DNA from: a bacterium
GTDB taxonomy: Bacteria; Eisenbacteria; RBG-16-71-46; CAIMUX01
Direction of reading: 5' to 3'
DNA: 64,000 nucleotides
Assembly: GCA_030431975.1 (NCBI GenBank)
Contig: JAUIHP010000011.1
Location: 1 to 64,000 of the forward strand
The notes under the pieces were generated by a model. That model had not been told where the DNA came from and did not search any database. It saw only the letters and a program-made list of their open reading frames with translations. Shown here in pieces: positions 1 through 64,000 of this stretch. The translations under genes were made by a program, and so were the position numbers. Every line of letters starts with the position of its first letter. Within the stretch, counting starts at the first letter, position 1.

Positions 1-148
1 TCGGTGGACTATCCAGACAGACCAGCACGCTGCTAAGAAGAGCCGCTCCAACCACACCTGCGATGTACGACACCGCCGGAGGAGTCAGACCCGGGGACGC
101 CTGCGACGCCTGCTTCCGGTGCTCTGCTTTCATCTCATGCAACTTCAT
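1..148 (-). CDS. Partial hypothetical protein with one membrane segment
   Basis: An open frame runs from an ATG at 148 down to the window edge without a stop (49 codons seen). It begins MKLHEMKAEHRKQ, then a Ser/Pro-rich stretch, then a hydrophobic segment at about residues 26-45 (VSYIAGVVGAALLSSVLVCL) that would make one membrane helix. No family is recognisable from the fragment and no strong ribosome-binding site precedes the ATG; a second in-frame ATG lies at 133. It could be a small membrane protein or chance. The call rests only on open frame and hydrophobicity. Confidence 0.33.
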   Translation of the reverse strand, partial: MKLHEMKAEHRKQASQASPGLTPPAVSYIAGVVGAALLSSVLVCLDSPP

Positions 149-217
149 CTTGTGCTTAGCCTATCCCTTGAAATTTCTCGTCATTGACTCGTCTAAACGC
201 TAACTCGGTTCGTCGGC

Positions 218-883
218 CTACCAGTCACCCGTGCCGCGGGTACCCATCAGCGCGGCGCGGCGGAAGAAGGACCAGTCACCGGTTCCGACGGACATGCCAG
301 CGCCGCCGTTGGCTGAGTAGGTGGCACTGAGCGTGACGACGTAGGTCTTAGCCGCCGCATCAAACTGGCCGGGAACGAGGACCCAAGCCTGGGCGTCCTC
401 GTCGAGCTGATAGAACTCAGGCACCGAACCGTCATAGTTCGGGGCGTCCGGGTCGACGTTCGTCCCCGAGCAATCAATGAAGACGGTGAGATCGCCGGCG
501 AAGCCGCCACCGTCGAAGCGAACGTCAACGACGTCTGGGTCACGCTCATAGATGGTGAGCTGAGCTCCCGGGTCGGCCTCTCCCGCCGCAACGGCGAAGG
601 AGTATCGGCCGAAGTCGGCCGAAGCCGGCTGACCGGCAGCAACGTCAAAGTCGCCGATCTCGTACCAGTCGTCCCCGAACGGGTTGCTCAGGCTGGCCGA
701 GTTGGCGGAAGGATTGTGAACGAAGTCTTCGCTACCGACGGCGATCGTCTTCGGGCCGTCGGCATTCGGGGCCATCGGGGCCTCATCACTGGCGCAGCCG
801 TAGGCTGACAGCATTCCGAACGCGGAAAGGAGCACGGCACCGCGCTTCAGCCAACCGGTCCAGTTGTTCTTGTCGTTGAACAT
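218..883 (-). CDS. Secreted lipoprotein, function unknown
   Basis: Predicted lipoprotein of 221 residues. It has a basic start (WLKRG, residues 11-15), a hydrophobic core and Cys30 in an AYGC lipobox, followed by an Asp/Ala/Pro linker. The rest is acidic and probably beta-rich. Around residues 165-205 a strand pattern (FYQLD...W.LVPG...YVVTL) resembles the module next to ZU5-type domains, but this is only a likeness. ATG at 883 is chosen because GGAGG ends 4 bases upstream; an in-frame start at 982 would only put 33 residues in front of the signal peptide. It is co-oriented with the cysteine-rich repeat gene but lies beyond that gene's terminator, so it is probably transcribed on its own. Confidence 0.75.
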   Translation of the reverse strand: MFNDKNNWTGWLKRGAVLLSAFGMLSAYGCASDEAPMAPNADGPKTIAVGSEDFVHNPSANSASLSNPFGDDWYEIGDFDVAAGQPASADFGRYSFAVAAGEADPGAQLTIYERDPDVVDVRFDGGGFAGDLTVFIDCSGTNVDPDAPNYDGSVPEFYQLDEDAQAWVLVPGQFDAAAKTYVVTLSATYSANGGAGMSVGTGDWSFFRRAALMGTRGTGDW

Positions 884-1195
884 CGTACCTCCAAGGTCCA
901 GGTCGTCGTTTCCAGCAGAGCCCCGGGTGCGGGACGTGGGCACAGGTGTAAGGGCAACCGGCGTGCCATGGCCAAATGACAACGACTTAGGGAGGCGGGG
1001 TCCCAGGGGAAGGAGAATTCACCCCAGGGGGGCGCAGCGTCGATCGGGCTATCGACAATGGTGGGAACGGCTTGAACGACTTGGGCGAGCTCTGGCCTCT
1101 TTGCTGGCCTTTTCCAGAAAAAAGGCAGGCCCGGGAAGGCCTGCCTTTCATGGAACTCAGGAGGGACGAAGACGTCCCTCCCTCTCATTCACTCA
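884..1195. other. Intergenic stretch with a terminator
   Basis: No convincing gene. It holds the minus-strand terminator at 1118-1148 and, towards 884, presumably the promoter of the lipoprotein gene; no clear -35/-10 pair could be picked out. Short open frames here look like chance. Confidence 0.5.
1118..1148 (-). terminator. Rho-independent terminator of the cysteine-rich repeat gene
   Basis: A perfect 11-bp stem (1121-1131 with 1138-1148, AAAGGCAGGCC / GGCCTGCCTTT) encloses a 6-base loop. Read on the minus strand it runs into six T residues (1123-1118). It lies about 50 bases past the stop of the minus-strand gene ending at 1196. Confidence 0.85.
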
Positions 1196-4117
1196 CTAGC
1201 GGACGAGATAGATCTTGTCCGACAGCGTCTGACCCGTCTCCTTGATCTGGAGGCGGTAGTAGTACACACCGCTCGGCATCGCCTGGCCGGCAGCATCCCG
1301 TCCGTCCCACTGCGCCTGGTTGAAGCCGGCGCCGACAGCACCGGAAACCAGCTGACGCAGGACACGACCGGAAGCGTCGTAGACGACGAGCTCGGTCTCG
1401 GTCGCAACCGGGCTGTTCCACTCGATCCACAGACTCTCGCGGGCTGGGTTCGGGCGAACCGTGGCCTCGAAGGAGCCGTCGAGACGCAGAGCCGCGGCGG
1501 TCGAGTTGAGAACGACGAGGAAGCGCAGCTCGGACTTGATCCAGCGGCCGTTGTCACGACGCGTCCAGAGGTCGAGCACCACGGTCTTCTGCGGCGCGTT
1601 CGCCGGCATCACGCCCATGGCTTCCTTGATCGTCTCGGTCGAAAGCTGGAACTCGACGGTACCACCGTCGGCGCCGCTGATCGCACGCGCGCCAGCCTCG
1701 TCCACATGGACACCTCCGAGGAAGATCCAACCGAGGTCGATGTTCTGCGCCGTCGTGCCACGGAAGCCGCTGACCGTGACGTTGACCGTCTGGGCCGGGG
1801 CGCCGTTGCTGAGATCAACGCGCATCGGGTTCGGCGTCGCCTCGGCCTGGCCGAGAATGTCGACGAAGTACGGCGTCAGATCACACTCGGCGAGAGTCGT
1901 CTCACCCGACATGACCATGACGTCCTCGGTGCAACCACCGTAACCCGGACGGATCCAGGTAATGGTGTACTCACCCGGAGTCACCTCGGCCATGTATGGC
2001 GTCGTGCCGTCGAAGTCACCGTCAGGCCCGGAAGCCTCGAAGTGGGTGCCGGACGGATCCGAGACGATCTCGAGAACACCCGGCTCGGCAACGCACGGAT
2101 CCGGATCACAAGTCGTGCCGTCACCCTGGTAGTCACCGTTCAGGCTCTCGCATTCGTCGGCCGTCGTCACCATACAGGCAACACCGCCGCCACCACCGGT
2201 CGGAGTCGGGAAGCAGCAGGCGCCCATCGGCTGATCACACGGGTTCGGGTCACAGGTCGTGCCGTCGCCCTGGTAGTCGCCGCCGGCGATACCGCAGTCG
2301 TCCATGGTCAGCATCTGACAGGAACCATCTTCGTAGCAGCAGGCGCCCATCGGCTGGTCACACGGATTCGGGTCACAGGTCGTACCGTCACCCTGGTAGT
2401 CGCCGCCGGCGATACCGCAGTCGTCCATGGTCAGCATCTGACAGGAACCATCTTCGTAGCAGCATGCGCCCATCGGCTGATCACACGGGTTCGGATCGCA
2501 GCTCGTTCCGTCACCCTGATAGTCGCCGCCGGCGTCGCCGCAGTCGGCCTCGGTCCGGATCTCACAGGAGCCGTCCTCGAAGCAGCACGCACCGGTCGGC
2601 TGATCACACGGATTCGGATCACAGCTCGAGCCGTTGCCGAAGTAGTCGCCACCGGCGTCGGCGCAGTCGGCCTCGGTCAGGACCTGGCAGGAACCGTCCT
2701 CGAAGCAGCAGGCTCCGAGCGGCTGCTCGCACGGGTTCGGATCACAGGTCACGTCCGTGCCCTGGAAGTCGCCACCCGCATCGGCGCAATCGGCCTCGGT
2801 CAGCATCTGACAGGAACCGTCCTCGAAACAGCAGGCGCCCATCGGCTGCTCACACGGATTCGGGTCACAGCCCGTGCCGTCGCCCTGGTACTCACCGTTC
2901 AGTTCGATCTCGCAGAGATCCTGGTCAGCAACCTGGCAGGAGCCATCTACGAGACAGCAGGCACCGGTCGGCTGCTCACACGGGTTCGGATCACAGGTCA
3001 CATCCGTGCCCTGGAAGTCGCCGCCCGCGCCGGCACAATCAGCTTCCGTCAGCATCTGGCAGGAACCGTCGTCGAAACAGCAGGCGCCCATCGGCTGCTC
3101 ACACGGATTCGGGTCACAGCCCGTGCCGTCACCTTGATAGGTACCGAGGAGCTCGACCTTACACAGCTCCTGCTCGGCAACCTGGCAGGTTCCGTCCTCG
3201 AGACAGCAGGCACCTTCCGGCTGCGGACAAGGATTCGGGTCGCAGCTCGTGAAGTCGCCCTGATAGACGCCGCTTCCGGCATCACACTTGGCTTCCGTCT
3301 GAACGACGCAGCTTCCGTCATCGAAACAGCAGGCGCCTTCCGGCTGCGGACAAGGATTCGGGTCACAGCTGGAGTCATCACCCTGGTAGCTGCCTTCGGC
3401 GCCGGAACAGTCTTCCGCCGTCAGGACCTGGCAGGAACCGTCCACAAAGCAACAGGCGCCTTCCGGATCGCCACCACCGACAGGAAGGAAGTTCGTTCCC
3501 GTCGCACCGGCCAAACCGGCAATGGAAAAGCCCTCGACCGGATCGAGTTCGGCCGGAACTGCGTCATTCGCGAAGTTACCGCCCTGGCTCGGATGCTCGA
3601 TAAGGGTTACCGTGTCCGCGTTGTAGTAGGCATAGCCCGCGAACCAGTAGGCCTCGACCAGATTGGACTGCTGGGCGCCGGACCACGTGATCGCGGTACC
3701 GGAGAACGGAGCCGGCCACGAACCCTCGGAGAGTTCGAAGTTGCCGCATGCGCCGTACGCCATCCAGAAGATGTTGCTGTCATCGTAGTCCAGACCGAAG
3801 GTCAGACCAGCCAACCGGGGGCAGGATCCCTCGGGGAAGGCAGCGAAAACGTACATGACTTCGGTCTCGGCAACGCCGCGGGTTCCCGAAGGCGTCGCGT
3901 CCTGGATGGACTGCAAACAGTCCGATGCATTGTTGGGCGGACATTCGAAACTGAAGCCGCAATCGATCGACGACATACCGCAGTAGTTGTCGATGTCGCT
4001 GGTGTAGACGAGGGTCTCGTCCACATGCCAAATCAAAGTACCACCGGCATTGTCCGCGGCTTTTGCGCCAACCGCGGTCATGCCTAGCAGCATTAAAGTG
4101 AGCCAGAGTCTCCGCAT
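1196..4117 (-). CDS. Secreted cysteine-rich GACC-repeat protein with PEGA and FlgD/T9SS-like C-terminal module
   Basis: Surface or secreted protein of 973 residues. ATG at 4117 follows AGGAGG by 11 bases and opens a clear signal peptide (MRRLWLTLMLLG...AKAAD). Residues to about 218 form an N-terminal domain with scattered Cys. About 219-676 hold eleven tandem units of 39-43 residues of the type GACC[FLY]xDGSC...DPNPC, with six or more Cys each, presumably paired as disulfides. Then comes a PEGA-like domain (PGVLEIVSDPSGTHFEASG) and a beta domain. The last ~85 residues form a FlgD/type-IX-secretion-like module (DASGRVLRQL...WDGRD...SGVYYYRL...KIYLVR). Such tails sort or anchor proteins in FCB bacteria; no secretion genes lie nearby. 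The role is unknown; adhesion or matrix is plausible. It is monocistronic by its terminator. Confidence 0.9.
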   Translation of the reverse strand: MRRLWLTLMLLGMTAVGAKAADNAGGTLIWHVDETLVYTSDIDNYCGMSSIDCGFSFECPPNNASDCLQSIQDATPSGTRGVAETEVMYVFAAFPEGSCPRLAGLTFGLDYDDSNIFWMAYGACGNFELSEGSWPAPFSGTAITWSGAQQSNLVEAYWFAGYAYYNADTVTLIEHPSQGGNFANDAVPAELDPVEGFSIAGLAGATGTNFLPVGGGDPEGACCFVDGSCQVLTAEDCSGAEGSYQGDDSSCDPNPCPQPEGACCFDDGSCVVQTEAKCDAGSGVYQGDFTSCDPNPCPQPEGACCLEDGTCQVAEQELCKVELLGTYQGDGTGCDPNPCEQPMGACCFDDGSCQMLTEADCAGAGGDFQGTDVTCDPNPCEQPTGACCLVDGSCQVADQDLCEIELNGEYQGDGTGCDPNPCEQPMGACCFEDGSCQMLTEADCADAGGDFQGTDVTCDPNPCEQPLGACCFEDGSCQVLTEADCADAGGDYFGNGSSCDPNPCDQPTGACCFEDGSCEIRTEADCGDAGGDYQGDGTSCDPNPCDQPMGACCYEDGSCQMLTMDDCGIAGGDYQGDGTTCDPNPCDQPMGACCYEDGSCQMLTMDDCGIAGGDYQGDGTTCDPNPCDQPMGACCFPTPTGGGGGVACMVTTADECESLNGDYQGDGTTCDPDPCVAEPGVLEIVSDPSGTHFEASGPDGDFDGTTPYMAEVTPGEYTITWIRPGYGGCTEDVMVMSGETTLAECDLTPYFVDILGQAEATPNPMRVDLSNGAPAQTVNVTVSGFRGTTAQNIDLGWIFLGGVHVDEAGARAISGADGGTVEFQLSTETIKEAMGVMPANAPQKTVVLDLWTRRDNGRWIKSELRFLVVLNSTAAALRLDGSFEATVRPNPARESLWIEWNSPVATETELVVYDASGRVLRQLVSGAVGAGFNQAQWDGRDAAGQAMPSGVYYYRLQIKETGQTLSDKIYLVR
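2090..3465 (-). repeat. Eleven tandem coding repeats (~120 bp units)
   Basis: In-frame tandem array inside the cysteine-rich gene, each unit 117-129 bases. The two units around 2222-2341 and 2345-2464 are nearly identical over 120 bases (period 123) and give identical peptides, so they look like a recent duplication; outer units are more diverged. The conserved anchors are GACC, DGSC and CDPNPC. Confidence 0.9.
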
Positions 4118-4600
4118 CTTGCTCGATTCCTCCTGGTGTGTTGGAAAGGTCGTCTTCGACCGTGGGCAGCATCGAAGTCCGACCACGAGAAAAGCCGCGT
4201 TGACTGTCTGTCAGCGCGGCTCTCCCGAATCTCAATTCAGTGCAAGAAAGAAGTCGGACAACAACGGGACTTGATCGTGCCACCGTGCGGCTGTCGTCCG
4301 TGGGTACTCATTTCCGTGCACGCTCTCCCCGAGGGTTCACGAACTCGTCCGTCAGCGCAGCACGACGGTTATCGAGTGTGACCGCTCGACCGTTCAACGT
4401 TAGATCGACACCATTCCCCGGTAGGTGGATTCTAGCCGAATGCGCCGCTATGGTTCAAGAAATCCAAGGGTTTGCGGAGTTCTAACGAGGAGCCGAGCGC
4501 CCCGATCTGGGCCATTTGGCGTAACGCCCGGGGAACCGCTCTCGGTTTCCAAGGCTAGTGATCACAGAACATTGGCCGGATTTTCCCGTATTTGGCGGCG
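4118..4600. other. Intergenic stretch, 483 bases
   Basis: No gene supported. It should contain the promoter of the cysteine-rich gene (near 4118) and the 3' end of the aminopeptidase transcript (near 4600); I see no clean terminator hairpin or promoter pair. The plus-strand open frames that cross it lack ribosome-binding sites and codon bias. Confidence 0.4.
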
Positions 4601-7300
4601 TCAGTTTTCCTCTCCGGTTTCACGCTGCCCGCTTTGCTTCAACGGCTCCCCGACGCGCTGATTCAGATAGCGCCCGACCGCTTCCGCTTCCCGGTCGTGC
4701 AACCGGATGCACTCCGCGACCTGCTCTTCGGTCTTCGCCAAAGTGACGTCCGCCCCGGGCACGAAACGGGCCGGATGAATGAAGAACTCGGTCGCATGGT
4801 CGAGTCGGGCTTGGGAGCAACCTTCTGCCGCCCGAGGCATCATCGGCAGATAGATTCCCGGCACCTTCTTCGAGAACGGCGCCCAGTTGTTCATGATCCA
4901 TTCGAGGACCAGGTCGCGACCGGGATCATCGTTCTGCATGCTCATCGCAATCGAAAACATCTCCGAAGAGCGAACGGAGTCGGTCAGCATGTAGTCCAGC
5001 GCCCGCGCCCGAATCGCCGGATCCCGAAAGTCTCCCATCGCGCCGAGAAACGTGCCCCGCTCGACCGGAGTGTTCGACGTTTCGAAGCGGGTGCGAATTT
5101 CCCGGAAAGTCGCGTCGTCCGCACCCGCCAGATGAATCGAGAGCATGGCGTCGACCAACGAGGGGTCGACGTTCCCCGGGTTCTTCATGAACTTCCGAAA
5201 GGAACGCTCCGCCCAGTCCAACGCACCGGGGTCCTTCCCTTCCCGGCCGAGCCAGCGAACCCACTGGGGACGAAGAAGCGAGATCGCCTCGGCCTCACCG
5301 GGTTGCGGCTCGATTCCGATGCGCTCGACCGTCGGTCGCAAGAGTCCGCGAACCCACGCTTCAAAGGCCCGAGAGTCCTCTTGCCGGAGCAACGAATCCC
5401 GAATGAGCCTCAAGCCGTCGGGGATGGCCGCGAGAACGTGAGGGTCGGAGTCTGCCGAAAAGCCGGCCAACGTTTCCAGGTAGTCCGGACCGCTGAGGCG
5501 TCCTGCCTGCAGCAGTGCGATCGAGTTGCCGAGAAGATCGATCCGCTCGAGCGGGGTCAGAAACTCCGAGGAGCGGCGGGCAAGATCCTTGTACATGGAC
5601 TCGGGAAGGATCCAACGGTAGTAGCCCTGCGCCGCGGCCTTGGGAAGGATCCACTCCGGCGCACGATCGAGACCCAGCTCGACTTTCGTTTCTTTCTTGT
5701 CGAAGAGAATCGTCTTGGAAGCGACGGTGCCGTCCTTCGGATACTCGATGGTCATGGGGATCTTCCAGAGAAGATCTTCGACCTCCGTCCCCAACGTGCG
5801 GAAACGTCGCTGGCGCAACGTCAGGGTGCCGTCACCGTTTGGCTGAAAGTCGATGAGAGGAAACCCGGGTTGCTCGACGAACGTCGCCATTGCTTCGGGA
5901 AGGATCGGACTCGACCGTTGCGCCAAGGCGGCCCAAAGATCGTCGGACGTCGCGTTGCCCCAGGCGTTGGCCTCCAGGTAGTCGATGACCCCGCGCCGGA
6001 ACTCTTCTTCACCGACCCAGCCTTCGAACATCCGAAGGACGGCTTTCCCCTTGTTGTAGGCAATGCCGATTCCCTGCAGCAGTCCGTTCGTGTCCACGAC
6101 CGGTTTCTGGATCGGTTGCGTCGTGACTCTTGCGTCCGAAACCATGACGGACTGGCCGTCCTTCTCTGAAGCGATGTCCGCAGCCAGATTGGGATACAGC
6201 TGGTGTGTGACCTTGTCCGCGATCCAATCGGCAAACGACTCGTTCAGCCAGAGATCGTCCCACCACTCCATGGTGACGAGGTTGCCGAACCACTGGTGCG
6301 CCAGCTCGTGGGCAATGATTCCGACCATCCGCCGCTTCTTGCGCACCGTCAGGTCTTCCGGCGCGACGAGAAGGACGCGATCCGCATAAGTGATCGCACC
6401 GGGGTGCTCCATAGCCCCCGGCCAGAACTCGGGGACCGCGATGAAATCCAGCTTGGCGTAGGGATAGGGACGCTCGAAGTACTCTTCCATCGCGCGGAGG
6501 ACACGCGCTGTTTCCTCGGCTGCCGTTGCCGCGAGATGTCCCTGACCGGCGACCGTGTAGATCCCGCCGGGAACTCCGAGACCCTCCATCGGCACGTACT
6601 CGAAGTCGCCGACCGCGATCGCGATCAGATAGGTTGGAATCGGTTTCGTCTTGGCAAAGGTGTAACGAGTCTTTCCGCCCTGTTCTTCCTTTTCGATGAC
6701 CGGCGTGTTGGTGACCGGGGTCTGCCCGTTGGGAACGGTCATGACGAGTTGGAACGGAATCTTGAACCCAGGCTCGTCCCAACATGGAAACGCTTCCCTG
6801 GCGTCATCGGCTTCGAACTGCGTGAAGAGGAACCCGTCCCCGGATGCCATCCGGTAGAGCGCGACTGCGTTCGTGTTGTATTCGTCGGCGAATTCGACTT
6901 CGAGGGTGTAGCGACCGGCGGACAGTTTCTCGGATGTCGTTACCTCGATGACCGCGTCGGCAAGAGCCTCATAAGTCGAGGCGACCGGCTTTCCGTCCCG
7001 GGTCAACTCGACACGCTGCAGGTCCATCGTTTCGGCATGGAATCGGAACGAGTTCGTTTCGGTGACGACCTCGAGTTCCGTCCGGGTCCGCCCGGTATAG
7101 TCCGGCTGGGAAGGGTCCAGTTCGAGCTCCACCCGTTGCTCCACCGGGACGACCTGGTCGCCAAGTCGAAGCATCGCCGCGTCCGCCGTCGAAAAGACCG
7201 CCGCAGAGATCAGGATCGTTCCAATCACTGGTGCGAACACCGACAAGAGCCACGGCGCCCTAGGCAAAGCAGCCTCGGAATGGGAGAAGGAGAAGAACAT
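4601..7300 (-). CDS. M1-family zinc aminopeptidase, exported
   Basis: Removes N-terminal residues from peptides. The 899-residue chain has a signal peptide (about residues 1-42), the M1 N-terminal beta saddle, then the catalytic gluzincin domain with HELAH at 331-335 and the third zinc ligand Glu354 (WLNESFADW). An ERAP1/PepN-like helical C-terminal domain starts near residue 500. The substrate-binding GxMEN motif reads GAMEH (295-299), with His in place of the usual Asn. ATG at 7300 is preceded by GGAG 6 bases away; an upstream in-frame start would precede the signal peptide and is less likely. The length is normal for the family. It stands alone, so a role in scavenging or periplasmic peptide turnover is inferred. 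Confidence 0.95.
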   Translation of the reverse strand: MFFSFSHSEAALPRAPWLLSVFAPVIGTILISAAVFSTADAAMLRLGDQVVPVEQRVELELDPSQPDYTGRTRTELEVVTETNSFRFHAETMDLQRVELTRDGKPVASTYEALADAVIEVTTSEKLSAGRYTLEVEFADEYNTNAVALYRMASGDGFLFTQFEADDAREAFPCWDEPGFKIPFQLVMTVPNGQTPVTNTPVIEKEEQGGKTRYTFAKTKPIPTYLIAIAVGDFEYVPMEGLGVPGGIYTVAGQGHLAATAAEETARVLRAMEEYFERPYPYAKLDFIAVPEFWPGAMEHPGAITYADRVLLVAPEDLTVRKKRRMVGIIAHELAHQWFGNLVTMEWWDDLWLNESFADWIADKVTHQLYPNLAADIASEKDGQSVMVSDARVTTQPIQKPVVDTNGLLQGIGIAYNKGKAVLRMFEGWVGEEEFRRGVIDYLEANAWGNATSDDLWAALAQRSSPILPEAMATFVEQPGFPLIDFQPNGDGTLTLRQRRFRTLGTEVEDLLWKIPMTIEYPKDGTVASKTILFDKKETKVELGLDRAPEWILPKAAAQGYYRWILPESMYKDLARRSSEFLTPLERIDLLGNSIALLQAGRLSGPDYLETLAGFSADSDPHVLAAIPDGLRLIRDSLLRQEDSRAFEAWVRGLLRPTVERIGIEPQPGEAEAISLLRPQWVRWLGREGKDPGALDWAERSFRKFMKNPGNVDPSLVDAMLSIHLAGADDATFREIRTRFETSNTPVERGTFLGAMGDFRDPAIRARALDYMLTDSVRSSEMFSIAMSMQNDDPGRDLVLEWIMNNWAPFSKKVPGIYLPMMPRAAEGCSQARLDHATEFFIHPARFVPGADVTLAKTEEQVAECIRLHDREAEAVGRYLNQRVGEPLKQSGQRETGEEN

Positions 7301-7534
7301 TCGAAGCTCCAATCGGATGGTAGGGTCTCCACAGAACGTATCGGCTGGGGTCCACTCCAAGACTTGACTTGCCCGAGTGGTGGGCACAAGAAACGAAGAA
7401 GCATCCTCTACTTGTGGGTTCTCGCCGCTGGAAAGAAGCGGGTGAAGCTCCCAAATGCCCCTTGCGTTCCATCTGCAGTCCCGAGCGGATGAGCTTTGGT
7501 CTCGAAGACGTCGAGAGGCTATCAGACCGCGCCC

Positions 7535-7705
7535 TCAGCGCCCCCGAAAAACAAACGCTGGCATCACGGGCGTCATGGCGAATCGCACGCCCCAATCAGG
7601 AACGATCCCCGTATCGGTGGGTGCAACGGAGTAGGAGAACTCCGAAGTGAACCGCACCGGCACGGGGCCCATGAAGGCCGTTCCAATTCTTCTATGACCG
7701 CCCAT
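7535..7705 (-). pseudogene. C-terminal remnant of a beta-barrel transporter (56 codons)
   Basis: A 56-codon frame starts 10 bases after the DUF3313 stop, with GAGGAG six bases before its ATG. The peptide ends GPVPVRF...SVAPTDTGIVPDWGVRFAMTPVMPAF, resembling the last two or three strands of the MetA-pathway/'transporter' outer-membrane barrel family (PV...Y.V..PD..GPDW.IRF..TPV.P). Only the tail of such a protein is present, so this is most likely a decayed paralogue or a fragment left by recombination. A real small protein cannot be excluded because the ribosome-binding site is good. Confidence 0.45.
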
Positions 7706-7714
7706 GACAACTCC

Positions 7715-8398
7715 TCACTTTTCCTCGCGAAGAGAGTCCAGGCGGGCGCGAAACTCCGCTGCCCAGACATCGAACGCCTCCCTGGCATGTCCCCATCGAC
7801 GCGCGGCATCGAGCGTACCGCCAAAACGTCTTCCTCGCCGCGCGTCACGGTACGCGACAACGCGCTCGCCCGTCGTTGCGTCAACCATCTCCGCCTCGAT
7901 GGCGGCCCCGCCGAGGTCGATAACCGGAACGACGAACCCGCCAACCCCGGAAGCGATACCAAGCAACTTACCTGACACGTTTGCCGCGGGACGGGACGCG
8001 TCCACATCGGTAAGCGCGGCACGCACTCGCAGGACACCCGGCCCCGGAGAATCTACTATCCGGTACCCGCCACTCTGTAGCTCCCCAACCACCGTTTCAC
8101 GTAAAGAACCGGCCAACTCGGCTAAGTCCTCCGGATCAATGGCACCTGCCGCTTCGCCCTCGGCAAACACAACGATCACGGGATCAATCAGAAACTTGTC
8201 ATAGCGCCGGAGCACACCCAACTCACTGACGAAGACTTCCCCGTCGGCCTGGGGGTCGATCGACTGCAGCGTCGAGAGATCGCCCAAGAACCCTACCGGC
8301 TGCGTTTCAACCGACCGCGTGGAGCCGCACCCGGCCACTGCAATTGATCCTGATACCAAGACCGGAAGAAGGTAGCGGATGCCGAAGGGGAGATTCAT
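7715..8398 (-). CDS. DUF3313-family lipoprotein
   Basis: Lipoprotein of 227 residues: signal peptide ending VAGC (Cys24), then the DUF3313 pattern (VGFLGDLSTLQ near 36, YDKFLIDPVIV near 66, a LxV.A.LTDVD strand, and a conserved membrane-seeking glycine-rich stretch). The family is periplasm-facing and its molecular role is unknown. The start overlaps the stop of the cytochrome gene by ATGA (8395-8398), and AAAGGAG lies 10 bases upstream, so translation is probably coupled. It is the fourth gene of the sulfatase / barrel / cytochrome cluster. Confidence 0.88.
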   Translation of the reverse strand: MNLPFGIRYLLPVLVSGSIAVAGCGSTRSVETQPVGFLGDLSTLQSIDPQADGEVFVSELGVLRRYDKFLIDPVIVVFAEGEAAGAIDPEDLAELAGSLRETVVGELQSGGYRIVDSPGPGVLRVRAALTDVDASRPAANVSGKLLGIASGVGGFVVPVIDLGGAAIEAEMVDATTGERVVAYRDARRGRRFGGTLDAARRWGHAREAFDVWAAEFRARLDSLREEK

Positions 8399-10698
8399 CG
8401 AGACTCAGCTCCTTTCAAGTTCACTTGGCGGTCGCCGTCCAGACTAGGGTAGGCGGTCTCCTGAAGGCGAGACGAGAAACGATCGGATTCTTCTAGATTT
8501 CCGACCTCACGGTAGTACGAAACGATGGCTGAGATCAGCTCCCGATCATATGGGTTGTGTTCGAGACCCTGCCGAAGGAGGTCGATCGCATCTAGCGTTC
8601 GATCGACCGAGTGAAGGGCAAGCGCGTAAGCAAGCACAACGTGTGGTGTCTGTGGAGACCCAAAGGCCGCCGTCTCAAGATGAGCCATTGCCCTGGCTTG
8701 CTGCCCTGATCGCACGAGTGCGAGGCCGTAAGCGTAGTGAAGCACCGGGTCTGTAGGCGACCTCGAAAGGGCGCTCTGCAAGACTTCCACGCTGGCGTTC
8801 TCTCGACCCGAACGCCGATAGAAATCTGCAAGGTTGATTGATGCGGGGGCGAAGAGATCGTCGATGTCCAACGCGCGTAAGAAAGCACGCTCGGCGGCAT
8901 TGAAATCGCCCAATGCTAACTCCAAAGCGGCTAGTCGCAGTTGTCCCGCAGAGAGATCGGCCGAAGATCGCAGGGTCGCCCGATACTCCTCAAAGGCTCG
9001 ATTGACGAAGAAAGTGTACTCGCCCGTCGCGAACTCTGCGCCAGCGTCGACAAGGGACTGAGCCGCAGCGAGCCGAACGGACCTAGAAGGGTCGGAAAGG
9101 CCACGAGTAAGTGTCGCATTCGACATACCGAGCGGCAATCCAGCCAGGACTTCCATGGTCGCCCGACGGAGAAGCAGCTCCTCATCCTCGGCGAAGGGGA
9201 GCAGCAGATCGATGACAACTTCTGGAGGGTAGAAGCGCAACATCGTGAGCGCGGAGGCACGCAAGAGCGTTGCCGACTCTGGGTTCCGGACGATCGTCGT
9301 GAGAGGACCGAGTGCAGATGGGTCGCCAACACGAGCACGAGCGAACACGTCGGCGAAGTGTTCCTGGGTCGCACGGTCCGGGTACCACTCCTGAAAGGCC
9401 GCGACGATCTCCTGAGGCGGCTCGGATTCGTGACAAGACGAGCAGACATCGGGGACGCCAAGTCGATAAGCCATGTCTGGACGCGGGACAGAGAACGAGT
9501 GATCGCGCCGACCATCAATGACCATATAGGTCCGAGACGGCATGTGGCAGTCCACACATCTGACGTCGCTCTCATTGGCATGATGACTGTGATCCGGCGT
9601 GGCAAAGACGGCAGGAGAATGGCAACCTATGCAGAGTGCGTCTCCCTGTGCCAAGAGTTTTGCAGTGTGGGGATCGTGGCAATCAGTACATTGCACCCCA
9701 ACCTGAAACATCCTGCTTTGCCGAAACGAGCCCGCAACAAACACTTCCTCACGCATGTGCCCGTCGATGAAGAAGAGGGGCTCTTGGATCCAACTAAGAC
9801 GATAGCTCTCATCGAAGGTACCTCCATGAACCAGCGAGTCGACTAACACCGTCCGATGGGAGTGACAAGGCGCGCAAGTGTTGAGCTGATCCGATGGCGT
9901 CGCACCGGATGCCAGGCGTGCTACGGAATCTCCTGGCGCACGGGTCCACTTCCGGTCCAACGCGACCCCGTAGGGGTCATCCATGTCCCCGCGTGCGCTG
10001 GCCGGGAGCATCGCCCAACCCACATGCATCGATCCTGGTCCATGGCATGCCTCACACGAGACGTCAATCTCCGACCAGGTCGTACTGTACGACAACGAGT
10101 CATCGTCAAACCGCTTGTGCAGATTCGTAGAGTGACATGCCGCGCACTGAGAATTCCAGTTCTGCGTGGGCCGGGTCCAGTGCAGAGGATCACCCGGCTC
10201 GATTCGTTCGTCTGGATACAGGCTAAACCAGCGCTGCCCGCCTTCATCGCCCGGTCGGCTGTCCCAAGCGATCGAAAGCACCTGCATACGCCCACCAACG
10301 AACTCCACTAGGTACTGCTGAAGGGGCTCCGTCCCGAACGTATAAACAACCTCGTAGTCATGAAGCTTACCGTCGGGACCCTCCGTATTCACCAGGTAGG
10401 CGTCGCCCCGGCGAGAGAAGGTCGTGGTCACACCGTGGGATGTGAACACAGACTCATTGAAGTTGCCGAGCACAGCCTCAGGCGTGGCTCGACCCATCGC
10501 GAGGTCATGATGGGACCCCGAGAAGCCCGCATACGCCTCCGGGTGGCACTTCGCACAAGCGCCGGGTCCCACGTAATACGGGATCTTCTCCCCTGTCCCT
10601 CCAGAGGATCTGCAACCAACTATGGAGAACAAACAAACGACCAGCAGGTGACCGATTACTCGTGGAAGTCTCGTGCTCGCTGCAATACTGCGTGCCAT
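8395..10698 (-). CDS. Octaheme cytochrome c lipoprotein with HEAT and TPR repeats
   Basis: Electron-transfer protein of 767 residues. The N-terminus is a lipoprotein signal (SIVGC, Cys29). Residues about 45-430 contain eight CxxCH heme sites (CAKCH at 48, then CAACH, CEACH, CAPCH, CTDCH, CIGCH, CVDCH, CSSCH) in a cytochrome c554-like arrangement (GPGACAKCH...SGSHHDLAM). Residues about 440-560 look like HEAT repeats and about 580-760 like TPR units. This cytochrome-plus-TPR architecture recurs in environmental bacteria, substrate unknown. Its first 43 bases overlap the end of the barrel gene and it ends in an ATGA overlap with the DUF3313 gene. No catalytic lysine-heme motif (CxxCK) is present, so a reductase role is not implied. 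Confidence 0.92.
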   Translation of the reverse strand: MARSIAASTRLPRVIGHLLVVCLFSIVGCRSSGGTGEKIPYYVGPGACAKCHPEAYAGFSGSHHDLAMGRATPEAVLGNFNESVFTSHGVTTTFSRRGDAYLVNTEGPDGKLHDYEVVYTFGTEPLQQYLVEFVGGRMQVLSIAWDSRPGDEGGQRWFSLYPDERIEPGDPLHWTRPTQNWNSQCAACHSTNLHKRFDDDSLSYSTTWSEIDVSCEACHGPGSMHVGWAMLPASARGDMDDPYGVALDRKWTRAPGDSVARLASGATPSDQLNTCAPCHSHRTVLVDSLVHGGTFDESYRLSWIQEPLFFIDGHMREEVFVAGSFRQSRMFQVGVQCTDCHDPHTAKLLAQGDALCIGCHSPAVFATPDHSHHANESDVRCVDCHMPSRTYMVIDGRRDHSFSVPRPDMAYRLGVPDVCSSCHESEPPQEIVAAFQEWYPDRATQEHFADVFARARVGDPSALGPLTTIVRNPESATLLRASALTMLRFYPPEVVIDLLLPFAEDEELLLRRATMEVLAGLPLGMSNATLTRGLSDPSRSVRLAAAQSLVDAGAEFATGEYTFFVNRAFEEYRATLRSSADLSAGQLRLAALELALGDFNAAERAFLRALDIDDLFAPASINLADFYRRSGRENASVEVLQSALSRSPTDPVLHYAYGLALVRSGQQARAMAHLETAAFGSPQTPHVVLAYALALHSVDRTLDAIDLLRQGLEHNPYDRELISAIVSYYREVGNLEESDRFSSRLQETAYPSLDGDRQVNLKGAESR

Positions 10699-11687
10699 GA
10701 CCAGCTCAGGGTTGCCTTGAACATCGCTCCCTCAAGCACAACCGGATCGGCTTCGGCGCCGAAGGTCTGCATGTGCGTCAGGAACAACAGAAGGTTGTCG
10801 TTAATCTGGAAGTTGGTCGTTACACCAAGCATGTGTGTGTCCATCGCATCGGTCTCGGCGACTTTCGTGCCCGTCCCAGAGTCGGTGTATGCTGCACCGC
10901 CGCTTCGAAGGTACGTGTAGTCCAGCGACAAGAACGCACGCTTTGTCAGGTCGCGAGAAAGGTGCGCCTCCACGGCGATAGTCGGATCTTGCTGGACGCG
11001 CTGACCGAGATAGTCACCGTTCTCGGTAAACAGAGTCAGCGAGGGCATCAGATCAAGTGCCACCCGTCGTCCTGGCACCCAGTCGCCAAGTGCCCGAGTA
11101 ATGGGAACCGCGAACTTGGACTTGAAGACGTTGCTTCCGAGGCTGGCTGGAGCATCCTCGTCGTACTGACCCAATGGGAATGAAGTCTTTAGCTGCAGAC
11201 CCACCGTCGTTGAAAGGTCATAACGTGCATACTCCTTGGCCTTGAGTCCCGGTGCACCGTAAAGGTTGACCGTCGCACTGAAGCTAGGGTCTCCGACTCC
11301 ATGAACGAACTCCGATGGGCCAGCGACTCGCACGGTGGAGTTGCCGACCGGCGCGGGAACCTCGACAATGGAACCTGCAGCGAAGTGCCCTGCAGGAAGC
11401 ATCAGCGTCCAGAAGGCAGTGCGACCAAGCACAGGCTGCACGCGCGTGTACGAGAGGAAATAGAGTTTGGTCGAGATGCTGGCCTCCGCCTGCGCAAACT
11501 CCCAGTTGCTGAGAGTCGCGTTGGCGTCTCCAACAATTCCCGTCACGCCGAGAATGTTCGTATTCTTAGGCAAAGGCCAATAGATGCGGGCACCGTCGAA
11601 CTGCGCAATCGCCTGGACCGGAGTCAGCACCGCTGTCAGAACGAGGAGGAGGCAGAACCGAAAGAGAAGCACGCGGCTAGTCCTCAT
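10656..11687 (-). CDS. Outer-membrane beta-barrel protein, MetA-pathway 'transporter' family
   Basis: Predicted outer-membrane barrel of 343 residues. A signal peptide (MRTSRVLLFRFCLLLVLTAV...AIAQ) is followed by alternating strands typical of the phenol-degradation MetA-pathway family: an early GA.I.WPLP stretch, VQPVLGRTAFWTLMLPAG, SFPLGQYD and LSLDYTYLRSGG. The family is thought to pass or bind small hydrophobic compounds, without a proven substrate. ATG at 11687 is chosen because it begins the signal peptide and has GGAGA 13 bases upstream; in-frame starts further upstream lie inside the sulfatase gene. It overlaps the sulfatase end by 11 bases and the cytochrome start by 43, so these are tightly packed operon partners. 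Confidence 0.8.
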   Translation of the reverse strand: MRTSRVLLFRFCLLLVLTAVLTPVQAIAQFDGARIYWPLPKNTNILGVTGIVGDANATLSNWEFAQAEASISTKLYFLSYTRVQPVLGRTAFWTLMLPAGHFAAGSIVEVPAPVGNSTVRVAGPSEFVHGVGDPSFSATVNLYGAPGLKAKEYARYDLSTTVGLQLKTSFPLGQYDEDAPASLGSNVFKSKFAVPITRALGDWVPGRRVALDLMPSLTLFTENGDYLGQRVQQDPTIAVEAHLSRDLTKRAFLSLDYTYLRSGGAAYTDSGTGTKVAETDAMDTHMLGVTTNFQINDNLLLFLTHMQTFGAEADPVVLEGAMFKATLSWSWHAVLQRARDFHE

Positions 11688-13473
11688 GGTCGCTATCTCC
11701 ATCTTGCTCTTCCCAGTTGATTTCTGGACCACGTGGCCAGCCCTCTGCATGAATTGGGGGACGTGGTGGAAGTTGCTCGTCGAGACCGTCATATTGAGTC
11801 CTATTCGGAACGACAACATTGTTCTCAATGACGTATGTGTTCCAATGATCGAGTAGCTCTTCAAACTTGTCCGTTCGCTCGTTCCGAAGGTCTACAGTCT
11901 CTGCCGGATCTTCCTCCACGTTGTAGAGCTGCCAATCTGCGATACCGAATGGCTCGGGCATCCATAGGAGCTTCCAAGGACCTTTGCGCACAGCTCGCGC
12001 CGACCAGAACTCCCAGGCTACCCAGTCATCCGGACCCCGTGGCGAGTTGGATACACCGGACAACATGTCGGCCCACGACACCCCCTGCATCGGCGCAACG
12101 TCTCGACCACGGAATCGGCGCGGCGCCTCGATCCCGGCCAAGTCGAGGATCGTCGGGGCGACGTCCTGCACGTGAAGGAGCGCGCTCGTGTTGATCGACC
12201 CCGCACTCGCACCGGACGGGTCAACGACAATGAGTGGAGACCGGATACCACCTTCATTCATCGCACCCTTGAATAGCCAGAAAGGCGTGGCAGATGTCTG
12301 TGCCCATCCAGGCCCATAGGCGACAAAGGCTCCTTTTCGACCCCACGACGCGAAGTCAGTGTCATAGGTCTTGGCAAGCCAGTTCGCGAAGGTCGACGCT
12401 CGCCTGCCCTTGACATTGGACACCTTGTCGTTGGACTCCGGTCCATTGTCCGAGAAGAAGATAACGACAGTGTTGTCCAGCTGATCGGTCTCTCGAAGGT
12501 AGTCGATGAGCCTGCCGATGTGATGATCCATGTTCTCAACGATCGCCGCATAGATCTCCATCTTGCGGGCAAGGGTCACCTGCGCCATTCCGGTGAGCTC
12601 ATCCCAATCAGGGATGTACCAAAGGCGGGGGGAGAGATCGACGCCGTTCGGCACGATGCCGAGCTGCTGCATTCGCTCTAGGCGCTCTTCCCTCAACGCA
12701 TCCCAGCCATCGTCATAGCGCCCCTTGTAGCGACGCAGCCAGTCACCGGGGACTTGAAGCGGGTCGTGGGGGGCCTGGTGCGCCATGTACGCAAACCATG
12801 GATTACCGTCTTTCCGGTTGGACTCGATATAGGAAATCAGTTTGTCCGTATAGGTTCTCGACGAGTAGAAGTCCGACGGTAGCTTGTCGATGTATTCACC
12901 GTCTTCGGTGAACTGCGTTTCCTCATTGGCGTCATCGTATGGTTTGAGCGAAAAGTGTGCCCCAGCAGCGTCGAGCAGTGTGAAGTCGCGGTCGAACCCA
13001 CGGGCAGCAGGAATGTGATCGGGGCTCTTGCCGAGGTGCCACTTACCCGCCATGTAGGTGTGATAGCCATTGTCCTGAAGAATGGCAGGCAGAGCGGCCA
13101 CCGCATGGTTCAAAGCGCCTTCATACCCCGGTTGATCCATTTGGTTAGGGGCCGTCCGCTCGTACATGTTACCCATCCCAGCGATGTGGCTGTCGGTGCC
13201 CGACATCAGCATGGCGCGTGTCGGGGAGCAGGTCGGTGCGGTGTAGAAACCGGTGTATCTCACGCCCGCTTCGGCAAGCGCATCGAGGTTCGGTGTCCGT
13301 ATCTCTCCCCCGAATGAACCGGCGTCCGAGAACCCCATGTCGTCGGCGACGATCAACAGAACGTTGGGGCGGTCCTGGCCAAACGTCGGCGATGCTGCAG
13401 TAAGCAGGACAACGCTCGATACGAAGAGCACAACTCCGCTGCGCAGCTGAGCCGGCACGATAGGGAACAACAT
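11677..13473 (-). CDS. Exported type I sulfatase (arylsulfatase family)
   Basis: Hydrolyses sulfate esters. The 598-residue protein has a signal peptide ending near SPTFGQ, then the metal-binding DD pair (44-45, IVADDMG) and the sulfatase signature CSPTR at 82-86. Its Cys82 must be oxidised to formylglycine to be active. Further motifs include GKWHLG and FFSDNGPESND. Its size and layout match the arylsulfatase A-like family. ATG at 13473 follows AAGGAGA by about 12 bases. No formylglycine-generating enzyme is encoded in this window, so maturation must come from elsewhere. It heads the cluster with the barrel, cytochrome and lipoprotein, so sulfated organic matter may be taken apart outside the inner membrane; the cytochrome link is unexplained. 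Confidence 0.93.
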   Translation of the reverse strand: MLFPIVPAQLRSGVVLFVSSVVLLTAASPTFGQDRPNVLLIVADDMGFSDAGSFGGEIRTPNLDALAEAGVRYTGFYTAPTCSPTRAMLMSGTDSHIAGMGNMYERTAPNQMDQPGYEGALNHAVAALPAILQDNGYHTYMAGKWHLGKSPDHIPAARGFDRDFTLLDAAGAHFSLKPYDDANEETQFTEDGEYIDKLPSDFYSSRTYTDKLISYIESNRKDGNPWFAYMAHQAPHDPLQVPGDWLRRYKGRYDDGWDALREERLERMQQLGIVPNGVDLSPRLWYIPDWDELTGMAQVTLARKMEIYAAIVENMDHHIGRLIDYLRETDQLDNTVVIFFSDNGPESNDKVSNVKGRRASTFANWLAKTYDTDFASWGRKGAFVAYGPGWAQTSATPFWLFKGAMNEGGIRSPLIVVDPSGASAGSINTSALLHVQDVAPTILDLAGIEAPRRFRGRDVAPMQGVSWADMLSGVSNSPRGPDDWVAWEFWSARAVRKGPWKLLWMPEPFGIADWQLYNVEEDPAETVDLRNERTDKFEELLDHWNTYVIENNVVVPNRTQYDGLDEQLPPRPPIHAEGWPRGPEINWEEQDGDSDHED

Positions 13474-13820
13474 GCTTTTTGAGTCTCCTTCCGACACGGA
13501 AGAGTGACCGCGGCGAATAGATCAATGGATCTTGGATTGGAGTCGACCATTTCCTAGGTCAATCGCGAATCAAACGTAACTCCTGGACCGGATCATTGAG
13601 CCCGCAAGAACTGCGTTCGGTACGGTACATGAAGGACCAATTCTGCGCCAGTCGGTCGACGCGTCCCGCGGAGGCGATCCTTTGGACAGGGCCCAGGTCC
13701 TTCCGTGACGTCTGAGCCAAGGGGAGGGGTAGCAAATCGGACCGAACGGTCCTATACTCCGCGGGCCGCAAGGTTCGATCTATACAATCACGAACCCGCT
13801 ACGGATAGGGGGAGCCCATT
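13474..13820. other. Divergent intergenic region, 347 bases
   Basis: Separates the minus-strand sulfatase cluster from the plus-strand helical lipoprotein, so it should hold two outward promoters. A 70-codon minus-strand frame (13559-13771) is Arg-rich, lacks a ribosome-binding site and is not supported as a gene. No operator-like palindrome was noticed. Confidence 0.4.
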
Positions 13821-14345
13821 ATGGAAAAGAGATGGATGTTTGGTCTGCTCGCGGCCGCGCTTGTCGTGATGAGCGGCTGCTCAGAAAGCAAGGACGCGGT
13901 CGAAAGCGCCAAGGACGGAATGAACAATGCTGCCCAGGAAGCCGGCAAGGCGGCGGATGGAATGAAGGACGCCGCCGGTGATGCGGCCAAGGCCGCCGAT
14001 GGGGCCGTTCGGAATGCGGCAGACACCGCCAAGGATGCGGCCGGGGACGTCACCGAGCAGGCCGGCAACATGCTGGGGGCGATCAAGGACCAGTTCTCGA
14101 AGCAGCTCAGCGCCTTTGACGAGAAGCTCGGCGGCATCAAGAAGGTCGCGCAGACGCTTCGGAACGAGGAACTCAACTCCGTCGTCAGCTCGATCGAAAC
14201 CAAGCTCGGCGAGGCCAAGAACACACTGGCCTCGATCGCGCCGAACAACCTTACGGAGGTCAAAGACACGCTCACGTCCGCGGTCTCCGAGATCAAGGGG
14301 CTGTTCACCAAGGCCGAGGAGAAGATCGCCAGTCTGAAAGGATGA
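13821..14345 (+). CDS. Alanine-rich helical lipoprotein (LEA/apolipoprotein-like)
   Basis: Lipoprotein of 174 residues. Its signal peptide ends MSGC (Cys20). Residues about 25-75 are Ala/Lys/Asp-rich with an 11-residue-like periodicity (AKDGMNNAAQEAGKAADG...), giving an amphipathic helix like LEA or YtxH-type proteins. Residues 80-170 form a second helical region with heptad spacing (FSKQLSAFDEKLGGIKKV), likely a coiled coil. GGGGGAG lies 6 bases before the ATG. It is followed by a strong terminator, so it is a single-gene unit. A cell-envelope stress or spacer role is inferred from composition only. Confidence 0.85.
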   Translation: MEKRWMFGLLAAALVVMSGCSESKDAVESAKDGMNNAAQEAGKAADGMKDAAGDAAKAADGAVRNAADTAKDAAGDVTEQAGNMLGAIKDQFSKQLSAFDEKLGGIKKVAQTLRNEELNSVVSSIETKLGEAKNTLASIAPNNLTEVKDTLTSAVSEIKGLFTKAEEKIASLKG

Positions 14346-14376
14346 GGCTCGACTCATCTGCAGACAGTTGATTACA

Positions 14377-14406
14377 GGGGTCGTCCATCCGGACGGCCCC
14401 TTTTTT
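14377..14406 (+). terminator. Strong Rho-independent terminator
   Basis: A 10-bp stem (14377-14386 GGGGTCGTCC with 14391-14400 GGACGGCCCC, one G-T pair), a 4-base loop ATCC, then six T (14401-14406). It lies 32 bases after the stop of the helical lipoprotein gene. Confidence 0.92.
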
Positions 14407-14409
14407 CGT

Positions 14410-14528
14410 CGGCCCGTCTCTATTCGACCCTTTCTGTTCGACCCTTCTCTGCTCGACCCTTCTCTGCTCGGCCCGTCTCTGTTCGACCCTTCTCTGTTCG
14501 GCCCGTCTCTGTTCGGCCCTTCTCTGTT
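14410..14528. repeat. 15-bp minisatellite, eight copies
   Basis: Eight head-to-tail units of consensus CGRCCCKTCTCTGYT. The second copy is 14 bases; a decayed ninth copy follows at 14529-14543. The array lies between the terminator at 14377-14406 and the ABC exporter start at 14590. It is not coding on either strand in any supported gene. Confidence 0.93.
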
Positions 14529-14589
14529 CGGCCGACTTCGTTTGGCCGGATGACACCTCGAGCGTAGACACGTTAATGTTGTGCCTTCC

Positions 14590-16392
14590 ATGACGAATGC
14601 TTCCCAGAAACAGCGATCCGGTCTTCGCCGGCTGCTCGACTACGCGCGACCGCACCGCAGCGAGATCACCACCGCGACCTCGTTCTCCATCCTCAACAAG
14701 ATCTTTGACCTGGCTCCGCCCCTTCTCATCGGTGCCGCGGTCGACACGGTCGTGCAAGGGAAGGACTCACTCGTCGCGGGCTTCGGCTTTCCGGCCGTGG
14801 AACAACAACTGACCGTGCTTGCCGTCCTCACTCTCATCATCTGGGGCGCCGAGTCTTTGTTCGAGTATCTCTACGCCGTCCGGTGGAGGAGTCTCGCCCA
14901 AACCATCGAGCATGAACTCAGACAGGACGGATACCGTCACCTCCAGCGTCTGGACCTGGCCTTCTTCGAGGACAGATCGACCGGGGGGCTCATGAGTATC
15001 CTCAACGACGACGTCAATCAGCTCGAACGCTTTCTCGACGGAGGCGCGAACGACCTCCTCCAAGTGGGGACGACCGTTATCGTCATCGGTGGAATCTTCT
15101 TCGCACTCGCTCCCGAGGTCGCGGTCTACTCGTTCCTCCCCATGCCGTTCGTACTTTGGGGTTCCTTCGTCTTTCAGAAGCGACTGGCGCCCCGGTACGC
15201 AGAAGTTCGGGAACGGGTCGGGGATCTGAACGGCCTCCTCTCCAACAATCTGAGCGGAATCGCCACGATCAAGAGCTACACCGCAGAGAGCTACGAAGCC
15301 GAGCGCGTCGGAGCGGAAAGTCAGAACTACCGGGAGAGCAACGAAAAGGCGATTCGGCTGAGTTCCGCGTTCTCTCCCCTCATTCGCATGGTCATCGTCA
15401 TGGGTTTCGTCCTGACCTTGCTGATCGGTGGACGGGCCGTGCTTGCCGGCAGTCTGGCCGTGGGCGCATACAGTGTCATGATCTTCATGACCCAGCGACT
15501 CCTTTGGCCACTGACTCGCCTCGGGCAGACGGTCGATCTCTATCAGCGAGCGATGGCGTCGACCCATCGAATCCTCGATCTTCTCGAGACTCCGATCCAC
15601 GTTTGGAGCGGCACTCGGTTCCTGCGCAAGCCTGTTCGAGGTGAAGTTCGTTTCGAGAACGTCTCTTTCGCCTACAGCAATGGGGTTCGCGTACTTCATG
15701 ACGTCGACCTGGAAGTACAGGCAGGTCATACCGTCGCTTTGGTTGGAGCGACCGGGTCCGGAAAGAGCACGATCGTCAAACTTCTGCTTCGTTTCTATGA
15801 AGCGTCTGCCGGTTCGATCCAGGTCGACGGAACCGATCTGCGGGAACTCAAACTCGATGACCTTCGTCACGCCATCGGTCTGGTCAGTCAGGACGTATTT
15901 CTCTTCCACGGTACGGTTCGGGAGAACATTGCCTACGGAACCTTCGACGCTTCAGAGTCGGAGATCATCGCCGCAGCAAAGTCTGCGGAGGCTCACGAGT
16001 TCATCATGGCCCTGCCACAGGGATACGACACCGTCGTGGGCGAACGTGGGCAGAAGCTGTCGGGGGGACAGCGCCAGCGGATCTCCATCGCTCGTGCCGT
16101 GCTCAAAGATCCGCCGATTCTGGTACTGGATGAGGCCACATCGTCGGTCGACAACGAAACCGAAGCGGCGATTCAACGTTCGATGGAACGAATCTCCAAG
16201 GATCGGACGACGATCGTCATCGCACATCGTCTCTCCACCATTCGACACGCACACCGGACGTATGTCCTCGAGAACGGACGAGTCGCGGAGGTGGGGACTC
16301 ACGACGAACTCGTCCGCCTCGATGGAATCTACGCCGCTCTCTGGGGAGTGCAGACGGGGATCGCTCGGCTGCAGCCGCTGCATGACCAATGA
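14590..16392 (+). CDS. ABC exporter, half-transporter (MsbA/BmrA type)
   Basis: ATP-driven export protein of 600 residues with an N-terminal six-helix transmembrane domain (about 20-330) and a C-terminal nucleotide-binding domain. Walker [10 protein letters not shown] is at 386-394, LSGGQ near 490, Walker [11 protein letters not shown] near 510 and the H-loop IVIAHRLST near 540. It would act as a dimer; lipid, drug or peptide substrates are all possible. The start is uncertain: a GTG at 14581 and the ATG at 14590 are in frame and neither has a clear ribosome-binding site. The minisatellite directly upstream occupies the promoter region. It converges on the outer-membrane gene that ends at 16405. 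Confidence 0.93.
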
Positions 16393-16404
16393 GTGGCTTC
16401 CCGG

Positions 16405-17049
16405 CTAGAACTCCAGGCTGAGTCCAGTGATGATCTGACTTCGGTCGTAGTCGAGTTCACCGATCTCATCGCGGACATCGTCCCCAAGTTCCTTACTCGG
16501 ATCGACGAATGTATAGCGTCCTTCGCCGTAGAAGGCGACTCGGTCGGCGATCTGGACGCGTCCACCCAAGCCCAGATGCCACCCGAAGGTCGAGACGGTT
16601 TCGTCATCGACGCCCAGGGCCTCGAAGCGATCAGGGTAGTCATAGATCACGTTGTGCCAACCACCCCCTGCGACCAGGAACGGTGAGAAGCCACCGACGA
16701 CAGGCAGGTACGCGCGAGCGCTGACCGTGATCGGAATGGTACGGACCTGCAGCGCAGGATCCGCCACCTCCCCAAGCGCATACTCGTCCGTGCTGTGATA
16801 GTCGACCGCGACCTGAATACCAAGTGCGGGTGCCAGACGCGCTTCGAGATGTCCGCCTACCAGAAAGTCTCCGTCCTCTGCCTTGGCCGCTTTGGAATAA
16901 CCGAGATGGACTCCATACTCACCCTGCGTTTCGGAAGATGCCGGAGTCGCAGACATCCCTGCGATACAGATCGCGGCAGCAGCACCGGATGCGCACGTCC
17001 AAGTCCGATCCTTCATGCTTTGCTTCCAAACCTTGGTCAGATGTTTCAT
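16405..17049 (-). CDS. Outer-membrane beta-barrel protein (OmpA/OmpW-like small barrel)
   Basis: Predicted 214-residue protein: signal peptide (MKHLTKVWKQ...ATPASSE), then eight or so amphipathic strands (GVHLGYSK, LVGGHLEARLAP, IQVAVDYHS, ITVSARAYLP, FSPFLVAGGGW, GWHLGLGGRVQI, VAFYGEGRYTFVD) ending in Phe (GLSLEF), the usual C-terminal signal for barrel insertion. AGGAGG lies 6 bases before the ATG at 17049. Function unknown beyond a small pore or structural barrel. It is the only minus-strand gene here, convergent with the ABC exporter. Confidence 0.85.
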   Translation of the reverse strand: MKHLTKVWKQSMKDRTWTCASGAAAAICIAGMSATPASSETQGEYGVHLGYSKAAKAEDGDFLVGGHLEARLAPALGIQVAVDYHSTDEYALGEVADPALQVRTIPITVSARAYLPVVGGFSPFLVAGGGWHNVIYDYPDRFEALGVDDETVSTFGWHLGLGGRVQIADRVAFYGEGRYTFVDPSKELGDDVRDEIGELDYDRSQIITGLSLEF

Positions 17050-17563
17050 TTTCGGCCTCCTGGTGCTCGGTCGGTTGAAGTGATGCGTGGCTCCTGAACA
17101 GGTCCGAGTCAGGATCGTCCCAACCCGCTCCCAGAGCGCGTTCCGGCGTCGTAGAAACAACTAGCGAGCCAAAGCGCGACACATCGCGCAGGAAGCCATC
17201 TCGCATTCACCCCAAGTCGTTCGCATCTCGCGTGTTCGATCGCACTCGTCTTTCGCGCCGGAGATCGTCGATTGCAAGCCTCGCTCGATTCGAAGGCGAT
17301 TGGGCAAGCCGCCCCGTTGTCATCTCTACAACCGGGATTGAAAGATCGGTCGGTGGACCAACGGATCCAGCCCGTCCGGAGTCGACGCCACCTGTCCCAA
17401 CGCACTTCGCGACCCCGAGATCATCTTCGTAACTGCCCTTCTATCCGCACGCTGCGCGAGAACGACCGCACGAAGCGACCATCTGGAGACAGGATGGCAA
17501 GGTAGTTGCACCCTTCACCCGCAGAACAATGACCTATGGAGGAAACCCAAGGAGGAAAGAAAC
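17050..17563. other. Divergent intergenic region, 514 bases
   Basis: Lies between the barrel gene (minus) and the amphi-Trp gene (plus). Open frames inside it are short, Arg/Cys/Trp-rich and without ribosome-binding sites, so none is called. It presumably holds both promoters; nothing specific was recognised. Confidence 0.4.
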
Positions 17564-18271
17564 ATGAGCACCCATGAATCGAAGTCGCGGATCAAGGTGG
17601 ACTTGAAACAGGACAGGGAAAGCACAGCACACGCGCTTCGCAACTTGGCCGATGCGATCGAAGGGGGTGTGGTCTCCGTTCGCTACGGCGACAAACGATC
17701 CGTGCTGGTGCCGACGGCAACGACGGAACTGAGTCTCAAGGCCAAGGCTGACGAGAAGGAACAAAGTCTCCGCGTCACGTTGACCTGGGGACCTCGACCG
17801 AAGGCGCCGCAGGATCAGAAGGACTTGTCGATCGAAGCTCATGCGATTGCGGAATCGATAATGAACAACGACTCGAGTCAGACGACATCGCCGGAACCGG
17901 CTCTTCGCGCGAGTACCCGTAAGTTGGTGCCTCCGAGCACAAATCCGGATCACGACTCGGACCTGTCTGCCATGCCTGAAGACATGGAGCAGGTCGAACG
18001 CTTGGCTGCGGATCAATGGCTTCACCAGGATCTCTACTCGAAGGCCCAGGAAGCCGAGATCGATGGACGATCCGGACTGTCGAAGTCAGAGTTGATCGAC
18101 GCACTCATCGCCTCCGGCGAAGGTCCGATGACCTGGACCCACGAGGAGATCTACGACAAGGCCGGTGAACTGGAGATCCCGGGACGTTCCGAGATGACAA
18201 AGACGGAGTTGCTGATGGATCTGGCTGCGGCAACCCAGCACGGCCTGGCGAGAGAGATGGCCACGGAGTAG
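17564..18271 (+). CDS. amphi-Trp domain protein with two Rho-N/SAP-like motifs
   Basis: Cytoplasmic protein of 235 residues. Residues about 8-78 match the amphi-Trp pattern (AHALRNLADAIEGGVVSV...LRVTLTW), a small domain of unknown role. A Ser/Pro-rich linker follows. Residues about 163-192 and 198-226 are two related 30-residue motifs (DLYSKAQEAEIDGRSGLSKS and EIYDKAGELEIPGRSEMTKT) resembling Rho N-terminal or SAP-like helix-extended-loop units, which often bind nucleic acid. AAGGAGG lies 8 bases before the ATG. A terminator follows 26 bases after the stop. A nucleic-acid-associated regulatory role is inferred only. Confidence 0.8.
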   Translation: MSTHESKSRIKVDLKQDRESTAHALRNLADAIEGGVVSVRYGDKRSVLVPTATTELSLKAKADEKEQSLRVTLTWGPRPKAPQDQKDLSIEAHAIAESIMNNDSSQTTSPEPALRASTRKLVPPSTNPDHDSDLSAMPEDMEQVERLAADQWLHQDLYSKAQEAEIDGRSGLSKSELIDALIASGEGPMTWTHEEIYDKAGELEIPGRSEMTKTELLMDLAAATQHGLAREMATE

Positions 18272-18296
18272 AGAATCAGTTTTCGAAGCAACCGGG

Positions 18297-18331
18297 AAGT
18301 CGGCGGCCGAGGTCGCCGACTTTCTGGTTTT
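18297..18331 (+). terminator. Rho-independent terminator after the amphi-Trp gene
   Basis: A perfect 9-bp stem AAGTCGGCG (18297-18305) / CGCCGACTT (18314-18322) has an 8-base loop and a following T-rich stretch TCTGGTTTT. It separates the gene from the LuxR-type regulator. Confidence 0.7.
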
Positions 18332-18418
18332 GTGGCAGAATTCTCCTGCGCGATTCGAGTCTGCGAGAAAACCGCTCCAGGCGTGAAGTCGGCGCCGCCT
18401 TTTCGAGGAGGGTTCGCC

Positions 18419-19072
18419 TTGCGACTGATCATTCTGTGCCAGGAAACGGTTCTCGCCGAGGGCTTGACCTGCCTTCTTTCGGAGTGTGTCGACGAGATCT
18501 CACTCGAAGTCGTGGGCGCCGCCGAAGGCGGAGAGGAAGGGCTGGAACTCGCCACTCGTGTGAGTCCGGACGTCGCCGTCGTTGCTCTTCAGCTGAAGGA
18601 CGCGAACGGAGTCGACGTCACTCAGCGCCTCAAAGATGAGGTCAAGAACATCGAAGTGCTGATCCTCGCCTCTGATCCGTCGACGGAACCACTTCGGGAG
18701 GCACTGGCTGCCGGCGCCCTCGGGTACGTGACCAAGGATGTAGAAAAGGACGAGTTGATCCGTGCCCTCAAGTCGATCGCGGAAGGAAAAACGTACCTGA
18801 GTTCGGAAGCAGCGACCGCCCTCGTCGACTCCACGGTCCACGGGGACACGGACGGAGACCCGGTGTTTTCGCGACTCTCTCCGCGGGAGCGGGAGGTCCT
18901 CCAATTGCTGGCCGAAGGCCTCGGCGCGAAGGAAACGGCACAGAAACTCTGCATCAGTTCCAAGACCGTCGACACCCATCGGCGCAACATCATGGAGAAG
19001 TTGGAGACCGATAACGTCGCCGATCTCGTCAAGCACGCGATTCGCGCCGGCCTCACTACCCTGAAGACGTAG
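18419..19072 (+). CDS. NarL/LuxR-type regulator with an aspartate-less receiver domain
   Basis: DNA-binding regulator of 217 residues. Residues 1-120 have the fold pattern of a receiver domain, including the conserved Lys (GYVTKD, Lys106). The phosphoacceptor Asp position is Ala57 (PDVAVVALQL) and the acidic pair near the N-terminus is Gln-Glu (ILCQET), so aspartyl phosphorylation should not occur. Residues about 152-212 are a complete LuxR helix-turn-helix (LSPREREVLQLLAEG...ISSKTVDTHRRNIMEKL). TTG at 18419 is chosen because GAGGAGGG lies 6 bases upstream and the protein then begins as receivers do; the upstream ATG at 18332 lies just behind a terminator. No sensor kinase is adjacent. Confidence 0.88.
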   Translation: MRLIILCQETVLAEGLTCLLSECVDEISLEVVGAAEGGEEGLELATRVSPDVAVVALQLKDANGVDVTQRLKDEVKNIEVLILASDPSTEPLREALAAGALGYVTKDVEKDELIRALKSIAEGKTYLSSEAATALVDSTVHGDTDGDPVFSRLSPREREVLQLLAEGLGAKETAQKLCISSKTVDTHRRNIMEKLETDNVADLVKHAIRAGLTTLKT

Positions 19073-19193
19073 TTGTTCCTTTCATGAAGTCGAGTCTGCC
19101 CACAGGCACAGCGTCTCCGCCTCGCCAAGACCTTCATGAATCGATCGGGCTGGTAGCCTTGACCTCTATTGAACCGTTGCAGTGGAGTCGTAC

Positions 19194-20651
19194 GTGACAA
19201 TCTTCTTTAGTTTGGCCATGACACTGCTGGTGCTCCAGGGAGGAAACGACGTCGACTCCCCGCTGGAACCGCTGCAGTCGCTCGACCGTGAGGTCGCGGT
19301 CGACGCCGTTACTGAGGACACGACGATCACGAATCGACTGCGAGAGATCCTCGACACGACGGGCCGATACGGCAACGTGACCGTGGATGTGCGCCACGGC
19401 GTCGTCTTCTTCGAGGGACAGGTCCGGGACGAGAGTGAAGGTGCCTGGCTCGGCGATCTCGCGGCACGAACCGAGGGCGTCGTCGCCGTCTCAAACCGAG
19501 TTCGGGTTCCCGACCCTCCTGCCTGGAGCCTGACACCAGCCACAACCGAGCTGAGACGGATCTGGAGGGACATCCTCGCCGCCGCTCCGAGATTCATTAT
19601 CGGGCTCTTCGTCATGTTCGTCGCGGGCTTCCTTCTTCGCTCGATCCTCCGCCCGCTGGTACGCCGGTTCGTCGCACGGCAGAAGAGCGAGCTTCTCAAG
19701 ACGGTTACGGAGAAGCTGATTTCGATCGCGGTCTGGATTGTTGCTCTCTACATCTTCCTTCAGATCTCGGGGCTGACCCAGATTGCCGTCACGGTAGTCG
19801 GAGGAACCGGAGTCCTGGGAATTGTTCTCGGCTTCGCTTTCCGCGACATCGCCGAGAACTTCCTGGCCAGCATTCTCATCAGTATTCAGAAGCCCTTCCG
19901 CTACGGGGACACGATTGCCGTCGACGACCATGTTGGAGTCGTGCAGCGAGTCACTCCGCGGGGAACGATCCTCATGGACTTCAACGGGAATCACATCCAG
20001 ATCGCCAACGCCACCGTCTACAAGAGCACGATCAAGAACTTCACCGCCAATCCCAATGTGCGGCAGGACTTCACCGTCGGCATCGGCTACGACGCCAGCA
20101 TCTCCCGAGCCCAGGAGATCGTCATGGAAACGATCTGCGGCCATTCAGCCGTCTTGGAGGAGCCAAAGCCCCTGGTACTAGTCGAGCATCTGGCCTCGGC
20201 GACGATCAACTTGCGCATTTACTTTTGGGTCGACGGCAACCGACACAGCAAGGTGAAGGTCCGTTCCGCGCTGATGCGGCTCGTGTTGCAGGCATTGAAC
20301 GAGGCTGGAGTCAGCATGCCGGACGACGCTCGCGAGATCATCTTCCCGCACGGAGTCCCGGTAAGGATGGAATGCCAACCGGCGACTGGGGCGCCTTCCC
20401 CAGCAGGCGAAACAGCTACCGTTGATAGACCGCCCGCGAAGGAAGAACGTTCGGACGATAGCGTCTCGGGAAGCGTGCCCCGTCGTGGCTTGCCCCGTCA
20501 AACCCTGCCCGCGACCGAGTCCGCGCCCGAAGAATCATCCGACGAGTCGACCGAAGCCGAGGGGGACCTCGCCAGCGAAACCGCCGAGTTGAACGAGCAG
20601 GCGAGATTGTCACGACAGCCGGAAGAGGGAGCGGACATCCTGGCGCGTTGA
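19194..20651 (+). CDS. MscS-type mechanosensitive channel with N-terminal BON domain
   Basis: Channel opened by membrane tension to relieve osmotic shock. The 485-residue protein has a signal-like helix, then a BON domain at about 40-105 (TITNRLREILD...VTVDVRHGVVFFEGQV), transmembrane helices near 130-155 and 172-190, and the pore helix region (VLGIVLGFAFRDIAENFLAS) near 205. The MscS beta and C-terminal alpha/beta domains extend to about 390. The last ~95 residues are Pro/Glu/Ser-rich and disordered. BON domains bind lipid or peptidoglycan and would sit in the periplasm. GTG at 19194 has GGAG 5 bases upstream; an earlier GTG at 19182 is possible. Confidence 0.9.
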   Translation: MTIFFSLAMTLLVLQGGNDVDSPLEPLQSLDREVAVDAVTEDTTITNRLREILDTTGRYGNVTVDVRHGVVFFEGQVRDESEGAWLGDLAARTEGVVAVSNRVRVPDPPAWSLTPATTELRRIWRDILAAAPRFIIGLFVMFVAGFLLRSILRPLVRRFVARQKSELLKTVTEKLISIAVWIVALYIFLQISGLTQIAVTVVGGTGVLGIVLGFAFRDIAENFLASILISIQKPFRYGDTIAVDDHVGVVQRVTPRGTILMDFNGNHIQIANATVYKSTIKNFTANPNVRQDFTVGIGYDASISRAQEIVMETICGHSAVLEEPKPLVLVEHLASATINLRIYFWVDGNRHSKVKVRSALMRLVLQALNEAGVSMPDDAREIIFPHGVPVRMECQPATGAPSPAGETATVDRPPAKEERSDDSVSGSVPRRGLPRQTLPATESAPEESSDESTEAEGDLASETAELNEQARLSRQPEEGADILAR

Positions 20652-20867
20652 CGACCTGTCGCGAAACGGAGTCATCCCACGGAGTCATCCATTGGCTGAC
20701 CCAAGAATCAGCATCTGACCGATACTCTTCGACGCTCGATCTCTTCTAGGGTCATCTCTGTCGCCGGTGGAAGCCGTCGGCAGGAAACGTGCGGCAGCCC
20801 GTTCAGTGATTGTCACCTGTAGACCCCACACGACTGGCCGGGTTGTCGCGGTTTCACCCTTTGAAGC

Positions 20868-20901
20868 AAACGCGAAGAACGGAGCACCGTTCTTCGCGTT
20901 T
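20868..20901. terminator. Bidirectional terminator between convergent genes
   Basis: A perfect 15-bp inverted repeat AAACGCGAAGAACGG / CCGTTCTTCGCGTTT with a 4-base loop AGCA. It is followed by TTTCCTCTT on the plus side and TTTGCTTC on the minus side. It lies between the MscS gene (plus, ends 20651) and the PRC-barrel gene (minus, ends 20947) in an otherwise empty 295-base gap. Confidence 0.88.
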
Positions 20902-20946
20902 CCTCTTCCGCCCGCATCACCTGTTGCCTTCCAACGGCGTGCGAGT

Positions 20947-21303
20947 CTAGTGAACCGGCGTCGTCAGATAGTAGGAGTGGATCGACTCGGCCCAGGTCGG
21001 ATCGGCGAAGTTGGGCCAGTTGTCCTTGTTGAACCCCGGCGCGTTCTCCATTCGCTCCTTCGGCGCGTCGAGAACCATCTCGTGATTCTTGGTGTCGACG
21101 CTGAACGCCTTCCACGGCACTGCGAAGAGCTTGTCGCCCATTCCCAGGATGCCCCCGTGCGAGACGACGGCATAGCCGATCGCACCGGAGTGGATGTCGA
21201 GCATGACCTCTTCGATCTTGCCCAGCTCTTCGCCCTTCGTGTTCCGGACGGTGTTGCCGTTGATGGAGCCGGCGGACAGTAGGCGGGGATTGTGAGTAGT
21301 CAT
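20947..21303 (-). CDS. PRC-barrel domain protein
   Basis: Small protein of 118 residues. Residues about 10-85 match the PRC-barrel fold (LLSAGSINGNTVRNTKGEEL, then GKIEEVMLDIHSGAIGYAV, DKLFAVPWKAFSVD, MVLDAPKERM), a domain used in photosynthetic reaction-centre H subunits, RimM and many stress-linked small proteins. The C-terminal 30 residues are Asn/Trp/Tyr-rich. AAGGAG ends 7 bases before the ATG at 21303. It has no operon partner; such genes are often stress-induced in other bacteria, but nothing in this sequence shows how this one is regulated. Confidence 0.88.
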   Translation of the reverse strand: MTTHNPRLLSAGSINGNTVRNTKGEELGKIEEVMLDIHSGAIGYAVVSHGGILGMGDKLFAVPWKAFSVDTKNHEMVLDAPKERMENAPGFNKDNWPNFADPTWAESIHSYYLTTPVH

Positions 21304-21744
21304 TTGAAGACTCCTTTCCATGAAGTTTCCACGTAGTTGTTTCGTAGCCCGGACGGTTGACGACGGGTGTCCTCGGTGACTCCCTTCGTGAGTCGCGCGA
21401 GCTCGCGGTCCGTGCGGATCAAGACCGCGTTGCGTCCTGTTGTCATGGATCGAAGCAATGTCCATACCAAGTCCGCCGCGCATCCGGCAGACTCCGCCCA
21501 TCACGGAACGGTCCCTAAAAACACGGCTCGGGCCGATTTTGGGAGGCCGAACGGACTCGGTTGCCGAGCCAGGATCCGTCGGCCGATCGTTGCTCTTTGT
21601 GTACGGCCTACAAAGCTCGTTGCGAGTTTGCAAACCACGGACCCCTTCCGCTTTTCGGCTGGACACCAACCCGGCTTCGGGTCCAACCTGCCGGTCTGAA
21701 GTGACACCGAAGGTCGGCGTAAGACCGAGTCGAAGGAGGCTGTC
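21304..21744. other. Divergent intergenic region, 441 bases
   Basis: Lies between the PRC-barrel gene (minus) and the aminotransferase (plus). No supported gene; frames here lack ribosome-binding sites and run antisense into each other. No strong hairpin or palindrome noticed. Confidence 0.4.
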
Positions 21745-22962
21745 GTGGGATCGCTGGACCGGGTTCGTGAAATCCTTCCGCAGGACGTTCTGGAAGTCGT
21801 GGAACGGGAAACCCCGATTCCAACCATTGCCCAAACGGCAGGTCGGCTTTCCCGGGAAGACCCGACTTTCGTTCGCGCCGACATCGGACAGATCGTCTCC
21901 GTCGATTCGGAACTGGAAGTCCTTTATGGCCCACCTGTCGGAATCGAACCGCTCCGCGAGGCTCTCGCAGAGTTCTGGTCCCTGACCTTCCGGGTGGCCG
22001 AGCACACCGGAACAGCGCTGAAGCCTGAAAACGTTGCGGTCACGACCGGCGCAGCGGAAGCCCTCACTCTTCTCTTTCGCTGCTTCGGATCCGAGAAGAC
22101 CGTCGCACTACCCCGCGGCTACTGGGAGAACTACGTCAACGGCGTCGCTCTCGGCCGGGGCCGCCCCGTGGTCGTGGACTACTTCGATGCGCAGGGCCGA
22201 CTCGACATCGATGGACTTTCCCGCCAGATCGACGAAATGAACGTCCGCTGCCTCGTCTCCAACTTCCCCAGCAATCCGACCGGCGCCGTTCTCAGCGAGG
22301 AGGATGCGGAACAGATCGCACGACTCGTCCAGGACAAGGACATCGTCATGATTGCGGACGAGGTCTACAGTCGGCTTCGCTTCGACGGGCACTCTCCCAT
22401 CTCACTGCTGCCTTTCGCTCCGAGCCATGTTGTCAGCATCAGTTCCGCATCAAAGGAGTATCTGCTGCCCGGCGCCCGCGTCGGCTACATCCTGAGTGCC
22501 CGATCTGAACTGACGAACGCGGTGCTCCGAAAACTGATTCGCGCGAACACGGCCAGCCCCAACGTTCTCGGACAGGAACGCGTACTGGCTTTGTTGCAGG
22601 AAGATCTGAAAGCGCTTCGTGCCGGTGAGGAACCGGCGCTACTTGTGAAGATCCGGGCCGAACTCTCGGCCCGACGGGACCAACTCGTTTCCGTGCTGTC
22701 TCGTCACGGAATGAGTACGGTCGGACGTCCCGATCATGAACCGATGGGAACCATCTTCCTGATGGCCGGGCTACCGGAATGGTGGTCGGGCAACGACACG
22801 GAGTTCGTCGACGCCGCGCTGGAAAGAAAGGCGTTCAGCGCAATTCCGGGATCGGCATTTGGGATCCCGGAATCGGTTCGTTTCTCTTTCGGATCGATGG
22901 AGGCCAAGTCCATTCAGGAACTCGACCGACGGTTGCAGGAGTGGAAGGCCGGCATCTCCTGA
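21745..22962 (+). CDS. Class I/II PLP-dependent aminotransferase
   Basis: Fold-type I aminotransferase of 405 residues. It shows YGPPVGIEPLREALA (61-75), the NPTG substrate/cofactor motif at 177-180, Asp205 and Tyr208 (ADEVYS), and the PLP Schiff-base lysine Lys237 (SISSASKEYLLPGARVGY). GTG at 21745 is preceded by AAGGAGG 5 bases away. Substrate specificity cannot be read from the sequence: aspartate, aromatic or kynurenine-type are possible. It has no pathway partners on either side, so it is probably monocistronic. Confidence 0.9.
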   Translation: MGSLDRVREILPQDVLEVVERETPIPTIAQTAGRLSREDPTFVRADIGQIVSVDSELEVLYGPPVGIEPLREALAEFWSLTFRVAEHTGTALKPENVAVTTGAAEALTLLFRCFGSEKTVALPRGYWENYVNGVALGRGRPVVVDYFDAQGRLDIDGLSRQIDEMNVRCLVSNFPSNPTGAVLSEEDAEQIARLVQDKDIVMIADEVYSRLRFDGHSPISLLPFAPSHVVSISSASKEYLLPGARVGYILSARSELTNAVLRKLIRANTASPNVLGQERVLALLQEDLKALRAGEEPALLVKIRAELSARRDQLVSVLSRHGMSTVGRPDHEPMGTIFLMAGLPEWWSGNDTEFVDAALERKAFSAIPGSAFGIPESVRFSFGSMEAKSIQELDRRLQEWKAGIS

Positions 22963-23028
22963 GTCCGCAGCTCTTTCGTCGACATCGTGAGGTTGCAACC
23001 GCCGGAGGTTGACCCTTCCGGGGTTGCC

Positions 23029-23802
23029 CTATTTGCTCTCTTCCACCGTCTCGAGAAGTGCTTCGACCTCTGCCGGAAGCTTGAAGATGGCATCCGGAAG
23101 CTCGCCGTTGATCTCGACCTCGGAGAACGACAGGACCTGCTCCATCCCCGCCGCGTACAGCACCATCTCCGTCGGCACTTTGATTCCGCTCGTTTCCTTG
23201 AACTCGGAAACGGACATGCTGGCCGCGATGTCCCCCATTTGGTGATGGACGGTCATCTCGATCCGGTGGGGCAAACCCGTCTCGACATCATAGAAGTGGG
23301 TCTCCGGCTCTCCCGTGATCGGCATCATGACCAGCTTGTAACAGGGATGGCCGTTGATCTCCTCGATGGCCACGCACTCCATGCTCTTGTAGTGCTCTTC
23401 CGGTCGAGTCATCCACGCCGTGTCCGCTTGCCGAAGTGCAGTCTCTCGCTCTTTCCCGTCCTTGATTCGTGCGCCCGTCATCAGGGAGTTTTCCCACGCG
23501 ACGCCGTCGATGATGCCTTCCATCTGGACACCGGCGCCGGGAATTTCGATGCGGGTGACGTGCTCGCCCGGCAGCTTCGTGTACATGGCGATGGGGCCGG
23601 TGATCCCCATAGCCGCCAGCTTGAACTCACCCTTCAGGGAAACGGTCTCGACCTTTTCCCAGGCATCCATTCCGCCGGTGGCATTGATGTACTTGCCCAG
23701 AACGTCGGAAGCGGCCGGTAGGTTTTCCGCGCGAAGCGTTGCCGCCGAGAAAAGACAAAGGAACAAGGTGAGGCCGGCGAGGCCTGAGGCTTTGAGTTTC
23801 AT
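23029..23802 (-). CDS. Exported LolA/LolB-like lipoprotein-sorting fold protein
   Basis: Periplasmic protein of 257 residues. The signal peptide (MKLKASGLAGLTLFLCLFSA...LRAE) precedes a pattern seen in outer-membrane lipoprotein-sorting-like proteins: LPAASDVLGKYINATGG, EKVETVSLKGEF, a run of antiparallel strands with INGHPCYKLVMMP and LPHRIEMTVH, and a final FKLPAEVEAL. This half-barrel fold cradles acyl chains in LolA/LolB; here the ligand is unknown. AGGAGG ends 9 bases before the ATG. It is followed upstream by the co-oriented S41 protease, about 100 bases away. Confidence 0.8.
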   Translation of the reverse strand: MKLKASGLAGLTLFLCLFSAATLRAENLPAASDVLGKYINATGGMDAWEKVETVSLKGEFKLAAMGITGPIAMYTKLPGEHVTRIEIPGAGVQMEGIIDGVAWENSLMTGARIKDGKERETALRQADTAWMTRPEEHYKSMECVAIEEINGHPCYKLVMMPITGEPETHFYDVETGLPHRIEMTVHHQMGDIAASMSVSEFKETSGIKVPTEMVLYAAGMEQVLSFSEVEINGELPDAIFKLPAEVEALLETVEESK

Positions 23803-23899
23803 TTCGAGATTCCTCCTATTGTGTCAGGCAGCTTCGCACGCGATGCCACCGAACCAGTCTCGAGTTCAACATGAGTACCCCGAAGTCGGAATGCCGTTC

Positions 23900-25522
23900 T
23901 CATTCGGGATCGATGGACTGAATTTTCCCACTGCGGATCCATTCCAGAGCTTCCGTCAGAACAGGGTCGGGGTCTTCGTAGAGATCCATCCGGTCAAAGT
24001 CGACCTCGACGTGCGGAATGACCCCCTCCTGCTCCAAGCGTTCGCCTCCCGTCGTCTGATAGTCCGCGACGACAAAGAGAAAGCCGTCACCGTTGGGCAA
24101 CCGCTGAATGTTGGCCGGCAAGGCCAGTCCCGCAGTTCGGCGGCCAAAGAGTCGACCGACCTCGGTATCCTTGATGGCCGCAGAAAACAACTCGGCGGAA
24201 CTGATCGAGAGTTCGTCGGTCAGAACCGCGACCTTGCCTTTGAATGCGTTCGGGCGCGGGTTGGCGAAGAACTTGAGGTCGGCGCCGCGCATCTTCAGCC
24301 GACCGAGTTGCTCCGGCTCATGCACGAACCAACCCACGATACCCTGGATCATGGCCATGATCCCGCCGTAGTTCCCGCGGACATCGAGAATGATTCCGTC
24401 TTTGTCATGGAACTCTTCGATCGACTTCTGGATGAACGGCATGACCGTCTCGGGGGCCATGAAGAGAGAGAAACCGATGACGCCGACGTCTCCGAGATCG
24501 CGCGAGTAGGTGGACACGACCTGTTCCGGCAGCGCTCCCAGCGTCGTGGCCACTCCGTTCCAAGGTTGGACGGTGAGCTCGACGGCTTGCGTATCTCCGG
24601 GCATCCGACAGAACTCGATCTCCAACCGATCGCCAATGGCGCCGTCGAGGCGAGACTTGGCGGCAAAGGCAACATCGGTTTCCAAACGGCTGACCGACGT
24701 TTCCTCCAGTTCCCGAAGGACCTCGATCAGTGAGTCGACCGACTGGCCGTCAATGGAAAGCAGCTGATCGCCGGGCAGCATGCCCGCAGCTTCGGCGCTT
24801 GACCCGTCTTCGATCCCGGTAACGACAACCTGGTCGTCGATGAAGCGGACGTCGAGGCCGACGTTGCCCTCCGGGGGCAGGTCCTCTTCAGAGTCGGAGT
24901 CGGAGTCGGAACCTGAGTCTGAATCTGAATCTGATTCGGAACCGGAGTCAGAGTCTGCGGCGAGACCTGATTCTGAGTCGTGGTCTTCCTCAGGATCAGA
25001 CCCGGATTCCGACTCGGAACCCTGCCCAGAGTCAGACATCGAGTCAGAGCTTGCGTCGGAATCACTGGAAGCTCGGTCGCCCGTATCGTCGCCGGACCCT
25101 TTACCCGACCCCGACTCGCCGTTCGGATCGGAACCCGAATTCGCCTCGTCCGACTCGCTGTCATCCGAAGTGCCTTCCTCTTCATAGACAACTTCGTAGG
25201 AGTCCCTCGGAATCACCGCAAAGTGGGACTCTCCCAGCGACATGGCCAGGGCGATGAGGTAGCTGCGGGCTTCGTCCTCACTTTCCGCGCCCTCGAGTTC
25301 GATACGCAGCTCATCGGACGCCGCATGCCACTCGTCGTCGAGCCGCTCCTCATTGGGGTACCGCGCTTCGATCGTCTCGCGGATCACATCGAAGGAGAGG
25401 AGAAACTCATTCAGACGACCTGCGGAGATCTGGGCGTCTGCTGAAGAGACCAACAGCAACAGGCCGCAAACGGGCCAAAGCAAACAGGAACGTAGAATCG
25501 GACAGCCTCCTACGACGAACAT
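23900..25522 (-). CDS. Exported S41 peptidase with PDZ domain and Ser/Asp-rich spacer
   Basis: C-terminal-processing-type serine protease of 540 residues: signal peptide (1-30), N-terminal helical domain (about 35-115), then a ~97-residue low-complexity stretch (118-214) of Ser, Asp, Glu and Gly with many SD and SE dipeptides. A PDZ domain (about 219-312, VGLDVRFIDD...MLPGDQLLSIDG) and the S41 catalytic domain follow. GIILDVRGNYGG is at 376-387. The nucleophile is probably Ser441 in ISSAE, with Lys later in the fold less certain. Typical family members lack the SD spacer. ATG at 25522 begins the signal peptide; its ribosome-binding site is weak, and a TTG at 25588 with GAGG is an alternative. 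Substrate unknown. Confidence 0.88.
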   Translation of the reverse strand: MFVVGGCPILRSCLLWPVCGLLLLVSSADAQISAGRLNEFLLSFDVIRETIEARYPNEERLDDEWHAASDELRIELEGAESEDEARSYLIALAMSLGESHFAVIPRDSYEVVYEEEGTSDDSESDEANSGSDPNGESGSGKGSGDDTGDRASSDSDASSDSMSDSGQGSESESGSDPEEDHDSESGLAADSDSGSESDSDSDSGSDSDSDSEEDLPPEGNVGLDVRFIDDQVVVTGIEDGSSAEAAGMLPGDQLLSIDGQSVDSLIEVLRELEETSVSRLETDVAFAAKSRLDGAIGDRLEIEFCRMPGDTQAVELTVQPWNGVATTLGALPEQVVSTYSRDLGDVGVIGFSLFMAPETVMPFIQKSIEEFHDKDGIILDVRGNYGGIMAMIQGIVGWFVHEPEQLGRLKMRGADLKFFANPRPNAFKGKVAVLTDELSISSAELFSAAIKDTEVGRLFGRRTAGLALPANIQRLPNGDGFLFVVADYQTTGGERLEQEGVIPHVEVDFDRMDLYEDPDPVLTEALEWIRSGKIQSIDPE

Positions 25523-25634
25523 TGTCCCGGCGTCAGATTGCCGGAAGCGGGTTATCTCCAGCGGCGCGGACTCACCACTTCGATACAACGCGAACCTCGG
25601 TGGATTCTACGAAATCTCGGTAAGTTTCGCCGCT

Positions 25635-27746
25635 CTACCGCACCGGCTCGACCCGAATCCGAACGTCGACGGCCAGGGCCTCCGCGCGGCTCGATGTCGC
25701 CAGGAAAGGATTGATATCGAGCTCCGCAATCCGGGGGTGGCGTTCACTGAGTTGGGCCAGACGTAGCAGGACCTCGGCCAGGAACTCACGGTCCGTCGGC
25801 GCCTCACCCCGAACGCCTTCGAGTAGCCGGTGCCCGCGAAGTCCTTCGACGATCTCGAGCGCCTCTTCCTTCGACAAGGGCGGAACCGCGAACCGGACGT
25901 CGCCGAAGACCTCGACGTACTTTCCTCCAAGTCCGAACATCAGCGTCGTTCCCAGCTTTTGGTCGACGGAGAGGCCATATATGACTTCGTGACCTTTCCG
26001 TACCATCCGCTGCAGCAGAAAGCTCTCGGCGCGCACGCCCGCGGCTTGGATTCGCTTCTCCATCTCCGTGAAGGCGCGGTAGAACTCCTCCATGCTTCGA
26101 AGGTCAACCGCAACGGCCCCGACATCGCTCTTGTGGACGAGCTCCGGCCCGACAGCTTTGAGGACAAGCGGGTAGCCCATCTCTTCGGCCGCACGCAACG
26201 CTTCCGACTCGGACCCGACGATCCGGCGTTCGACGACAGGGATTCCGTACGCCTCGAGGACCGAGAATGCGCTCTCGACATCCATATAGCCTTCGCAAGT
26301 GGCATTGATGAGCGCGCACACCGCGTCGTCGTCGACATCGAACTCCGGCGCGGGAGTCGACGGACGGTCTCGCCATTGCGAATACTCATAAAGCCGAGCC
26401 ATCGCCGTCGCAGCCGACTCGGGGAACCGGTACACCGCGATGGATTCCGCCTGCGTCCGCACGTCCCCGTAGGAATCCTCGCTCGCCATCATGACCACGG
26501 CGACCGGTTTGTCCGGACGATCGGTGGCCGAATTGCCGATGGCATGCAGGATCTCCAACGGTGTCGAGGTTAGCGGCGCCACATGAATGGCCAGGACCAT
26601 GTCCACACCCGGATCTTCGAGCAGGTGCTTCGTCGCCTTCGCATACTCGTCGACGTTGGCCGCTGCGATCATGTCGACGGGATTCGCGACACTGGCCTCG
26701 GCAGGAAGAAACGAACGAAGACTTTGTACCGTTTCTTCGGAAAGGCTCGCCATTTCTAGGCCGAGGCCGACAAAGGCATCGGTGGCCATGATGGCCGGTC
26801 CGCCGGCGTTGGTGAGGATGGCAACCCGATTTCCTTTGGGCAACGGGCACCGGTCCAAAGCCTGCGCAATGTCGAAGAGTTCCTCGATCGTGTTCGCGCG
26901 AATGACTCCGCACTGATCGAGAAAGGCGGAAACCGTGACGTCCGCGGCCGCCAAGGCCCCGGTGTGACTCGAGGCCGCCCGTGCGCCTTCTTCCGTCCTT
27001 CCCGACTTCACGATGAGAATCGGTTTCTCGTGTGAGACACGCTTCGCGATCTGCGCGAAGCGCTTCGGGTTTCCGAACGACTCCAGGTACATCGCGATGA
27101 CCTTGGTGTTCTCGTCGGACTCCCAGTACTCCAACAAGTCGTTTCCGGAAACGTCGGCCTTGTTCCCCATCGATGCGAACTGGGTGAACCCGATGCCGAG
27201 CCCGGCCGCCACATTGAGGATGGCCACACCCAGTGCGCCGGACTGCGTGACGAATCCGACCGTTCCCGGCTTGGCCGGCGTCGGAGCGAACGTGGCATTC
27301 AGTCGCACTTCGGGATCGGCGTTGAGGACACCCATGCAGTTGGGACCGACCATCCGTGCCCCGGCCTCTCGCACCTTGTCGCGGATGGCGTTCTCCATCT
27401 CGCGTCCCTCATCGTCCACTTCGCCGAAGCCCGCGCTGATCACGACGAGACCCTTGATGCCGGCCGCAAGACAGTCGTCAACGACAGCCGGAACGGCGTC
27501 TCTGGGAACGACGACAACGGCGAGGTCGACAGGATCCGGAATCTCCGCCACGCTCGGGTAGCAACGCAGTGAATGGATGACGTCCGTCGTTGGGTTCACC
27601 GGGAAGATGGTGCCGGCAAACTCGTTCTGCACCAGGTTGTGGACCAACGAGTAGCCGATCGAGTTCTTGCGTCGGGAAGCTCCGATTACCGCGACAGAAC
27701 GAGGCTTGAAAATCGGATCCAGGGCGCCTTCGCGAAACTCATTCAT
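25635..27746 (-). CDS. ADP-forming acyl/acetyl-CoA synthetase (fused alpha-beta)
   Basis: Converts an acyl-CoA plus ADP and phosphate into the acid plus ATP, or the reverse. The 703-residue protein is a single-chain fusion: a CoA-binding Rossmann domain (about 10-135, KPRSVAVIGASRR), succinyl-CoA-ligase-like domains with the phospho-histidine His261 (ASSHTGAL), and an ATP-grasp domain (about 490-703, ending AELDINPFLA). GGAGG lies 8 bases before the ATG at 27746, and any upstream extension is out of keeping with the family. The acyl substrate (acetate, propionate, aryl) cannot be told. It stands alone, divergent from the symporter gene. Confidence 0.93.
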   Translation of the reverse strand: MNEFREGALDPIFKPRSVAVIGASRRKNSIGYSLVHNLVQNEFAGTIFPVNPTTDVIHSLRCYPSVAEIPDPVDLAVVVVPRDAVPAVVDDCLAAGIKGLVVISAGFGEVDDEGREMENAIRDKVREAGARMVGPNCMGVLNADPEVRLNATFAPTPAKPGTVGFVTQSGALGVAILNVAAGLGIGFTQFASMGNKADVSGNDLLEYWESDENTKVIAMYLESFGNPKRFAQIAKRVSHEKPILIVKSGRTEEGARAASSHTGALAAADVTVSAFLDQCGVIRANTIEELFDIAQALDRCPLPKGNRVAILTNAGGPAIMATDAFVGLGLEMASLSEETVQSLRSFLPAEASVANPVDMIAAANVDEYAKATKHLLEDPGVDMVLAIHVAPLTSTPLEILHAIGNSATDRPDKPVAVVMMASEDSYGDVRTQAESIAVYRFPESAATAMARLYEYSQWRDRPSTPAPEFDVDDDAVCALINATCEGYMDVESAFSVLEAYGIPVVERRIVGSESEALRAAEEMGYPLVLKAVGPELVHKSDVGAVAVDLRSMEEFYRAFTEMEKRIQAAGVRAESFLLQRMVRKGHEVIYGLSVDQKLGTTLMFGLGGKYVEVFGDVRFAVPPLSKEEALEIVEGLRGHRLLEGVRGEAPTDREFLAEVLLRLAQLSERHPRIAELDINPFLATSSRAEALAVDVRIRVEPVR

Positions 27747-27897
27747 TGCTGTTTCCTCCAATCCGCAAAGATAGCCGACCCAAGGCGGTGAACGAAGCAC
27801 GGTTTCCGTAAGGTCTCCCCCGTATTCTCCGTGACCGTTTCGCGGGCCTATGTCACACTTCCGTCTGCATTTCGTACCTGTGGGCGAAAGGACCACT

Positions 27898-29418
27898 TTG
27901 GACTCGTACACCTTCCTCTGGATCGTCCTCGTCGCGTACGGCGCTCTCATGTGGTTGCTCGCGCCACGCTCCAACCGCTTCGATCAGTTCTTCGTCGGCC
28001 GCGCCCGTGATGGCAGAGAGGTCGGGATGGGACTGCTGGTCGCCTCCATCGCCATCTCGTGGCTCTTCGCCAAGTCGATCACCAATGCCGCAAACCTCGG
28101 ACAGGAGTTCGGCCTGGTCGGAGCCGTCGCCTACGCCGGTTGGTACCTTTCGATTCCGGTCGCCGGGATCGTCATCTACTACCTGCGGACCCGGCACGGC
28201 GCCCCGAGCATTCCGGAGTGGATCACCAGAAAGTACGGCTCAGCCGCCACCCTCGCTTTCGTTCTCGTCATCCTCGTTCGCCTCATGAACGAAGTGTGGT
28301 CGAACACCGCCGTCGTTGGGGCCTACTTCGGAGCCTCTGGGTCGACTTCCTACTTCGGCGCGGCGATGGTCTTCGCCGTTCTGACGCTGTTCTACAGTCT
28401 GCGAGGAGGCCTTCGCAGTTCGATCCTGACCGACGCGATTCAGTTCGCCCTCGGGGTCTTCCTTCTCGTTTTCGTCATTGGCCTCATCGTTCCGCAGGCT
28501 GGAATCGCACCGCTCGTCTCTGCAGGAGAATGGACTCTGGTCGGCGGTGTCGACCTTCTCCTGGTGGGTCTCCTCCAGTCCTTCAGCTACCCGTTTCATG
28601 ATCCGGTGCTGACTGATCGCGGATTTCTCACTCGTCCCAAGATCATGCTTCGCGCCTACGTCATCGCCGGATTCATCGCCGCCGCCTTCATCGTTCTCTT
28701 CGGACTGACCGGTGTCTACGGTTCCCTGCTCGGTTCCGGCGGCGGTGGAGACGCCGCTGGGCAGGACGCGCCGCTACGGGTAGCGCAAAGCTTCGGTGTG
28801 GCCGTTCTTGCGGGGATGACCGTGCTCATGATGGTTTCCGCCGGGTCGACTCTCGATTCCACGCTCAGCTCATGTGCCAAGGCGTTCGTCATCGACTTGG
28901 GCGTAGCGCGGGCCTCCGACCCGTTGTCTCGCGACCCGGAATCCCGACCGCTGGTCGCCCCGCTTCATCGTCTGTTTCAACGCCTCGATCCCGTTGCCGC
29001 GGGACGTGGAGTCATGGTTCTCGCCGTCCTGATCGGTTCACTTCCACTCTTCGCGGGAACTGCGATTCTCAAAGCCACGACGGTCAGCGGCACGATGGTT
29101 CTGGGGCTCGCGCCGATCTTTCTGTTCGCCGGTTGGAGCCGAGCCGGTCGCCTGGCTTTCCACTTCGCGTTCTGGCCCGGTGCGGTCCTCGGAGTCCTCC
29201 ACGCGATGAACCGTCTGCCGGAGGCTTGGAGCATCGGTGCAGGAAAATACGGTGCGCTATTGGGAGCCAACGTCTACGGAACGGTTCTCGTCTTCGCGGG
29301 CTTTGTCGTGGGAGCCGTTCTCGGAAGGTCGTCGATTCGCGCCACCGCCACCGCAGGCGCAACTGCGTTGGTCGTACTCTTCATCTCAAACCAAATCGAG
29401 TTCATAACGCATGTCTAG
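27898..29418 (+). CDS. Sodium:solute symporter family transporter
   Basis: Na+-coupled uptake protein of 506 residues with about 13 hydrophobic helices. It has the SSS pattern: FFVGRARDGREVGMGLLVAS, SWLFAKSITNAANLG, YYLRTRHGAPSIPEWITRKYG, FYSLRGGLRSSILTDAIQF (the conserved GGL...TD sodium-site region) and SAGSTLDSTLSS. TTG at 27898 has AAAGGA about 5 bases upstream; an ATG at 27850 is the alternative. The stop overlaps the radical SAM start by 8 bases, so the two are co-transcribed. Solute unknown; several bacterial members take up urea, proline or acetate. Confidence 0.87.
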   Translation: MDSYTFLWIVLVAYGALMWLLAPRSNRFDQFFVGRARDGREVGMGLLVASIAISWLFAKSITNAANLGQEFGLVGAVAYAGWYLSIPVAGIVIYYLRTRHGAPSIPEWITRKYGSAATLAFVLVILVRLMNEVWSNTAVVGAYFGASGSTSYFGAAMVFAVLTLFYSLRGGLRSSILTDAIQFALGVFLLVFVIGLIVPQAGIAPLVSAGEWTLVGGVDLLLVGLLQSFSYPFHDPVLTDRGFLTRPKIMLRAYVIAGFIAAAFIVLFGLTGVYGSLLGSGGGGDAAGQDAPLRVAQSFGVAVLAGMTVLMMVSAGSTLDSTLSSCAKAFVIDLGVARASDPLSRDPESRPLVAPLHRLFQRLDPVAAGRGVMVLAVLIGSLPLFAGTAILKATTVSGTMVLGLAPIFLFAGWSRAGRLAFHFAFWPGAVLGVLHAMNRLPEAWSIGAGKYGALLGANVYGTVLVFAGFVVGAVLGRSSIRATATAGATALVVLFISNQIEFITHV

Positions 29419-30340
29419 GAAAGCAACCGGCGGAAGCCCAACAGAGCCCGCCAAGCCACGCCCCGTCTCCAGCCACAAACACCGCGGCCCCGCGCTCGAC
29501 TTCATCGGCCTCGACGTTCTGTGGTTGCAGATCACCGGCACGGTTTGCAACATCGCGTGCCGACACTGCTTCATCACCTGCGGACCGAAGAACTTCAATC
29601 ACCCGTTCATGGATCGGGATCAGGTCCTCACCACACTCGAGGCGGCAAAGGACAGCGGCGTGAAGGAGTACTACTTCACGGGCGGCGAACCCTTCATGCA
29701 TCCGGACCTGCTCTTCTTCATCGAGCGGACACTCGAGCAGGGCCCGCTTTCCATTCTCACGAATGCGCTGCTCATCGACACGATCACGGCCGGGCGTCTT
29801 TTCGAACTGTCCCAAGCCAGTGAGTACAGCCTCGACATACGAGTCAGTCTCGACGGCACGACGGCCGAAGAGAACGACCCCATTCGTGGTAAAGGCACTT
29901 TCCAGGAGATTCTTGTCGGCGCCGCAAACCTTCTTCGAGCCGGTCTCAATCCTGTCTTCACCGTGACGACCGTACACGCACAGTACGAGGGCGGAGACGG
30001 GCGAACGCTCTTCATGGAAGAGCTGCGTCAAAGAGGATTCCCCCGGCCGCGCGTGAAGTTTATCCCGCCGTTTCATCTCGGACGCGAGGCACAGCGATCG
30101 GGCGAGTATGAAGAGAGTTTCCGACTCTCTCCCGGCGACCTCTTCCCTGGAGAGGAAGAGGTGCTTCAATGCGGAAGCTGTCGCACGGTCACCGCCAACG
30201 GGGTCTATCCCTGCCCAATACTGATCGAGGAGGACGGCGCACGGATGGCCGGTTCTCTCGAAGCATCATTCGGTTCGATCGAACTGAATCACCCGGCCTG
30301 CGCCACATGTCACGTTGAGGGATTCTCTTGCCGGACGTAG
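29411..30340 (+). CDS. Radical SAM enzyme with C-terminal SPASM-like cysteines
   Basis: Iron-sulfur enzyme of 309 residues that would cleave S-adenosylmethionine to start radical chemistry. The CxxxCxxC cluster site is Cys46, Cys50 and Cys53 (CNIACRHCF), followed by TGGEP near residue 90 and IRVSLDGT near 147. Six Cys in the last ~55 residues (CGSC, CPI, then Cys297, Cys300, Cys307) suggest auxiliary clusters as in SPASM/twitch proteins. It overlaps the symporter by 8 bases and is followed 75 bases on by a phosphoesterase. No precursor peptide, B12 domain or methyltransferase was seen nearby, so the substrate is open. Confidence 0.88.
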   Translation: MSRKATGGSPTEPAKPRPVSSHKHRGPALDFIGLDVLWLQITGTVCNIACRHCFITCGPKNFNHPFMDRDQVLTTLEAAKDSGVKEYYFTGGEPFMHPDLLFFIERTLEQGPLSILTNALLIDTITAGRLFELSQASEYSLDIRVSLDGTTAEENDPIRGKGTFQEILVGAANLLRAGLNPVFTVTTVHAQYEGGDGRTLFMEELRQRGFPRPRVKFIPPFHLGREAQRSGEYEESFRLSPGDLFPGEEEVLQCGSCRTVTANGVYPCPILIEEDGARMAGSLEASFGSIELNHPACATCHVEGFSCRT

Positions 30341-30414
30341 ACACCGTCGCAGTCGCCGTCGCAGTCGCCTCAGTAATCCTTTCGTCGCGGAAGTGAAGTT
30401 GTGGGAGTGAAGCT

Positions 30415-31296
30415 GTGGGGATGAAGTCCCGCGAGGAATCTCGACTCGACCCGATGATGACGCGTCCGAACGACCGTGTTCTCGATCTTCGCGGCGGAAG
30501 TTCCGCTTCCCGGATCGCGCTGTTCGGCGGGATCTACAACAACTACCTCGCATTGAATGCTGTGTTGGACGACGCCGTGCGCGCCGGGGCCGAGACAGTG
30601 TTCTTCCTTGGGGACGCCGGAGGCTTCGGACCGCATCCGGATCGGTCCATCGAAATCCTTCGAGATCGTGACATCGTCTCGATGCAGGGCAACTATGATG
30701 ACAGTGTCGGAAACGGTCTGGACGACTGTCAGTGCGGCTACGTCGATCCGCGGGACAACCACTACGCTCAAATCAGTTACGACTACACGTTCGCCAACAC
30801 ATCGCAGCATCATCGGGACTGGCTGCGCGAACTACCCACCTCCATTCGCTTGAACCTCGGTTCCCATCGACTGCTCCTCGCGCACGGATCGCCTCGACGG
30901 GTCAACGAGTTCCTCTGGGAAACGACGACTTCCGAGCCTTTCATCGAACGTCTTCTCGACGAACAACGCGCAGACCTGGTCTGCGTAACCCATACCGGGA
31001 TTCCGTGGCAACGCCGTCTCGCAACCGATCCGAACCGCGGCGTCCTCAACGTCGGCGCCATCGGTCGTCCGGCCAACGACGGTAGCCTTTCCGTCTGGTA
31101 CGCACTCGTTTCCATCGATGAAAGCGGGGACCTGCGGAGCGAACTCAGGTCCGTGGCCTATGACACTGAGCGACTGGCTGCTGAGATGCGAAATGAGGGA
31201 CTACCCGACGAGTTCGTGGAGACGATCGAAACGGGTTGGTGGACGACGTGTCTGGAGATCCTGCCGGCGAAAGAGCGCGCCGCTGGTCGATTCTAA
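30415..31296 (+). CDS. Calcineurin-like metallophosphoesterase with atypical first metal motif
   Basis: Phosphoesterase-fold protein of 293 residues. It shows GDAGGFGPHPD (second motif, LGDAGG), GNYDDS (GNHD-like with Tyr for His), LLLAHGSP and a THTGIP stretch. The first motif, normally DxHGN, reads GGIYNN, so the usual Asp and His metal ligands are Gly and Tyr. Either this subfamily binds metal differently or it has lost part of the site. The start may be GTG 30415 or ATG 30421. It is probably the last gene of the symporter / radical SAM run. Confidence 0.83.
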   Translation: MGMKSREESRLDPMMTRPNDRVLDLRGGSSASRIALFGGIYNNYLALNAVLDDAVRAGAETVFFLGDAGGFGPHPDRSIEILRDRDIVSMQGNYDDSVGNGLDDCQCGYVDPRDNHYAQISYDYTFANTSQHHRDWLRELPTSIRLNLGSHRLLLAHGSPRRVNEFLWETTTSEPFIERLLDEQRADLVCVTHTGIPWQRRLATDPNRGVLNVGAIGRPANDGSLSVWYALVSIDESGDLRSELRSVAYDTERLAAEMRNEGLPDEFVETIETGWWTTCLEILPAKERAAGRF

Positions 31297-31351
31297 CCAA
31301 GCCCGGAACGGATCACTGGGCCACTGAACCTATCCTGACAATCTCGACATC

Positions 31352-32602
31352 TCATTTGCCGAACGCACGCTTCACCTGACCCCAGGACTGGCGGATCACC
31401 GGAACGCCGGCACAGGACGGGCGCGCCCCGATTGTAGAGGTGCAGTCTTCATGGCTGTTCTCCGGCAAACAAGGGCTCGTGTCTTTGAGCTGCCACTTGA
31501 TTTCGTCACAGAATTTTGGATCCGCCAGGACGACGGTGTTCTCATCCGTGTCCAACGTCCCACTCAAGTCTGTTAGAAGCTCCGGCCACTGGACACAGCA
31601 ACTCACAGTGCCACCCGAAGAAGACAGTATCCAACCTTGAGATCCGAAGACGATGTTCTCGGAGAAAATCACTCCAGAGCGGGCGTGTGTGTTTATGTCC
31701 ACATCCATGTAGACGATGGTGTTGTTTTGACACTTGAACCTGGAGCGAACGATCAGGGTCGTAAGGCGACTTCTATCAGATTCATCGTTGCCAACGATAA
31801 GATTGTGCGAGCACTCGATGTTTCCACCCGACGCAACCCAATCGCTGAAACTAACGAGCGCGCCGAGAAAAACTGATCTCGTTACGATGGTGTTCCCCCC
31901 AGGGAACCCAATGGTTCCAGGACCCACGAATTCACAGTCGGACACTCGGAGTTCTCCATCCACCGGCCCCGTAAAGATCGCTCGATCTCGTGGATGCCCC
32001 TCGCTTCCGAATCGCGAATCGACGACCGTGCAATCCGTCGGGCCACCATCAAGAAAGATCGCACTCCCGTCGCCGGAGATCACGTTGTCTACGAAGGAGC
32101 AACGATTGATCTCGACACTAACCAGCGCCTCGGCATAGATCCCTCCGCCATTCCAGTCACTCTCACCGTGAAGCTCGTTGTTCTGGAAGACACAATCAAC
32201 CGCACGCAGAGTGCTGAATACCTGACCGCCCACGAAACAAACTCCAGCTCCGGCTCTGATGCCGAGCAGTTCTGAAATAAGGTGGCCCCGTCCTCCCTGT
32301 ATCACAAGGCCGGATAGGACGAGGTTTCCGCCGGTGGCGACCAGCACGGACTCATCCTTCAAGCCTCCGTCCAGAACCGCCGAGCCCGGGTTCTCTGCCA
32401 GAATCGTCCAATCCCCTACCGGAAGAACGATGTTCTCTCGAAAGAGGCCGTCGAGGAGGACGAGCGTGTCGCCGGAGGCGGCCTGGTTGTCCAGTGTCTC
32501 CTGGACGTTCCCTGTCCCGGGCTCCACTTCCCAGACAGCCGCAGTGGCGTCCACGGTCGCCCCGACACACAACACCGCAGCAAGAAGACTCAGCCTGCTC
32601 AT
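31352..32602 (-). CDS. Secreted right-handed parallel beta-helix protein
   Basis: Predicted secreted protein of 416 residues: signal peptide (MSRLSLLAAVLCVGATVDATA), then a run of ~22-residue rungs typical of pectate-lyase-like helices (LVLSGLVIQGGRG, RAVDCVFQNNELHG, VEINRCSFVDNVISG, CTVVDSRFG). It closes with a Cys-rich tail (ADPKFCD...SPCLPEN...STIGARPSC) that is common at the ends of such surface proteins in FCB bacteria. GGAG ends 4 bases before the ATG at 32602. No catalytic residues could be placed; polysaccharide binding is likely, cleavage not shown. Monocistronic and convergent with the phosphoesterase gene. Confidence 0.85.
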   Translation of the reverse strand: MSRLSLLAAVLCVGATVDATAAVWEVEPGTGNVQETLDNQAASGDTLVLLDGLFRENIVLPVGDWTILAENPGSAVLDGGLKDESVLVATGGNLVLSGLVIQGGRGHLISELLGIRAGAGVCFVGGQVFSTLRAVDCVFQNNELHGESDWNGGGIYAEALVSVEINRCSFVDNVISGDGSAIFLDGGPTDCTVVDSRFGSEGHPRDRAIFTGPVDGELRVSDCEFVGPGTIGFPGGNTIVTRSVFLGALVSFSDWVASGGNIECSHNLIVGNDESDRSRLTTLIVRSRFKCQNNTIVYMDVDINTHARSGVIFSENIVFGSQGWILSSSGGTVSCCVQWPELLTDLSGTLDTDENTVVLADPKFCDEIKWQLKDTSPCLPENSHEDCTSTIGARPSCAGVPVIRQSWGQVKRAFGK

Positions 32603-33047
32603 TTGACTCCAATGCCTGTAGGTCGATCGCGCTGAAGCGCCACAGAAAGTGATCGCAAGTCCAAGGTTCCGTCCAATGGTGACCCAAGTATCCACTCTCC
32701 GTCACCCCTTGTACGTTGGCCGCATCCGCCTACTGCGGAGCGTGACCCCGTTGGATGGCTGAAGTCTGAGAAGAGGTTTCAGCCGGTTGAGACGGGCAAC
32801 GTCGGGAGGGACGATGTATAACGTTCTGACGGCGATGAGTTCCAATGCCACGGCACTCTCATGTGCCGTCCTGGTCGAACATTTAGATCGGCATGCTTCG
32901 GGTGCTGCCCTACCTCCTCACCGAGGCAGCGAACCTGAACTGGTTGCCGAGGGAGTTCCGACCGTCGTGATTCCCTCCGTCGCGCTGCCCTCGTATGGGG
33001 ATTCCCGGATATCCATACATCGAAATATCCCGATACTTAGAAGCGTT
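32603..33047. other. Divergent intergenic region, 445 bases
   Basis: Lies between the beta-helix gene and the sulfur locus. A frame in phase with the ArsR gene extends back to an ATG at 32814 behind GGAGGG, which would add 78 residues of unrecognised sequence; the short start at 33048 is preferred. The last 45 bases before 33048 are AT-rich against the GC-rich background and contain the inverted repeat noted separately. Confidence 0.45.
33007..33030. promoter_or_regulatory. Candidate ArsR operator / promoter
   Basis: GGATAT (33007-33012) and ATATCC (33025-33030) form an inverted repeat with a 12-base spacer in an AT-rich patch 18-41 bases before the ArsR start. ATATCC also recurs as a direct repeat 18 bases apart. 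Self-regulation at such a site is typical for ArsR-family repressors. Confidence 0.4.
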
Positions 33048-33377
33048 ATGAAAACGAAAGCACCGACAACAACAGAACTCTCCCCCGAAGCCCTGGCCGC
33101 CGCGGCCCACTGCCTTCGCACCCTTGCCCACCCGGTTCGGCTACGCATCGTCGAGCTGTTGCTGGAAGACGAGCACACCGTCGGTGAGCTCGCGGAAGCC
33201 TGCCACGTCTCCCAATCGGTGGCTTCGACTCACCTCGGCGTCATGCGGGACCGTGGGATTCTCGAATCCGAGCGCAGAGGACGCAGGATCTACTACTTCG
33301 TCCACGAGCACGCGGCGACCGGAATCATGGAATGTATTCGCGCCCGATTCGGGCAACAGAACCGAGGCCGACAATGA
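33048..33377 (+). CDS. ArsR-family transcriptional repressor of the sulfur locus
   Basis: Winged-helix regulator of 109 residues: LRTLAHPVRLRIVELLLEDE, then the recognition helix region (VGELAEACHVSQSVASTHLG) and the wing (RGILESERRGRRIYYFV). Cys residues occur at about positions 16 (AAHCLRT), 51 (EACHVS) and 97 (MECI). Sulfide- or persulfide-sensing ArsR proteins (BigR/SqrR) use a Cys pair, but the positions here cannot be matched with certainty. It overlaps the octaheme cytochrome gene by ATGA (33374-33377), so it heads the operon. Start 33048 gives the usual family length; a longer start at 32814 is possible. Confidence 0.88.
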   Translation: MKTKAPTTTELSPEALAAAAHCLRTLAHPVRLRIVELLLEDEHTVGELAEACHVSQSVASTHLGVMRDRGILESERRGRRIYYFVHEHAATGIMECIRARFGQQNRGRQ

Positions 33378-34834
33378 CTTCTCGAGCGCGTGGTGGAATC
33401 GGCATCTTCCTGCTCGTGGCACTGGCGCTTCTCATTCCGTTGATGTGGCTGAACCGAGATCGGTCGGCACCTGCCGACGATCCCTGGGCTCAGGTTCCCC
33501 CAAGACTTCCGCAGACCGACCACACCGCGTTGCTTCCCGGCCCTTTTGCGGACGGACCTTCCGTCACCAAAGCCTGCCTCGAATGTCACGAAGACGCCGC
33601 GCACGAAGTCATGCAAACCGCGCATTGGACCTGGGAAAGCGAACCCGTCCCGGTCGACGGTCACGAAGGACTCGTCAAGCTGGGAAAGAAGAACGTCGTC
33701 AACAACTTCTGTATCAGCGTGCAAAGCAACTGGATGGGCTGCACGTCGTGTCATGCAGGGTACGGCTGGAAGGACGAGAACTTCGACTTCTCCGCAGAGG
33801 AGCAGGTCGACTGCCTGGTTTGTCATGACCACTCCGGTGGCTACGCGAAGACGAAGGCAGGACTTCCCGCCGACGGTGTCGATCTCGCCGCAGCAGCACA
33901 AAGCGTAGGGGGACCGACGCGCGACACGTGTGGCGGCTGCCACTTCAAAGGCGGAGGCGGCGACGCTGTCAAACACGGCGACATGGACACCAGCCTTCTC
34001 AATCCGCCCGCCCGGGTCGACGTTCATATGGGGAAGCATGGCCTGGTCTGCACCGACTGCCACCGCACGCAGGATCACCAGATTGCCGGGCGTTCGATCA
34101 GCGTCAGCGTCGACGATGCGAACCGCGCCAGCTGCACGGACTGTCACCAGGCCCGCCCCCATGCAGACGAACGTCTCGACCTTCACGCGGACGCCGTCGC
34201 CTGTCAGACCTGTCACATTCCCGAGGTGGCTCTTCGCGAGATGACCAAGGTCCACTGGGACTGGTCGCAAGCCGGACAGGACCGGGAGAACGCCGACCCG
34301 CACGAGTACTTGAAGAAGAAGGGTGAGTTCGTCATGGAGAGCCACCTCGCGCCGGAGTACGCCTGGTTCGACGGTACGGCGGGCCGCTATCTACTCGGTG
34401 ACCGAATCACCGAAACGGGACCGACGGAGCTCAACCCGCCGCACGGAAGCATACGGGACGAGGGCGCCAAGATCTGGCCGTTCAAGATCCATCGAGGCCG
34501 CCAGGTCTTCGACGAGGTCCACAGAACGCTTCTCGTTCCACAAACGGTCGGCCCCGGCGCCTACTGGGAAACCTTCGACTGGGACAGCGCACTGCGTATG
34601 GGATCAAAAGCCTCCAAGCTCGACTACAGCGGTAGCTACGGCTTTACGGAGACGGCAATGCACTGGCCGTTGACGCACATGGTCGCACCGAAAGAAGACG
34701 CACTCGGCTGTGCGGACTGCCACTCCGACGACGGAGTTCTGGATTGGGAAGCCTTGGGCTACCCGGGAGATCCGATCGAGTGGGGAGGCCGTCGGCAACT
34801 GCAGACCGCAGGAGTGGGAGGAGGTTCGAAATGA
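33374..34834 (+). CDS. Octaheme c-type cytochrome, tetrathionate reductase (OTR) family
   Basis: Periplasmic multiheme enzyme of 486 residues. The N-terminal helix (GIFLLVALALLIPLMWL) is a signal or anchor. Eight CxxCH sites occur: Cys68, 123, 147, 186, 226, 254, 277 and one near 451 (CADCH). Long heme-free stretches between the seventh and eighth, and NNFCISVQSNWMGCTSCHAG around the second, match the OTR family of Shewanella, which reduces tetrathionate, nitrite and hydroxylamine in vitro. ATG at 33374 overlaps the ArsR stop, and its own stop overlaps the next start, so expression is coupled. The direction of electron flow (reduction or sulfur oxidation) cannot be read from sequence. Confidence 0.92.
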   Translation: MTSRARGGIGIFLLVALALLIPLMWLNRDRSAPADDPWAQVPPRLPQTDHTALLPGPFADGPSVTKACLECHEDAAHEVMQTAHWTWESEPVPVDGHEGLVKLGKKNVVNNFCISVQSNWMGCTSCHAGYGWKDENFDFSAEEQVDCLVCHDHSGGYAKTKAGLPADGVDLAAAAQSVGGPTRDTCGGCHFKGGGGDAVKHGDMDTSLLNPPARVDVHMGKHGLVCTDCHRTQDHQIAGRSISVSVDDANRASCTDCHQARPHADERLDLHADAVACQTCHIPEVALREMTKVHWDWSQAGQDRENADPHEYLKKKGEFVMESHLAPEYAWFDGTAGRYLLGDRITETGPTELNPPHGSIRDEGAKIWPFKIHRGRQVFDEVHRTLLVPQTVGPGAYWETFDWDSALRMGSKASKLDYSGSYGFTETAMHWPLTHMVAPKEDALGCADCHSDDGVLDWEALGYPGDPIEWGGRRQLQTAGVGGGSK

Positions 34835-37443
34835 AACGCGCTTTCCTGACTCGAACCGATTCCTCACACGCTTTCACCGAAAGCAATCTTGGAGTCCCTT
34901 TCTTTGCCGCGTTGATCATTATTGTGGCGATGCACGTCTCGGCTGCAACGAGTCCGGCACGGGCCGGCGAGTTGCATCCGACCTTTCCGTTACTCGATGA
35001 TTCGGGACAGTCCGTTCTCGAGACCGGCCGGCCGGTTTCCTCCGACGTTACCTGCGGCAGCTGTCACGATACGGGATTCATTCGACAACACAACAGTCAC
35101 GCCGAAGTTGGAATCGACTGCTTTCTCTGTCACGTCCCGGGTGCGAATGACGAGGCGCGACGGCGATCGCTTCAGTCCGCGGCACCAGCCTGGTCCGCAA
35201 CCGCGACCCTTTTGGGAACCGGAATCGTGGAGCGGAGCATCGCCAACGAATCGCACACGGAACGAACTGCGGCGGGCTTCACCTACAACCCCTCGGCCTT
35301 CGACGAAGACGGCCACGTCCGCGCTTCCCACTTGACGCTTCAGGATCCGAAGAGCGAAGCCTGTGGCTCGTGTCACGGAGCTGTCCACGTCGACATGAAG
35401 GAAGCCTTCACCTGGGCAAACCTCGACGAGTCCGCAGGCGTGATGGATCCGGAGTGGACCAGTCTCCGCACCGGCCAGGTTTACTCGGCACAACCCATGC
35501 GCGAGTCGGGACTGAATCTACACGAGAAGTCCCGACTGACCCGAAGCTGGGACGCGCATGCGGAGCGGCAACTCGAGTGCGTCGACTGTCACTACTCGGT
35601 CAACAACCCGATCTATCGCCGCGCGTCCAAAGCCCGTCCGGCGCACCTTCGCTTCGATGCCCGGCGAATCGAACTCGGCGAGTACCTGAAACGTCCGAGC
35701 CACGTACTTGCCCACGGCGTCGAACTCGAGGCTCTGACCGATGACGGCGAGCACAACGTACCTACCCAGCGTGACGATCGCGGGCGCAGCGTTTCGACCC
35801 TGGCCGAAGACCCCGATGGGCTCGGCATGCCGGGCAGCATGCGCGACTGTGCGACCTGTCACGATCCATCCGCTGGGCACGACTGGTTGCCGTACGCAGA
35901 TCGCCACTTCGCAACGGTCTCCTGCGCTTCGTGTCATATCCCGACGATGCACGCCCCGGCACTGCGCACGGTCGACGCAACGCTCGTCGATGCGAACGGA
36001 TCGCCACGCATCGAACTGCGTGCGGTCGAGGGAGACGCCTCGCAGAGATGGGGCTTCGACATCTCCAGGGACATGGCTGCTACCTACGTCACCGGATTCG
36101 AACCGACACTACTGCCACGAAAGGAAGCGGACGGAAAGGAACGCCTCGCGCCGCACAACCTCGTCACGACCTACCGTTGGGTGACCGGGGACTCCCGGAC
36201 CGAGATCTCACCCGAGACGCTCGCCGAAGTCTTCTACGACGCACACGGACGACCTCGAGATTCACTGATCCGTGTCTTCGACAGCAACGGCGACGGGAGC
36301 TGCTCCGAGGAGGAGCTGCGACTGTCAACGACAGATCAGGTCGAGAGCGTACGAAGCCTTCTGATTGACGCCGGCTTCCATAACCCCCAAATCGAAGCGG
36401 TGACCGAGCCGTTTGCGATCACCCACGGAGTCGCCGGCGGCCAGTGGGCACTTCGAGACTGCGCGCAATGTCACAGTGACAACTCACGCGTCGATCGCAG
36501 TGTCCTTCTTGCCGCGTCTTCCCCGCCTGGGGTGACACCGAGGTTCTCCGGTGACCGAAGGACAACCTTGGCGGGAAGCATCCACCGCGCTCAGCATCCG
36601 GAGGACACCATCTACTCGCCAAGCCCGGCGCCGAGTCTCTACGTGCTTGGGAAACATGCCAACCTCGCCGCAGACCGAGTCGGGCTGGTTGCAGTGCTTC
36701 TCACCGTTCTCGGCATTGCCGTGCACAGCCTCCTTCGCCTGGCTCGCTCGCGGCGAACCGCCGGTTCAGAAGTTTCCAACGCCGGGGGCGCGGCCGGCGA
36801 AGTCCACACGGTCTACATGTACAACGCCTACGAACGCTTTTGGCACTGGCTGCAGGCCGCCGCGATCTTCGTCCTGCTGCTGACAGGACTCGAGATTCAC
36901 TTCCCCGGAAACTTCCGGGTCGTCGGCTTTGATCTCGCGGTGCGTTCCCACAACATCATGGGCTTCGTCGTTGTCATCAACGCCGCATTGTCCGCCTTCT
37001 ATCACTTCGCCAGCGGAGAGATCCGGCAGTTCGTGCCCGAACCACAAGGCTTCTTCCGTGGTGCGATTCTGCAGATCCGTTACTACCTTCGCGGCATCTT
37101 CCGCGGGGATCCGCACCCGTTCGAGAAGCATCCGGGACGGAAGATGAACGTGCTGCAGCAGGTCACGTATCTCGCGATCCTCAACCTCCTCCTTCCGCTG
37201 CAGATCGGAACCGGGCTACTTATGTGGGGAGCACAGCGTTGGAGTTCGGTGGACAGCGTTTTTGGCGGGCTTGGAGTGCTGGGTCCGATCCACGTTCTTG
37301 GGGCCTGGCTCTTCGCAGCGTTTCTCGTCGTTCACATCTATCTGACTACAACCGGGCCGACACCGACTGCCTATGTCAAGGCGATGGTGACGGGCTGGGA
37401 GGACGAACCTGCCTCGCACGTTGCAGGGGGAAGCTCGAAATGA
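34831..37443 (+). CDS. Heptaheme cytochrome c fused to a b-type membrane cytochrome
   Basis: Membrane electron-transfer protein of 870 residues. It has a signal helix (22-38) and seven CxxCH sites (Cys75, 97, 178, 250, 340, 365, 544). An EF-hand-like calcium loop is at 484-495 (DSNGDGSCSEEE). A membrane helix is near 612-636. A cytochrome b561/hydrogenase-type diheme domain spans about 660-850 (YNAYERFWHWLQAAAIFVLL...LAVRSHNIMG...GPIHVLGAWLFAAFLVVHIY), with His residues placed as heme b ligands. It could pass electrons between quinone and the octaheme enzyme. ATG at 34831 overlaps the previous stop by ATGA and has GGAGGAGG upstream. It shares a 4-base overlap with the following transporter gene. 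Confidence 0.92.
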   Translation: MKRAFLTRTDSSHAFTESNLGVPFFAALIIIVAMHVSAATSPARAGELHPTFPLLDDSGQSVLETGRPVSSDVTCGSCHDTGFIRQHNSHAEVGIDCFLCHVPGANDEARRRSLQSAAPAWSATATLLGTGIVERSIANESHTERTAAGFTYNPSAFDEDGHVRASHLTLQDPKSEACGSCHGAVHVDMKEAFTWANLDESAGVMDPEWTSLRTGQVYSAQPMRESGLNLHEKSRLTRSWDAHAERQLECVDCHYSVNNPIYRRASKARPAHLRFDARRIELGEYLKRPSHVLAHGVELEALTDDGEHNVPTQRDDRGRSVSTLAEDPDGLGMPGSMRDCATCHDPSAGHDWLPYADRHFATVSCASCHIPTMHAPALRTVDATLVDANGSPRIELRAVEGDASQRWGFDISRDMAATYVTGFEPTLLPRKEADGKERLAPHNLVTTYRWVTGDSRTEISPETLAEVFYDAHGRPRDSLIRVFDSNGDGSCSEEELRLSTTDQVESVRSLLIDAGFHNPQIEAVTEPFAITHGVAGGQWALRDCAQCHSDNSRVDRSVLLAASSPPGVTPRFSGDRRTTLAGSIHRAQHPEDTIYSPSPAPSLYVLGKHANLAADRVGLVAVLLTVLGIAVHSLLRLARSRRTAGSEVSNAGGAAGEVHTVYMYNAYERFWHWLQAAAIFVLLLTGLEIHFPGNFRVVGFDLAVRSHNIMGFVVVINAALSAFYHFASGEIRQFVPEPQGFFRGAILQIRYYLRGIFRGDPHPFEKHPGRKMNVLQQVTYLAILNLLLPLQIGTGLLMWGAQRWSSVDSVFGGLGVLGPIHVLGAWLFAAFLVVHIYLTTTGPTPTAYVKAMVTGWEDEPASHVAGGSSK

Positions 37444-37991
37444 AGACACTCTCGACACAGGGAGCCAACGGCGTTGGTCACCATGGCCGCCCCTATCTGG
37501 ATCCGTACCTGGCCGGCGCTTTGCTTGGACTGGTTCTATTCGCCGCGTTCTTCGTGACGGGAAACGGACTCGGTGCCTCCGGCGGAATCGCCCGCGTTCT
37601 TGTCGCCGCGGAAGATCAGATCGTTCCCGAGCACGTCGACCGAACGGCCTACCTTCTGAACATGGCCGGTGGAGAGACCGATCCGCTCGATCACTGGATC
37701 GTGGTCGTCACCGTCGGAACGATCCTTGGTGGTTTTCTTTCCGGGCTGCTTCACCACCGACTCCATCCGGAAACGGCTCGCGGCCCCCGGATTTCTGCCC
37801 GCACACGTTGGATCTTCGCGCTGCTCGGCGGCGTCCTGATGGGCTACGGCGCACGCCTGGCCCGTGGCTGCACCTCCGGACAGGCTTTGTCGGGCGGAGC
37901 CGTTCTGTCGGTGGGCAGTTGGGCATTCATGTTCGCCGTCTTTGCGGGCGGCTATGCCTTGGCCTGGTTCGTCCGAAAGCTTTGGACCTGA
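37440..37991 (+). CDS. YeeE/YedE (TsuA-like) sulfur transport protein, short form
   Basis: Inner-membrane protein of 183 residues with about four helices. The family moves thiosulfate or related sulfur anions through a channel lined by conserved Cys residues. Here the signature GYGARLARGCTSGQALSG is at 136-152 with Cys144. The protein is about half the size of a full YeeE, so it probably pairs with the next gene's product. ATG at 37440 overlaps the preceding cytochrome stop. It lies between the cytochromes and the second YeeE-type protein, which supports a role in handling the sulfur substrate or product. Confidence 0.9.
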   Translation: MKTLSTQGANGVGHHGRPYLDPYLAGALLGLVLFAAFFVTGNGLGASGGIARVLVAAEDQIVPEHVDRTAYLLNMAGGETDPLDHWIVVVTVGTILGGFLSGLLHHRLHPETARGPRISARTRWIFALLGGVLMGYGARLARGCTSGQALSGGAVLSVGSWAFMFAVFAGGYALAWFVRKLWT

Positions 37992-38072
37992 TCGAGCGGA
38001 CATTCCCAACTCAAGCAGGCTCATGTGAGCTGTTGCGATCGACGAAACAGTGAAGAGAGAAGAGAGAAGAAG

Positions 38073-39320
38073 ATGGCACCCTTCGCACTCACAGATCAGT
38101 TCGGCAAAGTGATCGCCTATCTTATCTACTTCGGCATCGGCGTGAGCTTCGGTTCCGTTCTCGAGATGGCGGGGTTTGCGGACTCGCGGCGACTCGCCGG
38201 TCAGTTCTACTTCCGCAACATCACCGTTCTCAAGGTCATGTTCACTGCGATCGTCACAGCCATGGTGTTGGTCTTTCTGTCTTCCGCACTGGGGTGGCTC
38301 GATTACCCTCGCGTCTACGTCAACCCGACGTATCTCGTACCGGGCATCATCGGCGGACTGATCATGGGCGTCGGCTTCATCCTCGGCGGCTTCTGTCCGG
38401 GAACCTCCCTCGTGGCCGTGTCCAATCTCAGAATCGATGCACTCTTCTTCTTTGTCGGTGTCAGCGCCGGCGTCTTCGCTTTCGGTGAGTCGGTGGGACG
38501 CTTCACGGAGTTTTTCTATTCGAGTTCCATGGGACGTTTCACGTTGCCCGAATGGTTGGGAGCACCGACCGGAATCGTCGTTGTCGGTGTTGTCGCCATG
38601 GCGCTCTTCATGTTCTGGGGTGGAGAGAAGCTGGAGCGAAAGTTTGGCTCGCCCCAGGAATACGCTGCGGTTCGGGTCCTTCCAGTCCGGATTCGCTACG
38701 GCGCATCCGCGGGTCTCATGGGATTGGCCCTGCTCGCCTTGATTCTCGGGCAACCGTCCGCCGAGGACCGCTGGCAACGAGCCGGCACAGAAACCCACGC
38801 TCTCCTGGTAGAGCGCGGCGCATTCATCCACCCCGGCGAGCTGTTACAGCTCTCTCAGAACCGGCAGATCAAACTACTCATCCTCGACGTGAGAAGCGAA
38901 GCCGAGTACAACGTGTTTCATCTCACGGACTCGAGACGTGTCGAGATGGAAGAGATCGATGAAGGCATTCTCAGTCTGGAACTTCTAAACGCAGATGCCA
39001 ACACCGTGACGGTGCTGCTGTCGAACGCCGAGGAGCGGGCAACTCGCGCTTGGCAACGGCTGAAGGCGGATCGCGTCCTCAATACCTATGTTCTCGACTC
39101 CGGAATCAACGGCTGGGTGGATCTCTTCGGCTCGCAGGCACTCGCACCACGCGCCGGATCTAAGCCGGTCGGCACGATGAGGCATGCCTTCCCCGCCGCA
39201 CTCGGCGCCGCGCAGCCAGGCGCCGACCTCGATGTGTTGAGTCATGAGCACCGGCAACTCAGCTTCGAACCCAAGGTCAAACTGCAGACGAAGAAGAAGC
39301 TTGGGGGCGGGTGCGGGTAG
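38073..39320 (+). CDS. YeeE/YedE transporter fused to an inactive rhodanese-like domain, C-terminal GGGCG
   Basis: Inner-membrane protein of 415 residues. Residues 10-228 hold about six helices with the family motif GGFCPGTSLVAVSNLR (Cys108). Residues about 250-355 look like a rhodanese domain (LLILDVRSEAEYNVFHL...YVLDSGINGWVD), but the loop that normally carries the catalytic Cys reads VTVLLSNAEERA, with Ser317. A 45-residue tail ends KKKLGGGCG, with Cys414 second from the end, resembling the GGCGG swinging arm of SoxY. ATG at 38073 follows a GA-rich ribosome-binding region. The 81-base gap after the short YeeE gene suggests the same operon. A sulfur-carrier role for the tail is inference. 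Confidence 0.9.
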   Translation: MAPFALTDQFGKVIAYLIYFGIGVSFGSVLEMAGFADSRRLAGQFYFRNITVLKVMFTAIVTAMVLVFLSSALGWLDYPRVYVNPTYLVPGIIGGLIMGVGFILGGFCPGTSLVAVSNLRIDALFFFVGVSAGVFAFGESVGRFTEFFYSSSMGRFTLPEWLGAPTGIVVVGVVAMALFMFWGGEKLERKFGSPQEYAAVRVLPVRIRYGASAGLMGLALLALILGQPSAEDRWQRAGTETHALLVERGAFIHPGELLQLSQNRQIKLLILDVRSEAEYNVFHLTDSRRVEMEEIDEGILSLELLNADANTVTVLLSNAEERATRAWQRLKADRVLNTYVLDSGINGWVDLFGSQALAPRAGSKPVGTMRHAFPAALGAAQPGADLDVLSHEHRQLSFEPKVKLQTKKKLGGGCG

Positions 39321-39345
39321 GGGAAGCGCCTCTGGCTGAAACACC

Positions 39346-40014
39346 TCAGGGGCGCGGGACTTCGACCCAGAAGTATCCGCGCAGATCTCCCGCGACATAG
39401 CCCGTTGCTTCGTCGTTGGGATAGTGGTCGGCCAGTGCCGTCTGGACTTCCGGCATCAGGGACTCCTTGGCCCCGTGACAAACTTCACACGGAGGCATGA
39501 GTCGAATCGGTGTGAGCACGCCGAGAGCGCCGTTTTCCAGCTCTACCGAAACCTCTTCACCCTTCCTGCTGTCGACGAAGTCCCTGGCCCAATCCGGTGG
39601 TTGGTTGGCGGCGTTGCGAAGTTGTAACGACGTCCGTCCGATGCGCACGCCTTTCTCCGTCCCGACCTTCTGAGCCAGAGCCGGCGCGGACGTTTTGCAC
39701 ACGTCGATCGCTCCGGCCGGACCGTCTTCCTGCATAGCTGTCGTCAGTTCGCCGAGGAGGGACTGGAACAGAGCCGTGCGGGCATCGGCCGCCAGCGCCT
39801 TTTGCTGCTCGAGAACGGAGGCGCCGTCGCCCTCTTCACCGGCCCCATCTGAAGCGGAACCGGCTTCTGTTTCGGAGTTCGACGGGGAGTCCGCAGAATC
39901 CTTTCCCGAACAACCCACCATCGCCGACATCGCTACACCCGCCGTCAGGATCGCTCCGAAAAGTAGCGACGATGCTGGCCGGATCCGTAGTCTCATTCCG
40001 TAATTCATTCTCAT
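39346..40014 (-). CDS. DUF3365 (Tll0287-like) monoheme lipoprotein
   Basis: Lipoprotein of 222 residues: signal peptide ending MVGC, an acidic Ser/Glu/Gly linker, then the DUF3365 pattern (AIDVCKTSAPALAQKVG, VRIGRTSLQLRNAANQPPDW, GALGVLTPIRLMPPCEVCHG). It has one CxxCH heme site and the conserved family Cys. The fold is a PAS-like heme sensor or electron carrier. ATG at 40014 has GGAGG 5 bases upstream; ATG 40008 is an alternative. It converges on the sulfur operon from the opposite strand, so co-regulation is possible but not shown. Confidence 0.87.
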   Translation of the reverse strand: MRMNYGMRLRIRPASSLLFGAILTAGVAMSAMVGCSGKDSADSPSNSETEAGSASDGAGEEGDGASVLEQQKALAADARTALFQSLLGELTTAMQEDGPAGAIDVCKTSAPALAQKVGTEKGVRIGRTSLQLRNAANQPPDWARDFVDSRKGEEVSVELENGALGVLTPIRLMPPCEVCHGAKESLMPEVQTALADHYPNDEATGYVAGDLRGYFWVEVPRP

Positions 40015-40216
40015 TCCGCCCTCCATGGCATGTTCATCTTCCGGCCTTGTCCCATTAGCAAACCTCCACCCCACGATTCGTTTCGCCTTGCGTCCGGCCA
40101 GACTCCGAATTAGCTTCTAACACACTTGAAATCAGTCACTTCGAGATGGCGGCGAAGCGCGCCGGGACTTGAGTGAACGCCGCGGTTTCGAGTTTGGTTG
40201 CCGCAAGGAGATTCCC

Positions 40217-41800
40217 ATGAAAAGCTTTCGATCCTTCCGTCCCTCTGGCGATCACGGTCTCGCTGTCGAGGGTCGGCCCGAGGCATTCCTTCGCTTTTGC
40301 CGGCGCGCCGTCCCTGGTATCGCGTTCGCATTGGCTCTGACTGGACCCATCGGTTGTGTCGATGACAAGGATGACACAGATGGCCTACCTACGGAGCCCG
40401 CGGATACCACTCCGGTGCCGACGCGCTACGGTGCCCTTGGCAACAGCCTGACCGCCGGCTTCATCAACGGAGGCCTCGTTCAGGGAGGGCAGGTCGCAAG
40501 CTATCCCGTGCTCGTCGCGAACCAGGCGGGATGGAACATCAACAACGAGATCGGCGCAACAACGCTGCCGCTCATCCTCGATCCCGGCATCGGCTCGACG
40601 GTGGTCGACGGCATCCCCCAAAGTGCGATCTTCGTCAATGAACAGGGCGGCCTTTCGACGACGCCGGTCAATCCGCTGGAGCTGCTTCATCCGAATCTGA
40701 GTCGTCTTCCAAGGCCGTACGACAATCTCGGGATTCCCGGCGCCACGACGCTCGACCTGCTCCAGGCGACCGACGCGACGACCAGCCAGTCACCCGGCAA
40801 TCTCTACTTCGATCTGATCCTTCGCAACGCCAATCTGCCCCCCGGCAACTGGACGGCGCTAGACGCGATGACCGCGAGAAATCCGAACGCGCTGAGCATG
40901 TGGATCGGCTCGAATGACATCCTGGGCGGAGCCCTCGGCGGCAACCCGGTTGTCGGGCAGAACATCACTCCACCGCAAGCTTGGGAGCAGATCTTCCTCG
41001 GCGTCGTTGCCCGCATCGACGCGATGAACGCGAGCTACGTTGCTCTGGCCGGTGTCGCAAACGTGGCAGACATTCCGTACGTCACGACGATCCCGGCGAA
41101 CCTGGGCACGGAGAAGATGCCGCTGCGTTTCAACACAGAGGAAGCGGATGTCGAGTTCGTTCTTCTTCCGTTCGGTTTGGCCGCACTTTCACAAGAGGAC
41201 CCTGCCGGTTGGTTCTTCTCCCATGTTCAGGGCTTCGGCACCAGCATCGTTCCGTCGCACTGGACGCTGACGGCATCAGAAGTCGCCGACATCGAGAACA
41301 CGGCACGCGCCTACAACGTCATCATCGAGCGTGAATGCCAGGCGCGCGGGTGGGCCTATGTCGACGCTTTGAGCGAGCTCGCAGCCCTCGAAAAGGATCC
41401 ACGGATCCTCACCGACGCAGATCCTCAGGACGGCACTCCCGACCAGTTCACCGAGGTCAATGGTTACTTCCCCTGGTTCCCACAGATCTCCGCGCAGGGA
41501 TTCAACCTGATCCGCAATGCTCGTTCGGCATTCAGTCTGGACGGTGTGCATCCCAGCGAAGTGGGACAGGCTCTGACCGCCAACGCCTTCATCCGCGCGT
41601 TCAACGATGCCTACGGCCTCGGGATCCAGGAGATCCCACTCGCCGTCATCAACAACAACGTCGGATTCGAGAACGCACCCGGTTTCGCCCGAGTTTCGGG
41701 CTCGGCAAACGCGGAAGACCGGCCGGCCGGACCGTTTGTCGATACGGGTGTGACTGAAGTCATGGAAGCGCTTCCCAGCCTGATGGGAACGGTCCGCTGA
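40217..41800 (+). CDS. SGNH/GDSL-type lipoprotein hydrolase
   Basis: Predicted lipase or esterase of 527 residues. The signal region ends PIGC (Cys47). GALGNSLTAGF places the nucleophile at Ser77. GIPGATTLDLL (block II-like), WIGSNDILGG (block III, GxND) and SLDGVHPSEVG (block V, Asp and His of the triad, near 443-446) follow. Long insertions enlarge the fold beyond the usual ~200-residue core. AAGGAG lies 6 bases before the ATG. It is the first of five co-oriented genes that end with an RND transporter, so it may act on a lipid or ester handled by that system. Confidence 0.9.
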   Translation: MKSFRSFRPSGDHGLAVEGRPEAFLRFCRRAVPGIAFALALTGPIGCVDDKDDTDGLPTEPADTTPVPTRYGALGNSLTAGFINGGLVQGGQVASYPVLVANQAGWNINNEIGATTLPLILDPGIGSTVVDGIPQSAIFVNEQGGLSTTPVNPLELLHPNLSRLPRPYDNLGIPGATTLDLLQATDATTSQSPGNLYFDLILRNANLPPGNWTALDAMTARNPNALSMWIGSNDILGGALGGNPVVGQNITPPQAWEQIFLGVVARIDAMNASYVALAGVANVADIPYVTTIPANLGTEKMPLRFNTEEADVEFVLLPFGLAALSQEDPAGWFFSHVQGFGTSIVPSHWTLTASEVADIENTARAYNVIIERECQARGWAYVDALSELAALEKDPRILTDADPQDGTPDQFTEVNGYFPWFPQISAQGFNLIRNARSAFSLDGVHPSEVGQALTANAFIRAFNDAYGLGIQEIPLAVINNNVGFENAPGFARVSGSANAEDRPAGPFVDTGVTEVMEALPSLMGTVR

Positions 41801-41874
41801 TGTTGTCGGCAGAACACGGAACGACTTTGCCGCACCCCTCACACAGGACAACCCGAGGGAAGGAGACTGGCCCT

Positions 41875-43692
41875 ATGGGAACGCGAATCTGCTCGAGGAT
41901 CTCCACGGAACTGGGAGTCCTCCTCGCAGCCGCCGCTTTGACCGGCATGGCCTCAGCCTTGTTCGTAAGCGACGCAACGGCGGTCGAATTTACGGCCGCC
42001 GAAGGTGAGTTCACCGGGAGCCTGGACGCCTCGGTCGACATCGGCGCTGCGTTTCGGGTTTCCGATCGGGACAGCGACCTCGTCGGAACGCAAAACGGCG
42101 GCGAGGCCCACTCCGTCAATGGAGACAACGGAAACCTGAACTACGACTCCGGAGACATGACGTCCGCAAGCGGGAAGCTCACCTACGAGTTCCTCGCCAA
42201 CTACAAGTACCTGTCGGCCTTCAGCCGCGGGTTCTATCTGTACGACAACGTCATCATGAACTCCGACACCAAGCGGACGGAGCTCAGCTCCCGCGCCGAG
42301 GAAGAGCTGGGCGACGACTTCACCCTGCTCGACGCCTACCTCGCCCTGGACCTGCCCGTCGGCAGCAGCTATCTGACGGTCAAGGGCGGAAACATGGTTC
42401 TCAGTTGGGGTGAAAGCACTTTCATTCAGAACGGAATCAATCGCGTCAATCCCGTCAACGTGGCCAAGCTTCGGAACGCCGGCGCCGAGATCAAAGACGC
42501 GCTCAACGCGGTTCCGATGATCGACGTCGCCTTCGACATCAACGAGCGGTTCTCGGCAGAAGGGTTCTACCAATTCGAATGGGACCACACCGAGGTAGAA
42601 CCGGAAGGGACCTTCTTCTCGACGAATGACTTTGCCAGCCCGGGCGGCGAGTACGTCATGCTCGGATTTGGAGCCGAAGGAATCGCCGACAATCCGCCGG
42701 ACGCCGGACAGAACATCCCGGTCGGAAGCGCCGTTCGTCGCCAGCATGACCGGAACGCCTCGAATGACGGGCAGTTCGGCGCGGCCGTTCGTTGGTTCGA
42801 GCCGAACCTCAACGACACGGAATTGGGCTTCTACTTCCTAAGGCTGCACTCGCGTCTGCCGGTTCTCAGTGCAATCACCGGTACGGAAGCGGGACTGGCC
42901 AACTCCAACTACGCCGCCACGGCGCGATACTTCCGTGAGTTCCCGGAAGACGTCGACACCTACGGATTCAGTTTCAACACCGAGGTTCAGGCCATCGGAT
43001 CCGCGGTCCAAGGCGAGGTTTCCTACCACAAGGACCAGCCGCTTCAGATCGACGACGTCGAGCTGTTGTTTGCCGCACTCTCGCCGCTCAACGTCACCAC
43101 ACCCGACGGCACCGGCATCTTCGAGCAAAACCAGATCGGCGACTTCGGTTTCGAAGAGGAGATCACGGGCTGGCGCAAGAAGGACGTTCTGCAGGCGCAG
43201 ATGACGTTGACGCGTCTCTTCGGGCCGCGTTTCGGCGCCGACCAGTTTGTCGCCCTCGGTGAAATCGGTGGAACTTTTGTCCAGGACCTCGAAAGCCAGG
43301 ACGAGCTGCGCTACGAAGGTCCCGGAACCTTCACCGGCGGAAATGAGTTCTTTACTACGGTAGGGGTACAACCTGAGACGGCCTCGGAAGACGGCTTTGC
43401 CGACGAGACTTCATGGGGCTACCGGATGGTCCTCCGCGGCGATTACAACGGCGCGCTCGGCCCGGTCAATCTGCAACCGCAGCTGGCCTGGTCGCATGAT
43501 GTCAGTGGAACCACTCCGAGCCCGATCGTCAACTTCATCGAAGGACGAAAGACGATCACGGCGTCTCTTGCCGCAAGCTACCTCTTTCAATGGAACTTCC
43601 GGCTCTCTTACACCAACTCCTTCGGCGGGGACGCCTACAATCTGCTGAAGGACCGAGACTTTGTCGCACTGACCCTCGGGTATTCCTACTAG
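41875..43692 (+). CDS. DUF1302 outer-membrane family protein
   Basis: Large beta-rich protein of 605 residues with a signal peptide (MGTRICSRIS...DATAVEF). The DUF1302 pattern is clear: an N-terminal GSLDASVDIGAAFRVSDRD, NLNYDSGDMTSASGKLTYEF, a central LTVKGGNMVLSWGESTF.QNGINRVNP block and a final LSYTNSFGGDAYNLLKDRDF...LGYSY. The family is a predicted outer-membrane barrel, always exported, role unproven. GGGAAGGAG lies about 10 bases before the ATG. It is directly followed by a DUF1329 gene, its regular partner. Confidence 0.92.
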   Translation: MGTRICSRISTELGVLLAAAALTGMASALFVSDATAVEFTAAEGEFTGSLDASVDIGAAFRVSDRDSDLVGTQNGGEAHSVNGDNGNLNYDSGDMTSASGKLTYEFLANYKYLSAFSRGFYLYDNVIMNSDTKRTELSSRAEEELGDDFTLLDAYLALDLPVGSSYLTVKGGNMVLSWGESTFIQNGINRVNPVNVAKLRNAGAEIKDALNAVPMIDVAFDINERFSAEGFYQFEWDHTEVEPEGTFFSTNDFASPGGEYVMLGFGAEGIADNPPDAGQNIPVGSAVRRQHDRNASNDGQFGAAVRWFEPNLNDTELGFYFLRLHSRLPVLSAITGTEAGLANSNYAATARYFREFPEDVDTYGFSFNTEVQAIGSAVQGEVSYHKDQPLQIDDVELLFAALSPLNVTTPDGTGIFEQNQIGDFGFEEEITGWRKKDVLQAQMTLTRLFGPRFGADQFVALGEIGGTFVQDLESQDELRYEGPGTFTGGNEFFTTVGVQPETASEDGFADETSWGYRMVLRGDYNGALGPVNLQPQLAWSHDVSGTTPSPIVNFIEGRKTITASLAASYLFQWNFRLSYTNSFGGDAYNLLKDRDFVALTLGYSY

Positions 43693-43762
43693 GACCCGTG
43701 TCGTTGCCAGCCGCGCAGACCGACGGGAGTGTTCTCTCGCGGTCATGGAGGAAGTGAACTCG

Positions 43763-45223
43763 ATGTCACGGATCACGAAGACTCTGATGGGTCGACTACG
43801 TAATCGAAACACGGCCGTCGGCAGCCGGACTGCCGGCCTGAACGCCGGGTTGTCCGCAGGACTGACTGCCGGCCTGGCTGCAGGATTGTCCGCAGGTCTG
43901 CTCGTCTGCCTCTCGTCACCAGCTTCGGCCAAGGTGTCGGGCGCGGAGGCAGCCAAACTCGGAGGGGAACTGACTCCGGTCGGAGCCGAGACCGCCGGGA
44001 ATGCCGACGGATCCATCCCGGCTTGGAACGGCGGTATCACCACGCCGCCCTCCGGCTATCAGCCCGGAGACTTTCACGTCGATCCGTACGCCAACGACCA
44101 GCCGCTGGCTACGATCACGGCAGAGAACGTCGACAGCTATCGGGACGTGCTCTCTCCGGGACAGATCGCAATGTTCGAGCGCTATCCCGAAACGTGGAGC
44201 ATGAAGGTCTATCCGACACACCGGAGCGCGAGCTATCCGCAGCGGATCTATGACGCGATTGCGGCCAACGCCACGACTGCCGAGCTCGTCGACGGCGGCA
44301 ACGGTGTCGGCAACTGCGGCGAAGGCGTTCCGTTTCCGATTCCGCAGAGCGGCGTCGAGGTGGTTTGGAACCACCTGCTTCGTTTCCGCGGCGAGTCCGT
44401 CAGTCGAAAGCTCGGACAGGTCGCACCGACTTCGGGCGGTAGCTACACCATGGTCATGATCGACGACAGTGTCCTTTGGAAGTACATGCTGCCCGGTTCG
44501 ACCGTCGGTTCGATCAACAACCGTCTCGGCCTGTTTCTGCAGAGAGTGACGTCGCCGGCCCGTCTGGCCGGTTCCATTCTGCTGGTCCACGAAACACTCG
44601 ACCAGACGAAGGAGCCGCGGAAGGCGTGGGTCTACAATCCGGGACAGCGCCGCGTCCGGCGCGCACCCAACGTCGCGTACGACAATCCCGGGACCGCCGC
44701 CGACGGCCAGCGGACCAGCGACCAACTCGACGTCTTCAACGGCTCTCCGGACCGCTACGACTGGACGCTCGTCGGCAAGAAGGAGATGCTCGTCCCCTAC
44801 AACTGCTACGCGCTGCACAGCCCGGAGCTCAAGTACGACGACATCATTCAGGCCGGTCACATCAATCCGGAGCACCTGCGCTACGAGAAGCATCGCGTTT
44901 GGGTCGTGGACGGCAAGGTCAAGGACGGAACGAGCCACGTCTATGCCCGCCGTACGTTCTTCATCGACGAAGACAGCTGGCAGATCCTGGTCGCCGACCA
45001 GTTCGATGCCCGCGACGAGATCTGGCGGGTCTCCGAGGCGTACGTCATCAACTATTACGAACAGCCCCTGATCTGGGATACTCTTCAGGTGCACTACGAT
45101 CTACAGAACGGTCGGTACCTCGCCTTCGGTTTCAACAACGAAGGAAACATCGAGGAATTCGATCTCGACCTGAAGGAAGCGGACTTCACTCCGGAGGCGC
45201 TGCGCCGCGAAGGGCGGCGTTGA
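43763..45223 (+). CDS. DUF1329 periplasmic protein
   Basis: Exported protein of 486 residues. The N-terminal 50 residues are an unusually long signal peptide whose core is six AGLx repeats. The mature part has the DUF1329 blocks: AAKLGGELTPVGAETAGNADG, IPAWNGGI, MKVYPTHRSASYP, GVEVVWNHLLRFRG, RVRRAPNVAYDNPG and YCKY-type LKYDDIIQAGHINP. The fold is LolA/LolB-like, so it may carry a lipid across the periplasm. GGAGG lies 11 bases before ATG 43763; the ATG at 43745 overlaps that site and is rejected. Its stop overlaps the next start (TTGA). Confidence 0.92.
   Translation: MSRITKTLMGRLRNRNTAVGSRTAGLNAGLSAGLTAGLAAGLSAGLLVCLSSPASAKVSGAEAAKLGGELTPVGAETAGNADGSIPAWNGGITTPPSGYQPGDFHVDPYANDQPLATITAENVDSYRDVLSPGQIAMFERYPETWSMKVYPTHRSASYPQRIYDAIAANATTAELVDGGNGVGNCGEGVPFPIPQSGVEVVWNHLLRFRGESVSRKLGQVAPTSGGSYTMVMIDDSVLWKYMLPGSTVGSINNRLGLFLQRVTSPARLAGSILLVHETLDQTKEPRKAWVYNPGQRRVRRAPNVAYDNPGTAADGQRTSDQLDVFNGSPDRYDWTLVGKKEMLVPYNCYALHSPELKYDDIIQAGHINPEHLRYEKHRVWVVDGKVKDGTSHVYARRTFFIDEDSWQILVADQFDARDEIWRVSEAYVINYYEQPLIWDTLQVHYDLQNGRYLAFGFNNEGNIEEFDLDLKEADFTPEALRREGRR
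43829..43900 (+). repeat. Six 12-bp repeats in a signal peptide
   Basis: Six in-frame 12-base units encode (T/N/S/A)AGL six times in the hydrophobic core of the DUF1329 signal peptide. Units one and four are identical (ACTGCCGGCCTG); three and six differ at one base in the glycine codon. Confidence 0.88.
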
Positions 45224-46311
45224 CGCATGCGAACATTCGGCGAGAGCACGATCATAGGAAACGTTCTTCGACCGGGGCCATAGGCTCCGGTCGACTTGTC
45301 CCCCGGTCCGGCCCGGAGCACTCGGCCGGACTTCTTTCGCTGCTCGCCAGCGGCCTTCTCTTTCTTTTGATTCTGTTCGGACTGTTCGGTCCCTTGCGAC
45401 CGAACCTCGCAACGGCTGCGGACCTTCTCGTTCTCGACGTTTCGGTTCTGGAAGACGGCTCCCTCGTCGCCGTCGGGGATCACGGAAACATCCTTCTTCG
45501 TGGCCCTGCTCCGACGGATTCCTGGACCGTATCCTCCGTTCCGACCGATCGCCTGATCTCGGCGGTCTCGTTCACCTCCCCAACCGTCGGCTGGGCCGTG
45601 GCACACGACGCACTGATCCTGCAGACGACCGACAGTGGCCGAGTTTGGAATCTTCGGTACGAAGATCCGGATGCGCGGGCGCCGTTCCTTGATGTCTGGT
45701 CTTCCGGGGATACCCGAGCCATCGCCGTCGGTGCGTATGGATTCTACGTCGAAACGAGTGATGCCGGGAACAGCTGGGAGGACCGGTTGGTCGACGCGGA
45801 CGAGCCTCACTTCTATTCGATCGCATCGAGCTCGAACGACTCCCTCTACATCGCCGGCGAGTTCGGAACCGTTCTTCGATCCGGCGATCAGGGTCTCTCG
45901 TGGACCCGCCTGACAACTCCCTACCCGGGCACGCTGTTCGGAGTCCTTCCGATCGTCGACGACACCCTTTTGATCTACGGCCTTCGCGGAAACCTCTACC
46001 GATCCGAGGACGCGGGCGACAACTGGAGTCAAATCGATCTCGGCACGACGGCTTCTCTTCTCACCGGATCCGTGGGTACCGACGGTCGCGTTCTTTTGGC
46101 AGGGTCCGCCGGAGCGATGTTCGAATCGAGGGACGGCGGACGGACTTTCGTTTCCCTGGGCCGCAACGATCGACTTCTGCTGACCGGAATGGCGGAAACC
46201 TCCGACGGGATCTGGCTCTGCTCCGAGCAGGGAGTCTTCGGTCCTGACGGAAGCAAGAACGTACTGCCACGCGCACCCGTCGTCATCGCGCCGGAAAGTG
46301 ACGAACCATGA
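45220..46311 (+). CDS. YCF48/BNR-type beta-propeller, exported
   Basis: Predicted periplasmic propeller of 363 residues. An N-terminal hydrophobic helix (SLLASGLLFLLILFGLFG) is followed by repeated blades with the Asp-box/BNR-like motif (TTDSGRVWNL, TSDAGNSWED, SGDQGLSWTR, SEDAGDNWSQ, SRDGGRTFVS), as in photosystem assembly factor YCF48. No ATG precedes the signal helix in this frame. TTG at 45220 overlaps the DUF1329 stop (TTGA) and is taken as a coupled start. Its stop overlaps the RND gene start by ATGA. Such propellers often act as assembly or scaffold partners for the RND protein. Confidence 0.87.
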   Translation: MTHANIRREHDHRKRSSTGAIGSGRLVPRSGPEHSAGLLSLLASGLLFLLILFGLFGPLRPNLATAADLLVLDVSVLEDGSLVAVGDHGNILLRGPAPTDSWTVSSVPTDRLISAVSFTSPTVGWAVAHDALILQTTDSGRVWNLRYEDPDARAPFLDVWSSGDTRAIAVGAYGFYVETSDAGNSWEDRLVDADEPHFYSIASSSNDSLYIAGEFGTVLRSGDQGLSWTRLTTPYPGTLFGVLPIVDDTLLIYGLRGNLYRSEDAGDNWSQIDLGTTASLLTGSVGTDGRVLLAGSAGAMFESRDGGRTFVSLGRNDRLLLTGMAETSDGIWLCSEQGVFGPDGSKNVLPRAPVVIAPESDEP

Positions 46312-48617
46312 TCCAATCTCTTTCCGGCTTTCTCTTCGGAAGACGACCGATCGTGTTGATCGGCCTCGTGCTCGTCACGATCTTCCTCGGGTACCGGTGT
46401 TCGCAGTTACGGATCGACGCCGGGTTCGAGAAACTGCTTCCGCTCGATCATCCGTACATGAAGACCTACGTCGAGCACCGCGACGCCTTCGGCGGGGCCA
46501 ACCGGCTGCTCATCGCGGTCCGTTCCAAAGACGGCGACATCTTTCAGCCCGAGTTCTTCCAGACATTGAAGGACGTGACTGACGCCGTCTTCTTTCTACC
46601 GGGTGTCAACCGCAGCACCGTTCAGTCTCTGTTTACGCCCAACGTTCGTTTCATCGAGATCGTCGAGGGTGGATTTGCCGGCGGCAACGTCATCCCGGCC
46701 GACTTCCAACCGAACCCGCACGACCTCGCCGTCGTTCGCGACAACGTGCTCAAAGCAGGAATCGTCGGACGCCTCGTCTCCAATGACTTCACCGCGGCCA
46801 TGGTCACTGCACAGCTCGCGGAGACCGATCCCAATACCGGCGAGAAGCTCGACTACACCGAAGTCGCGCACCGTCTCGAAAGCGACATACGCGAGCGCTT
46901 TCAGAGCGAGGACATCGACATCCACATCCTTGGCTTTGCCAAGATCATGGGAGACATCGCGGACGGGGCCGCCGGAGTGGTTCTGTTCTTTGGTATCGCA
47001 CTGGTCGTAACCGCCATCCTCGTCTACCTCTTCACGCACTCGGTCCGGCTGACTGCCCTACCCCTCTTCTGTTCGATCATCGCGGTGATATGGAGTCTCG
47101 GACTCTTGGAGCTCATCGGCTTCGGGCTCGACCCCATGTCTTTGCTCGTTCCCTTTCTGGTCTTCGCGATCGGCGTCTCGCACGGCGTGCAGATGGTCAA
47201 CGCCTACGGATCGGAAGTGGAGCAGGGAGCTCGCGGCGACGAAGCGGCTCCGGCGGCATTTCGTCGTCTCGCGGTGCCCGGTTGGACCGCGCTTCTCAGC
47301 GACACCGTCGGCTTCCTCACTCTCCTTCTGATCAAGATTCGGATCATTCAGGAGTTGGCGCTAACCGCAAGCCTGGGCGTGCTCGTCATCGTGGTGACGA
47401 ATCTGGTCCTGTTGCCCGTGCTTCTCTCGTACCTCGACCTCGGCGATCGATATCGCGACCGACTTCGTCGAAACGCCCCCAAGAAGGAACCGACCTGGCG
47501 TTTCCTTTCGCGCTTCAGCGACGCCCGCTTCGCGCTGTTCCCGATTGCCGCCGCCATCGCTCTCGCCTTCTTCGGCCTTTCGAGAGCCGGGGACGTGGCC
47601 ATCGGAGACACCCATGCCGGCGTCCCCGAGCTTCGCCCGGAGTCACGCTACAACACCGACACAGCCATCGTGACGGACAAGTTCTCGATCGGGCTCGACA
47701 TTCTGAGCGTGATCGTCGAGACCATCCCCGACGGCTGTGTCGAGCACGACATCATGGACCGAATCGATCGTTTCGCGTGGTACATGAGCGGGGTCCCCGG
47801 CGTTCAGTCGGTCATCTCACTGCCGCAGATCGCCAAGACCATCAACGCGGGTTGGAACGAAGGGCATCCGGCCTGGCGGGTTCTTCCCGAGAACAGCTCT
47901 TCACTCTCCCAGGCCGTCTCACCCGTCGATACGTCCACCGGCCTGCTCAACAGCAATTGTTCCGCGATGCCCGTCATGTTGTTCCTCGAAGACCATCGCG
48001 CCGAGACGATCGAAACCGTCGTCGACGCGGTCGAATTGTGGTCCGATGAAAACGACAGCGATCGCCACCAGTTCCGTCTGGCAACTGGCCATGTCGGGGT
48101 TATGGCCGCGACCAACGAAGTCGTCGAGGGCGCGCAGTTCAAGATGCTCATCTACATCTACGTCGCGGTCACGCTGCTTTGCCTCATGACCTTCGGTTCG
48201 CTGCGGGCCGTTCTCTGCATCATCCTGCCGCTGAGTCTCGTTTCCATTCTGTGCTACGCGCTGATGTCGATGCTCGGGATCGGACTCAAGACGACGACCC
48301 TTCCGGTCACTGCGCTCGGTGTCGGCATCGGGGTCGATTACGGGATCTACATCTTCAGTCGGCTGCGGGAAGAGCTCAAGGATGGCGTCTCGTTGACGGA
48401 AGCGTTCCTGCGGACACTGAGGGTCACAGGGAACGCGGTCTTGGTTACGGGATTGACGTTGGCGGTCGGCGTCTCGACCTGGATCTTCTCGGCGCTGCAG
48501 TTTCAGGCCGACATGGGTGTGTTGTTGACGTTCATGTTCCTGGCGAACATGGTTGGGGCGGTTGTGCTGCTGCCTGCCCTGGCTCGGGTGCTCTTCCGGC
48601 GCCAGGGCAACCAGTGA
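46308..48617 (+). CDS. RND-superfamily (MMPL/HpnN-type) transporter
   Basis: Membrane protein of 769 residues with two copies of the MMPL module. Each copy has one helix, a large periplasmic domain, then five helices (first helix 13-30; helix clusters near 230-370 and 615-760). Sequence landmarks include FAIGVSHGVQMVNAYGSEVE and LPVTALGVGIGVDYGIYIFSRLREE, where acidic residues in the helices carry the proton relay. Relatives move lipids, hopanoids or mycolates. ATG at 46308 overlaps the previous stop. It is the last gene of the GDSL / DUF1302 / DUF1329 / YCF48 operon; the operon probably moves a hydrophobic substrate to the outer membrane. Confidence 0.93.
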   Translation: MIQSLSGFLFGRRPIVLIGLVLVTIFLGYRCSQLRIDAGFEKLLPLDHPYMKTYVEHRDAFGGANRLLIAVRSKDGDIFQPEFFQTLKDVTDAVFFLPGVNRSTVQSLFTPNVRFIEIVEGGFAGGNVIPADFQPNPHDLAVVRDNVLKAGIVGRLVSNDFTAAMVTAQLAETDPNTGEKLDYTEVAHRLESDIRERFQSEDIDIHILGFAKIMGDIADGAAGVVLFFGIALVVTAILVYLFTHSVRLTALPLFCSIIAVIWSLGLLELIGFGLDPMSLLVPFLVFAIGVSHGVQMVNAYGSEVEQGARGDEAAPAAFRRLAVPGWTALLSDTVGFLTLLLIKIRIIQELALTASLGVLVIVVTNLVLLPVLLSYLDLGDRYRDRLRRNAPKKEPTWRFLSRFSDARFALFPIAAAIALAFFGLSRAGDVAIGDTHAGVPELRPESRYNTDTAIVTDKFSIGLDILSVIVETIPDGCVEHDIMDRIDRFAWYMSGVPGVQSVISLPQIAKTINAGWNEGHPAWRVLPENSSSLSQAVSPVDTSTGLLNSNCSAMPVMLFLEDHRAETIETVVDAVELWSDENDSDRHQFRLATGHVGVMAATNEVVEGAQFKMLIYIYVAVTLLCLMTFGSLRAVLCIILPLSLVSILCYALMSMLGIGLKTTTLPVTALGVGIGVDYGIYIFSRLREELKDGVSLTEAFLRTLRVTGNAVLVTGLTLAVGVSTWIFSALQFQADMGVLLTFMFLANMVGAVVLLPALARVLFRRQGNQ

Positions 48618-48627
48618 TCCAGCCCGC

Positions 48628-50265
48628 TCAACGAACGACCGTGACCTTCTGAGACCACGCGTAACCATCCGCGAGACGGCGAACGAAGTAGACACCGGAT
48701 GGAACGTGCGATCCCGACTCATCCCTGCCGTTCCAGGAAACGCTCTCCCCACCATCTCTAGAACTTCCTGATCCGAGGTCCCGCACCACGCGTCCCCGAG
48801 CGTCGAAGACCGTGTACTCCGGAGTGGAGTTCGAAGTCGATCCCGAGCTTGTTCCGAAACCCTCTCCCTGGAAGAGAATCGCCAAGTCGCCTGTGGAGTA
48901 CGGCATCGGCGCGACCATGAGTCGTCCCAAGGCCTGCGGCTGCGGCACCGACGTCGTGTTCTCATCGATCGCTGCCCGGATAATCCAGTCGCCGGTCACG
49001 CCGAAAAGGCTCGATCGGAACCAGTTGTTCGAGGTGAAGATGAAGTTGCGGTCGACGTTGATGTTTCCGTCCGTGTCGCGGGCAATGGATGGCGTCCCGG
49101 CGTGCTGGAACTGAATGCCGACGCGGAAGGCTCCCGGCACCTCGATGCCCTCTGAGGAAAGGTCGATGACGTTGATGGCGTCGTCGGCCCCGGTGAGCTG
49201 GTAGTCGCCGGAAAACAGCTCCGGTCCCGGGTCGAGTTCTTCATCCGTGTCGTCCCAGATGCGCAGCGTGACGGTTCGGACTCCGGTCGCTCCTCCGAAG
49301 AGGAGCTCGACGCGATTGAGGTCACAGGGACAGGCAACGCCGGGTACCAGTCGAACCGCTCCGATCTCGCCGGCGACGAATCCACCCTGGAATGCGGCCG
49401 ACTGCCCGTCCTCCCACCCGTCGTTGCGGAGGATGTTCGATCCGCAATCTACGGAGACGTCCGTGACGTTGCTACGGTTGATAACTCCGCTTCCGTTCAG
49501 AATGATGCAGTCGGACCCTTCCGGCTCTGACGCCACCGTGACGTTGTAGGCGCTGCCGTCGGAGAGGGCTGTCGGGAATGTGAACGGTCCGTTCGAGGTG
49601 ATGAGGAGATCGTCACCACCGTTGTTTTGCAGCACGACGTTTCCGGCAAACCCGGTCAGCGTTCCACCGACGGTGAAGCCGCCTCCGGTCGGAGTGGTCG
49701 TGGCTCGAATGATCCAGTCTCCGGTCAGTCCGAAGAGGTTGGAGCGAAACCACGTCCCGGCGGTGAAGATGAAGTTGCGGGTGACATCGATGGTTCCATC
49801 GTCGTCGCGGGCGATGGAAGGAAACCCGCTGTGTTGGAACTGAATCCCGACGCGGATGGGACCGTTGATGACGATGTTCTCCGGACTGAGGTCGATGACG
49901 TTGATGGCGTCGTCCGCGCCGGTGAGAATGTAGTCGCCGGAGAAAATCTCCGGCCCCGGATCATTGGTCAGCGCAGAGTCGTCCCAGATCCGAAGCGTCA
50001 CCGTCTGCTGTCCGGCTCCGCCCCCGAAGAGTAGGTCGACGGTGTTGAGTGCGCATGGGCAGGCTTCGGTCGGCACGAGGCGCACCGCGCCGATTTCTCC
50101 GGCCACGAAACCACCTTGGAAGCCGGCGTTCTGACCATCTTCCCAGCCGTCGTTGCGCAGGATCTCTGCGCTCGCTCCCGAGAACGCAAACAAAAGCAGG
50201 AAGGCGGCGATGTTCAAGACATGGATGTGAGTGCGAACTGGGGTGCGGAAACGAGGGAGTCGCAT
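48628..50265 (-). CDS. Secreted protein with duplicated domain and FlgD/T9SS-like C-terminal module
   Basis: Predicted secreted protein of 545 residues. A signal peptide (1-33) is followed by two near-identical ~165-residue domains (about 35-195 and 280-440; each begins ILRNDGWEDGQ and has FQGGFVAGEIGAVRLVP, CPC and GVTGDWIIRA or GLTGDWIIRA). Between them is a ~80-residue beta module (VGGTLTGFAGNVVLQNNGGD...VSVDC). The last ~85 residues are a FlgD/type-IX-like sorting module (YTVFDARGRVVRDL...SWNGRDESG...SGVYFVRRL). GGAGG lies 4 bases before the ATG. Function unknown; it is cell-surface or released. It converges with the RND gene, 10 bases apart. Confidence 0.88.
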   Translation of the reverse strand: MRLPRFRTPVRTHIHVLNIAAFLLLFAFSGASAEILRNDGWEDGQNAGFQGGFVAGEIGAVRLVPTEACPCALNTVDLLFGGGAGQQTVTLRIWDDSALTNDPGPEIFSGDYILTGADDAINVIDLSPENIVINGPIRVGIQFQHSGFPSIARDDDGTIDVTRNFIFTAGTWFRSNLFGLTGDWIIRATTTPTGGGFTVGGTLTGFAGNVVLQNNGGDDLLITSNGPFTFPTALSDGSAYNVTVASEPEGSDCIILNGSGVINRSNVTDVSVDCGSNILRNDGWEDGQSAAFQGGFVAGEIGAVRLVPGVACPCDLNRVELLFGGATGVRTVTLRIWDDTDEELDPGPELFSGDYQLTGADDAINVIDLSSEGIEVPGAFRVGIQFQHAGTPSIARDTDGNINVDRNFIFTSNNWFRSSLFGVTGDWIIRAAIDENTTSVPQPQALGRLMVAPMPYSTGDLAILFQGEGFGTSSGSTSNSTPEYTVFDARGRVVRDLGSGSSRDGGESVSWNGRDESGSHVPSGVYFVRRLADGYAWSQKVTVVR

Positions 50266-50450
50266 GAAGCCTCCAAAGGTGGCGGGGACGGAGCAGCGTA
50301 CGATCGCCGCGTGGAATGAACCGGGAAGAGTCTATCAACGGTTGCCGGTGCCAGCCAACATCCACGACGAGTCCTTTCCCGTCGGGGCTGCCCAGAAACT
50401 GAGTCGTTTCGGGACGGTCGGCGCGAACAGAACAACGACAGGAAAGAGCC

Positions 50451-52640
50451 TTACGGACTCCCGGACACGATCCAGTCCGCAATCAATCGGCCTGCTTCCT
50501 CGACCTGATCTGCACGGAACCAGTAGGGCTGAAAGTCGAGCACAACAGTTCGACCCTGTTGCGTCGATTCCATCGTGTCCGCCGTGGTCGACTGATAGCG
50601 CCAGGCAACCACAGCGTTTTCGTAGCCGGCCCGTATGGAGCCGTACCTCAGGGTCGTGTCCATCGTTATCGGGGCATAGATCGGATCCAATCCGGGAATC
50701 TCGACCGGAAGGCGAGGGCTCGAGCGGAATCCTTCCCAATCCACGATACCGCCCCGAAAGCGAAACTTGTCTTCCAAGATGTATGGGTCGCGGTACACCG
50801 GATCGATCTCGATCTCCGGAAACGAAGGGTTCAACGGCCGCAAGCCGATCAGTCCTGACGCCTCCCGTTGAGGCAACTCGGACTGAGAACCGTGCGTCGC
50901 AACGGAGACGACTTCACTCCGGATCTTCAGGAAGCGATAGATGAACGAGTCGGTACTGAAGTCGGCTTCGTCTTTTCCCCGCCCCGGCGCGGCCTTGGGG
51001 TAGCCAAAGTCTCCCCTGCGTTCGACAAGAAAAGAGCTGAGACGTCCCCCGGTCATGAAGAGGCGACCTCCACCCGAGAGATAGCTGCTCAGTATCGAGC
51101 GACTCTCCTGAACTTCCCAGAGCGGCTGGGTGCTGACGGTGGCCGAAACCTGGGAATGCCAAATGACGGTGGAGTACCGGGCCAGGGACTCCAGTGTGAC
51201 TTCGGCCAAACCGACCGGCGTACTTCGCTCTGGATTCCCATAGATAGACAGGTGATCGACGCCTCCCTCGTCGAACCACTTTCATAGGAGAGTCGTAGCA
51301 AGGAACTCGTCGTGCTCTGCATCGGTCGGGGGTACGCGGCTGAACTTGGAATCGTCGATGACGAGAACAGGACGTTCGAAGGTGAACGGAACGACCGTGA
51401 TCTCGACAAGCTCGATCACTTCCCTGTCCGGCCGATCCCGATCATCGCGGGCTTTGATCCAGAGCTGATGCCGACCAGCCTCGCTCGCGTCAAAGACCAC
51501 CGGAAAATCGACGCCGGTTCTATCGCTCCACCCGATCCATCCGCCTATTCCTCGCGGATCTTCCAGCGTTTCATCCTCGGGATCGGGTATGTCGATAGCG
51601 TAGTTGACGGGTCCCGGTCCTCTGCCGTACTGGCTGGCGTCTACGATCCACTCGAAGTTAAGTGCCGTTTCACTCGGGACGGATACTTCCCAGGTTGGGG
51701 GACGACCCACGAAGGCGAACTGCCCGACGTTCCGCTCCGAAACCATGAGGACCGGAACTCCGTCGCCGATCCGTACGATGAAACGGAAGAGATTGCGGCC
51801 CTCTTCCAGGTCCGGCTCGGTCGCACCGGCTTCGTCGATCGCGCGCACCGCGAAGGCCAGCTGATCCCCCTCTTCCACCCCAGGCAGACCAACGCTTCGG
51901 ATACCACCGGACACTTTCTTCCAAGCACGAGTATCAGCTTCCCCTTCCATTTCGAGATAGAGGTTGGATCCCACGCGAATGGAGTCGGCAATCTCCTCGG
52001 GCGGATCCAGCACGATGTTGTCGATCCGAACGAGTCGGTACTCCCATTCTGTAGGAGCCCGGCTCTCGTTGGTTGCATCAAGGTCGGTGCCGGCCCATTC
52101 GATGACTTCGTTTTCGAAGAGCCGTTGAAATCTGTCTGATGTCACAGACGGTGTGGTGATTCGACTGCTCGGAGCGACGGTTCGAGCGTTGAAACGCTGA
52201 CTCCGGGTCGTCGAGACAGCACCGTCATCGTCGAAGGCGCGAACATGGAAAGAGTGCCAGTCCGTGGCCGTTCCCGGCTGGTCTCGATCCGGCATGGTCG
52301 CCGAAAAGACCAACCCCACCTGCGATTCGGTAGTGTACTGCCACGCGTCGGTCCTGGAGGTGTCGTCCGTCGCGTATTCGTACCCGGCGACGGTCCCATC
52401 GGTGTCCGTTCCGTTCCATCGAAACTGCACTCTGTAGTCGACGCCGATCGGCTCCTTCGTCGCCGCGCCTCCGGTGATCTCGACTGTCGGAGGAGAATTC
52501 GAGTCTTCAGGATCGCTACGTTTGTCCTCCGGAGTGAAAAGGCAATGGATCTGAAGGAGCGACAGCAGAAAAGCAACGACAAGGAGGACAGGACCACTCG
52601 GTGTTCCGAGCGACAACGCCTTCTGACGAGATGGAGTCAT
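50451..52640 (-). pseudogene. Ig-like surface lipoprotein interrupted by one in-frame TGA
   Basis: One 730-codon frame carries a single internal TGA at 51284-51282 (codon 453). Upstream are a signal peptide, an Asp/Glu/Pro linker and Ig/fibronectin-like beta domains (YRVQFRWNGTDTDGTVAGYE, WHSFHVRAFDDDG). Just before the stop a new domain starts (VLVIDDSKFS...DEFLATTLL). After the TGA the same frame continues with coding character (KWFDEGGVDHLSIYG, ARYSTVIWHSQ, SGGGRLFMTGG) to 50451, like a ThuA/glutamine-amidotransferase-like fold. A CGA-to-TGA change would give LLRKWFDE. It may be a young nonsense pseudogene, a sequence error or a read-through gene. ATG at 52640 has GAGAGG 7 bases upstream. 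Confidence 0.8.
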
Positions 52641-52778
52641 GGCACGACCTCTCACGGGATGGGTCTAATGTGAAAGAGAGGTATTGTCGCGACTTTATCA
52701 CAGGATCGCTGACGGCTGGTGGGTTGCCGGCGGGGCTTCGCCGACGTCAGCCGAGCAAGTTCCTGCTACAGTCGGACC

Positions 52779-54431
52779 ATGAGCCTTACCCGAATCGCAG
52801 CCATTCAGGGCGAATCCGTCCGGTCTCCACTTGCAGGCGAACGTGTCCTCACCCGCGGCGTCGTCACCGGGGGTACCCGCAAGGGGTTCTTCATCCAGGA
52901 CCCCGACGGCGATCCTCGAGACGACAGTTCCCACGGGCTGTTCGTATTCAGACCACGTCACGGCACCACGATCGGTTCCGTGGTCGAAGTCGAAGGCATC
53001 GTTCACGACTTCGTCCTGGACGAGACGGATCGCCCCACTACACAGCTTGTGCTCAAGGAGATGCGTGTCGTCACGGAGGACGGCCCCGGAATCGAGCCGA
53101 CCTGGCTGAACGCGGACCTTCTGTCCGGCTCCGACCTCGCACGAACACTGAACAGCTTCGAAGGCATGCTCGTCGGAATCCAACCCGGTGCGACCTTCAT
53201 CGCTCCCAGCAACCCCTTCGGGGACTATGTCGTCCTGCCGAAGGGACTCGAGGCACCCAGAACGGTGCATCAGGGAGTCCGCATTCGACCGGACAGCCCT
53301 CATCTTTGGTATCCGAGCTTTCGCGTGCTTGACTACAAGAGTGCTCCGCAGGTCAACGTCGGGGCGGAGCTGCTGACCGCCGTCGTCGGTCCACTCAACT
53401 TTCGCTCCTCAGCCTTTCAGGTTGCCGCTCGCAAAACCTTCCGTGCCCAGCCCTTCCGCGTCGTACGTGAGACGACCCGACTTGCGACCGGAGGCACGGC
53501 GATCACCGTTCTGACACTCAACGGATTCAATCTCGATGCGAAGGTCGAGGACCCCACAAAGGTCAATGATCCTGGCAGGGACATCGACGATGACTATGGA
53601 GATCGTCGCTTCGACATGCTCGGACGAGCCATGGTTGAGCAGGCAGGTGGACCGGACATCGTCGCCCTGCAGGAGATCCAGGACAACGACGGCGCGGAGA
53701 TGACCGATGTCGTCGACGCGAGCCGTAACTACAAGCTTCTCATCGATGCGGCGAAGGCGGCCGGCGGCCCGACGTACTCCTGGGCAGACGTTCCTCCCGG
53801 CCGCGACGAAGACGGCGGCCAGCCCGGAGGCAACATCCGCAACGGGTTTCTCTTCAATCCGAGTCGAGTGGAGCTGTTGCCCGACACGTTGACCCGGATC
53901 GCTCCAAACGATCCGAGCTTCGACGGCTCACGCAAACCGCTCCGCGCGCACTTTCGTTTGAGGGAGACCGGGGCCGAGCTCGCGGTCATTAACGTTCATC
54001 TCGCCTCGAAACGGAATCAGCACGGTGCGTTCGCTCCGGAGCGGCCGGGCTTTGATCCCCGGCTGGAGCTACGAATGCGTCAAGCCGACCTCGTAAGGGG
54101 AGTTCTCATCGAGCTGAATGCAAAGGGAACCGACTACTACGTGACGGGCGACTTCAACGACTACGAGTTCAGCCCCACCCTGGAACGACTGTTGGGAGAC
54201 GAGAGCATCAATCTCGTCGATCGCATTCCCGCGAATCAACGCTATGACTACAACCACCGCGGAGTCTCCCAGGTACTGATGCACGGCATCGTTTCCAAGA
54301 GACAGGCCGCAGAACGCGAGATCGGGTACGAGATCCTCCACGGCAACGAGTTGATTGGGACACAGCCGGGGCAACTGGGCGAGAAGCCCACGGACCACGC
54401 CTATGTCATTGCCAGGCTGGAAACACAGTGA
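52779..54431 (+). CDS. Endonuclease/exonuclease/phosphatase-fold protein with N-terminal OB-like domain
   Basis: Predicted 550-residue phosphodiesterase or nuclease. Residues about 1-110 look like an OB-type domain (RVLTRGVVTGGTRKGFFIQDPDGD), as in extracellular nucleases. The catalytic EEP domain starts near 260 (ITVLTLNGFNLD), with DIVALQEIQDNDG (metal-binding Glu), INVHLASKR, YYVTGDFNDYEFSP (GDFN) and final DHAYVI (catalytic His). ATG at 52779 is chosen because it begins the domain; its ribosome-binding site is weak. No signal peptide is visible, which is odd for the extracellular nuclease group. It is divergent from the interrupted lipoprotein gene. Confidence 0.85.
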   Translation: MSLTRIAAIQGESVRSPLAGERVLTRGVVTGGTRKGFFIQDPDGDPRDDSSHGLFVFRPRHGTTIGSVVEVEGIVHDFVLDETDRPTTQLVLKEMRVVTEDGPGIEPTWLNADLLSGSDLARTLNSFEGMLVGIQPGATFIAPSNPFGDYVVLPKGLEAPRTVHQGVRIRPDSPHLWYPSFRVLDYKSAPQVNVGAELLTAVVGPLNFRSSAFQVAARKTFRAQPFRVVRETTRLATGGTAITVLTLNGFNLDAKVEDPTKVNDPGRDIDDDYGDRRFDMLGRAMVEQAGGPDIVALQEIQDNDGAEMTDVVDASRNYKLLIDAAKAAGGPTYSWADVPPGRDEDGGQPGGNIRNGFLFNPSRVELLPDTLTRIAPNDPSFDGSRKPLRAHFRLRETGAELAVINVHLASKRNQHGAFAPERPGFDPRLELRMRQADLVRGVLIELNAKGTDYYVTGDFNDYEFSPTLERLLGDESINLVDRIPANQRYDYNHRGVSQVLMHGIVSKRQAAEREIGYEILHGNELIGTQPGQLGEKPTDHAYVIARLETQ

Positions 54432-54455
54432 CGCGACCCGATCCGCGCGCCCCAG

Positions 54456-55175
54456 CTACAGGAAGCTACTCCGTCTCGTTTCCCGCACCACGGCGATGGC
54501 CAGCATGGAAAGAGCAAGAACAAGCTGCCCCCCCAGGATGATGGCGAGCTCCGGTCCTCCGGCCACAGCTCTCTCGAAAAGCCCCCGCATCAGCGGGACT
54601 CGCGGCAAAATCATCGAGATGAAGTTTCCACCCACGACCATGAGGACAACGATGAGTCCCACGGTCCAACCCGTCGACCGGCTGCAAACGGCAATGGAAA
54701 GCACGGTACAGAAGACTACAAACACAATGCCCAGAACGATGGCAACGAGCTCTCCCGGCAGTTGTTGCGCCAGCGCCGGCGACCGACGCAGGACAATCCC
54801 CGCCCCAACCGCCACGGCCGTCCAGGGAATGAGGTAGATCAGCAGGTTCGAAAGCAGTTTGGCCACCGTGTAGTCCGTCGGCGCGACCGGCAAAGACAGG
54901 ACAAAGGGCAGCGTTTGCTCCGTGACCTCTCCGAGTACGGAACTGAGCGGCAGGTAGAAGAGCAGCGCAATGAAGACATTGAGGATGAGCGTGATTCCGA
55001 CCATCGCCATCTGTCCCGGCATCGCGGCCAAGATCAAGCCGAGTACCGAACCGATGGAGATCCAGAAGATTGCTTTCCGACTGAGATGGAAGTCTTTGGC
55101 AATCAGACGAAGCACCTGATCGCGACTCACGATGTTCGACGCTGCAGCCATCGTGCCTGTCGATGTTTCATTCAT
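54456..55175 (-). CDS. ABC-2 type transporter permease
   Basis: Inner-membrane protein of 239 residues with six hydrophobic helices (about 36-52, 57-78, 108-128, 143-165, 170-190 and 210-230). The N-terminus is cytoplasmic and has an amphipathic stretch (VLRLIAKDFHLSRKA). It is the membrane partner of the ATPase just upstream: the ATPase stop at 55177 is one base from this ATG. GGGAG lies 6 bases before the ATG, inside the ATPase gene. With the GntR gene this matches the YtrA-type regulator / ABC arrangement, often linked to antibiotic or envelope stress in other bacteria; the substrate here is unknown. Confidence 0.88.
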   Translation of the reverse strand: MNETSTGTMAAASNIVSRDQVLRLIAKDFHLSRKAIFWISIGSVLGLILAAMPGQMAMVGITLILNVFIALLFYLPLSSVLGEVTEQTLPFVLSLPVAPTDYTVAKLLSNLLIYLIPWTAVAVGAGIVLRRSPALAQQLPGELVAIVLGIVFVVFCTVLSIAVCSRSTGWTVGLIVVLMVVGGNFISMILPRVPLMRGLFERAVAGGPELAIILGGQLVLALSMLAIAVVRETRRSSFL

Positions 55176-55176
55176 G

Positions 55177-56199
55177 TCACGCTCCCTGCCGGTTCATCTC
55201 GACCCGGCTGAGAAAGATCTCTTCCAACGACATCCGATCGACTTCCAGGACCTCGTGCCCGCAGTCTGCAAGCTCGCCGGCGTAATCGGGGTGAAAGCTG
55301 CCCGTGGTCAACCGCACGAGGCCTCCGTCCTCTTCGATCAGTGTCACACGGTCATTCTCGAAAACGGGCTGGCGCGATCCCACCCGCACTCGGATTCGCC
55401 GCCATCGGTCGAGCAGGGACTCCTTCTCATCCGACTCGAGGAGCTGCCCGCTGTCGATGAATGCGATGTAGTCCGAAATGCGTTCGACGTCGCCGGTGTT
55501 GTGCGAGGAGAAGACGACGGAACGACTCTCGTCACGAAGGACCTGCAAGAGTTCGTCGAGTACCTCTCGTCGGACGATGGGATCGAGTCCGGTGGTCGGC
55601 TCGTCCAGGACGAGAAGCCGAGGTCGCCGGGCCAGAGCCAGGAGCAGGGTCGCCTTGACCCGTTGGCCATGCGACAGGCCTTTGATCTTCTGATCGAGAA
55701 CAAGTCCGAAACGTTCGACCAGCTTCCTCGCGTAGCTCTCGTCCCATCGGGGAATGACGGTCCGTATCCAGTCGATGTGCCAACGTAGCGTCTCTCCGCC
55801 GTAGAGCCGCATGTCCTCGGAAACGAAACCGATCTCGCCTTTGACCTCACGCCCGAACTCGGGAAGCCTTCGGCCCAAAACCTCGACTTCTCCGGCGTCG
55901 GGCCGGATGAGTCCCATCAGGATCCTGAGTAGGGTCGACTTTCCTGCGCCGTTCGGACCTATCAAACCGAGGATGGTTCCGGACTCGAGTTCCAAGTCAA
56001 GTGGGGCCAGGCGGAAGTGACGGTAGGCCTTTTCTACACCGCGCAGACGGAAGGTGGGGTCGACGACCGAGCCCAAGTTTTCGCGGGTTTCGTGCCCGGG
56101 CTTCCTGTGCCCGGGCTTCCTGTGTCCGGGGTTCCCGTGTCCGGGGCTCTCGTCGCTTTGGATTCCCGGCCCGACCAGTTGCAATGCTTCGTCACGCAT
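55177..56199 (-). CDS. ABC transporter ATP-binding protein with N-terminal PGH repeats
   Basis: ATPase subunit of 340 residues. Walker A GLIGPNGAGKST lies near 75, the signature is GLSHGQR (variant of LSGGQ) near 175, Walker B is LLVLDEPTTGLD near 195, and the H-loop is VFSSHN. Residues about 13-35 hold four PGHxx repeats (SPGHGNPGHRKPGHRKPGH) not found in ordinary ATPases. ATG at 56199 has GAGG 7 bases upstream and overlaps the end of the GntR gene by 8 bases. It pairs with the permease one base downstream. The extension may be a linker or metal-binding tail; no function is known. Confidence 0.92.
   Translation of the reverse strand: MRDEALQLVGPGIQSDESPGHGNPGHRKPGHRKPGHETRENLGSVVDPTFRLRGVEKAYRHFRLAPLDLELESGTILGLIGPNGAGKSTLLRILMGLIRPDAGEVEVLGRRLPEFGREVKGEIGFVSEDMRLYGGETLRWHIDWIRTVIPRWDESYARKLVERFGLVLDQKIKGLSHGQRVKATLLLALARRPRLLVLDEPTTGLDPIVRREVLDELLQVLRDESRSVVFSSHNTGDVERISDYIAFIDSGQLLESDEKESLLDRWRRIRVRVGSRQPVFENDRVTLIEEDGGLVRLTTGSFHPDYAGELADCGHEVLEVDRMSLEEIFLSRVEMNRQGA
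56092..56151 (-). repeat. Four 15-bp repeats coding PGHxx
   Basis: Four tandem 15-base units (56092-56106, 56107-56121, 56122-56136, 56137-56151) near the 5' end of the ABC ATPase gene. The first two are identical, the others differ at a few bases. They add five residues per unit, so the copy number could vary without a frameshift. Confidence 0.88.
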
Positions 56200-56623
56200 G
56201 GGAACGCCTCTTCGATCCGCGGTCGCTCTTCGGCTGCAACGAATCTTCCAGGGCCTCACGAATCCTCCGATCCGTCCACCCGAGCGTTCGCGCCGACTCG
56301 ACCGCTTCATCCAGTTGCTGCCCGACTTCCTCCTCTCGGAGTCGAAGATCGAGCCCGACCGCGTGATCGGCGATGAAACTGCCCCGACCTTTCCGGCTGA
56401 CCACGACGCCCTCGCGTTCGAGTTCGTAGTACGCCCGCCTCACGGTGATGACACTGACGCCGCTGTCGGCCGCGAAACCGCGGATCGACGGAATCTCGTC
56501 ACCGGGCCGCCAGTCGCCGGCGCCGACCTTCAACTTCACGTAGTCGACGATCTGCTGGTACATCGGCCGGTCACTAGCTTGGGATGGCCGAAAGCTGCTG
56601 GAAGAACTAGTGTGCATGTCCAT
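56192..56623 (-). CDS. GntR-family regulator, YtrA type
   Basis: Repressor of 143 residues. The N-terminal winged helix (PMYQQIVDYVKLKVGAGDWRPG, IPSIRGFAADSGVSVITVRR, YYELEREGVVVSRKGRGSFI) is followed by only ~45 residues of helix, the short C-terminus of the YtrA subgroup, which has no large ligand domain. It sits before the ABC transporter genes and overlaps the ATPase gene by 8 bases. The start is uncertain: ATG 56638, 56623 and 56617 are in frame and none has a ribosome-binding site. An inverted repeat (56608-56633) covers the start, as expected for autorepression. Confidence 0.88.
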   Translation of the reverse strand: MDMHTSSSSSFRPSQASDRPMYQQIVDYVKLKVGAGDWRPGDEIPSIRGFAADSGVSVITVRRAYYELEREGVVVSRKGRGSFIADHAVGLDLRLREEEVGQQLDEAVESARTLGWTDRRIREALEDSLQPKSDRGSKRRSHA

Positions 56624-56633
56624 ATACACACTA
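56608..56633. promoter_or_regulatory. Candidate GntR operator over the start codon
   Basis: TAGTGTG (56608-56614) and CACACTA (56627-56633) form a perfect inverted repeat with a 12-base spacer containing the start codons. On the minus strand, TTGCCC and TATAGT spaced 16 bases apart just upstream look like -35 and -10 boxes, which would place the transcript start at or near the ATG (leaderless). Confidence 0.55.
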
Positions 56634-56734
56634 TACACACTTCAGCGAAACGGGCAAGCATGGATGTTCGACGAAACTCAACAGTCGCCAGCCGCAGGTG
56701 AGCAAAGCTCGACCGTTTCGGAACGGGCGATCCC

Positions 56735-57409
56735 CTACGCCGCAGACTGGCGAAGGTAGGCGTCCAGCCCGGGCGGCTGGCAATCTCTGCTCAGGTACTG
56801 CTCGACCGACTGTGGCTCGAACTCACGGAACAGCTCTCCCCTCTGATGCAGAGAAATGAGCAGTTCCACCACCTCCGGATCAAAGCGACCGCCGGAGTCC
56901 AAACGCAGCTCGTCGTAGGCTTCTTCTGCGGAAAGCCCGGCGCGGTAGGGGCGGTCCGAGGTCATGGCATCGAAGGCGGAAACCACGGCCAGGACGCGGC
57001 TGCCCATCGGGATGTCCTGCTGGGCAATTCCTTCCGGGTTCCCGGTGCCGTCCCAACGCTCGTTGAGCGACTTGATGACGGCGGATGCCCCCTGCAGAAA
57101 GGAGATCTCCGCCAGCACGCTCGAGCTGATCTGAGTATGAGTCGCCATTCGGGCTCGCTCGTGGTCGTCCATCGGACCGGGCTTCTGGAGAATCCCGTAG
57201 AGGACCGCTTTCTTCCCGATGTCCTGCAGAAGACCCGCGTACTCCAGATCGCGGAGCGCATCACTCTCGAAACCGAGTTCCGTTCCCATACACAGGGCGT
57301 ACTTGGAACACCGGTAGCTTCGTCCGTGGGTGAAAGGGCTACCCGCATCCATGGCGCTGGCCATCATCTGGACGAAACTGAGCATGGTGTCGCGAGCGAT
57401 CTCAGGCAT
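56735..57409 (-). CDS. Degenerate HD-GYP domain protein
   Basis: HD-GYP-fold protein of 224 residues, the family that hydrolyses cyclic-di-GMP. The fold is easy to follow (LRDLEYAGLLQDIGKKAV, DDHERARMATHTQ, NERWDGTGNPEGIAQQDIPM, SRVLAVVSAFDAMTSDRPYR). Key residues differ: the HD pair reads Gln62-Asp63, the HHE motif reads Leu-Asn-Glu (115-117), GYP reads GNP and the later Asp is Ser144. Catalysis is therefore unlikely; c-di-GMP binding or a scaffold role is possible. GAGGAGGG lies 6 bases before the ATG at 57409. It is divergent from the FHA gene, with a shared 138-base promoter region. Confidence 0.9.
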   Translation of the reverse strand: MPEIARDTMLSFVQMMASAMDAGSPFTHGRSYRCSKYALCMGTELGFESDALRDLEYAGLLQDIGKKAVLYGILQKPGPMDDHERARMATHTQISSSVLAEISFLQGASAVIKSLNERWDGTGNPEGIAQQDIPMGSRVLAVVSAFDAMTSDRPYRAGLSAEEAYDELRLDSGGRFDPEVVELLISLHQRGELFREFEPQSVEQYLSRDCQPPGLDAYLRQSAA

Positions 57410-57547
57410 AGGAAGCCCTCCTCGAAGGGATTTTCGGCAGGCCCCGCCACGTCGTTGACGCCTATTCCGCCTAAACTTATCCAACCTGTCCGTCGAATCC
57501 TGAGTAGGGCCGCAAGCCAACTTGTTTGTAGGGGGCGACTGAAAGAC

Positions 57548-58960
57548 ATGCTTCGACTCAGGCTTCGGCACCCGGAAAAACCGGATCAGGAACTGACCTT
57601 CTACGGCGACGCCGTCACAATCGGTCGTTCCGGGGAGAACCAACTCCAACTCGACGATCCGGCCGTCTCTTCCTTTCACGGAAGGGTGGATGCTCGGGGA
57701 CGCTACTTTGTGTACGTCGACCTCGGCAGCACCAACGGCACCATCGTTCACCGCGATGGTAAAGCTTTGGCCATCACCGGCCGCCAGGTCCGCGGACAGG
57801 TTGTCGGAGAAGACGACCGCATCAAGATCGGACCGTTTACCCTGGTCATCGAGTCCAACGATTCGCGACTGGGAGACCACTCCCAGCAGGTCCTGCACAC
57901 TCAGTCGCTTCGCGCCTCCACTCTCATCGACAGCACTCGGATGGGAGTCGTCGACCCGCGGATCAACGAACAGGTCCTGACCATGCTGACCGACGCGCAC
58001 GCCACCATTGGCGACCCGCGCCGGCTCTTCGACTGTCTCAAACGCCACATGTTTCGGCTGCTTCCGAAAGGGACACATCTCTCGATCGTCCTCAGTGACC
58101 CGTTGACCGGCGCACTGAGCGTTGTACTTCACGAGGCCAAGGACGGAACGTCCAAGGCAGCCGAGGTGCGAGTCAGTCGGACCATGGTCAGCCACGTCAT
58201 GCGGGAAGAGGTCGGTGTCCTTCTCATTGATGCGCCCCAGGAGTTGCAACAGGCGCAGAGTGTTGTCATGAGTGGAATCGTGACCGCGATCTGCGCGCCT
58301 CTTCGCAACACCGACGGCACGTTCGGCGCCATTCAGCTGGATGTCCGAGAGCGATCCGGGGCGCCTTTCGATCCGGAAGACCTTGGACTGCTTGCGAACC
58401 TCGCCGACCTTCTTGCACTCATCCTCGACAATCATCGCCAACGCGCTGCCAGCCGTTCCGGGGTTCTCTCGGCGGTGGAGTGCATGCTTCGGGAGCGAAC
58501 GCAAACCCATCCGGATTGCGTGTCCCAGGCCCGAAGAGTCCGCACTCTTTGCATCTCCTTGGCCCGTGCCCTTCGACTCTCCGAATCGGACATCGATGTC
58601 CTGAGTGTCGCGGCCGCTCTCGCAGCCTGGCCGCGCATGGAGTTGCCCAATCTCGTCTTTCCCGACTCCTTGTCCGAGGCGAGCTTCGTCGCCTCCTGTA
58701 GGGAAGAGCGCCTCGACGGATCCGGACCCAACGGACTGAACGAGGATCAACTTCCGATGACCTCGCGCATCCTGTCCCTCGCAGCGGAGATCGTGAAGCG
58801 GTGCGACGCGACGAGCGGCTCCGATGACATGGGGACGGTGCTCGATTCGTTTCAGGCGAGCCAAACCCACCTTTGGGACGAGACCTGCGTGCGCAAGTTC
58901 CAGGAACTGGTCCGCGAACTCGACATCAAGCTCGACGACACTCGCCGTTCCGCCGCCTGA
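57548..58960 (+). CDS. FHA-GAF protein with degenerate HD-GYP-like domain
   Basis: Signalling protein of 470 residues. The FHA domain (about 1-105) has all core binding residues: GRS 26-28, SSFH 41-44 and STNGT 61-65, so it should bind phosphothreonine peptides. A GAF domain occupies about 140-300. The C-terminal part (about 310-450) follows HD-GYP helices (ARRVRTLCISLARALRLSES, RLDGSGPNGLNEDQLPM), but the HD site reads AAW and GYP reads GPN, so metal binding is lost. The start at 57548 begins the FHA domain; the ribosome-binding site is weak. It is convergent with the PilT gene and near a Ser/Thr kinase, a natural source of phosphothreonine. Confidence 0.88.
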   Translation: MLRLRLRHPEKPDQELTFYGDAVTIGRSGENQLQLDDPAVSSFHGRVDARGRYFVYVDLGSTNGTIVHRDGKALAITGRQVRGQVVGEDDRIKIGPFTLVIESNDSRLGDHSQQVLHTQSLRASTLIDSTRMGVVDPRINEQVLTMLTDAHATIGDPRRLFDCLKRHMFRLLPKGTHLSIVLSDPLTGALSVVLHEAKDGTSKAAEVRVSRTMVSHVMREEVGVLLIDAPQELQQAQSVVMSGIVTAICAPLRNTDGTFGAIQLDVRERSGAPFDPEDLGLLANLADLLALILDNHRQRAASRSGVLSAVECMLRERTQTHPDCVSQARRVRTLCISLARALRLSESDIDVLSVAAALAAWPRMELPNLVFPDSLSEASFVASCREERLDGSGPNGLNEDQLPMTSRILSLAAEIVKRCDATSGSDDMGTVLDSFQASQTHLWDETCVRKFQELVRELDIKLDDTRRSAA

Positions 58961-58995
58961 AGCAGCCTCGGCTCGACATTCCCGAAGAATCGAGG

Positions 58996-60066
58996 CTAGG
59001 CCGCGCTTCGCGCTCCCGCCGTGGAGAACTTCGACTTGTCCAGGGCGTAGTCTCGCGCCGTCTCGGGCGTGATCCTGCCGTCCCTGACCAGTTCGGCCAA
59101 CTGCGCATCCATGGGTAGCATCCCAAGCTTCCGTCCGCTCTGAATGACCGACGTCAACTGGTGCGTCTTCCCGCCGCGAATGAGAGCCGAAGCCGCAGAG
59201 GTGTTGACAAGAATCTCCCGGACGGCCACTCGGCCGTCGCTGTTCGTATTGGGAACGAGTTGCTGAGAGATGACCATGCGCAGATTCTCGGAGAGCATCG
59301 TCCGAACGAGTTCCTGCCGGTCGGTCGGAAAGACATTGATGATCCGGTCGACGGTACGAACCGCTCCATTCGTGTGGAGCGTTCCCAGAACCTGGACTCC
59401 AGTCTCCGCAGCCGTCAAAGCGAGGCTCATCGTTTCCAGGTCTCTCATCTCGCCGACCAGAATGACGTCCGGATCCTCATGCAACGCGTTGCGTAGCGCT
59501 TCTGCAAAACTCGGGGAATGCTGACCGATCTCACGCTGTGTGATGACGCATTTCTTGAAGGAGTGCCGAAACTCGATCGGGTCTTCAATCGTCAGGATGT
59601 GTCCGTTGCGGCTCGCATTGATCGAGTCGACGACGGCGGCCAAGGTGGTCGACTTCCCGGAACCGGTTGGCCCCGTCACCACCGTCAACCCGCTGGGCTG
59701 ACGGACCAGCGAAGCCACCGAGTCGGGAATTCCCAGTTCGTCCATCGACTTGACGTCACCCGAGATCGAGCGGAACGCGGCGGCCGGTCCCCGGTTCTGT
59801 TGGTAGACATTGACCCGGAATCTTCCGAGTTCACCACTCTCATAGGCAAAGTCGGTGGCGTGAGACTTCTTGAACTCCTGCTTGTTTCGCTCAGGCAGGA
59901 TCTCATCGAGCATGCGGCCGAGTTCCTCGGCATCGAGAGTCCGAAAGTGCACCCTCTGAATCTCACCATGGATGCGAACCCGCGGCGGATAGGTGGCCAC
60001 GAGATGAAGGTCCGAGCCGCCTTGCTTGACCAAGAGCTCGAGGAAGGCGTCGATGCGTGTGCTCAT
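58996..60066 (-). CDS. pilT: PilT-type twitching motility ATPase
   Basis: Hexameric ATPase of 356 residues that retracts type IV pili. It shows the PilT pattern: DLHLVATYPPRVRIHGE, Walker A GPTGSGKST, Asp box TIEDPIEF, Walker B VILVGEMRDLET, His box LGTLHTNGA and the arginine stretch (LSENLRMVISQQLVP). The length is normal. GGAG lies 9 bases before the ATG. It is 76 bases after the paralogue at 60143-61231 and probably co-transcribed. No pilin or pilus assembly gene is in the window. It could also act in a related type II/IV machine. Confidence 0.92.
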   Translation of the reverse strand: MSTRIDAFLELLVKQGGSDLHLVATYPPRVRIHGEIQRVHFRTLDAEELGRMLDEILPERNKQEFKKSHATDFAYESGELGRFRVNVYQQNRGPAAAFRSISGDVKSMDELGIPDSVASLVRQPSGLTVVTGPTGSGKSTTLAAVVDSINASRNGHILTIEDPIEFRHSFKKCVITQREIGQHSPSFAEALRNALHEDPDVILVGEMRDLETMSLALTAAETGVQVLGTLHTNGAVRTVDRIINVFPTDRQELVRTMLSENLRMVISQQLVPNTNSDGRVAVREILVNTSAASALIRGGKTHQLTSVIQSGRKLGMLPMDAQLAELVRDGRITPETARDYALDKSKFSTAGARSAA

Positions 60067-60142
60067 CCGATTCAGCTCCGTGTCCTAGCCTGGTCCGTTC
60101 GTGAACGTCGTCACCGCAACGGACCTGCGTGAGTCGCCCAGG

Positions 60143-61231
60143 CTAGAGTTCGAGTAGGGGGCCGAGGTCATCCACTTCGCGCAGGAAGGGACGGAACTCC
60201 GCCTTGTTCTTGGCAAGAAGGAACGCGTGATCGGGATCGGCTTCTTCGGCCCGAACCAGCGCCAACAGCGCAGAGTCCATGTCCTGCATTCCAAACCGCT
60301 TTCCGGTCGTCATCGCTTGCGTCAACTGATGGGTTCGGCCTTCACGAATGTTCTGCGCGACGGCCGGATTGACGACCAGAATCTCCATGGCAGCCCGCCG
60401 GCCCCTTCCGTCCGCAGCCCGAACCAGTTCCTGATAGAGAACACAGCGCAGGTTCTCGGAAAGCGTCACCCGAACCTGTTGGTGACTCTTGGGCGGAAAG
60501 GCGTCCAGAATCCGGTCCACAGCCTGTGCCGCCCCGCGAGTGTGCAGCGTTCCAAGCACGAGGTGGCCGGTTTCGGACGCTTCCAGCGCCAGACGAATCG
60601 TGGTCTCTTCGTTGAGTTCGGCGACGACGATGACATCGGGATCCTGTCGCAGGGCCGATCGCAATCCCTCGGCATAGCTGCCGCACTGAACTCCCACCTC
60701 GCGCTGAATGACCAGAGCTTCCTTGCTCTCATGCAGGAACTCGACCGGGCTCTCCAGCGAAAGTACAGTGGCCTTTCGTTGTTCGTTGATCTGGTTGACG
60801 ATGGCGGCCAGGGTCGAGGACTTTCCGGTCCCGGCGGCGCCGGTGATGAGAACGAGACCGTTGTCGAGTCCCGCGATCGAGGACACGAAGTCCGGAAGAC
60901 CGAGCTTGGGAAGCGGCACGACTTCGTCAGGAATGACACGACAGACGGCACAGGGACCGGTCTCCTGGGAGCAGACGTTGATGCGAAAGCGCCCCAACCC
61001 TTCCACGGAATAGGAAACGTCCACTGCGCCTTTCTGTTTGAAGTCCTTCTTGTGCGTTTCGCCCATGACCTCGGAAAGCATGGACATCATCTCCGTTCGC
61101 TCGATGGATCGAAACTGCACGGGCGTAAGCTCACCGTCAATTCGAACGAGCGGCGGCAACCCCACCGTGAAGTGGATGTCCGAGCAGCCTTGCTGGCGGC
61201 CCAGCTCGAGAAACGCGTCGATTCTGGCCAT
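60143..61231 (-). CDS. Divergent PilT/PilU-like ATPase
   Basis: Paralogue of the neighbour (362 residues). The N-terminal PAS-like domain and C-terminal RecA fold are intact (SDIHFTVGLPPLVRIDGE; LRCVLYQELVRAADG). Walker A is GAAGTGKSS, the Asp box is ESPVEF (Ser for Asp) and Walker B reads VIVVAELNEETT where PilT has GEMRD, so Arg and Asp are replaced while Glu is kept. The His box LGTLHTRGA is intact. It may be a slow or accessory ATPase like PilU. It starts 3 bases after the kinase stop, so it is coupled to the kinase gene. Confidence 0.88.
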   Translation of the reverse strand: MARIDAFLELGRQQGCSDIHFTVGLPPLVRIDGELTPVQFRSIERTEMMSMLSEVMGETHKKDFKQKGAVDVSYSVEGLGRFRINVCSQETGPCAVCRVIPDEVVPLPKLGLPDFVSSIAGLDNGLVLITGAAGTGKSSTLAAIVNQINEQRKATVLSLESPVEFLHESKEALVIQREVGVQCGSYAEGLRSALRQDPDVIVVAELNEETTIRLALEASETGHLVLGTLHTRGAAQAVDRILDAFPPKSHQQVRVTLSENLRCVLYQELVRAADGRGRRAAMEILVVNPAVAQNIREGRTHQLTQAMTTGKRFGMQDMDSALLALVRAEEADPDHAFLLAKNKAEFRPFLREVDDLGPLLEL

Positions 61232-61234
61232 GGA

Positions 61235-63865
61235 TCAGGCTGCCTCGGATTCGAAGTGCGCGATGATGTCGTCGATGGTCTGTGGCCGATCCGCAGGATC
61301 CTTGGCCAACGACCGCGTGATGATGTCTTCGAGCATGGGAGGGATGTCCGGTACCAGTTCGCGGATGTCGGGCACCGGATCGGAAACGTGCATCATGAGG
61401 ACATTGACCGGGTTTTCGCTTTCGAACGGAGGGTGTCCGACCAACGCTTCGAAAAGCATGGCTCCGACGGCGTAAATGTCGGTACGAGCATCGATGTCCG
61501 TTCCGCGAATCTGCTCCGGCGCCATGTACTGCGGCGTGCCGACGAGGATGCCACTCTTGGTCACGCGACTGTGCTTGCTGTCACTGGCCGCGGCCAAACC
61601 GAAGTCCACGATCTTCACCCGGTCGTTGTCGTCGATGAGAATGTTCGGCGGCTTGATGTCACGGTGAACGATCCCCGCATCGTGTGCGGCTTTGAGCCCG
61701 TGACAGATCTGGGTCGTCAACGGAACGACCCTGGATGCGTCCATGCGGCCAGACTCGTGAAGCACCGTTCCCCAGTCACGGCTCGGAAAGTACTCCATCG
61801 AAATGGCGTGGCCGGGATTCAGCTCCATGAAGTCGTAGAGACGGATGACGTTGGGATGAACGATCCGTCGGTTGTACTTCAACTCGTGGACGAACCGTTT
61901 GATCATCGAGTCGTCCATCGAAATCTGTGGGCTGAGAATCTTGAGGATGACCTGTTCGCCGATCGAGTCGTCCTCGACCAGATAGACGTAACCGAATCCG
62001 CCCTCCCCGATCTTGCGCACGACCCGGTATCGATCCATGAGACGCGAACCCGTCTGTAGATCGCAGTACTCCAGAAGAGAGCGCGGCTGCACGCCTGAAG
62101 TCGGTGGTCTCATTTGACCGCTGGCCGGACCGATGATGGTGGCGTCTCCGCCCGCGCCGAAGTTGGCGCCGCTATCGTGACCGCTGATCGGACCTGCACC
62201 GGAGCCATCCGCCCCGCCGGGGAAATCGGGAGTCGGGATAAACCCGCTCCTGCCATCGGTCGGCATCTGTGTCGGTGGAACGATCTGCGTCTTGTTGGAC
62301 GGGTCGATCGAGCCTGAATCAGCCGGAGAGCCTCCCTGCTTCGCGACGGGAACCTGCGGCCCGGCGACGAAGTCGGGTCGTTGCTTGAGCATCGTCTGGT
62401 CCGGAGCGGCGAAGGCAACCGAACCGTCGCGCTCTCCGGACATTGACGGATCGTCGAGAAGGGATCCTGCTTTGCGCTGTCCCCACTCGGTCTGATTTCC
62501 ATCGTCGCTGAGCAGCCGCGCCGCCTCCTTGCGGACTTCGGCTTCCGACGCTTCCTGCGCGATCTCCTTCAGCGTGGTCTTCGCGATCTCACTGATCTTC
62601 GCATCGCCGGACTGCAAGCACTGGGAGACCGCCAACAAAGCTGTCCGATCACCGATCTTGCCGAGCGCCGGCAGAACCAGGTTGGCCACGTCCGCATTGG
62701 CCCGAAGTTGCATCATGAGGGGTTCTACAGCCCGCGCGTCCTGAGTCTTTCCGAGCGCGTCAATGGCCCGCTCGCGAACCCACCAATCCGTGTCGGACAA
62801 TGCATCGATGAGTGCCGGAACCGACTTGTCACTTGGAATGGAGTTGAAGATTTCGATCGCGTATCGACGAACGAAGACGTCGTCACTCTTGACCAATTTC
62901 AGGATCGCGTCGACGACACGGTCGCCACCCAGTGCGCCCAGGGCATCGGCGGCACGCACGCGGACCCACCAGTCTTCGTCCTGCAGCGCCTGAACCAAAT
63001 CCTGAATCGCCTCGGGAGTGGCAACCTGGTTCAGGACTTCGACCGCTCCGCGGCGGGCATACTCGGACTCGTCCTTGAGCACATCGATGAGGTGGGCCAC
63101 CGCTCCGGGATCGTTGATCGCGACCAGCGCCTCGATGGCCGCCGAGGACACTTTGAGATCCGAGTCCCGCAACGTATGACACAGCTGCACAAGGGGACGA
63201 TTGGATCCGATCGCACCCAGCGCCTTGACCGCCTCCCGACGAACGGCTGGCTCGGGAAACTCCAGGCACGGCAGGATCGGATCGACCGCACTCTCCTCAC
63301 CCTGGTCTGCCAGAAAGCGAAGAGCACGAACCCGAACCCAAGTGTCTTTCGAACGGAGCAACGGCGATACGATCGGAATAGACCGGCTGTCCTTCTTCTC
63401 GTCCAGGATGTCCAGAATCAGGCGAATGAGATCCCGCGGTGGCGTGTCCCCGAGAAGGGCCTTGAGTTCCTGCAGCCCCAGACTTGCGGCGCGGGCGCGG
63501 AGTACACGCTCGATGTTGGCCCGTCGGGGGCCGGCCGACTCCAGGGCCGGGAAGAGCGCCTTCGGATCGTAGGTCGTGGCCTCGGCCAGAATGTCTTCGA
63601 TCCAGGTGAGTGTCGCCCCCTTGGCCGAGCCAATCGCATCGACGAACTCGCTCAGCGTTTCGTCGCTCAACCAGGCCATCAGGAGTTCGCGGAGAATGGG
63701 GTGCGTCGTTCCCGCAACGACGATCTCCAGGACCGACGGCAGGAGGCTCGGCCCGGACTCCAGGAGCCGGTCCGCCGCTTCTCTGAGATCCGGTTCGCTC
63801 GCCGACTTTGCGTTCCGAAGCACCTTCAGGTGCTTACGCGCAGCGAGCCTTTGGACCAAGCCCAT
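61235..63865 (-). CDS. HEAT-repeat Ser/Thr protein kinase
   Basis: Cytoplasmic kinase of 876 residues. Residues about 20-450 are HEAT/PBS-lyase-like repeats (PAVRREAVKALGAIGS, AVAHLIDVLKDES, EDWWVRVRAADALGALGG). A Gly/Pro/Ser-rich linker follows (about 470-600). The eukaryotic-type kinase domain is C-terminal (about 612-876): GEGGFGYVYLVED, Lys642, HRD 734-736, DFG from 754 and APEQIRGTDIDARTDIYAVG. The usual order in bacteria is kinase first, so this layout is unusual. No membrane helix follows, so it is soluble. ATG at 63865 is preceded by AGGGG about 13 bases away. It heads an operon with the two PilT paralogues. Confidence 0.93.
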   Translation of the reverse strand: MGLVQRLAARKHLKVLRNAKSASEPDLREAADRLLESGPSLLPSVLEIVVAGTTHPILRELLMAWLSDETLSEFVDAIGSAKGATLTWIEDILAEATTYDPKALFPALESAGPRRANIERVLRARAASLGLQELKALLGDTPPRDLIRLILDILDEKKDSRSIPIVSPLLRSKDTWVRVRALRFLADQGEESAVDPILPCLEFPEPAVRREAVKALGAIGSNRPLVQLCHTLRDSDLKVSSAAIEALVAINDPGAVAHLIDVLKDESEYARRGAVEVLNQVATPEAIQDLVQALQDEDWWVRVRAADALGALGGDRVVDAILKLVKSDDVFVRRYAIEIFNSIPSDKSVPALIDALSDTDWWVRERAIDALGKTQDARAVEPLMMQLRANADVANLVLPALGKIGDRTALLAVSQCLQSGDAKISEIAKTTLKEIAQEASEAEVRKEAARLLSDDGNQTEWGQRKAGSLLDDPSMSGERDGSVAFAAPDQTMLKQRPDFVAGPQVPVAKQGGSPADSGSIDPSNKTQIVPPTQMPTDGRSGFIPTPDFPGGADGSGAGPISGHDSGANFGAGGDATIIGPASGQMRPPTSGVQPRSLLEYCDLQTGSRLMDRYRVVRKIGEGGFGYVYLVEDDSIGEQVILKILSPQISMDDSMIKRFVHELKYNRRIVHPNVIRLYDFMELNPGHAISMEYFPSRDWGTVLHESGRMDASRVVPLTTQICHGLKAAHDAGIVHRDIKPPNILIDDNDRVKIVDFGLAAASDSKHSRVTKSGILVGTPQYMAPEQIRGTDIDARTDIYAVGAMLFEALVGHPPFESENPVNVLMMHVSDPVPDIRELVPDIPPMLEDIITRSLAKDPADRPQTIDDIIAHFESEAA

Positions 63866-63995
63866 GAATTCATGATCCCCTGTCGAATTCCTGTAAACGG
63901 AGTCTGTTCATTATCGGCCGTTTCGATCAGGTGCTTGAAGCTGACGGAAGCATTTCGCCAAGCACGTCAAGGAGTTGGGAGTGGAGGGCCAAAAA

Positions 63996-64000
63996 ATGGA
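63996..64000 (+). CDS. Probable start of a plus-strand gene running off the window
   Basis: GGAGGG followed 7 bases later by ATG at 63996 is a textbook translation start. Only five bases of the gene are visible, so nothing can be said of the product. It would be divergent from the kinase gene. Confidence 0.4.

Follow-up and report, generated by a model that had tools for sequence, protein, structure and literature searches.

Five adjoining genes at positions 33048-39320 of a 64,000 nt stretch of DNA (contig JAUIHP010000011.1, assembly GCA_030431975.1; here called the window) appear to encode a quinol-driven extracytoplasmic reductase for sulfur compounds, coupled to a sulfur transporter that carries a cysteine arm. 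We give this complete model a probability of roughly 55%. That the five genes form one functional unit is very likely, and the chemistry of the octaheme cytochrome (OTR) encoded here is likely that of sulfur.

Organization of the locus

All five genes are located on the + strand, to which all coordinates given below refer, and code for an ArsR regulator, OTR, a heptaheme-cytochrome b561 fusion, a short YeeE and a YeeE-rhodanese protein. The first four are joined by exact ATGA overlaps at 33374, 34831 and 37440, and the YeeE-rhodanese gene starts 81 bp downstream of the short YeeE gene. The five genes and the three overlaps had been listed in an earlier note on this DNA and were confirmed by re-reading the open reading frames together with the family matches.

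The first gene (33048..33377) encodes an ArsR/SmtB-family repressor of 109 aa (NF033788, 79.3 bits), which is presumably the regulator of the operon; its gene stands first in the set in the window and also in about 20 Chloroflexota loci. Its nearest structure is BigR (3pqj), yet the BigR dithiol pair is missing, with E and G at the positions which we take to be those of the two sensing cysteines of BigR. A BigR-type sensor of sulfane sulfur was rejected, since NF040642 gave 62.7 bits against a cut-off of 155 and both cysteine positions differ. An inverted repeat upstream of the ArsR gene (32949-32977) is 79% complementary and unconvincing as an operator.

The octaheme cytochrome and its pocket thiol

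The second gene (33374..34834) codes for an octaheme cytochrome c of 486 aa with an N-terminal signal or anchor. Its assignment to the OTR/tetrathionate reductase family, which the earlier note had made, holds: the protein contains eight CXXCH motifs, a profile search with TIGR04315 gave 569.7 bits (curated cut-off 375), and the Shewanella structure PDB 1sp3 is matched over the full length (E 6.7e-143). The pocket residues N61, C64, D150 and K153 (1sp3 numbering) are all present, and the motifs NNFC and GGDAVKH are identical in both proteins. Cys64 in the NNFC motif corresponds to Cys113 of the window protein (codon 33710..33712) and, in the alignment to 1sp3, Lys153 to Lys200 (codon 33971..33973). 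The window OTR thus shares its eight hemes, fold family (TIGR04315) and pocket residues with the OTR of Shewanella oneidensis. The latter is reported to receive its electrons from CymA via STC (PMC4484225), whereas the window OTR is linked to the heptaheme-b561 fusion and, unlike the Shewanella protein, also tied to a split YeeE with a cysteine tail.

In ten Desulfobacterota OTRs examined, a single in-frame TGA is located exactly at the Cys64 position and the remainder of the gene is intact; the motifs at this site are NNFU, NSFU or NNYU, with U for selenocysteine. The family search flagged about 20 Desulfobacterota OTR genes with such an in-frame TGA. TIGR04315 is listed among the GenBank-annotated selenoproteins in a 2026 review, in which the motif is not given (PMC13188914). 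Because Cys and Sec interchange at this position, the sequences argue for a catalytic thiol(ate) in the OTR pocket, as would be expected for S-S chemistry.

Activities of related proteins have been reported. Shewanella OTR reduces nitrite and hydroxylamine, and also tetrathionate, in vitro (PMC4484225), and for a recombinant Beggiatoaceae OTR the rate of tetrathionate reduction reaches 93 umol/min/mg and exceeds that with nitrite (PMC6449678). In the marine acidobacterium Ca. Sulfomarinibacter, otr transcripts increase 36-fold with tetrathionate (PMC8528874).

The heptaheme-cytochrome b561 fusion

The third gene (34831..37443) encodes a protein of 870 aa that joins a heptaheme cytochrome c to a membrane domain of the cytochrome b561 type. 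The seven CXXCH motifs of the heptaheme part (35053..36474) and the PF01292 match of the b561 domain (36820..37395; 84.9 bits, cut-off 30.1) bear out the fusion described earlier; the fused cytochrome b is a plausible quinone link, as had been proposed. Seven hemes are found in nearly every full-length homologue; the AlphaFold model of the heptaheme part has a mean pLDDT of 62, too low for a fold to be read from it. Among NCBIfam families the b561 domain is matched best by thiosulfate reductase cytochrome b (NF011582), but a PhsC-type protein was rejected, since the 118.9 bits are below the curated cut-off of 204. A cytochrome b561 adjoining OTR has been noted previously (PMC7509429).

A split YeeE transporter

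The fourth gene (37440..37991; 183 aa) encodes a PmpA-like C-terminal half of a YeeE/TsuA transporter, and the fifth (38073..39320; 415 aa) a PmpB-like N-terminal half that is extended by an extra transmembrane helix, a rhodanese-like domain and a cysteine tail. The short YeeE covers positions 177-309 of PF04143 (Sulf_transp) and the YeeE-rhodanese protein positions 12-192; in StYeeE (6leo), residues 239-327 and 8-138, respectively, are matched. Since the parts of PF04143 are divided between the two genes, the products are complementary halves of one PmpAB-type transporter and not the two sulfur transporters that the earlier note had counted. Both halves retain an invariant cysteine: Cys144 of the short YeeE (Cys293 of StYeeE) in 54 of 54 sequences, and Cys108 of the YeeE-rhodanese protein (codon 38394..38396; Cys91 of StYeeE) in 48 of 48.

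PmpA and PmpB are likewise halves of YeeE, two half-transporters with the equivalents of Cys91 and Cys293 (PMC11582611). Compared with PmpB, the N-terminal half encoded in the window has two more transmembrane helices, the rhodanese-like domain and the invariant C-terminal GG(G)C(G) tail. YeeE passes thiosulfate along cysteines (PMC11073785), and the transporter family and the idea of a cysteine relay are common to the window and to TsuA-TsuB/StYeeE-YeeD (6leo, 8k1r). However, the third cysteine (C22) and a YeeD/TusA partner in the operon are absent from the window, and the extra cysteine is predicted to be outside. A full-length TsuA thiosulfate transporter, which has three conserved cysteines in one chain of approximately 340 aa, was therefore rejected: the C22 cysteine is lacking and the chain is split.

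The rhodanese-like domain and the cysteine tail

The fifth protein is indeed a fusion with a rhodanese domain (PF00581; 38832..39119), as had been described, but not with a working rhodanese. The cysteine of the catalytic loop is present in none of the 48 full-length YeeE-rhodanese homologues, and an active rhodanese sulfurtransferase was rejected on this ground. All 48 end in GG(G)C(G), and their only invariant cysteine columns are Cys108 and Cys414, the latter being the cysteine of the C-terminal GGGCG tail (39303..39317), which is disordered and flexible in the predicted model.

The predicted model contains helices at residues 12-32, 51-73, 85-104, 121-148, 166-191 and 205-225, followed by the rhodanese fold. 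A fold search with this model matched mainly rhodanese folds, none below E 0.001, and the transporter part was assigned from sequence, not from the fold search. Helix 1 is followed by a loop whose counterpart in StYeeE, the C22 region, is cytoplasmic; with six membrane crossings predicted, the rhodanese-like domain and the tail are probably outside the membrane, beside OTR. The K/R-rich loop preceding the sixth helix (38685..38747) agrees with an outside C-terminal domain. The rhodanese part of the Bacteroidota modules is often encoded separately, with an N-terminal anchor helix of its own, so an outside location is predicted for these free partners too. In the modules linked to Psr (see below), the terminal cysteine is the sole cysteine in 13 of 14 proteins, counted over the whole protein and, in the fused protein of locus L199, over the soluble part only.

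The chances are about even that the GGGCG tail is a sulfur carrier; it could instead have a role in a disulfide, in metal binding or in a dimer. SoxY (PF13501, C-terminal GGCGG) also has a glycine-flanked C-terminal cysteine and is extracytoplasmic, a location that is predicted for the window tail. The window arm nevertheless has an unrelated fold, is tethered to the membrane and has no SoxZ, which makes this an analogy and not homology. Identity with SoxY was rejected, since PF13501 is not among the families matched by the YeeE-rhodanese protein and the likeness is limited to the tail. A SoxY search of the genome itself gave no match, and control genomes gave no signal either.

Conservation of the gene order and co-occurrence of OTR and YeeE-rhodanese

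With the fusion as query, a search of 84,980 species genomes yielded 38 loci, mostly from Anaerolineales, with others from KSB1, Eisenbacteria and a deltaproteobacterium; one acidobacterial contig begins within the fusion. By tblastn, the same order and strand were found in nearly all fusion loci with sufficient flank. The order OTR-fusion-YeeE-YeeE/rhodanese, for which the earlier note had suggested a genome search, is conserved in about 40 loci from at least six phyla (Chloroflexota, KSB1, Eisenbacteria, Acidobacteria, a deltaproteobacterium and Pseudomonadota).

OTR loci were also collected from a family search of four phyla (Chloroflexota, Pseudomonadota, Bacteroidota and Desulfobacterota), and about 100 neighbourhoods were examined. 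Around Chloroflexota OTRs scoring above the cut-off, the full set was present in 10 of 10 neighbourhoods examined, usually with ArsR in front. Pseudomonadota have the full set twice, and most of their loci consist of OTR and a separate cytochrome b. In Bacteroidota, OTR either stands alone or is accompanied by a separate cytochrome b, YeeE and YeeE-rhodanese, the latter in a supported clade. YeeE-rhodanese was not found in the Desulfobacterota neighbourhoods, in which OTR occurs with cytochrome b or alone. In Pseudomonadota and Desulfobacterota, YeeE is missing beside the majority of OTR genes, so the transporter is not required for OTR in general.

Among 251 Chloroflexota genomes, full-length YeeE-rhodanese and above-cut-off OTR occur in the identical 11 genomes; among 296 Bacteroidota genomes, YeeE-rhodanese is present in full length in 27, 23 of which belong to the 41 genomes with OTR (Fisher p ~2e-19 for each of the two phyla, values that ignore shared ancestry). 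The OTRs with fusion and YeeE lie in one group of the OTR tree (45 rows, SH-aLRT 99), and the Bacteroidota OTRs with cytochrome b and YeeE a separate clade (SH-aLRT 98). With the same YeeE pair in at least two OTR clades, the association has either originated more than once or is ancient, with frequent losses. Together with the order shared by many phyla and the identical Chloroflexota pattern, this makes it most likely that the five products work together, as had been suggested from the overlaps.

Exchange of OTR for PsrABC/PhsABC

Bacteroidota modules without an adjoining OTR contain the same transporter and the tail-bearing rhodanese and, in 12 of 12 readable loci, are located directly downstream of an operon for a PsrABC/PhsABC-type molybdoenzyme. 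The catalytic subunit has PhsA as its best NCBIfam match, and PsrA of locus L207 matches Thermus Psr (2vpw) with E 4e-219; the operon further encodes an FeS protein with four clusters and NrfD/PsrC. In two Chloroflexota loci, plain PmpAB is found next to ArsR and PsrAB. No PsrABC was found within the stretches examined around OTR+YeeE loci.

Psr and Phs use polysulfide or thiosulfate, so sulfur is likely the substrate class common to both reductases. One module serving two unrelated quinol-linked reductases favours sulfur over nitrogen for this OTR. The sulfur context seen by the earlier note is borne out by both the co-occurrence of OTR with a sulfur transporter and the swap with PsrABC. PsrABC/PhsABC with the Wolinella rhodanese Sud (1qxn) resembles the proposed system in that the sulfur reductase is quinol-linked and that both it and its rhodanese partner are extracytoplasmic; in the window, OTR takes the place of the molybdoenzyme, and the rhodanese has lost its loop cysteine and carries a tail cysteine instead.

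Discussion

In the proposed mechanism, electrons would flow from the quinone pool via the b561 and heptaheme domains to OTR. Next to the active heme of this enzyme, the pocket cysteine may help to split an S-S bond. The likeliest substrates would be tetrathionate, yielding thiosulfate, or carrier-bound sulfane sulfur; the case for tetrathionate as the main substrate is evenly balanced. The two YeeE proteins would form a single PmpAB-type transporter whose cargo is thiosulfate or sulfane sulfur, and the cysteine of the GGGCG tail would be a tethered arm moving sulfur between the reductase and the mouth of the transporter, a job comparable to that of SoxY or Wolinella Sud. ArsR would control the gene set. 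We infer the sulfur substrate from context and literature, and propose the import direction, the arm function and the regulation by ArsR. The route from quinone pool over periplasmic redox chemistry to sulfur uptake that had been suggested previously thus keeps its plausible quinone link, but leads to one split transporter instead of two.

Reduction is favoured over oxidation. If the system ran the other way, OTR would oxidise thiosulfate or arm-bound sulfur and deliver electrons through the heptaheme-b fusion into quinones, and YeeE would import sulfane sulfur for oxidation. Multiheme enzymes may run reversibly, cysteine-arm carriers such as SoxY are part of oxidation systems, and in Hyphomicrobium the YeeE-like SoxT1A has a role in oxidising sulfur (PMC11582611). 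However, the alternative partner of the module, PsrABC/PhsABC, is of the reductase type, assayed relatives of OTR reduce tetrathionate (PMC6449678), and tetrathionate induces otr in an acidobacterium; the tetrathionate/thiosulfate potential of approximately +198 mV (PMC8528874) favours menaquinol-driven reduction. Oxidation is therefore unlikely.

A non-respiratory defence against reactive sulfur, with ArsR sensing sulfane sulfur, OTR reducing polythionates or persulfides outside and YeeE exporting or clearing thiosulfate, is highly unlikely. The leading position of ArsR would fit it, as would the Serratia PmpAB, which we take to be under an ArsR regulator. A quinone-linked b561 with a heptaheme relay would be costly for detoxification, however, the window regulator lacks the BigR cysteine pair, and persulfide dioxygenase is absent among the recognised neighbours. 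It is most improbable that OTR is an ammonifying or detoxifying nitrite/hydroxylamine reductase sharing an operon with a sulfur-assimilation transporter by coincidence, since the in vitro activities of Shewanella OTR (PMC4484225) are set against the exact co-occurrence with a sulfur transporter, the swap with PsrABC and the retained pocket Cys or Sec, which plain nitrite reduction would presumably not need.

OTR with a cytochrome b and PmpAB are already known. In the open-access literature we found no description of the fusion, the cysteine arm or the module swap, and no paper tying OTR to YeeE, or YeeE, rhodanese and Psr together. Features that the earlier note did not mention are the invariant cysteine tail, the extracytoplasmic location predicted for it, and the exchange with PsrABC. 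Tentatively, and with some doubt, the module may represent a new kind of membrane-tethered sulfur carrier, an inactive rhodanese outside the membrane on a split YeeE whose cysteine arm would link OTR or PsrABC reductases to sulfur import.

The annotation of OTR as tetrathionate reductase goes back to in vitro work, and whether it acts on this compound or on nitrite in the cell is disputed. The strict linkage to the transporter, the PsrABC neighbourhood and the pocket Cys/Sec make a role in sulfur metabolism directly testable. The cysteine tail suggests a way in which sulfur could be passed between a reductase outside the cytoplasm and a transporter in the membrane without being released. Such a handover would be of importance for how sulfur is cycled by many uncultured members of the Chloroflexota and Bacteroidota.

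Operon surroundings and the fusion protein

In the window, a minus-strand gene (39346-40074) is convergent with the operon and adjoins its end; its product is Tll0287-like (PF11845) and contains a single CXXCH motif. This gene is followed on the plus strand by genes for a GDSL-like lipase and a DUF1302 protein (40169-43692), which overlap by one base and have, as far as seen, no relation to the operon. Within the heptaheme domain of the fusion, an EF-hand-like DxNGDG motif lies between hemes 6 and 7 (approximately residues 478-497); it is also present in many other fusions and is a possible calcium site. A broken copy of the operon was found in a Chloroflexota genome (locus L211, genome G155), where pieces of the fusion, YeeE and YeeE-rhodanese genes lie in shifted frames and the GGGCG tail is still legible.

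PsrABC-linked modules in Bacteroidota

At the Bacteroidota loci L198-L208, L216 and L217, a PsrABC operon is followed by the YeeE C-half, the YeeE N-half and a rhodanese protein. The latter is membrane-anchored, has a loop without cysteine and ends C-terminally in a K-rich EGC/GGC.

OTR cytochromes of Desulfobacterota

Three Desulfobacterota loci (L175-L177) encode OTR-like cytochromes of approximately 1100 amino acids with 12 heme motifs, and PsrA/PsrB-like genes are located directly 3′ of these cytochrome genes.

Ten Desulfobacterota OTR genes (L156, L159, L160, L164, L167, L181, L187, L188, L189 and L190) carry an in-frame TGA exactly at the position of the pocket cysteine, Cys64 (Shewanella OTR numbering, 1sp3). 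The OTR family (TIGR04315) has been named as a selenoprotein in a review that does not give the motif (PMC13188914). From their sequences, the genes with this TGA encode putative selenocysteine OTRs.

Follow-up and report, generated by a model that had tools for sequence, protein, structure and literature searches.

In the split YeeE channel, PmpB constitutes the N half and PmpA the C half, and in the TsuA-TsuB (YeeE-YeeD) system the channel is accompanied by TsuB, a soluble cytoplasmic TusA-like protein, according to PMC11582611. In the related pair YedE1E2, both pore Cys are required for the import of zero-valent sulfur (PMC10812762). Rhodanese-like selenoproteins are also known, with Sec located in UxxS, UxxG, CxU or UxxxxU motifs, and the selenoprotein tables of the same source include a YeeE/YedE selenoprotein with the motif GUxSG and an OTR-family selenoprotein for which no motif is given (PMC13188914).

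The window, a stretch of 64,000 nucleotides from a bacterial contig (JAUIHP010000011.1), contains at 38073-39320 on the plus strand an ORF of 415 amino acids coding for a YeeE-rhodanese fusion. Two Pfam domains were recognized above their cut-offs, Sulf_transp (PF04143) at residues 43-224 (E 1e-16, above the gathering score) and Rhodanese (PF00581) at residues 254-349 (E 2.4e-10, 41.2 bits against a cut-off of 22.2). The Pfam scan of the fusion at E up to 0.1 returned only these two, the SoxY domain PF13501 being absent. The protein begins with a PmpB-like YeeE N-half (38073-38642, +), assigned by PF04143 and alignment, with the pore Cys108 in the motif FCPGT. An extra helix of residues 205-225 (38685-38747, +; a DSSP helix in the model, with a mean hydropathy of 1.51 over 87 rows) leads from the half-channel to an acysteinyl rhodanese-like domain (38832-39119, +), which was delimited by PF00581 and by solved folds. 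The chain ends in a C-terminal GGGCG arm, a basic tail with a disordered end (39270-39317, +), as judged from low pLDDT and the tail pattern. Only two Cys are present in the whole protein, namely Cys108 and Cys414 (codon TGC at 39312-39314). The pore Cys108 was Cys in 87/87 aligned fusions; together with PF04143 in both complementary halves, this corresponds to a channel of the YeeE/PmpAB type. The score with the NCBIfam TsuA equivalog was 17.9 bits, below its cut-off of 400.

The AlphaFold2 model of the fusion, built on a 63-row alignment, had a mean pLDDT of 91.2 and a pTM of 0.85, while residues 411-415 showed pLDDT values below 50 (41 in the last block), so that the tail end is disordered and has no pose. 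Solved rhodanese folds superposed on residues 239-385 with Z values of about 10-12 in VIA-align, the best match giving Z 12.3 over 102 residues at 2.0 A. The VIA-align rows span the rhodanese part without the membrane half, and therefore no claim on the membrane half is drawn from them. In the model, strand 311-316 is followed directly by Ser317 (codon TCG at 39021-39023), which occupies the catalytic-Cys place of rhodaneses. The alignment with the PDB-sequence profile put the catalytic Cys one column earlier, against residue 316 with a gap; Cys was absent from both columns in every relative aligned, 128 domains in all. The fold of an active rhodanese is thus present and its catalytic loop Cys is absent.

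The sequence-only reading of this gene had placed Ser317 at the position of the catalytic Cys and had described a KKKLGGGCG end with a penultimate Cys. Both features were seen in the ORF, and both turned out to be common to the family. Among 128 distinct homologous C-terminal domains, the loop residue was Ser in 110, Gly in 12, Asp in five and Ala in one, and in none of them was it Cys. The tail, defined as G[G/S] followed by Cys or Sec and 0-2 small residues, was kept in 126/128, so the comparison of tail Cys with loop Ser in homologues came out as that reading had anticipated. Its doubt, namely that the Ser could be a local change with the loop Cys retained elsewhere, is answered by the same 0/128; a local change or a sequencing oddity was ruled out, as the loop lacks Cys throughout. 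The emphasis on Ser itself was not borne out, the position drifting to Gly, Asp and Ala, and what stands is the loss of the loop Cys. A drifting loop residue next to a constant tail suggests selection on the tail and not on Ser. As far as the aligned sequences tell, loop-Cys loss combined with a tail Cys is a family trait. The same picture was obtained with 87 full-length proteins, in which residue 317 was Ser in 70, Gly in 11, Asp in five and Ala in one, and the tail position was Cys in 84 and an ORF stop in three.

The observed tail endings were GGCG (87 domains), GGC (25), GGUG (5), GGCS (3), GGCGG and GSC (two each), GGCSS and GGCA (one each). The two exceptions were L007, which ends in EGC, and L124, whose fusion gene is split over two frames with the GGGCG tail in the second. 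An ending of GGC with 0-2 small residues was found in only 2/809 other ORFs of the same loci, which argues against a chance origin of the tail. The net charge of the tail was positive in 122/126, and the tail residue was the sole Cys/Sec of the whole C-terminal domain in 89/128.

These sequences were collected in several searches. The first gave matches in 18/99 genomes, six of them with full-length fusions (L002-L005, L008 and L010), all without the loop Cys and ending in GGC, GGCG or GGCS. Of 571 relatives confirmed in a scan of species genomes, the best 80 loci were kept, and more distant relatives are hence undersampled. Added genomes yielded matches in 20/400 cases in the phylum of L025, 37/245 in that of L066 and 6/47 in the window's own phylum. 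The 128-domain tally leaves out the repeat loci L001, L106, L129 and L159-L161, the locus L011, and the loci recorded for tRNA, SelB or SoxY (L100-L105, L164-L165); removal of three further identical rows reduced the tally from 131 to 128. L121 stops at a contig end, L132 contains a run of unknown residues, and Sec was marked in this tally solely by the rule GG-TGA-[G/S/A]-stop. Among the carriers is a cultured species, Vibrio hangzhouensis (L054). No relatives were found in the viral scan or in PHROGs.

In the window the fusion is the last of five genes on the plus strand, in the order ArsR, OTR, multiheme-cytochrome b561, PmpA-like half and fusion. The octaheme cytochrome c (33374-34834, start possibly at 33332) scored 569.5 bits with TIGR04315 against a cut-off of 375 and carries 8 CxxCH motifs, which places it in the OTR family. 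It aligned with the OTR of S. oneidensis (1sp3) over residues 63-483 with E 7.1e-143. Its one non-heme Cys, Cys127, was Cys in 71/71 relatives and, as counted on the alignment, corresponds to Cys64 of 1sp3. The next gene (34831-37443) codes for a multiheme protein with seven CxxCH motifs fused to a cytochrome b561-type domain (PF01292, E 7.8e-24), and it is followed by the second, PmpA-like YeeE half with a CTSG motif (37440-37991; PF04143 profile positions 178-309, E 1.4e-21). The operon is conserved: of the best 80 of 571 loci, 67 contain OTR, 73 the heme domain, 76 cytochrome b and 78 the second half-channel, several of the misses falling at contig ends. The regulator at 33048-33377 belongs to the ArsR family (NF033788 over cut-off) and is BigR/SqrR-like, the BigR model matching with E 1e-16 but below its cut-off; Cys occurs in its EACHVS and MECIRA stretches, a possible sulfur-sensing dithiol. 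Downstream, a Tll0287-like protein (PF11845; 39346-40032, minus strand) converges on the fusion gene, and adjacent DUF1302 and DUF1329 proteins at 41800-45223 lie beside a large membrane protein at 46308-48617. In the tree, the window fusion grouped with L029 from Gemmatimonadota (61% identity). The copy in L003, a genome of the same family as the window's, has a domain identical to that of L062 (Ca. Eisenbacteria) and grouped with Myxococcota rows; the operon may therefore have moved between phyla.

Among 13 wider stretches (L166-L178), 8 had no OTR match. In seven of these (L166, L168, L169, L173, L174, L177 and L178) the half-channels have as neighbours genes that match a PhsA-like molybdoprotein, a 4Fe-4S subunit and an NrfD-type subunit, and in the other, L167, the contig ends just upstream of them. 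The best score of the L168 molybdoprotein was with thiosulfate reductase PhsA (E 2e-140), below the PhsA cut-off. Judging from gene neighbourhood, a Phs/Psr-like molybdoenzyme takes the place of OTR beside the channel and arm in such relatives. The system also occurs in a split form, with the rhodanese as a separate protein; this form was seen in the phylum of L066 and in L169, which belongs to the window's own class. The split rhodaneses examined from the phylum of L066 have at the start a short basic segment together with a hydrophobic helix, and GGC at the end, so that a separately anchored rhodanese ending in GGC adjoins a bare half-channel. The GGC tail is present in the split form and beside Phs/Psr-like partners, and has thus persisted through separation of the genes as well as a change of partner.

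In five relatives the tail Cys codon is replaced by an in-frame TGA, followed by a Gly codon and a stop. In L025, L043 and L066 the GGG codons are followed by TGA-GGC-stop, which rules out a loss of the tail in these three, and L130 and L131 are alike. A hairpin was found 12-13 nt past the TGA (position 16 or 17 from its T) in 5/5 TGA-tailed genes and in 0/83 Cys-tailed ones. It has a 6-bp stem and a 3-nt loop with G first, a shape with a shuffle rate of 0.006. In the five related sequences from which the pairs were counted, 4/6 pairs had changed on both sides and all 30 cells were paired (100%), against at most 66.7% in slid controls. No Rfam family matched the hairpins, and Rfam gave no SECIS. 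For the Sec 3' regions, raw folding energies ranged from -9.6 to -15.0, which is not unusual next to the Cys-tailed median of -10.7 (n 80), and the evidence thus lies in hairpin position and covariation, not in stability. tRNA-Sec was over cut-off in 5/5 genomes with TGA tails; it is present as well in Cys-tailed carrier genomes, the window's own among them, and is accordingly not specific to TGA tails. SelB was over cut-off in 2/3 TGA-tail genomes tested, the third having a partial match of 195.9 bits. These observations are consistent with translation of the tail TGA as Sec, and the exchange at this position argues for a reactive chalcogen. The five Sec rows form one clade (SH-aLRT 95) that spans Chloroflexota and Neomarinimicrobiota, in a tree built by a quick method and with several long branches, and the Cys-to-Sec exchange may have been a single event.

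An in-frame TGA was also observed at the pore Cys (GF/GY-TGA-PGT) of the bare YeeE N-halves L011, L025 (its second YeeE half), L122, L123, L125 and L128, which suggests Sec in the channel itself. In the window's own genome, a tRNA-Sec match of 70.7 bits was located at C41:150025-150116, and selenoproteins may be made elsewhere in that genome.

The rhodanese domain and arm are most likely periplasmic. This assignment is based on a modest charge bias around the extra helix (mean K+R 4.0 and D+E 3.2 before it, 2.6 and 4.0 after it), on the split protein's resemblance to a signal-anchored one and on the c-type hemes of the partners, such hemes being periplasmic. The reading somewhat favoured here is that of a channel-tethered periplasmic sulfur-carrier arm, SoxY-like in its chemistry but not a SoxY. 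The fusion gene would provide one half of a YeeE/PmpAB-type sulfur channel, whose extra helix would bear the rhodanese-like domain on the periplasmic side; this domain, its own nucleophile lost, would serve as scaffold for the basic flexible arm. The penultimate Cys of the arm, or Sec in some relatives, would be the reactive thiol, and a sulfur unit would be held on Cys414 as persulfide or thiosulfonate. The arm would ferry this unit between two sites, the catalytic centre of the respiratory enzyme encoded alongside (OTR with multiheme-cytochrome b in the window, a Phs/Psr-like molybdoenzyme in relatives) and the entrance of the PmpAB channel. There the basic tail would swing to the pore, and the sulfur would pass to Cys108 and to its counterpart Cys in the second half. 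Thiosulfate, polysulfide and tetrathionate are candidate substrates. The tail probably hands sulfur between the channel and the neighbouring enzyme, with the sulfur load on the tail Cys and the contacts of the arm with OTR and channel as presumed steps; as for the direction of flow, import of sulfane sulfur is our guess. The proposal made beforehand, that the thiol had moved from the loop to the tail, gains from the Cys/Sec exchange in five relatives, from OTR synteny at 67/80 loci and from the Phs/Psr-like replacement, whereas persulfide carriage, partner and direction are still what we infer. The loop-Cys loss, the tail conservation, the Cys/TGA exchange, the operon and the partner swap are themselves read directly from the genes.

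Two rivals of the carrier arm weigh most: sulfur may flow to the reductase as with Sud, or the arm may serve redox chemistry alone. Sud donates sulfur to Psr in the periplasm, and by analogy the rhodanese and arm could feed sulfane sulfur to the reductase, with the channel removing product or bringing sulfur out, so that the net flow would be outward or respiratory. The Phs/Psr-like partners in relatives fit this, as does the presence among the PDB matches of the profile (E 1.3e-5) of 1qxn, listed as sulfide dehydrogenase, which we take to be Wolinella Sud. It is nevertheless considered unlikely, because the rhodanese nucleophile is missing in 128/128 domains and because the related YedE1E2 imports sulfur and does not export it (PMC10812762). 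In a redox arm, the tail Cys/Sec would deliver electrons or resolve disulfides and no sulfur atom would be carried. Mammalian thioredoxin reductase has a C-terminal Gly-Cys-Sec-Gly arm, and the fusion tail, with its disordered end, likewise places Gly after a penultimate Cys/Sec; together with the TGA variants and the electron-transfer proteins as neighbours, this would agree with such a function. The arm of the fusion, however, has no second Cys adjoining, the tail residue being in most domains the only Cys/Sec, and the system is found together with sulfur channels and with reductases of sulfur compounds, which makes a purely redox role rather improbable.

Two further explanations dispense with sulfur altogether and are given very little weight. 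The tail Cys could bind metal or heme, or serve as a lipid or anchor site, given that the neighbours are heme-rich and that modification of a Cys at the C-terminus is possible in principle. Yet the chain stops 0-2 residues past the Cys, leaving no sorting helix after it, and reactive sites are where an exchange of Cys and TGA followed by a covarying hairpin is typically met, so this is hardly to be expected. That selenium is handled instead of sulfur is suggested by a weak resemblance to selenium YedE models and by the TGA at the pore Cys of some bare halves, and is likewise very improbable, as the selenium YedE model scores far below cut-off, the partners resemble sulfur-compound enzymes and most carriers use Cys.

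In the literature searched, from which subscription papers mostly and bioRxiv preprints wholly fell outside the scope, no account was found of a fusion between YeeE and rhodanese whose tail keeps a conserved GGC or GGU, in line with the original remark that no such arrangement was known. No YeeE-rhodanese fusion with a GGC tail is described in the available portions of PMC13188914, PMC12142623, PMC11237559, PMC11582611, PMC8780430, PMC9774590, PMC13047784, PMC12998232, PMC11073785, PMC10812762, PMC9312934, PMC12285233 and PMC8840924. Carrier arm and split channel are known parts, and it is their apparent joining in these genes for which no description was found. Carrier and channel appear to be physically joined here, and the idea turns on one residue, Cys414. 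In its fullest form, which is put forward tentatively and with somewhat less than even confidence, the proposal is a sulfane-sulfur channel with its own swinging periplasmic Cys/Sec arm, the rhodanese nucleophile having moved to the tail; this arm would dock by turns on the pore and on respiratory enzymes that can replace one another. If true, extracytoplasmic sulfur chemistry and sulfane-sulfur import would take place in one machine that does not require SoxYZ.

When the known systems are compared, the nearest analogy is the chemistry of SoxY, whose reactive Cys stands in a C-terminal GGCG(G) arm. KVTIGGCGG is the end of two SoxY proteins encoded by carrier genomes, and the fusion arms are similar to this but not identical, GGCG being found in 87/128 and GGCGG in 2/128. 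Unlike SoxY, the fusion lacks a SoxY domain, and its arm is borne by a channel-tethered rhodanese fold. A SoxY match was absent from 33/35 of the carrier genomes searched and present in 2/35, and the interpretation as a Sox component was therefore rejected for most carriers. The window pair resembles PmpA/PmpB (YedE1/YedE2) in its two half-channels with one pore Cys each, and differs in that the PmpB-like half adds an extra helix, a rhodanese-like domain and a GGC arm and has a respiratory enzyme as partner. With TsuA-TsuB it has in common a YeeE channel that works beside a sulfur-handling Cys partner, which is here a rhodanese-like and presumably periplasmic arm, unlike TsuB. The non-heme Cys of the octaheme tetrathionate reductase of S. 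oneidensis (1sp3) is conserved in the window OTR, which differs in sharing its operon with cytochrome b, the channel and the arm. The TGA-tailed relatives would share Sec with the known rhodanese-like selenoproteins, at a site located in the C-terminal tail. The GUxSG Sec tabulated for YeeE/YedE is at another site than the tail, and the OTR-family selenoprotein of the same tables is another protein; as far as the available part of PMC13188914 goes, the Cys/Sec exchange described here would add a tail-Sec type of selenoprotein to the YeeE family.
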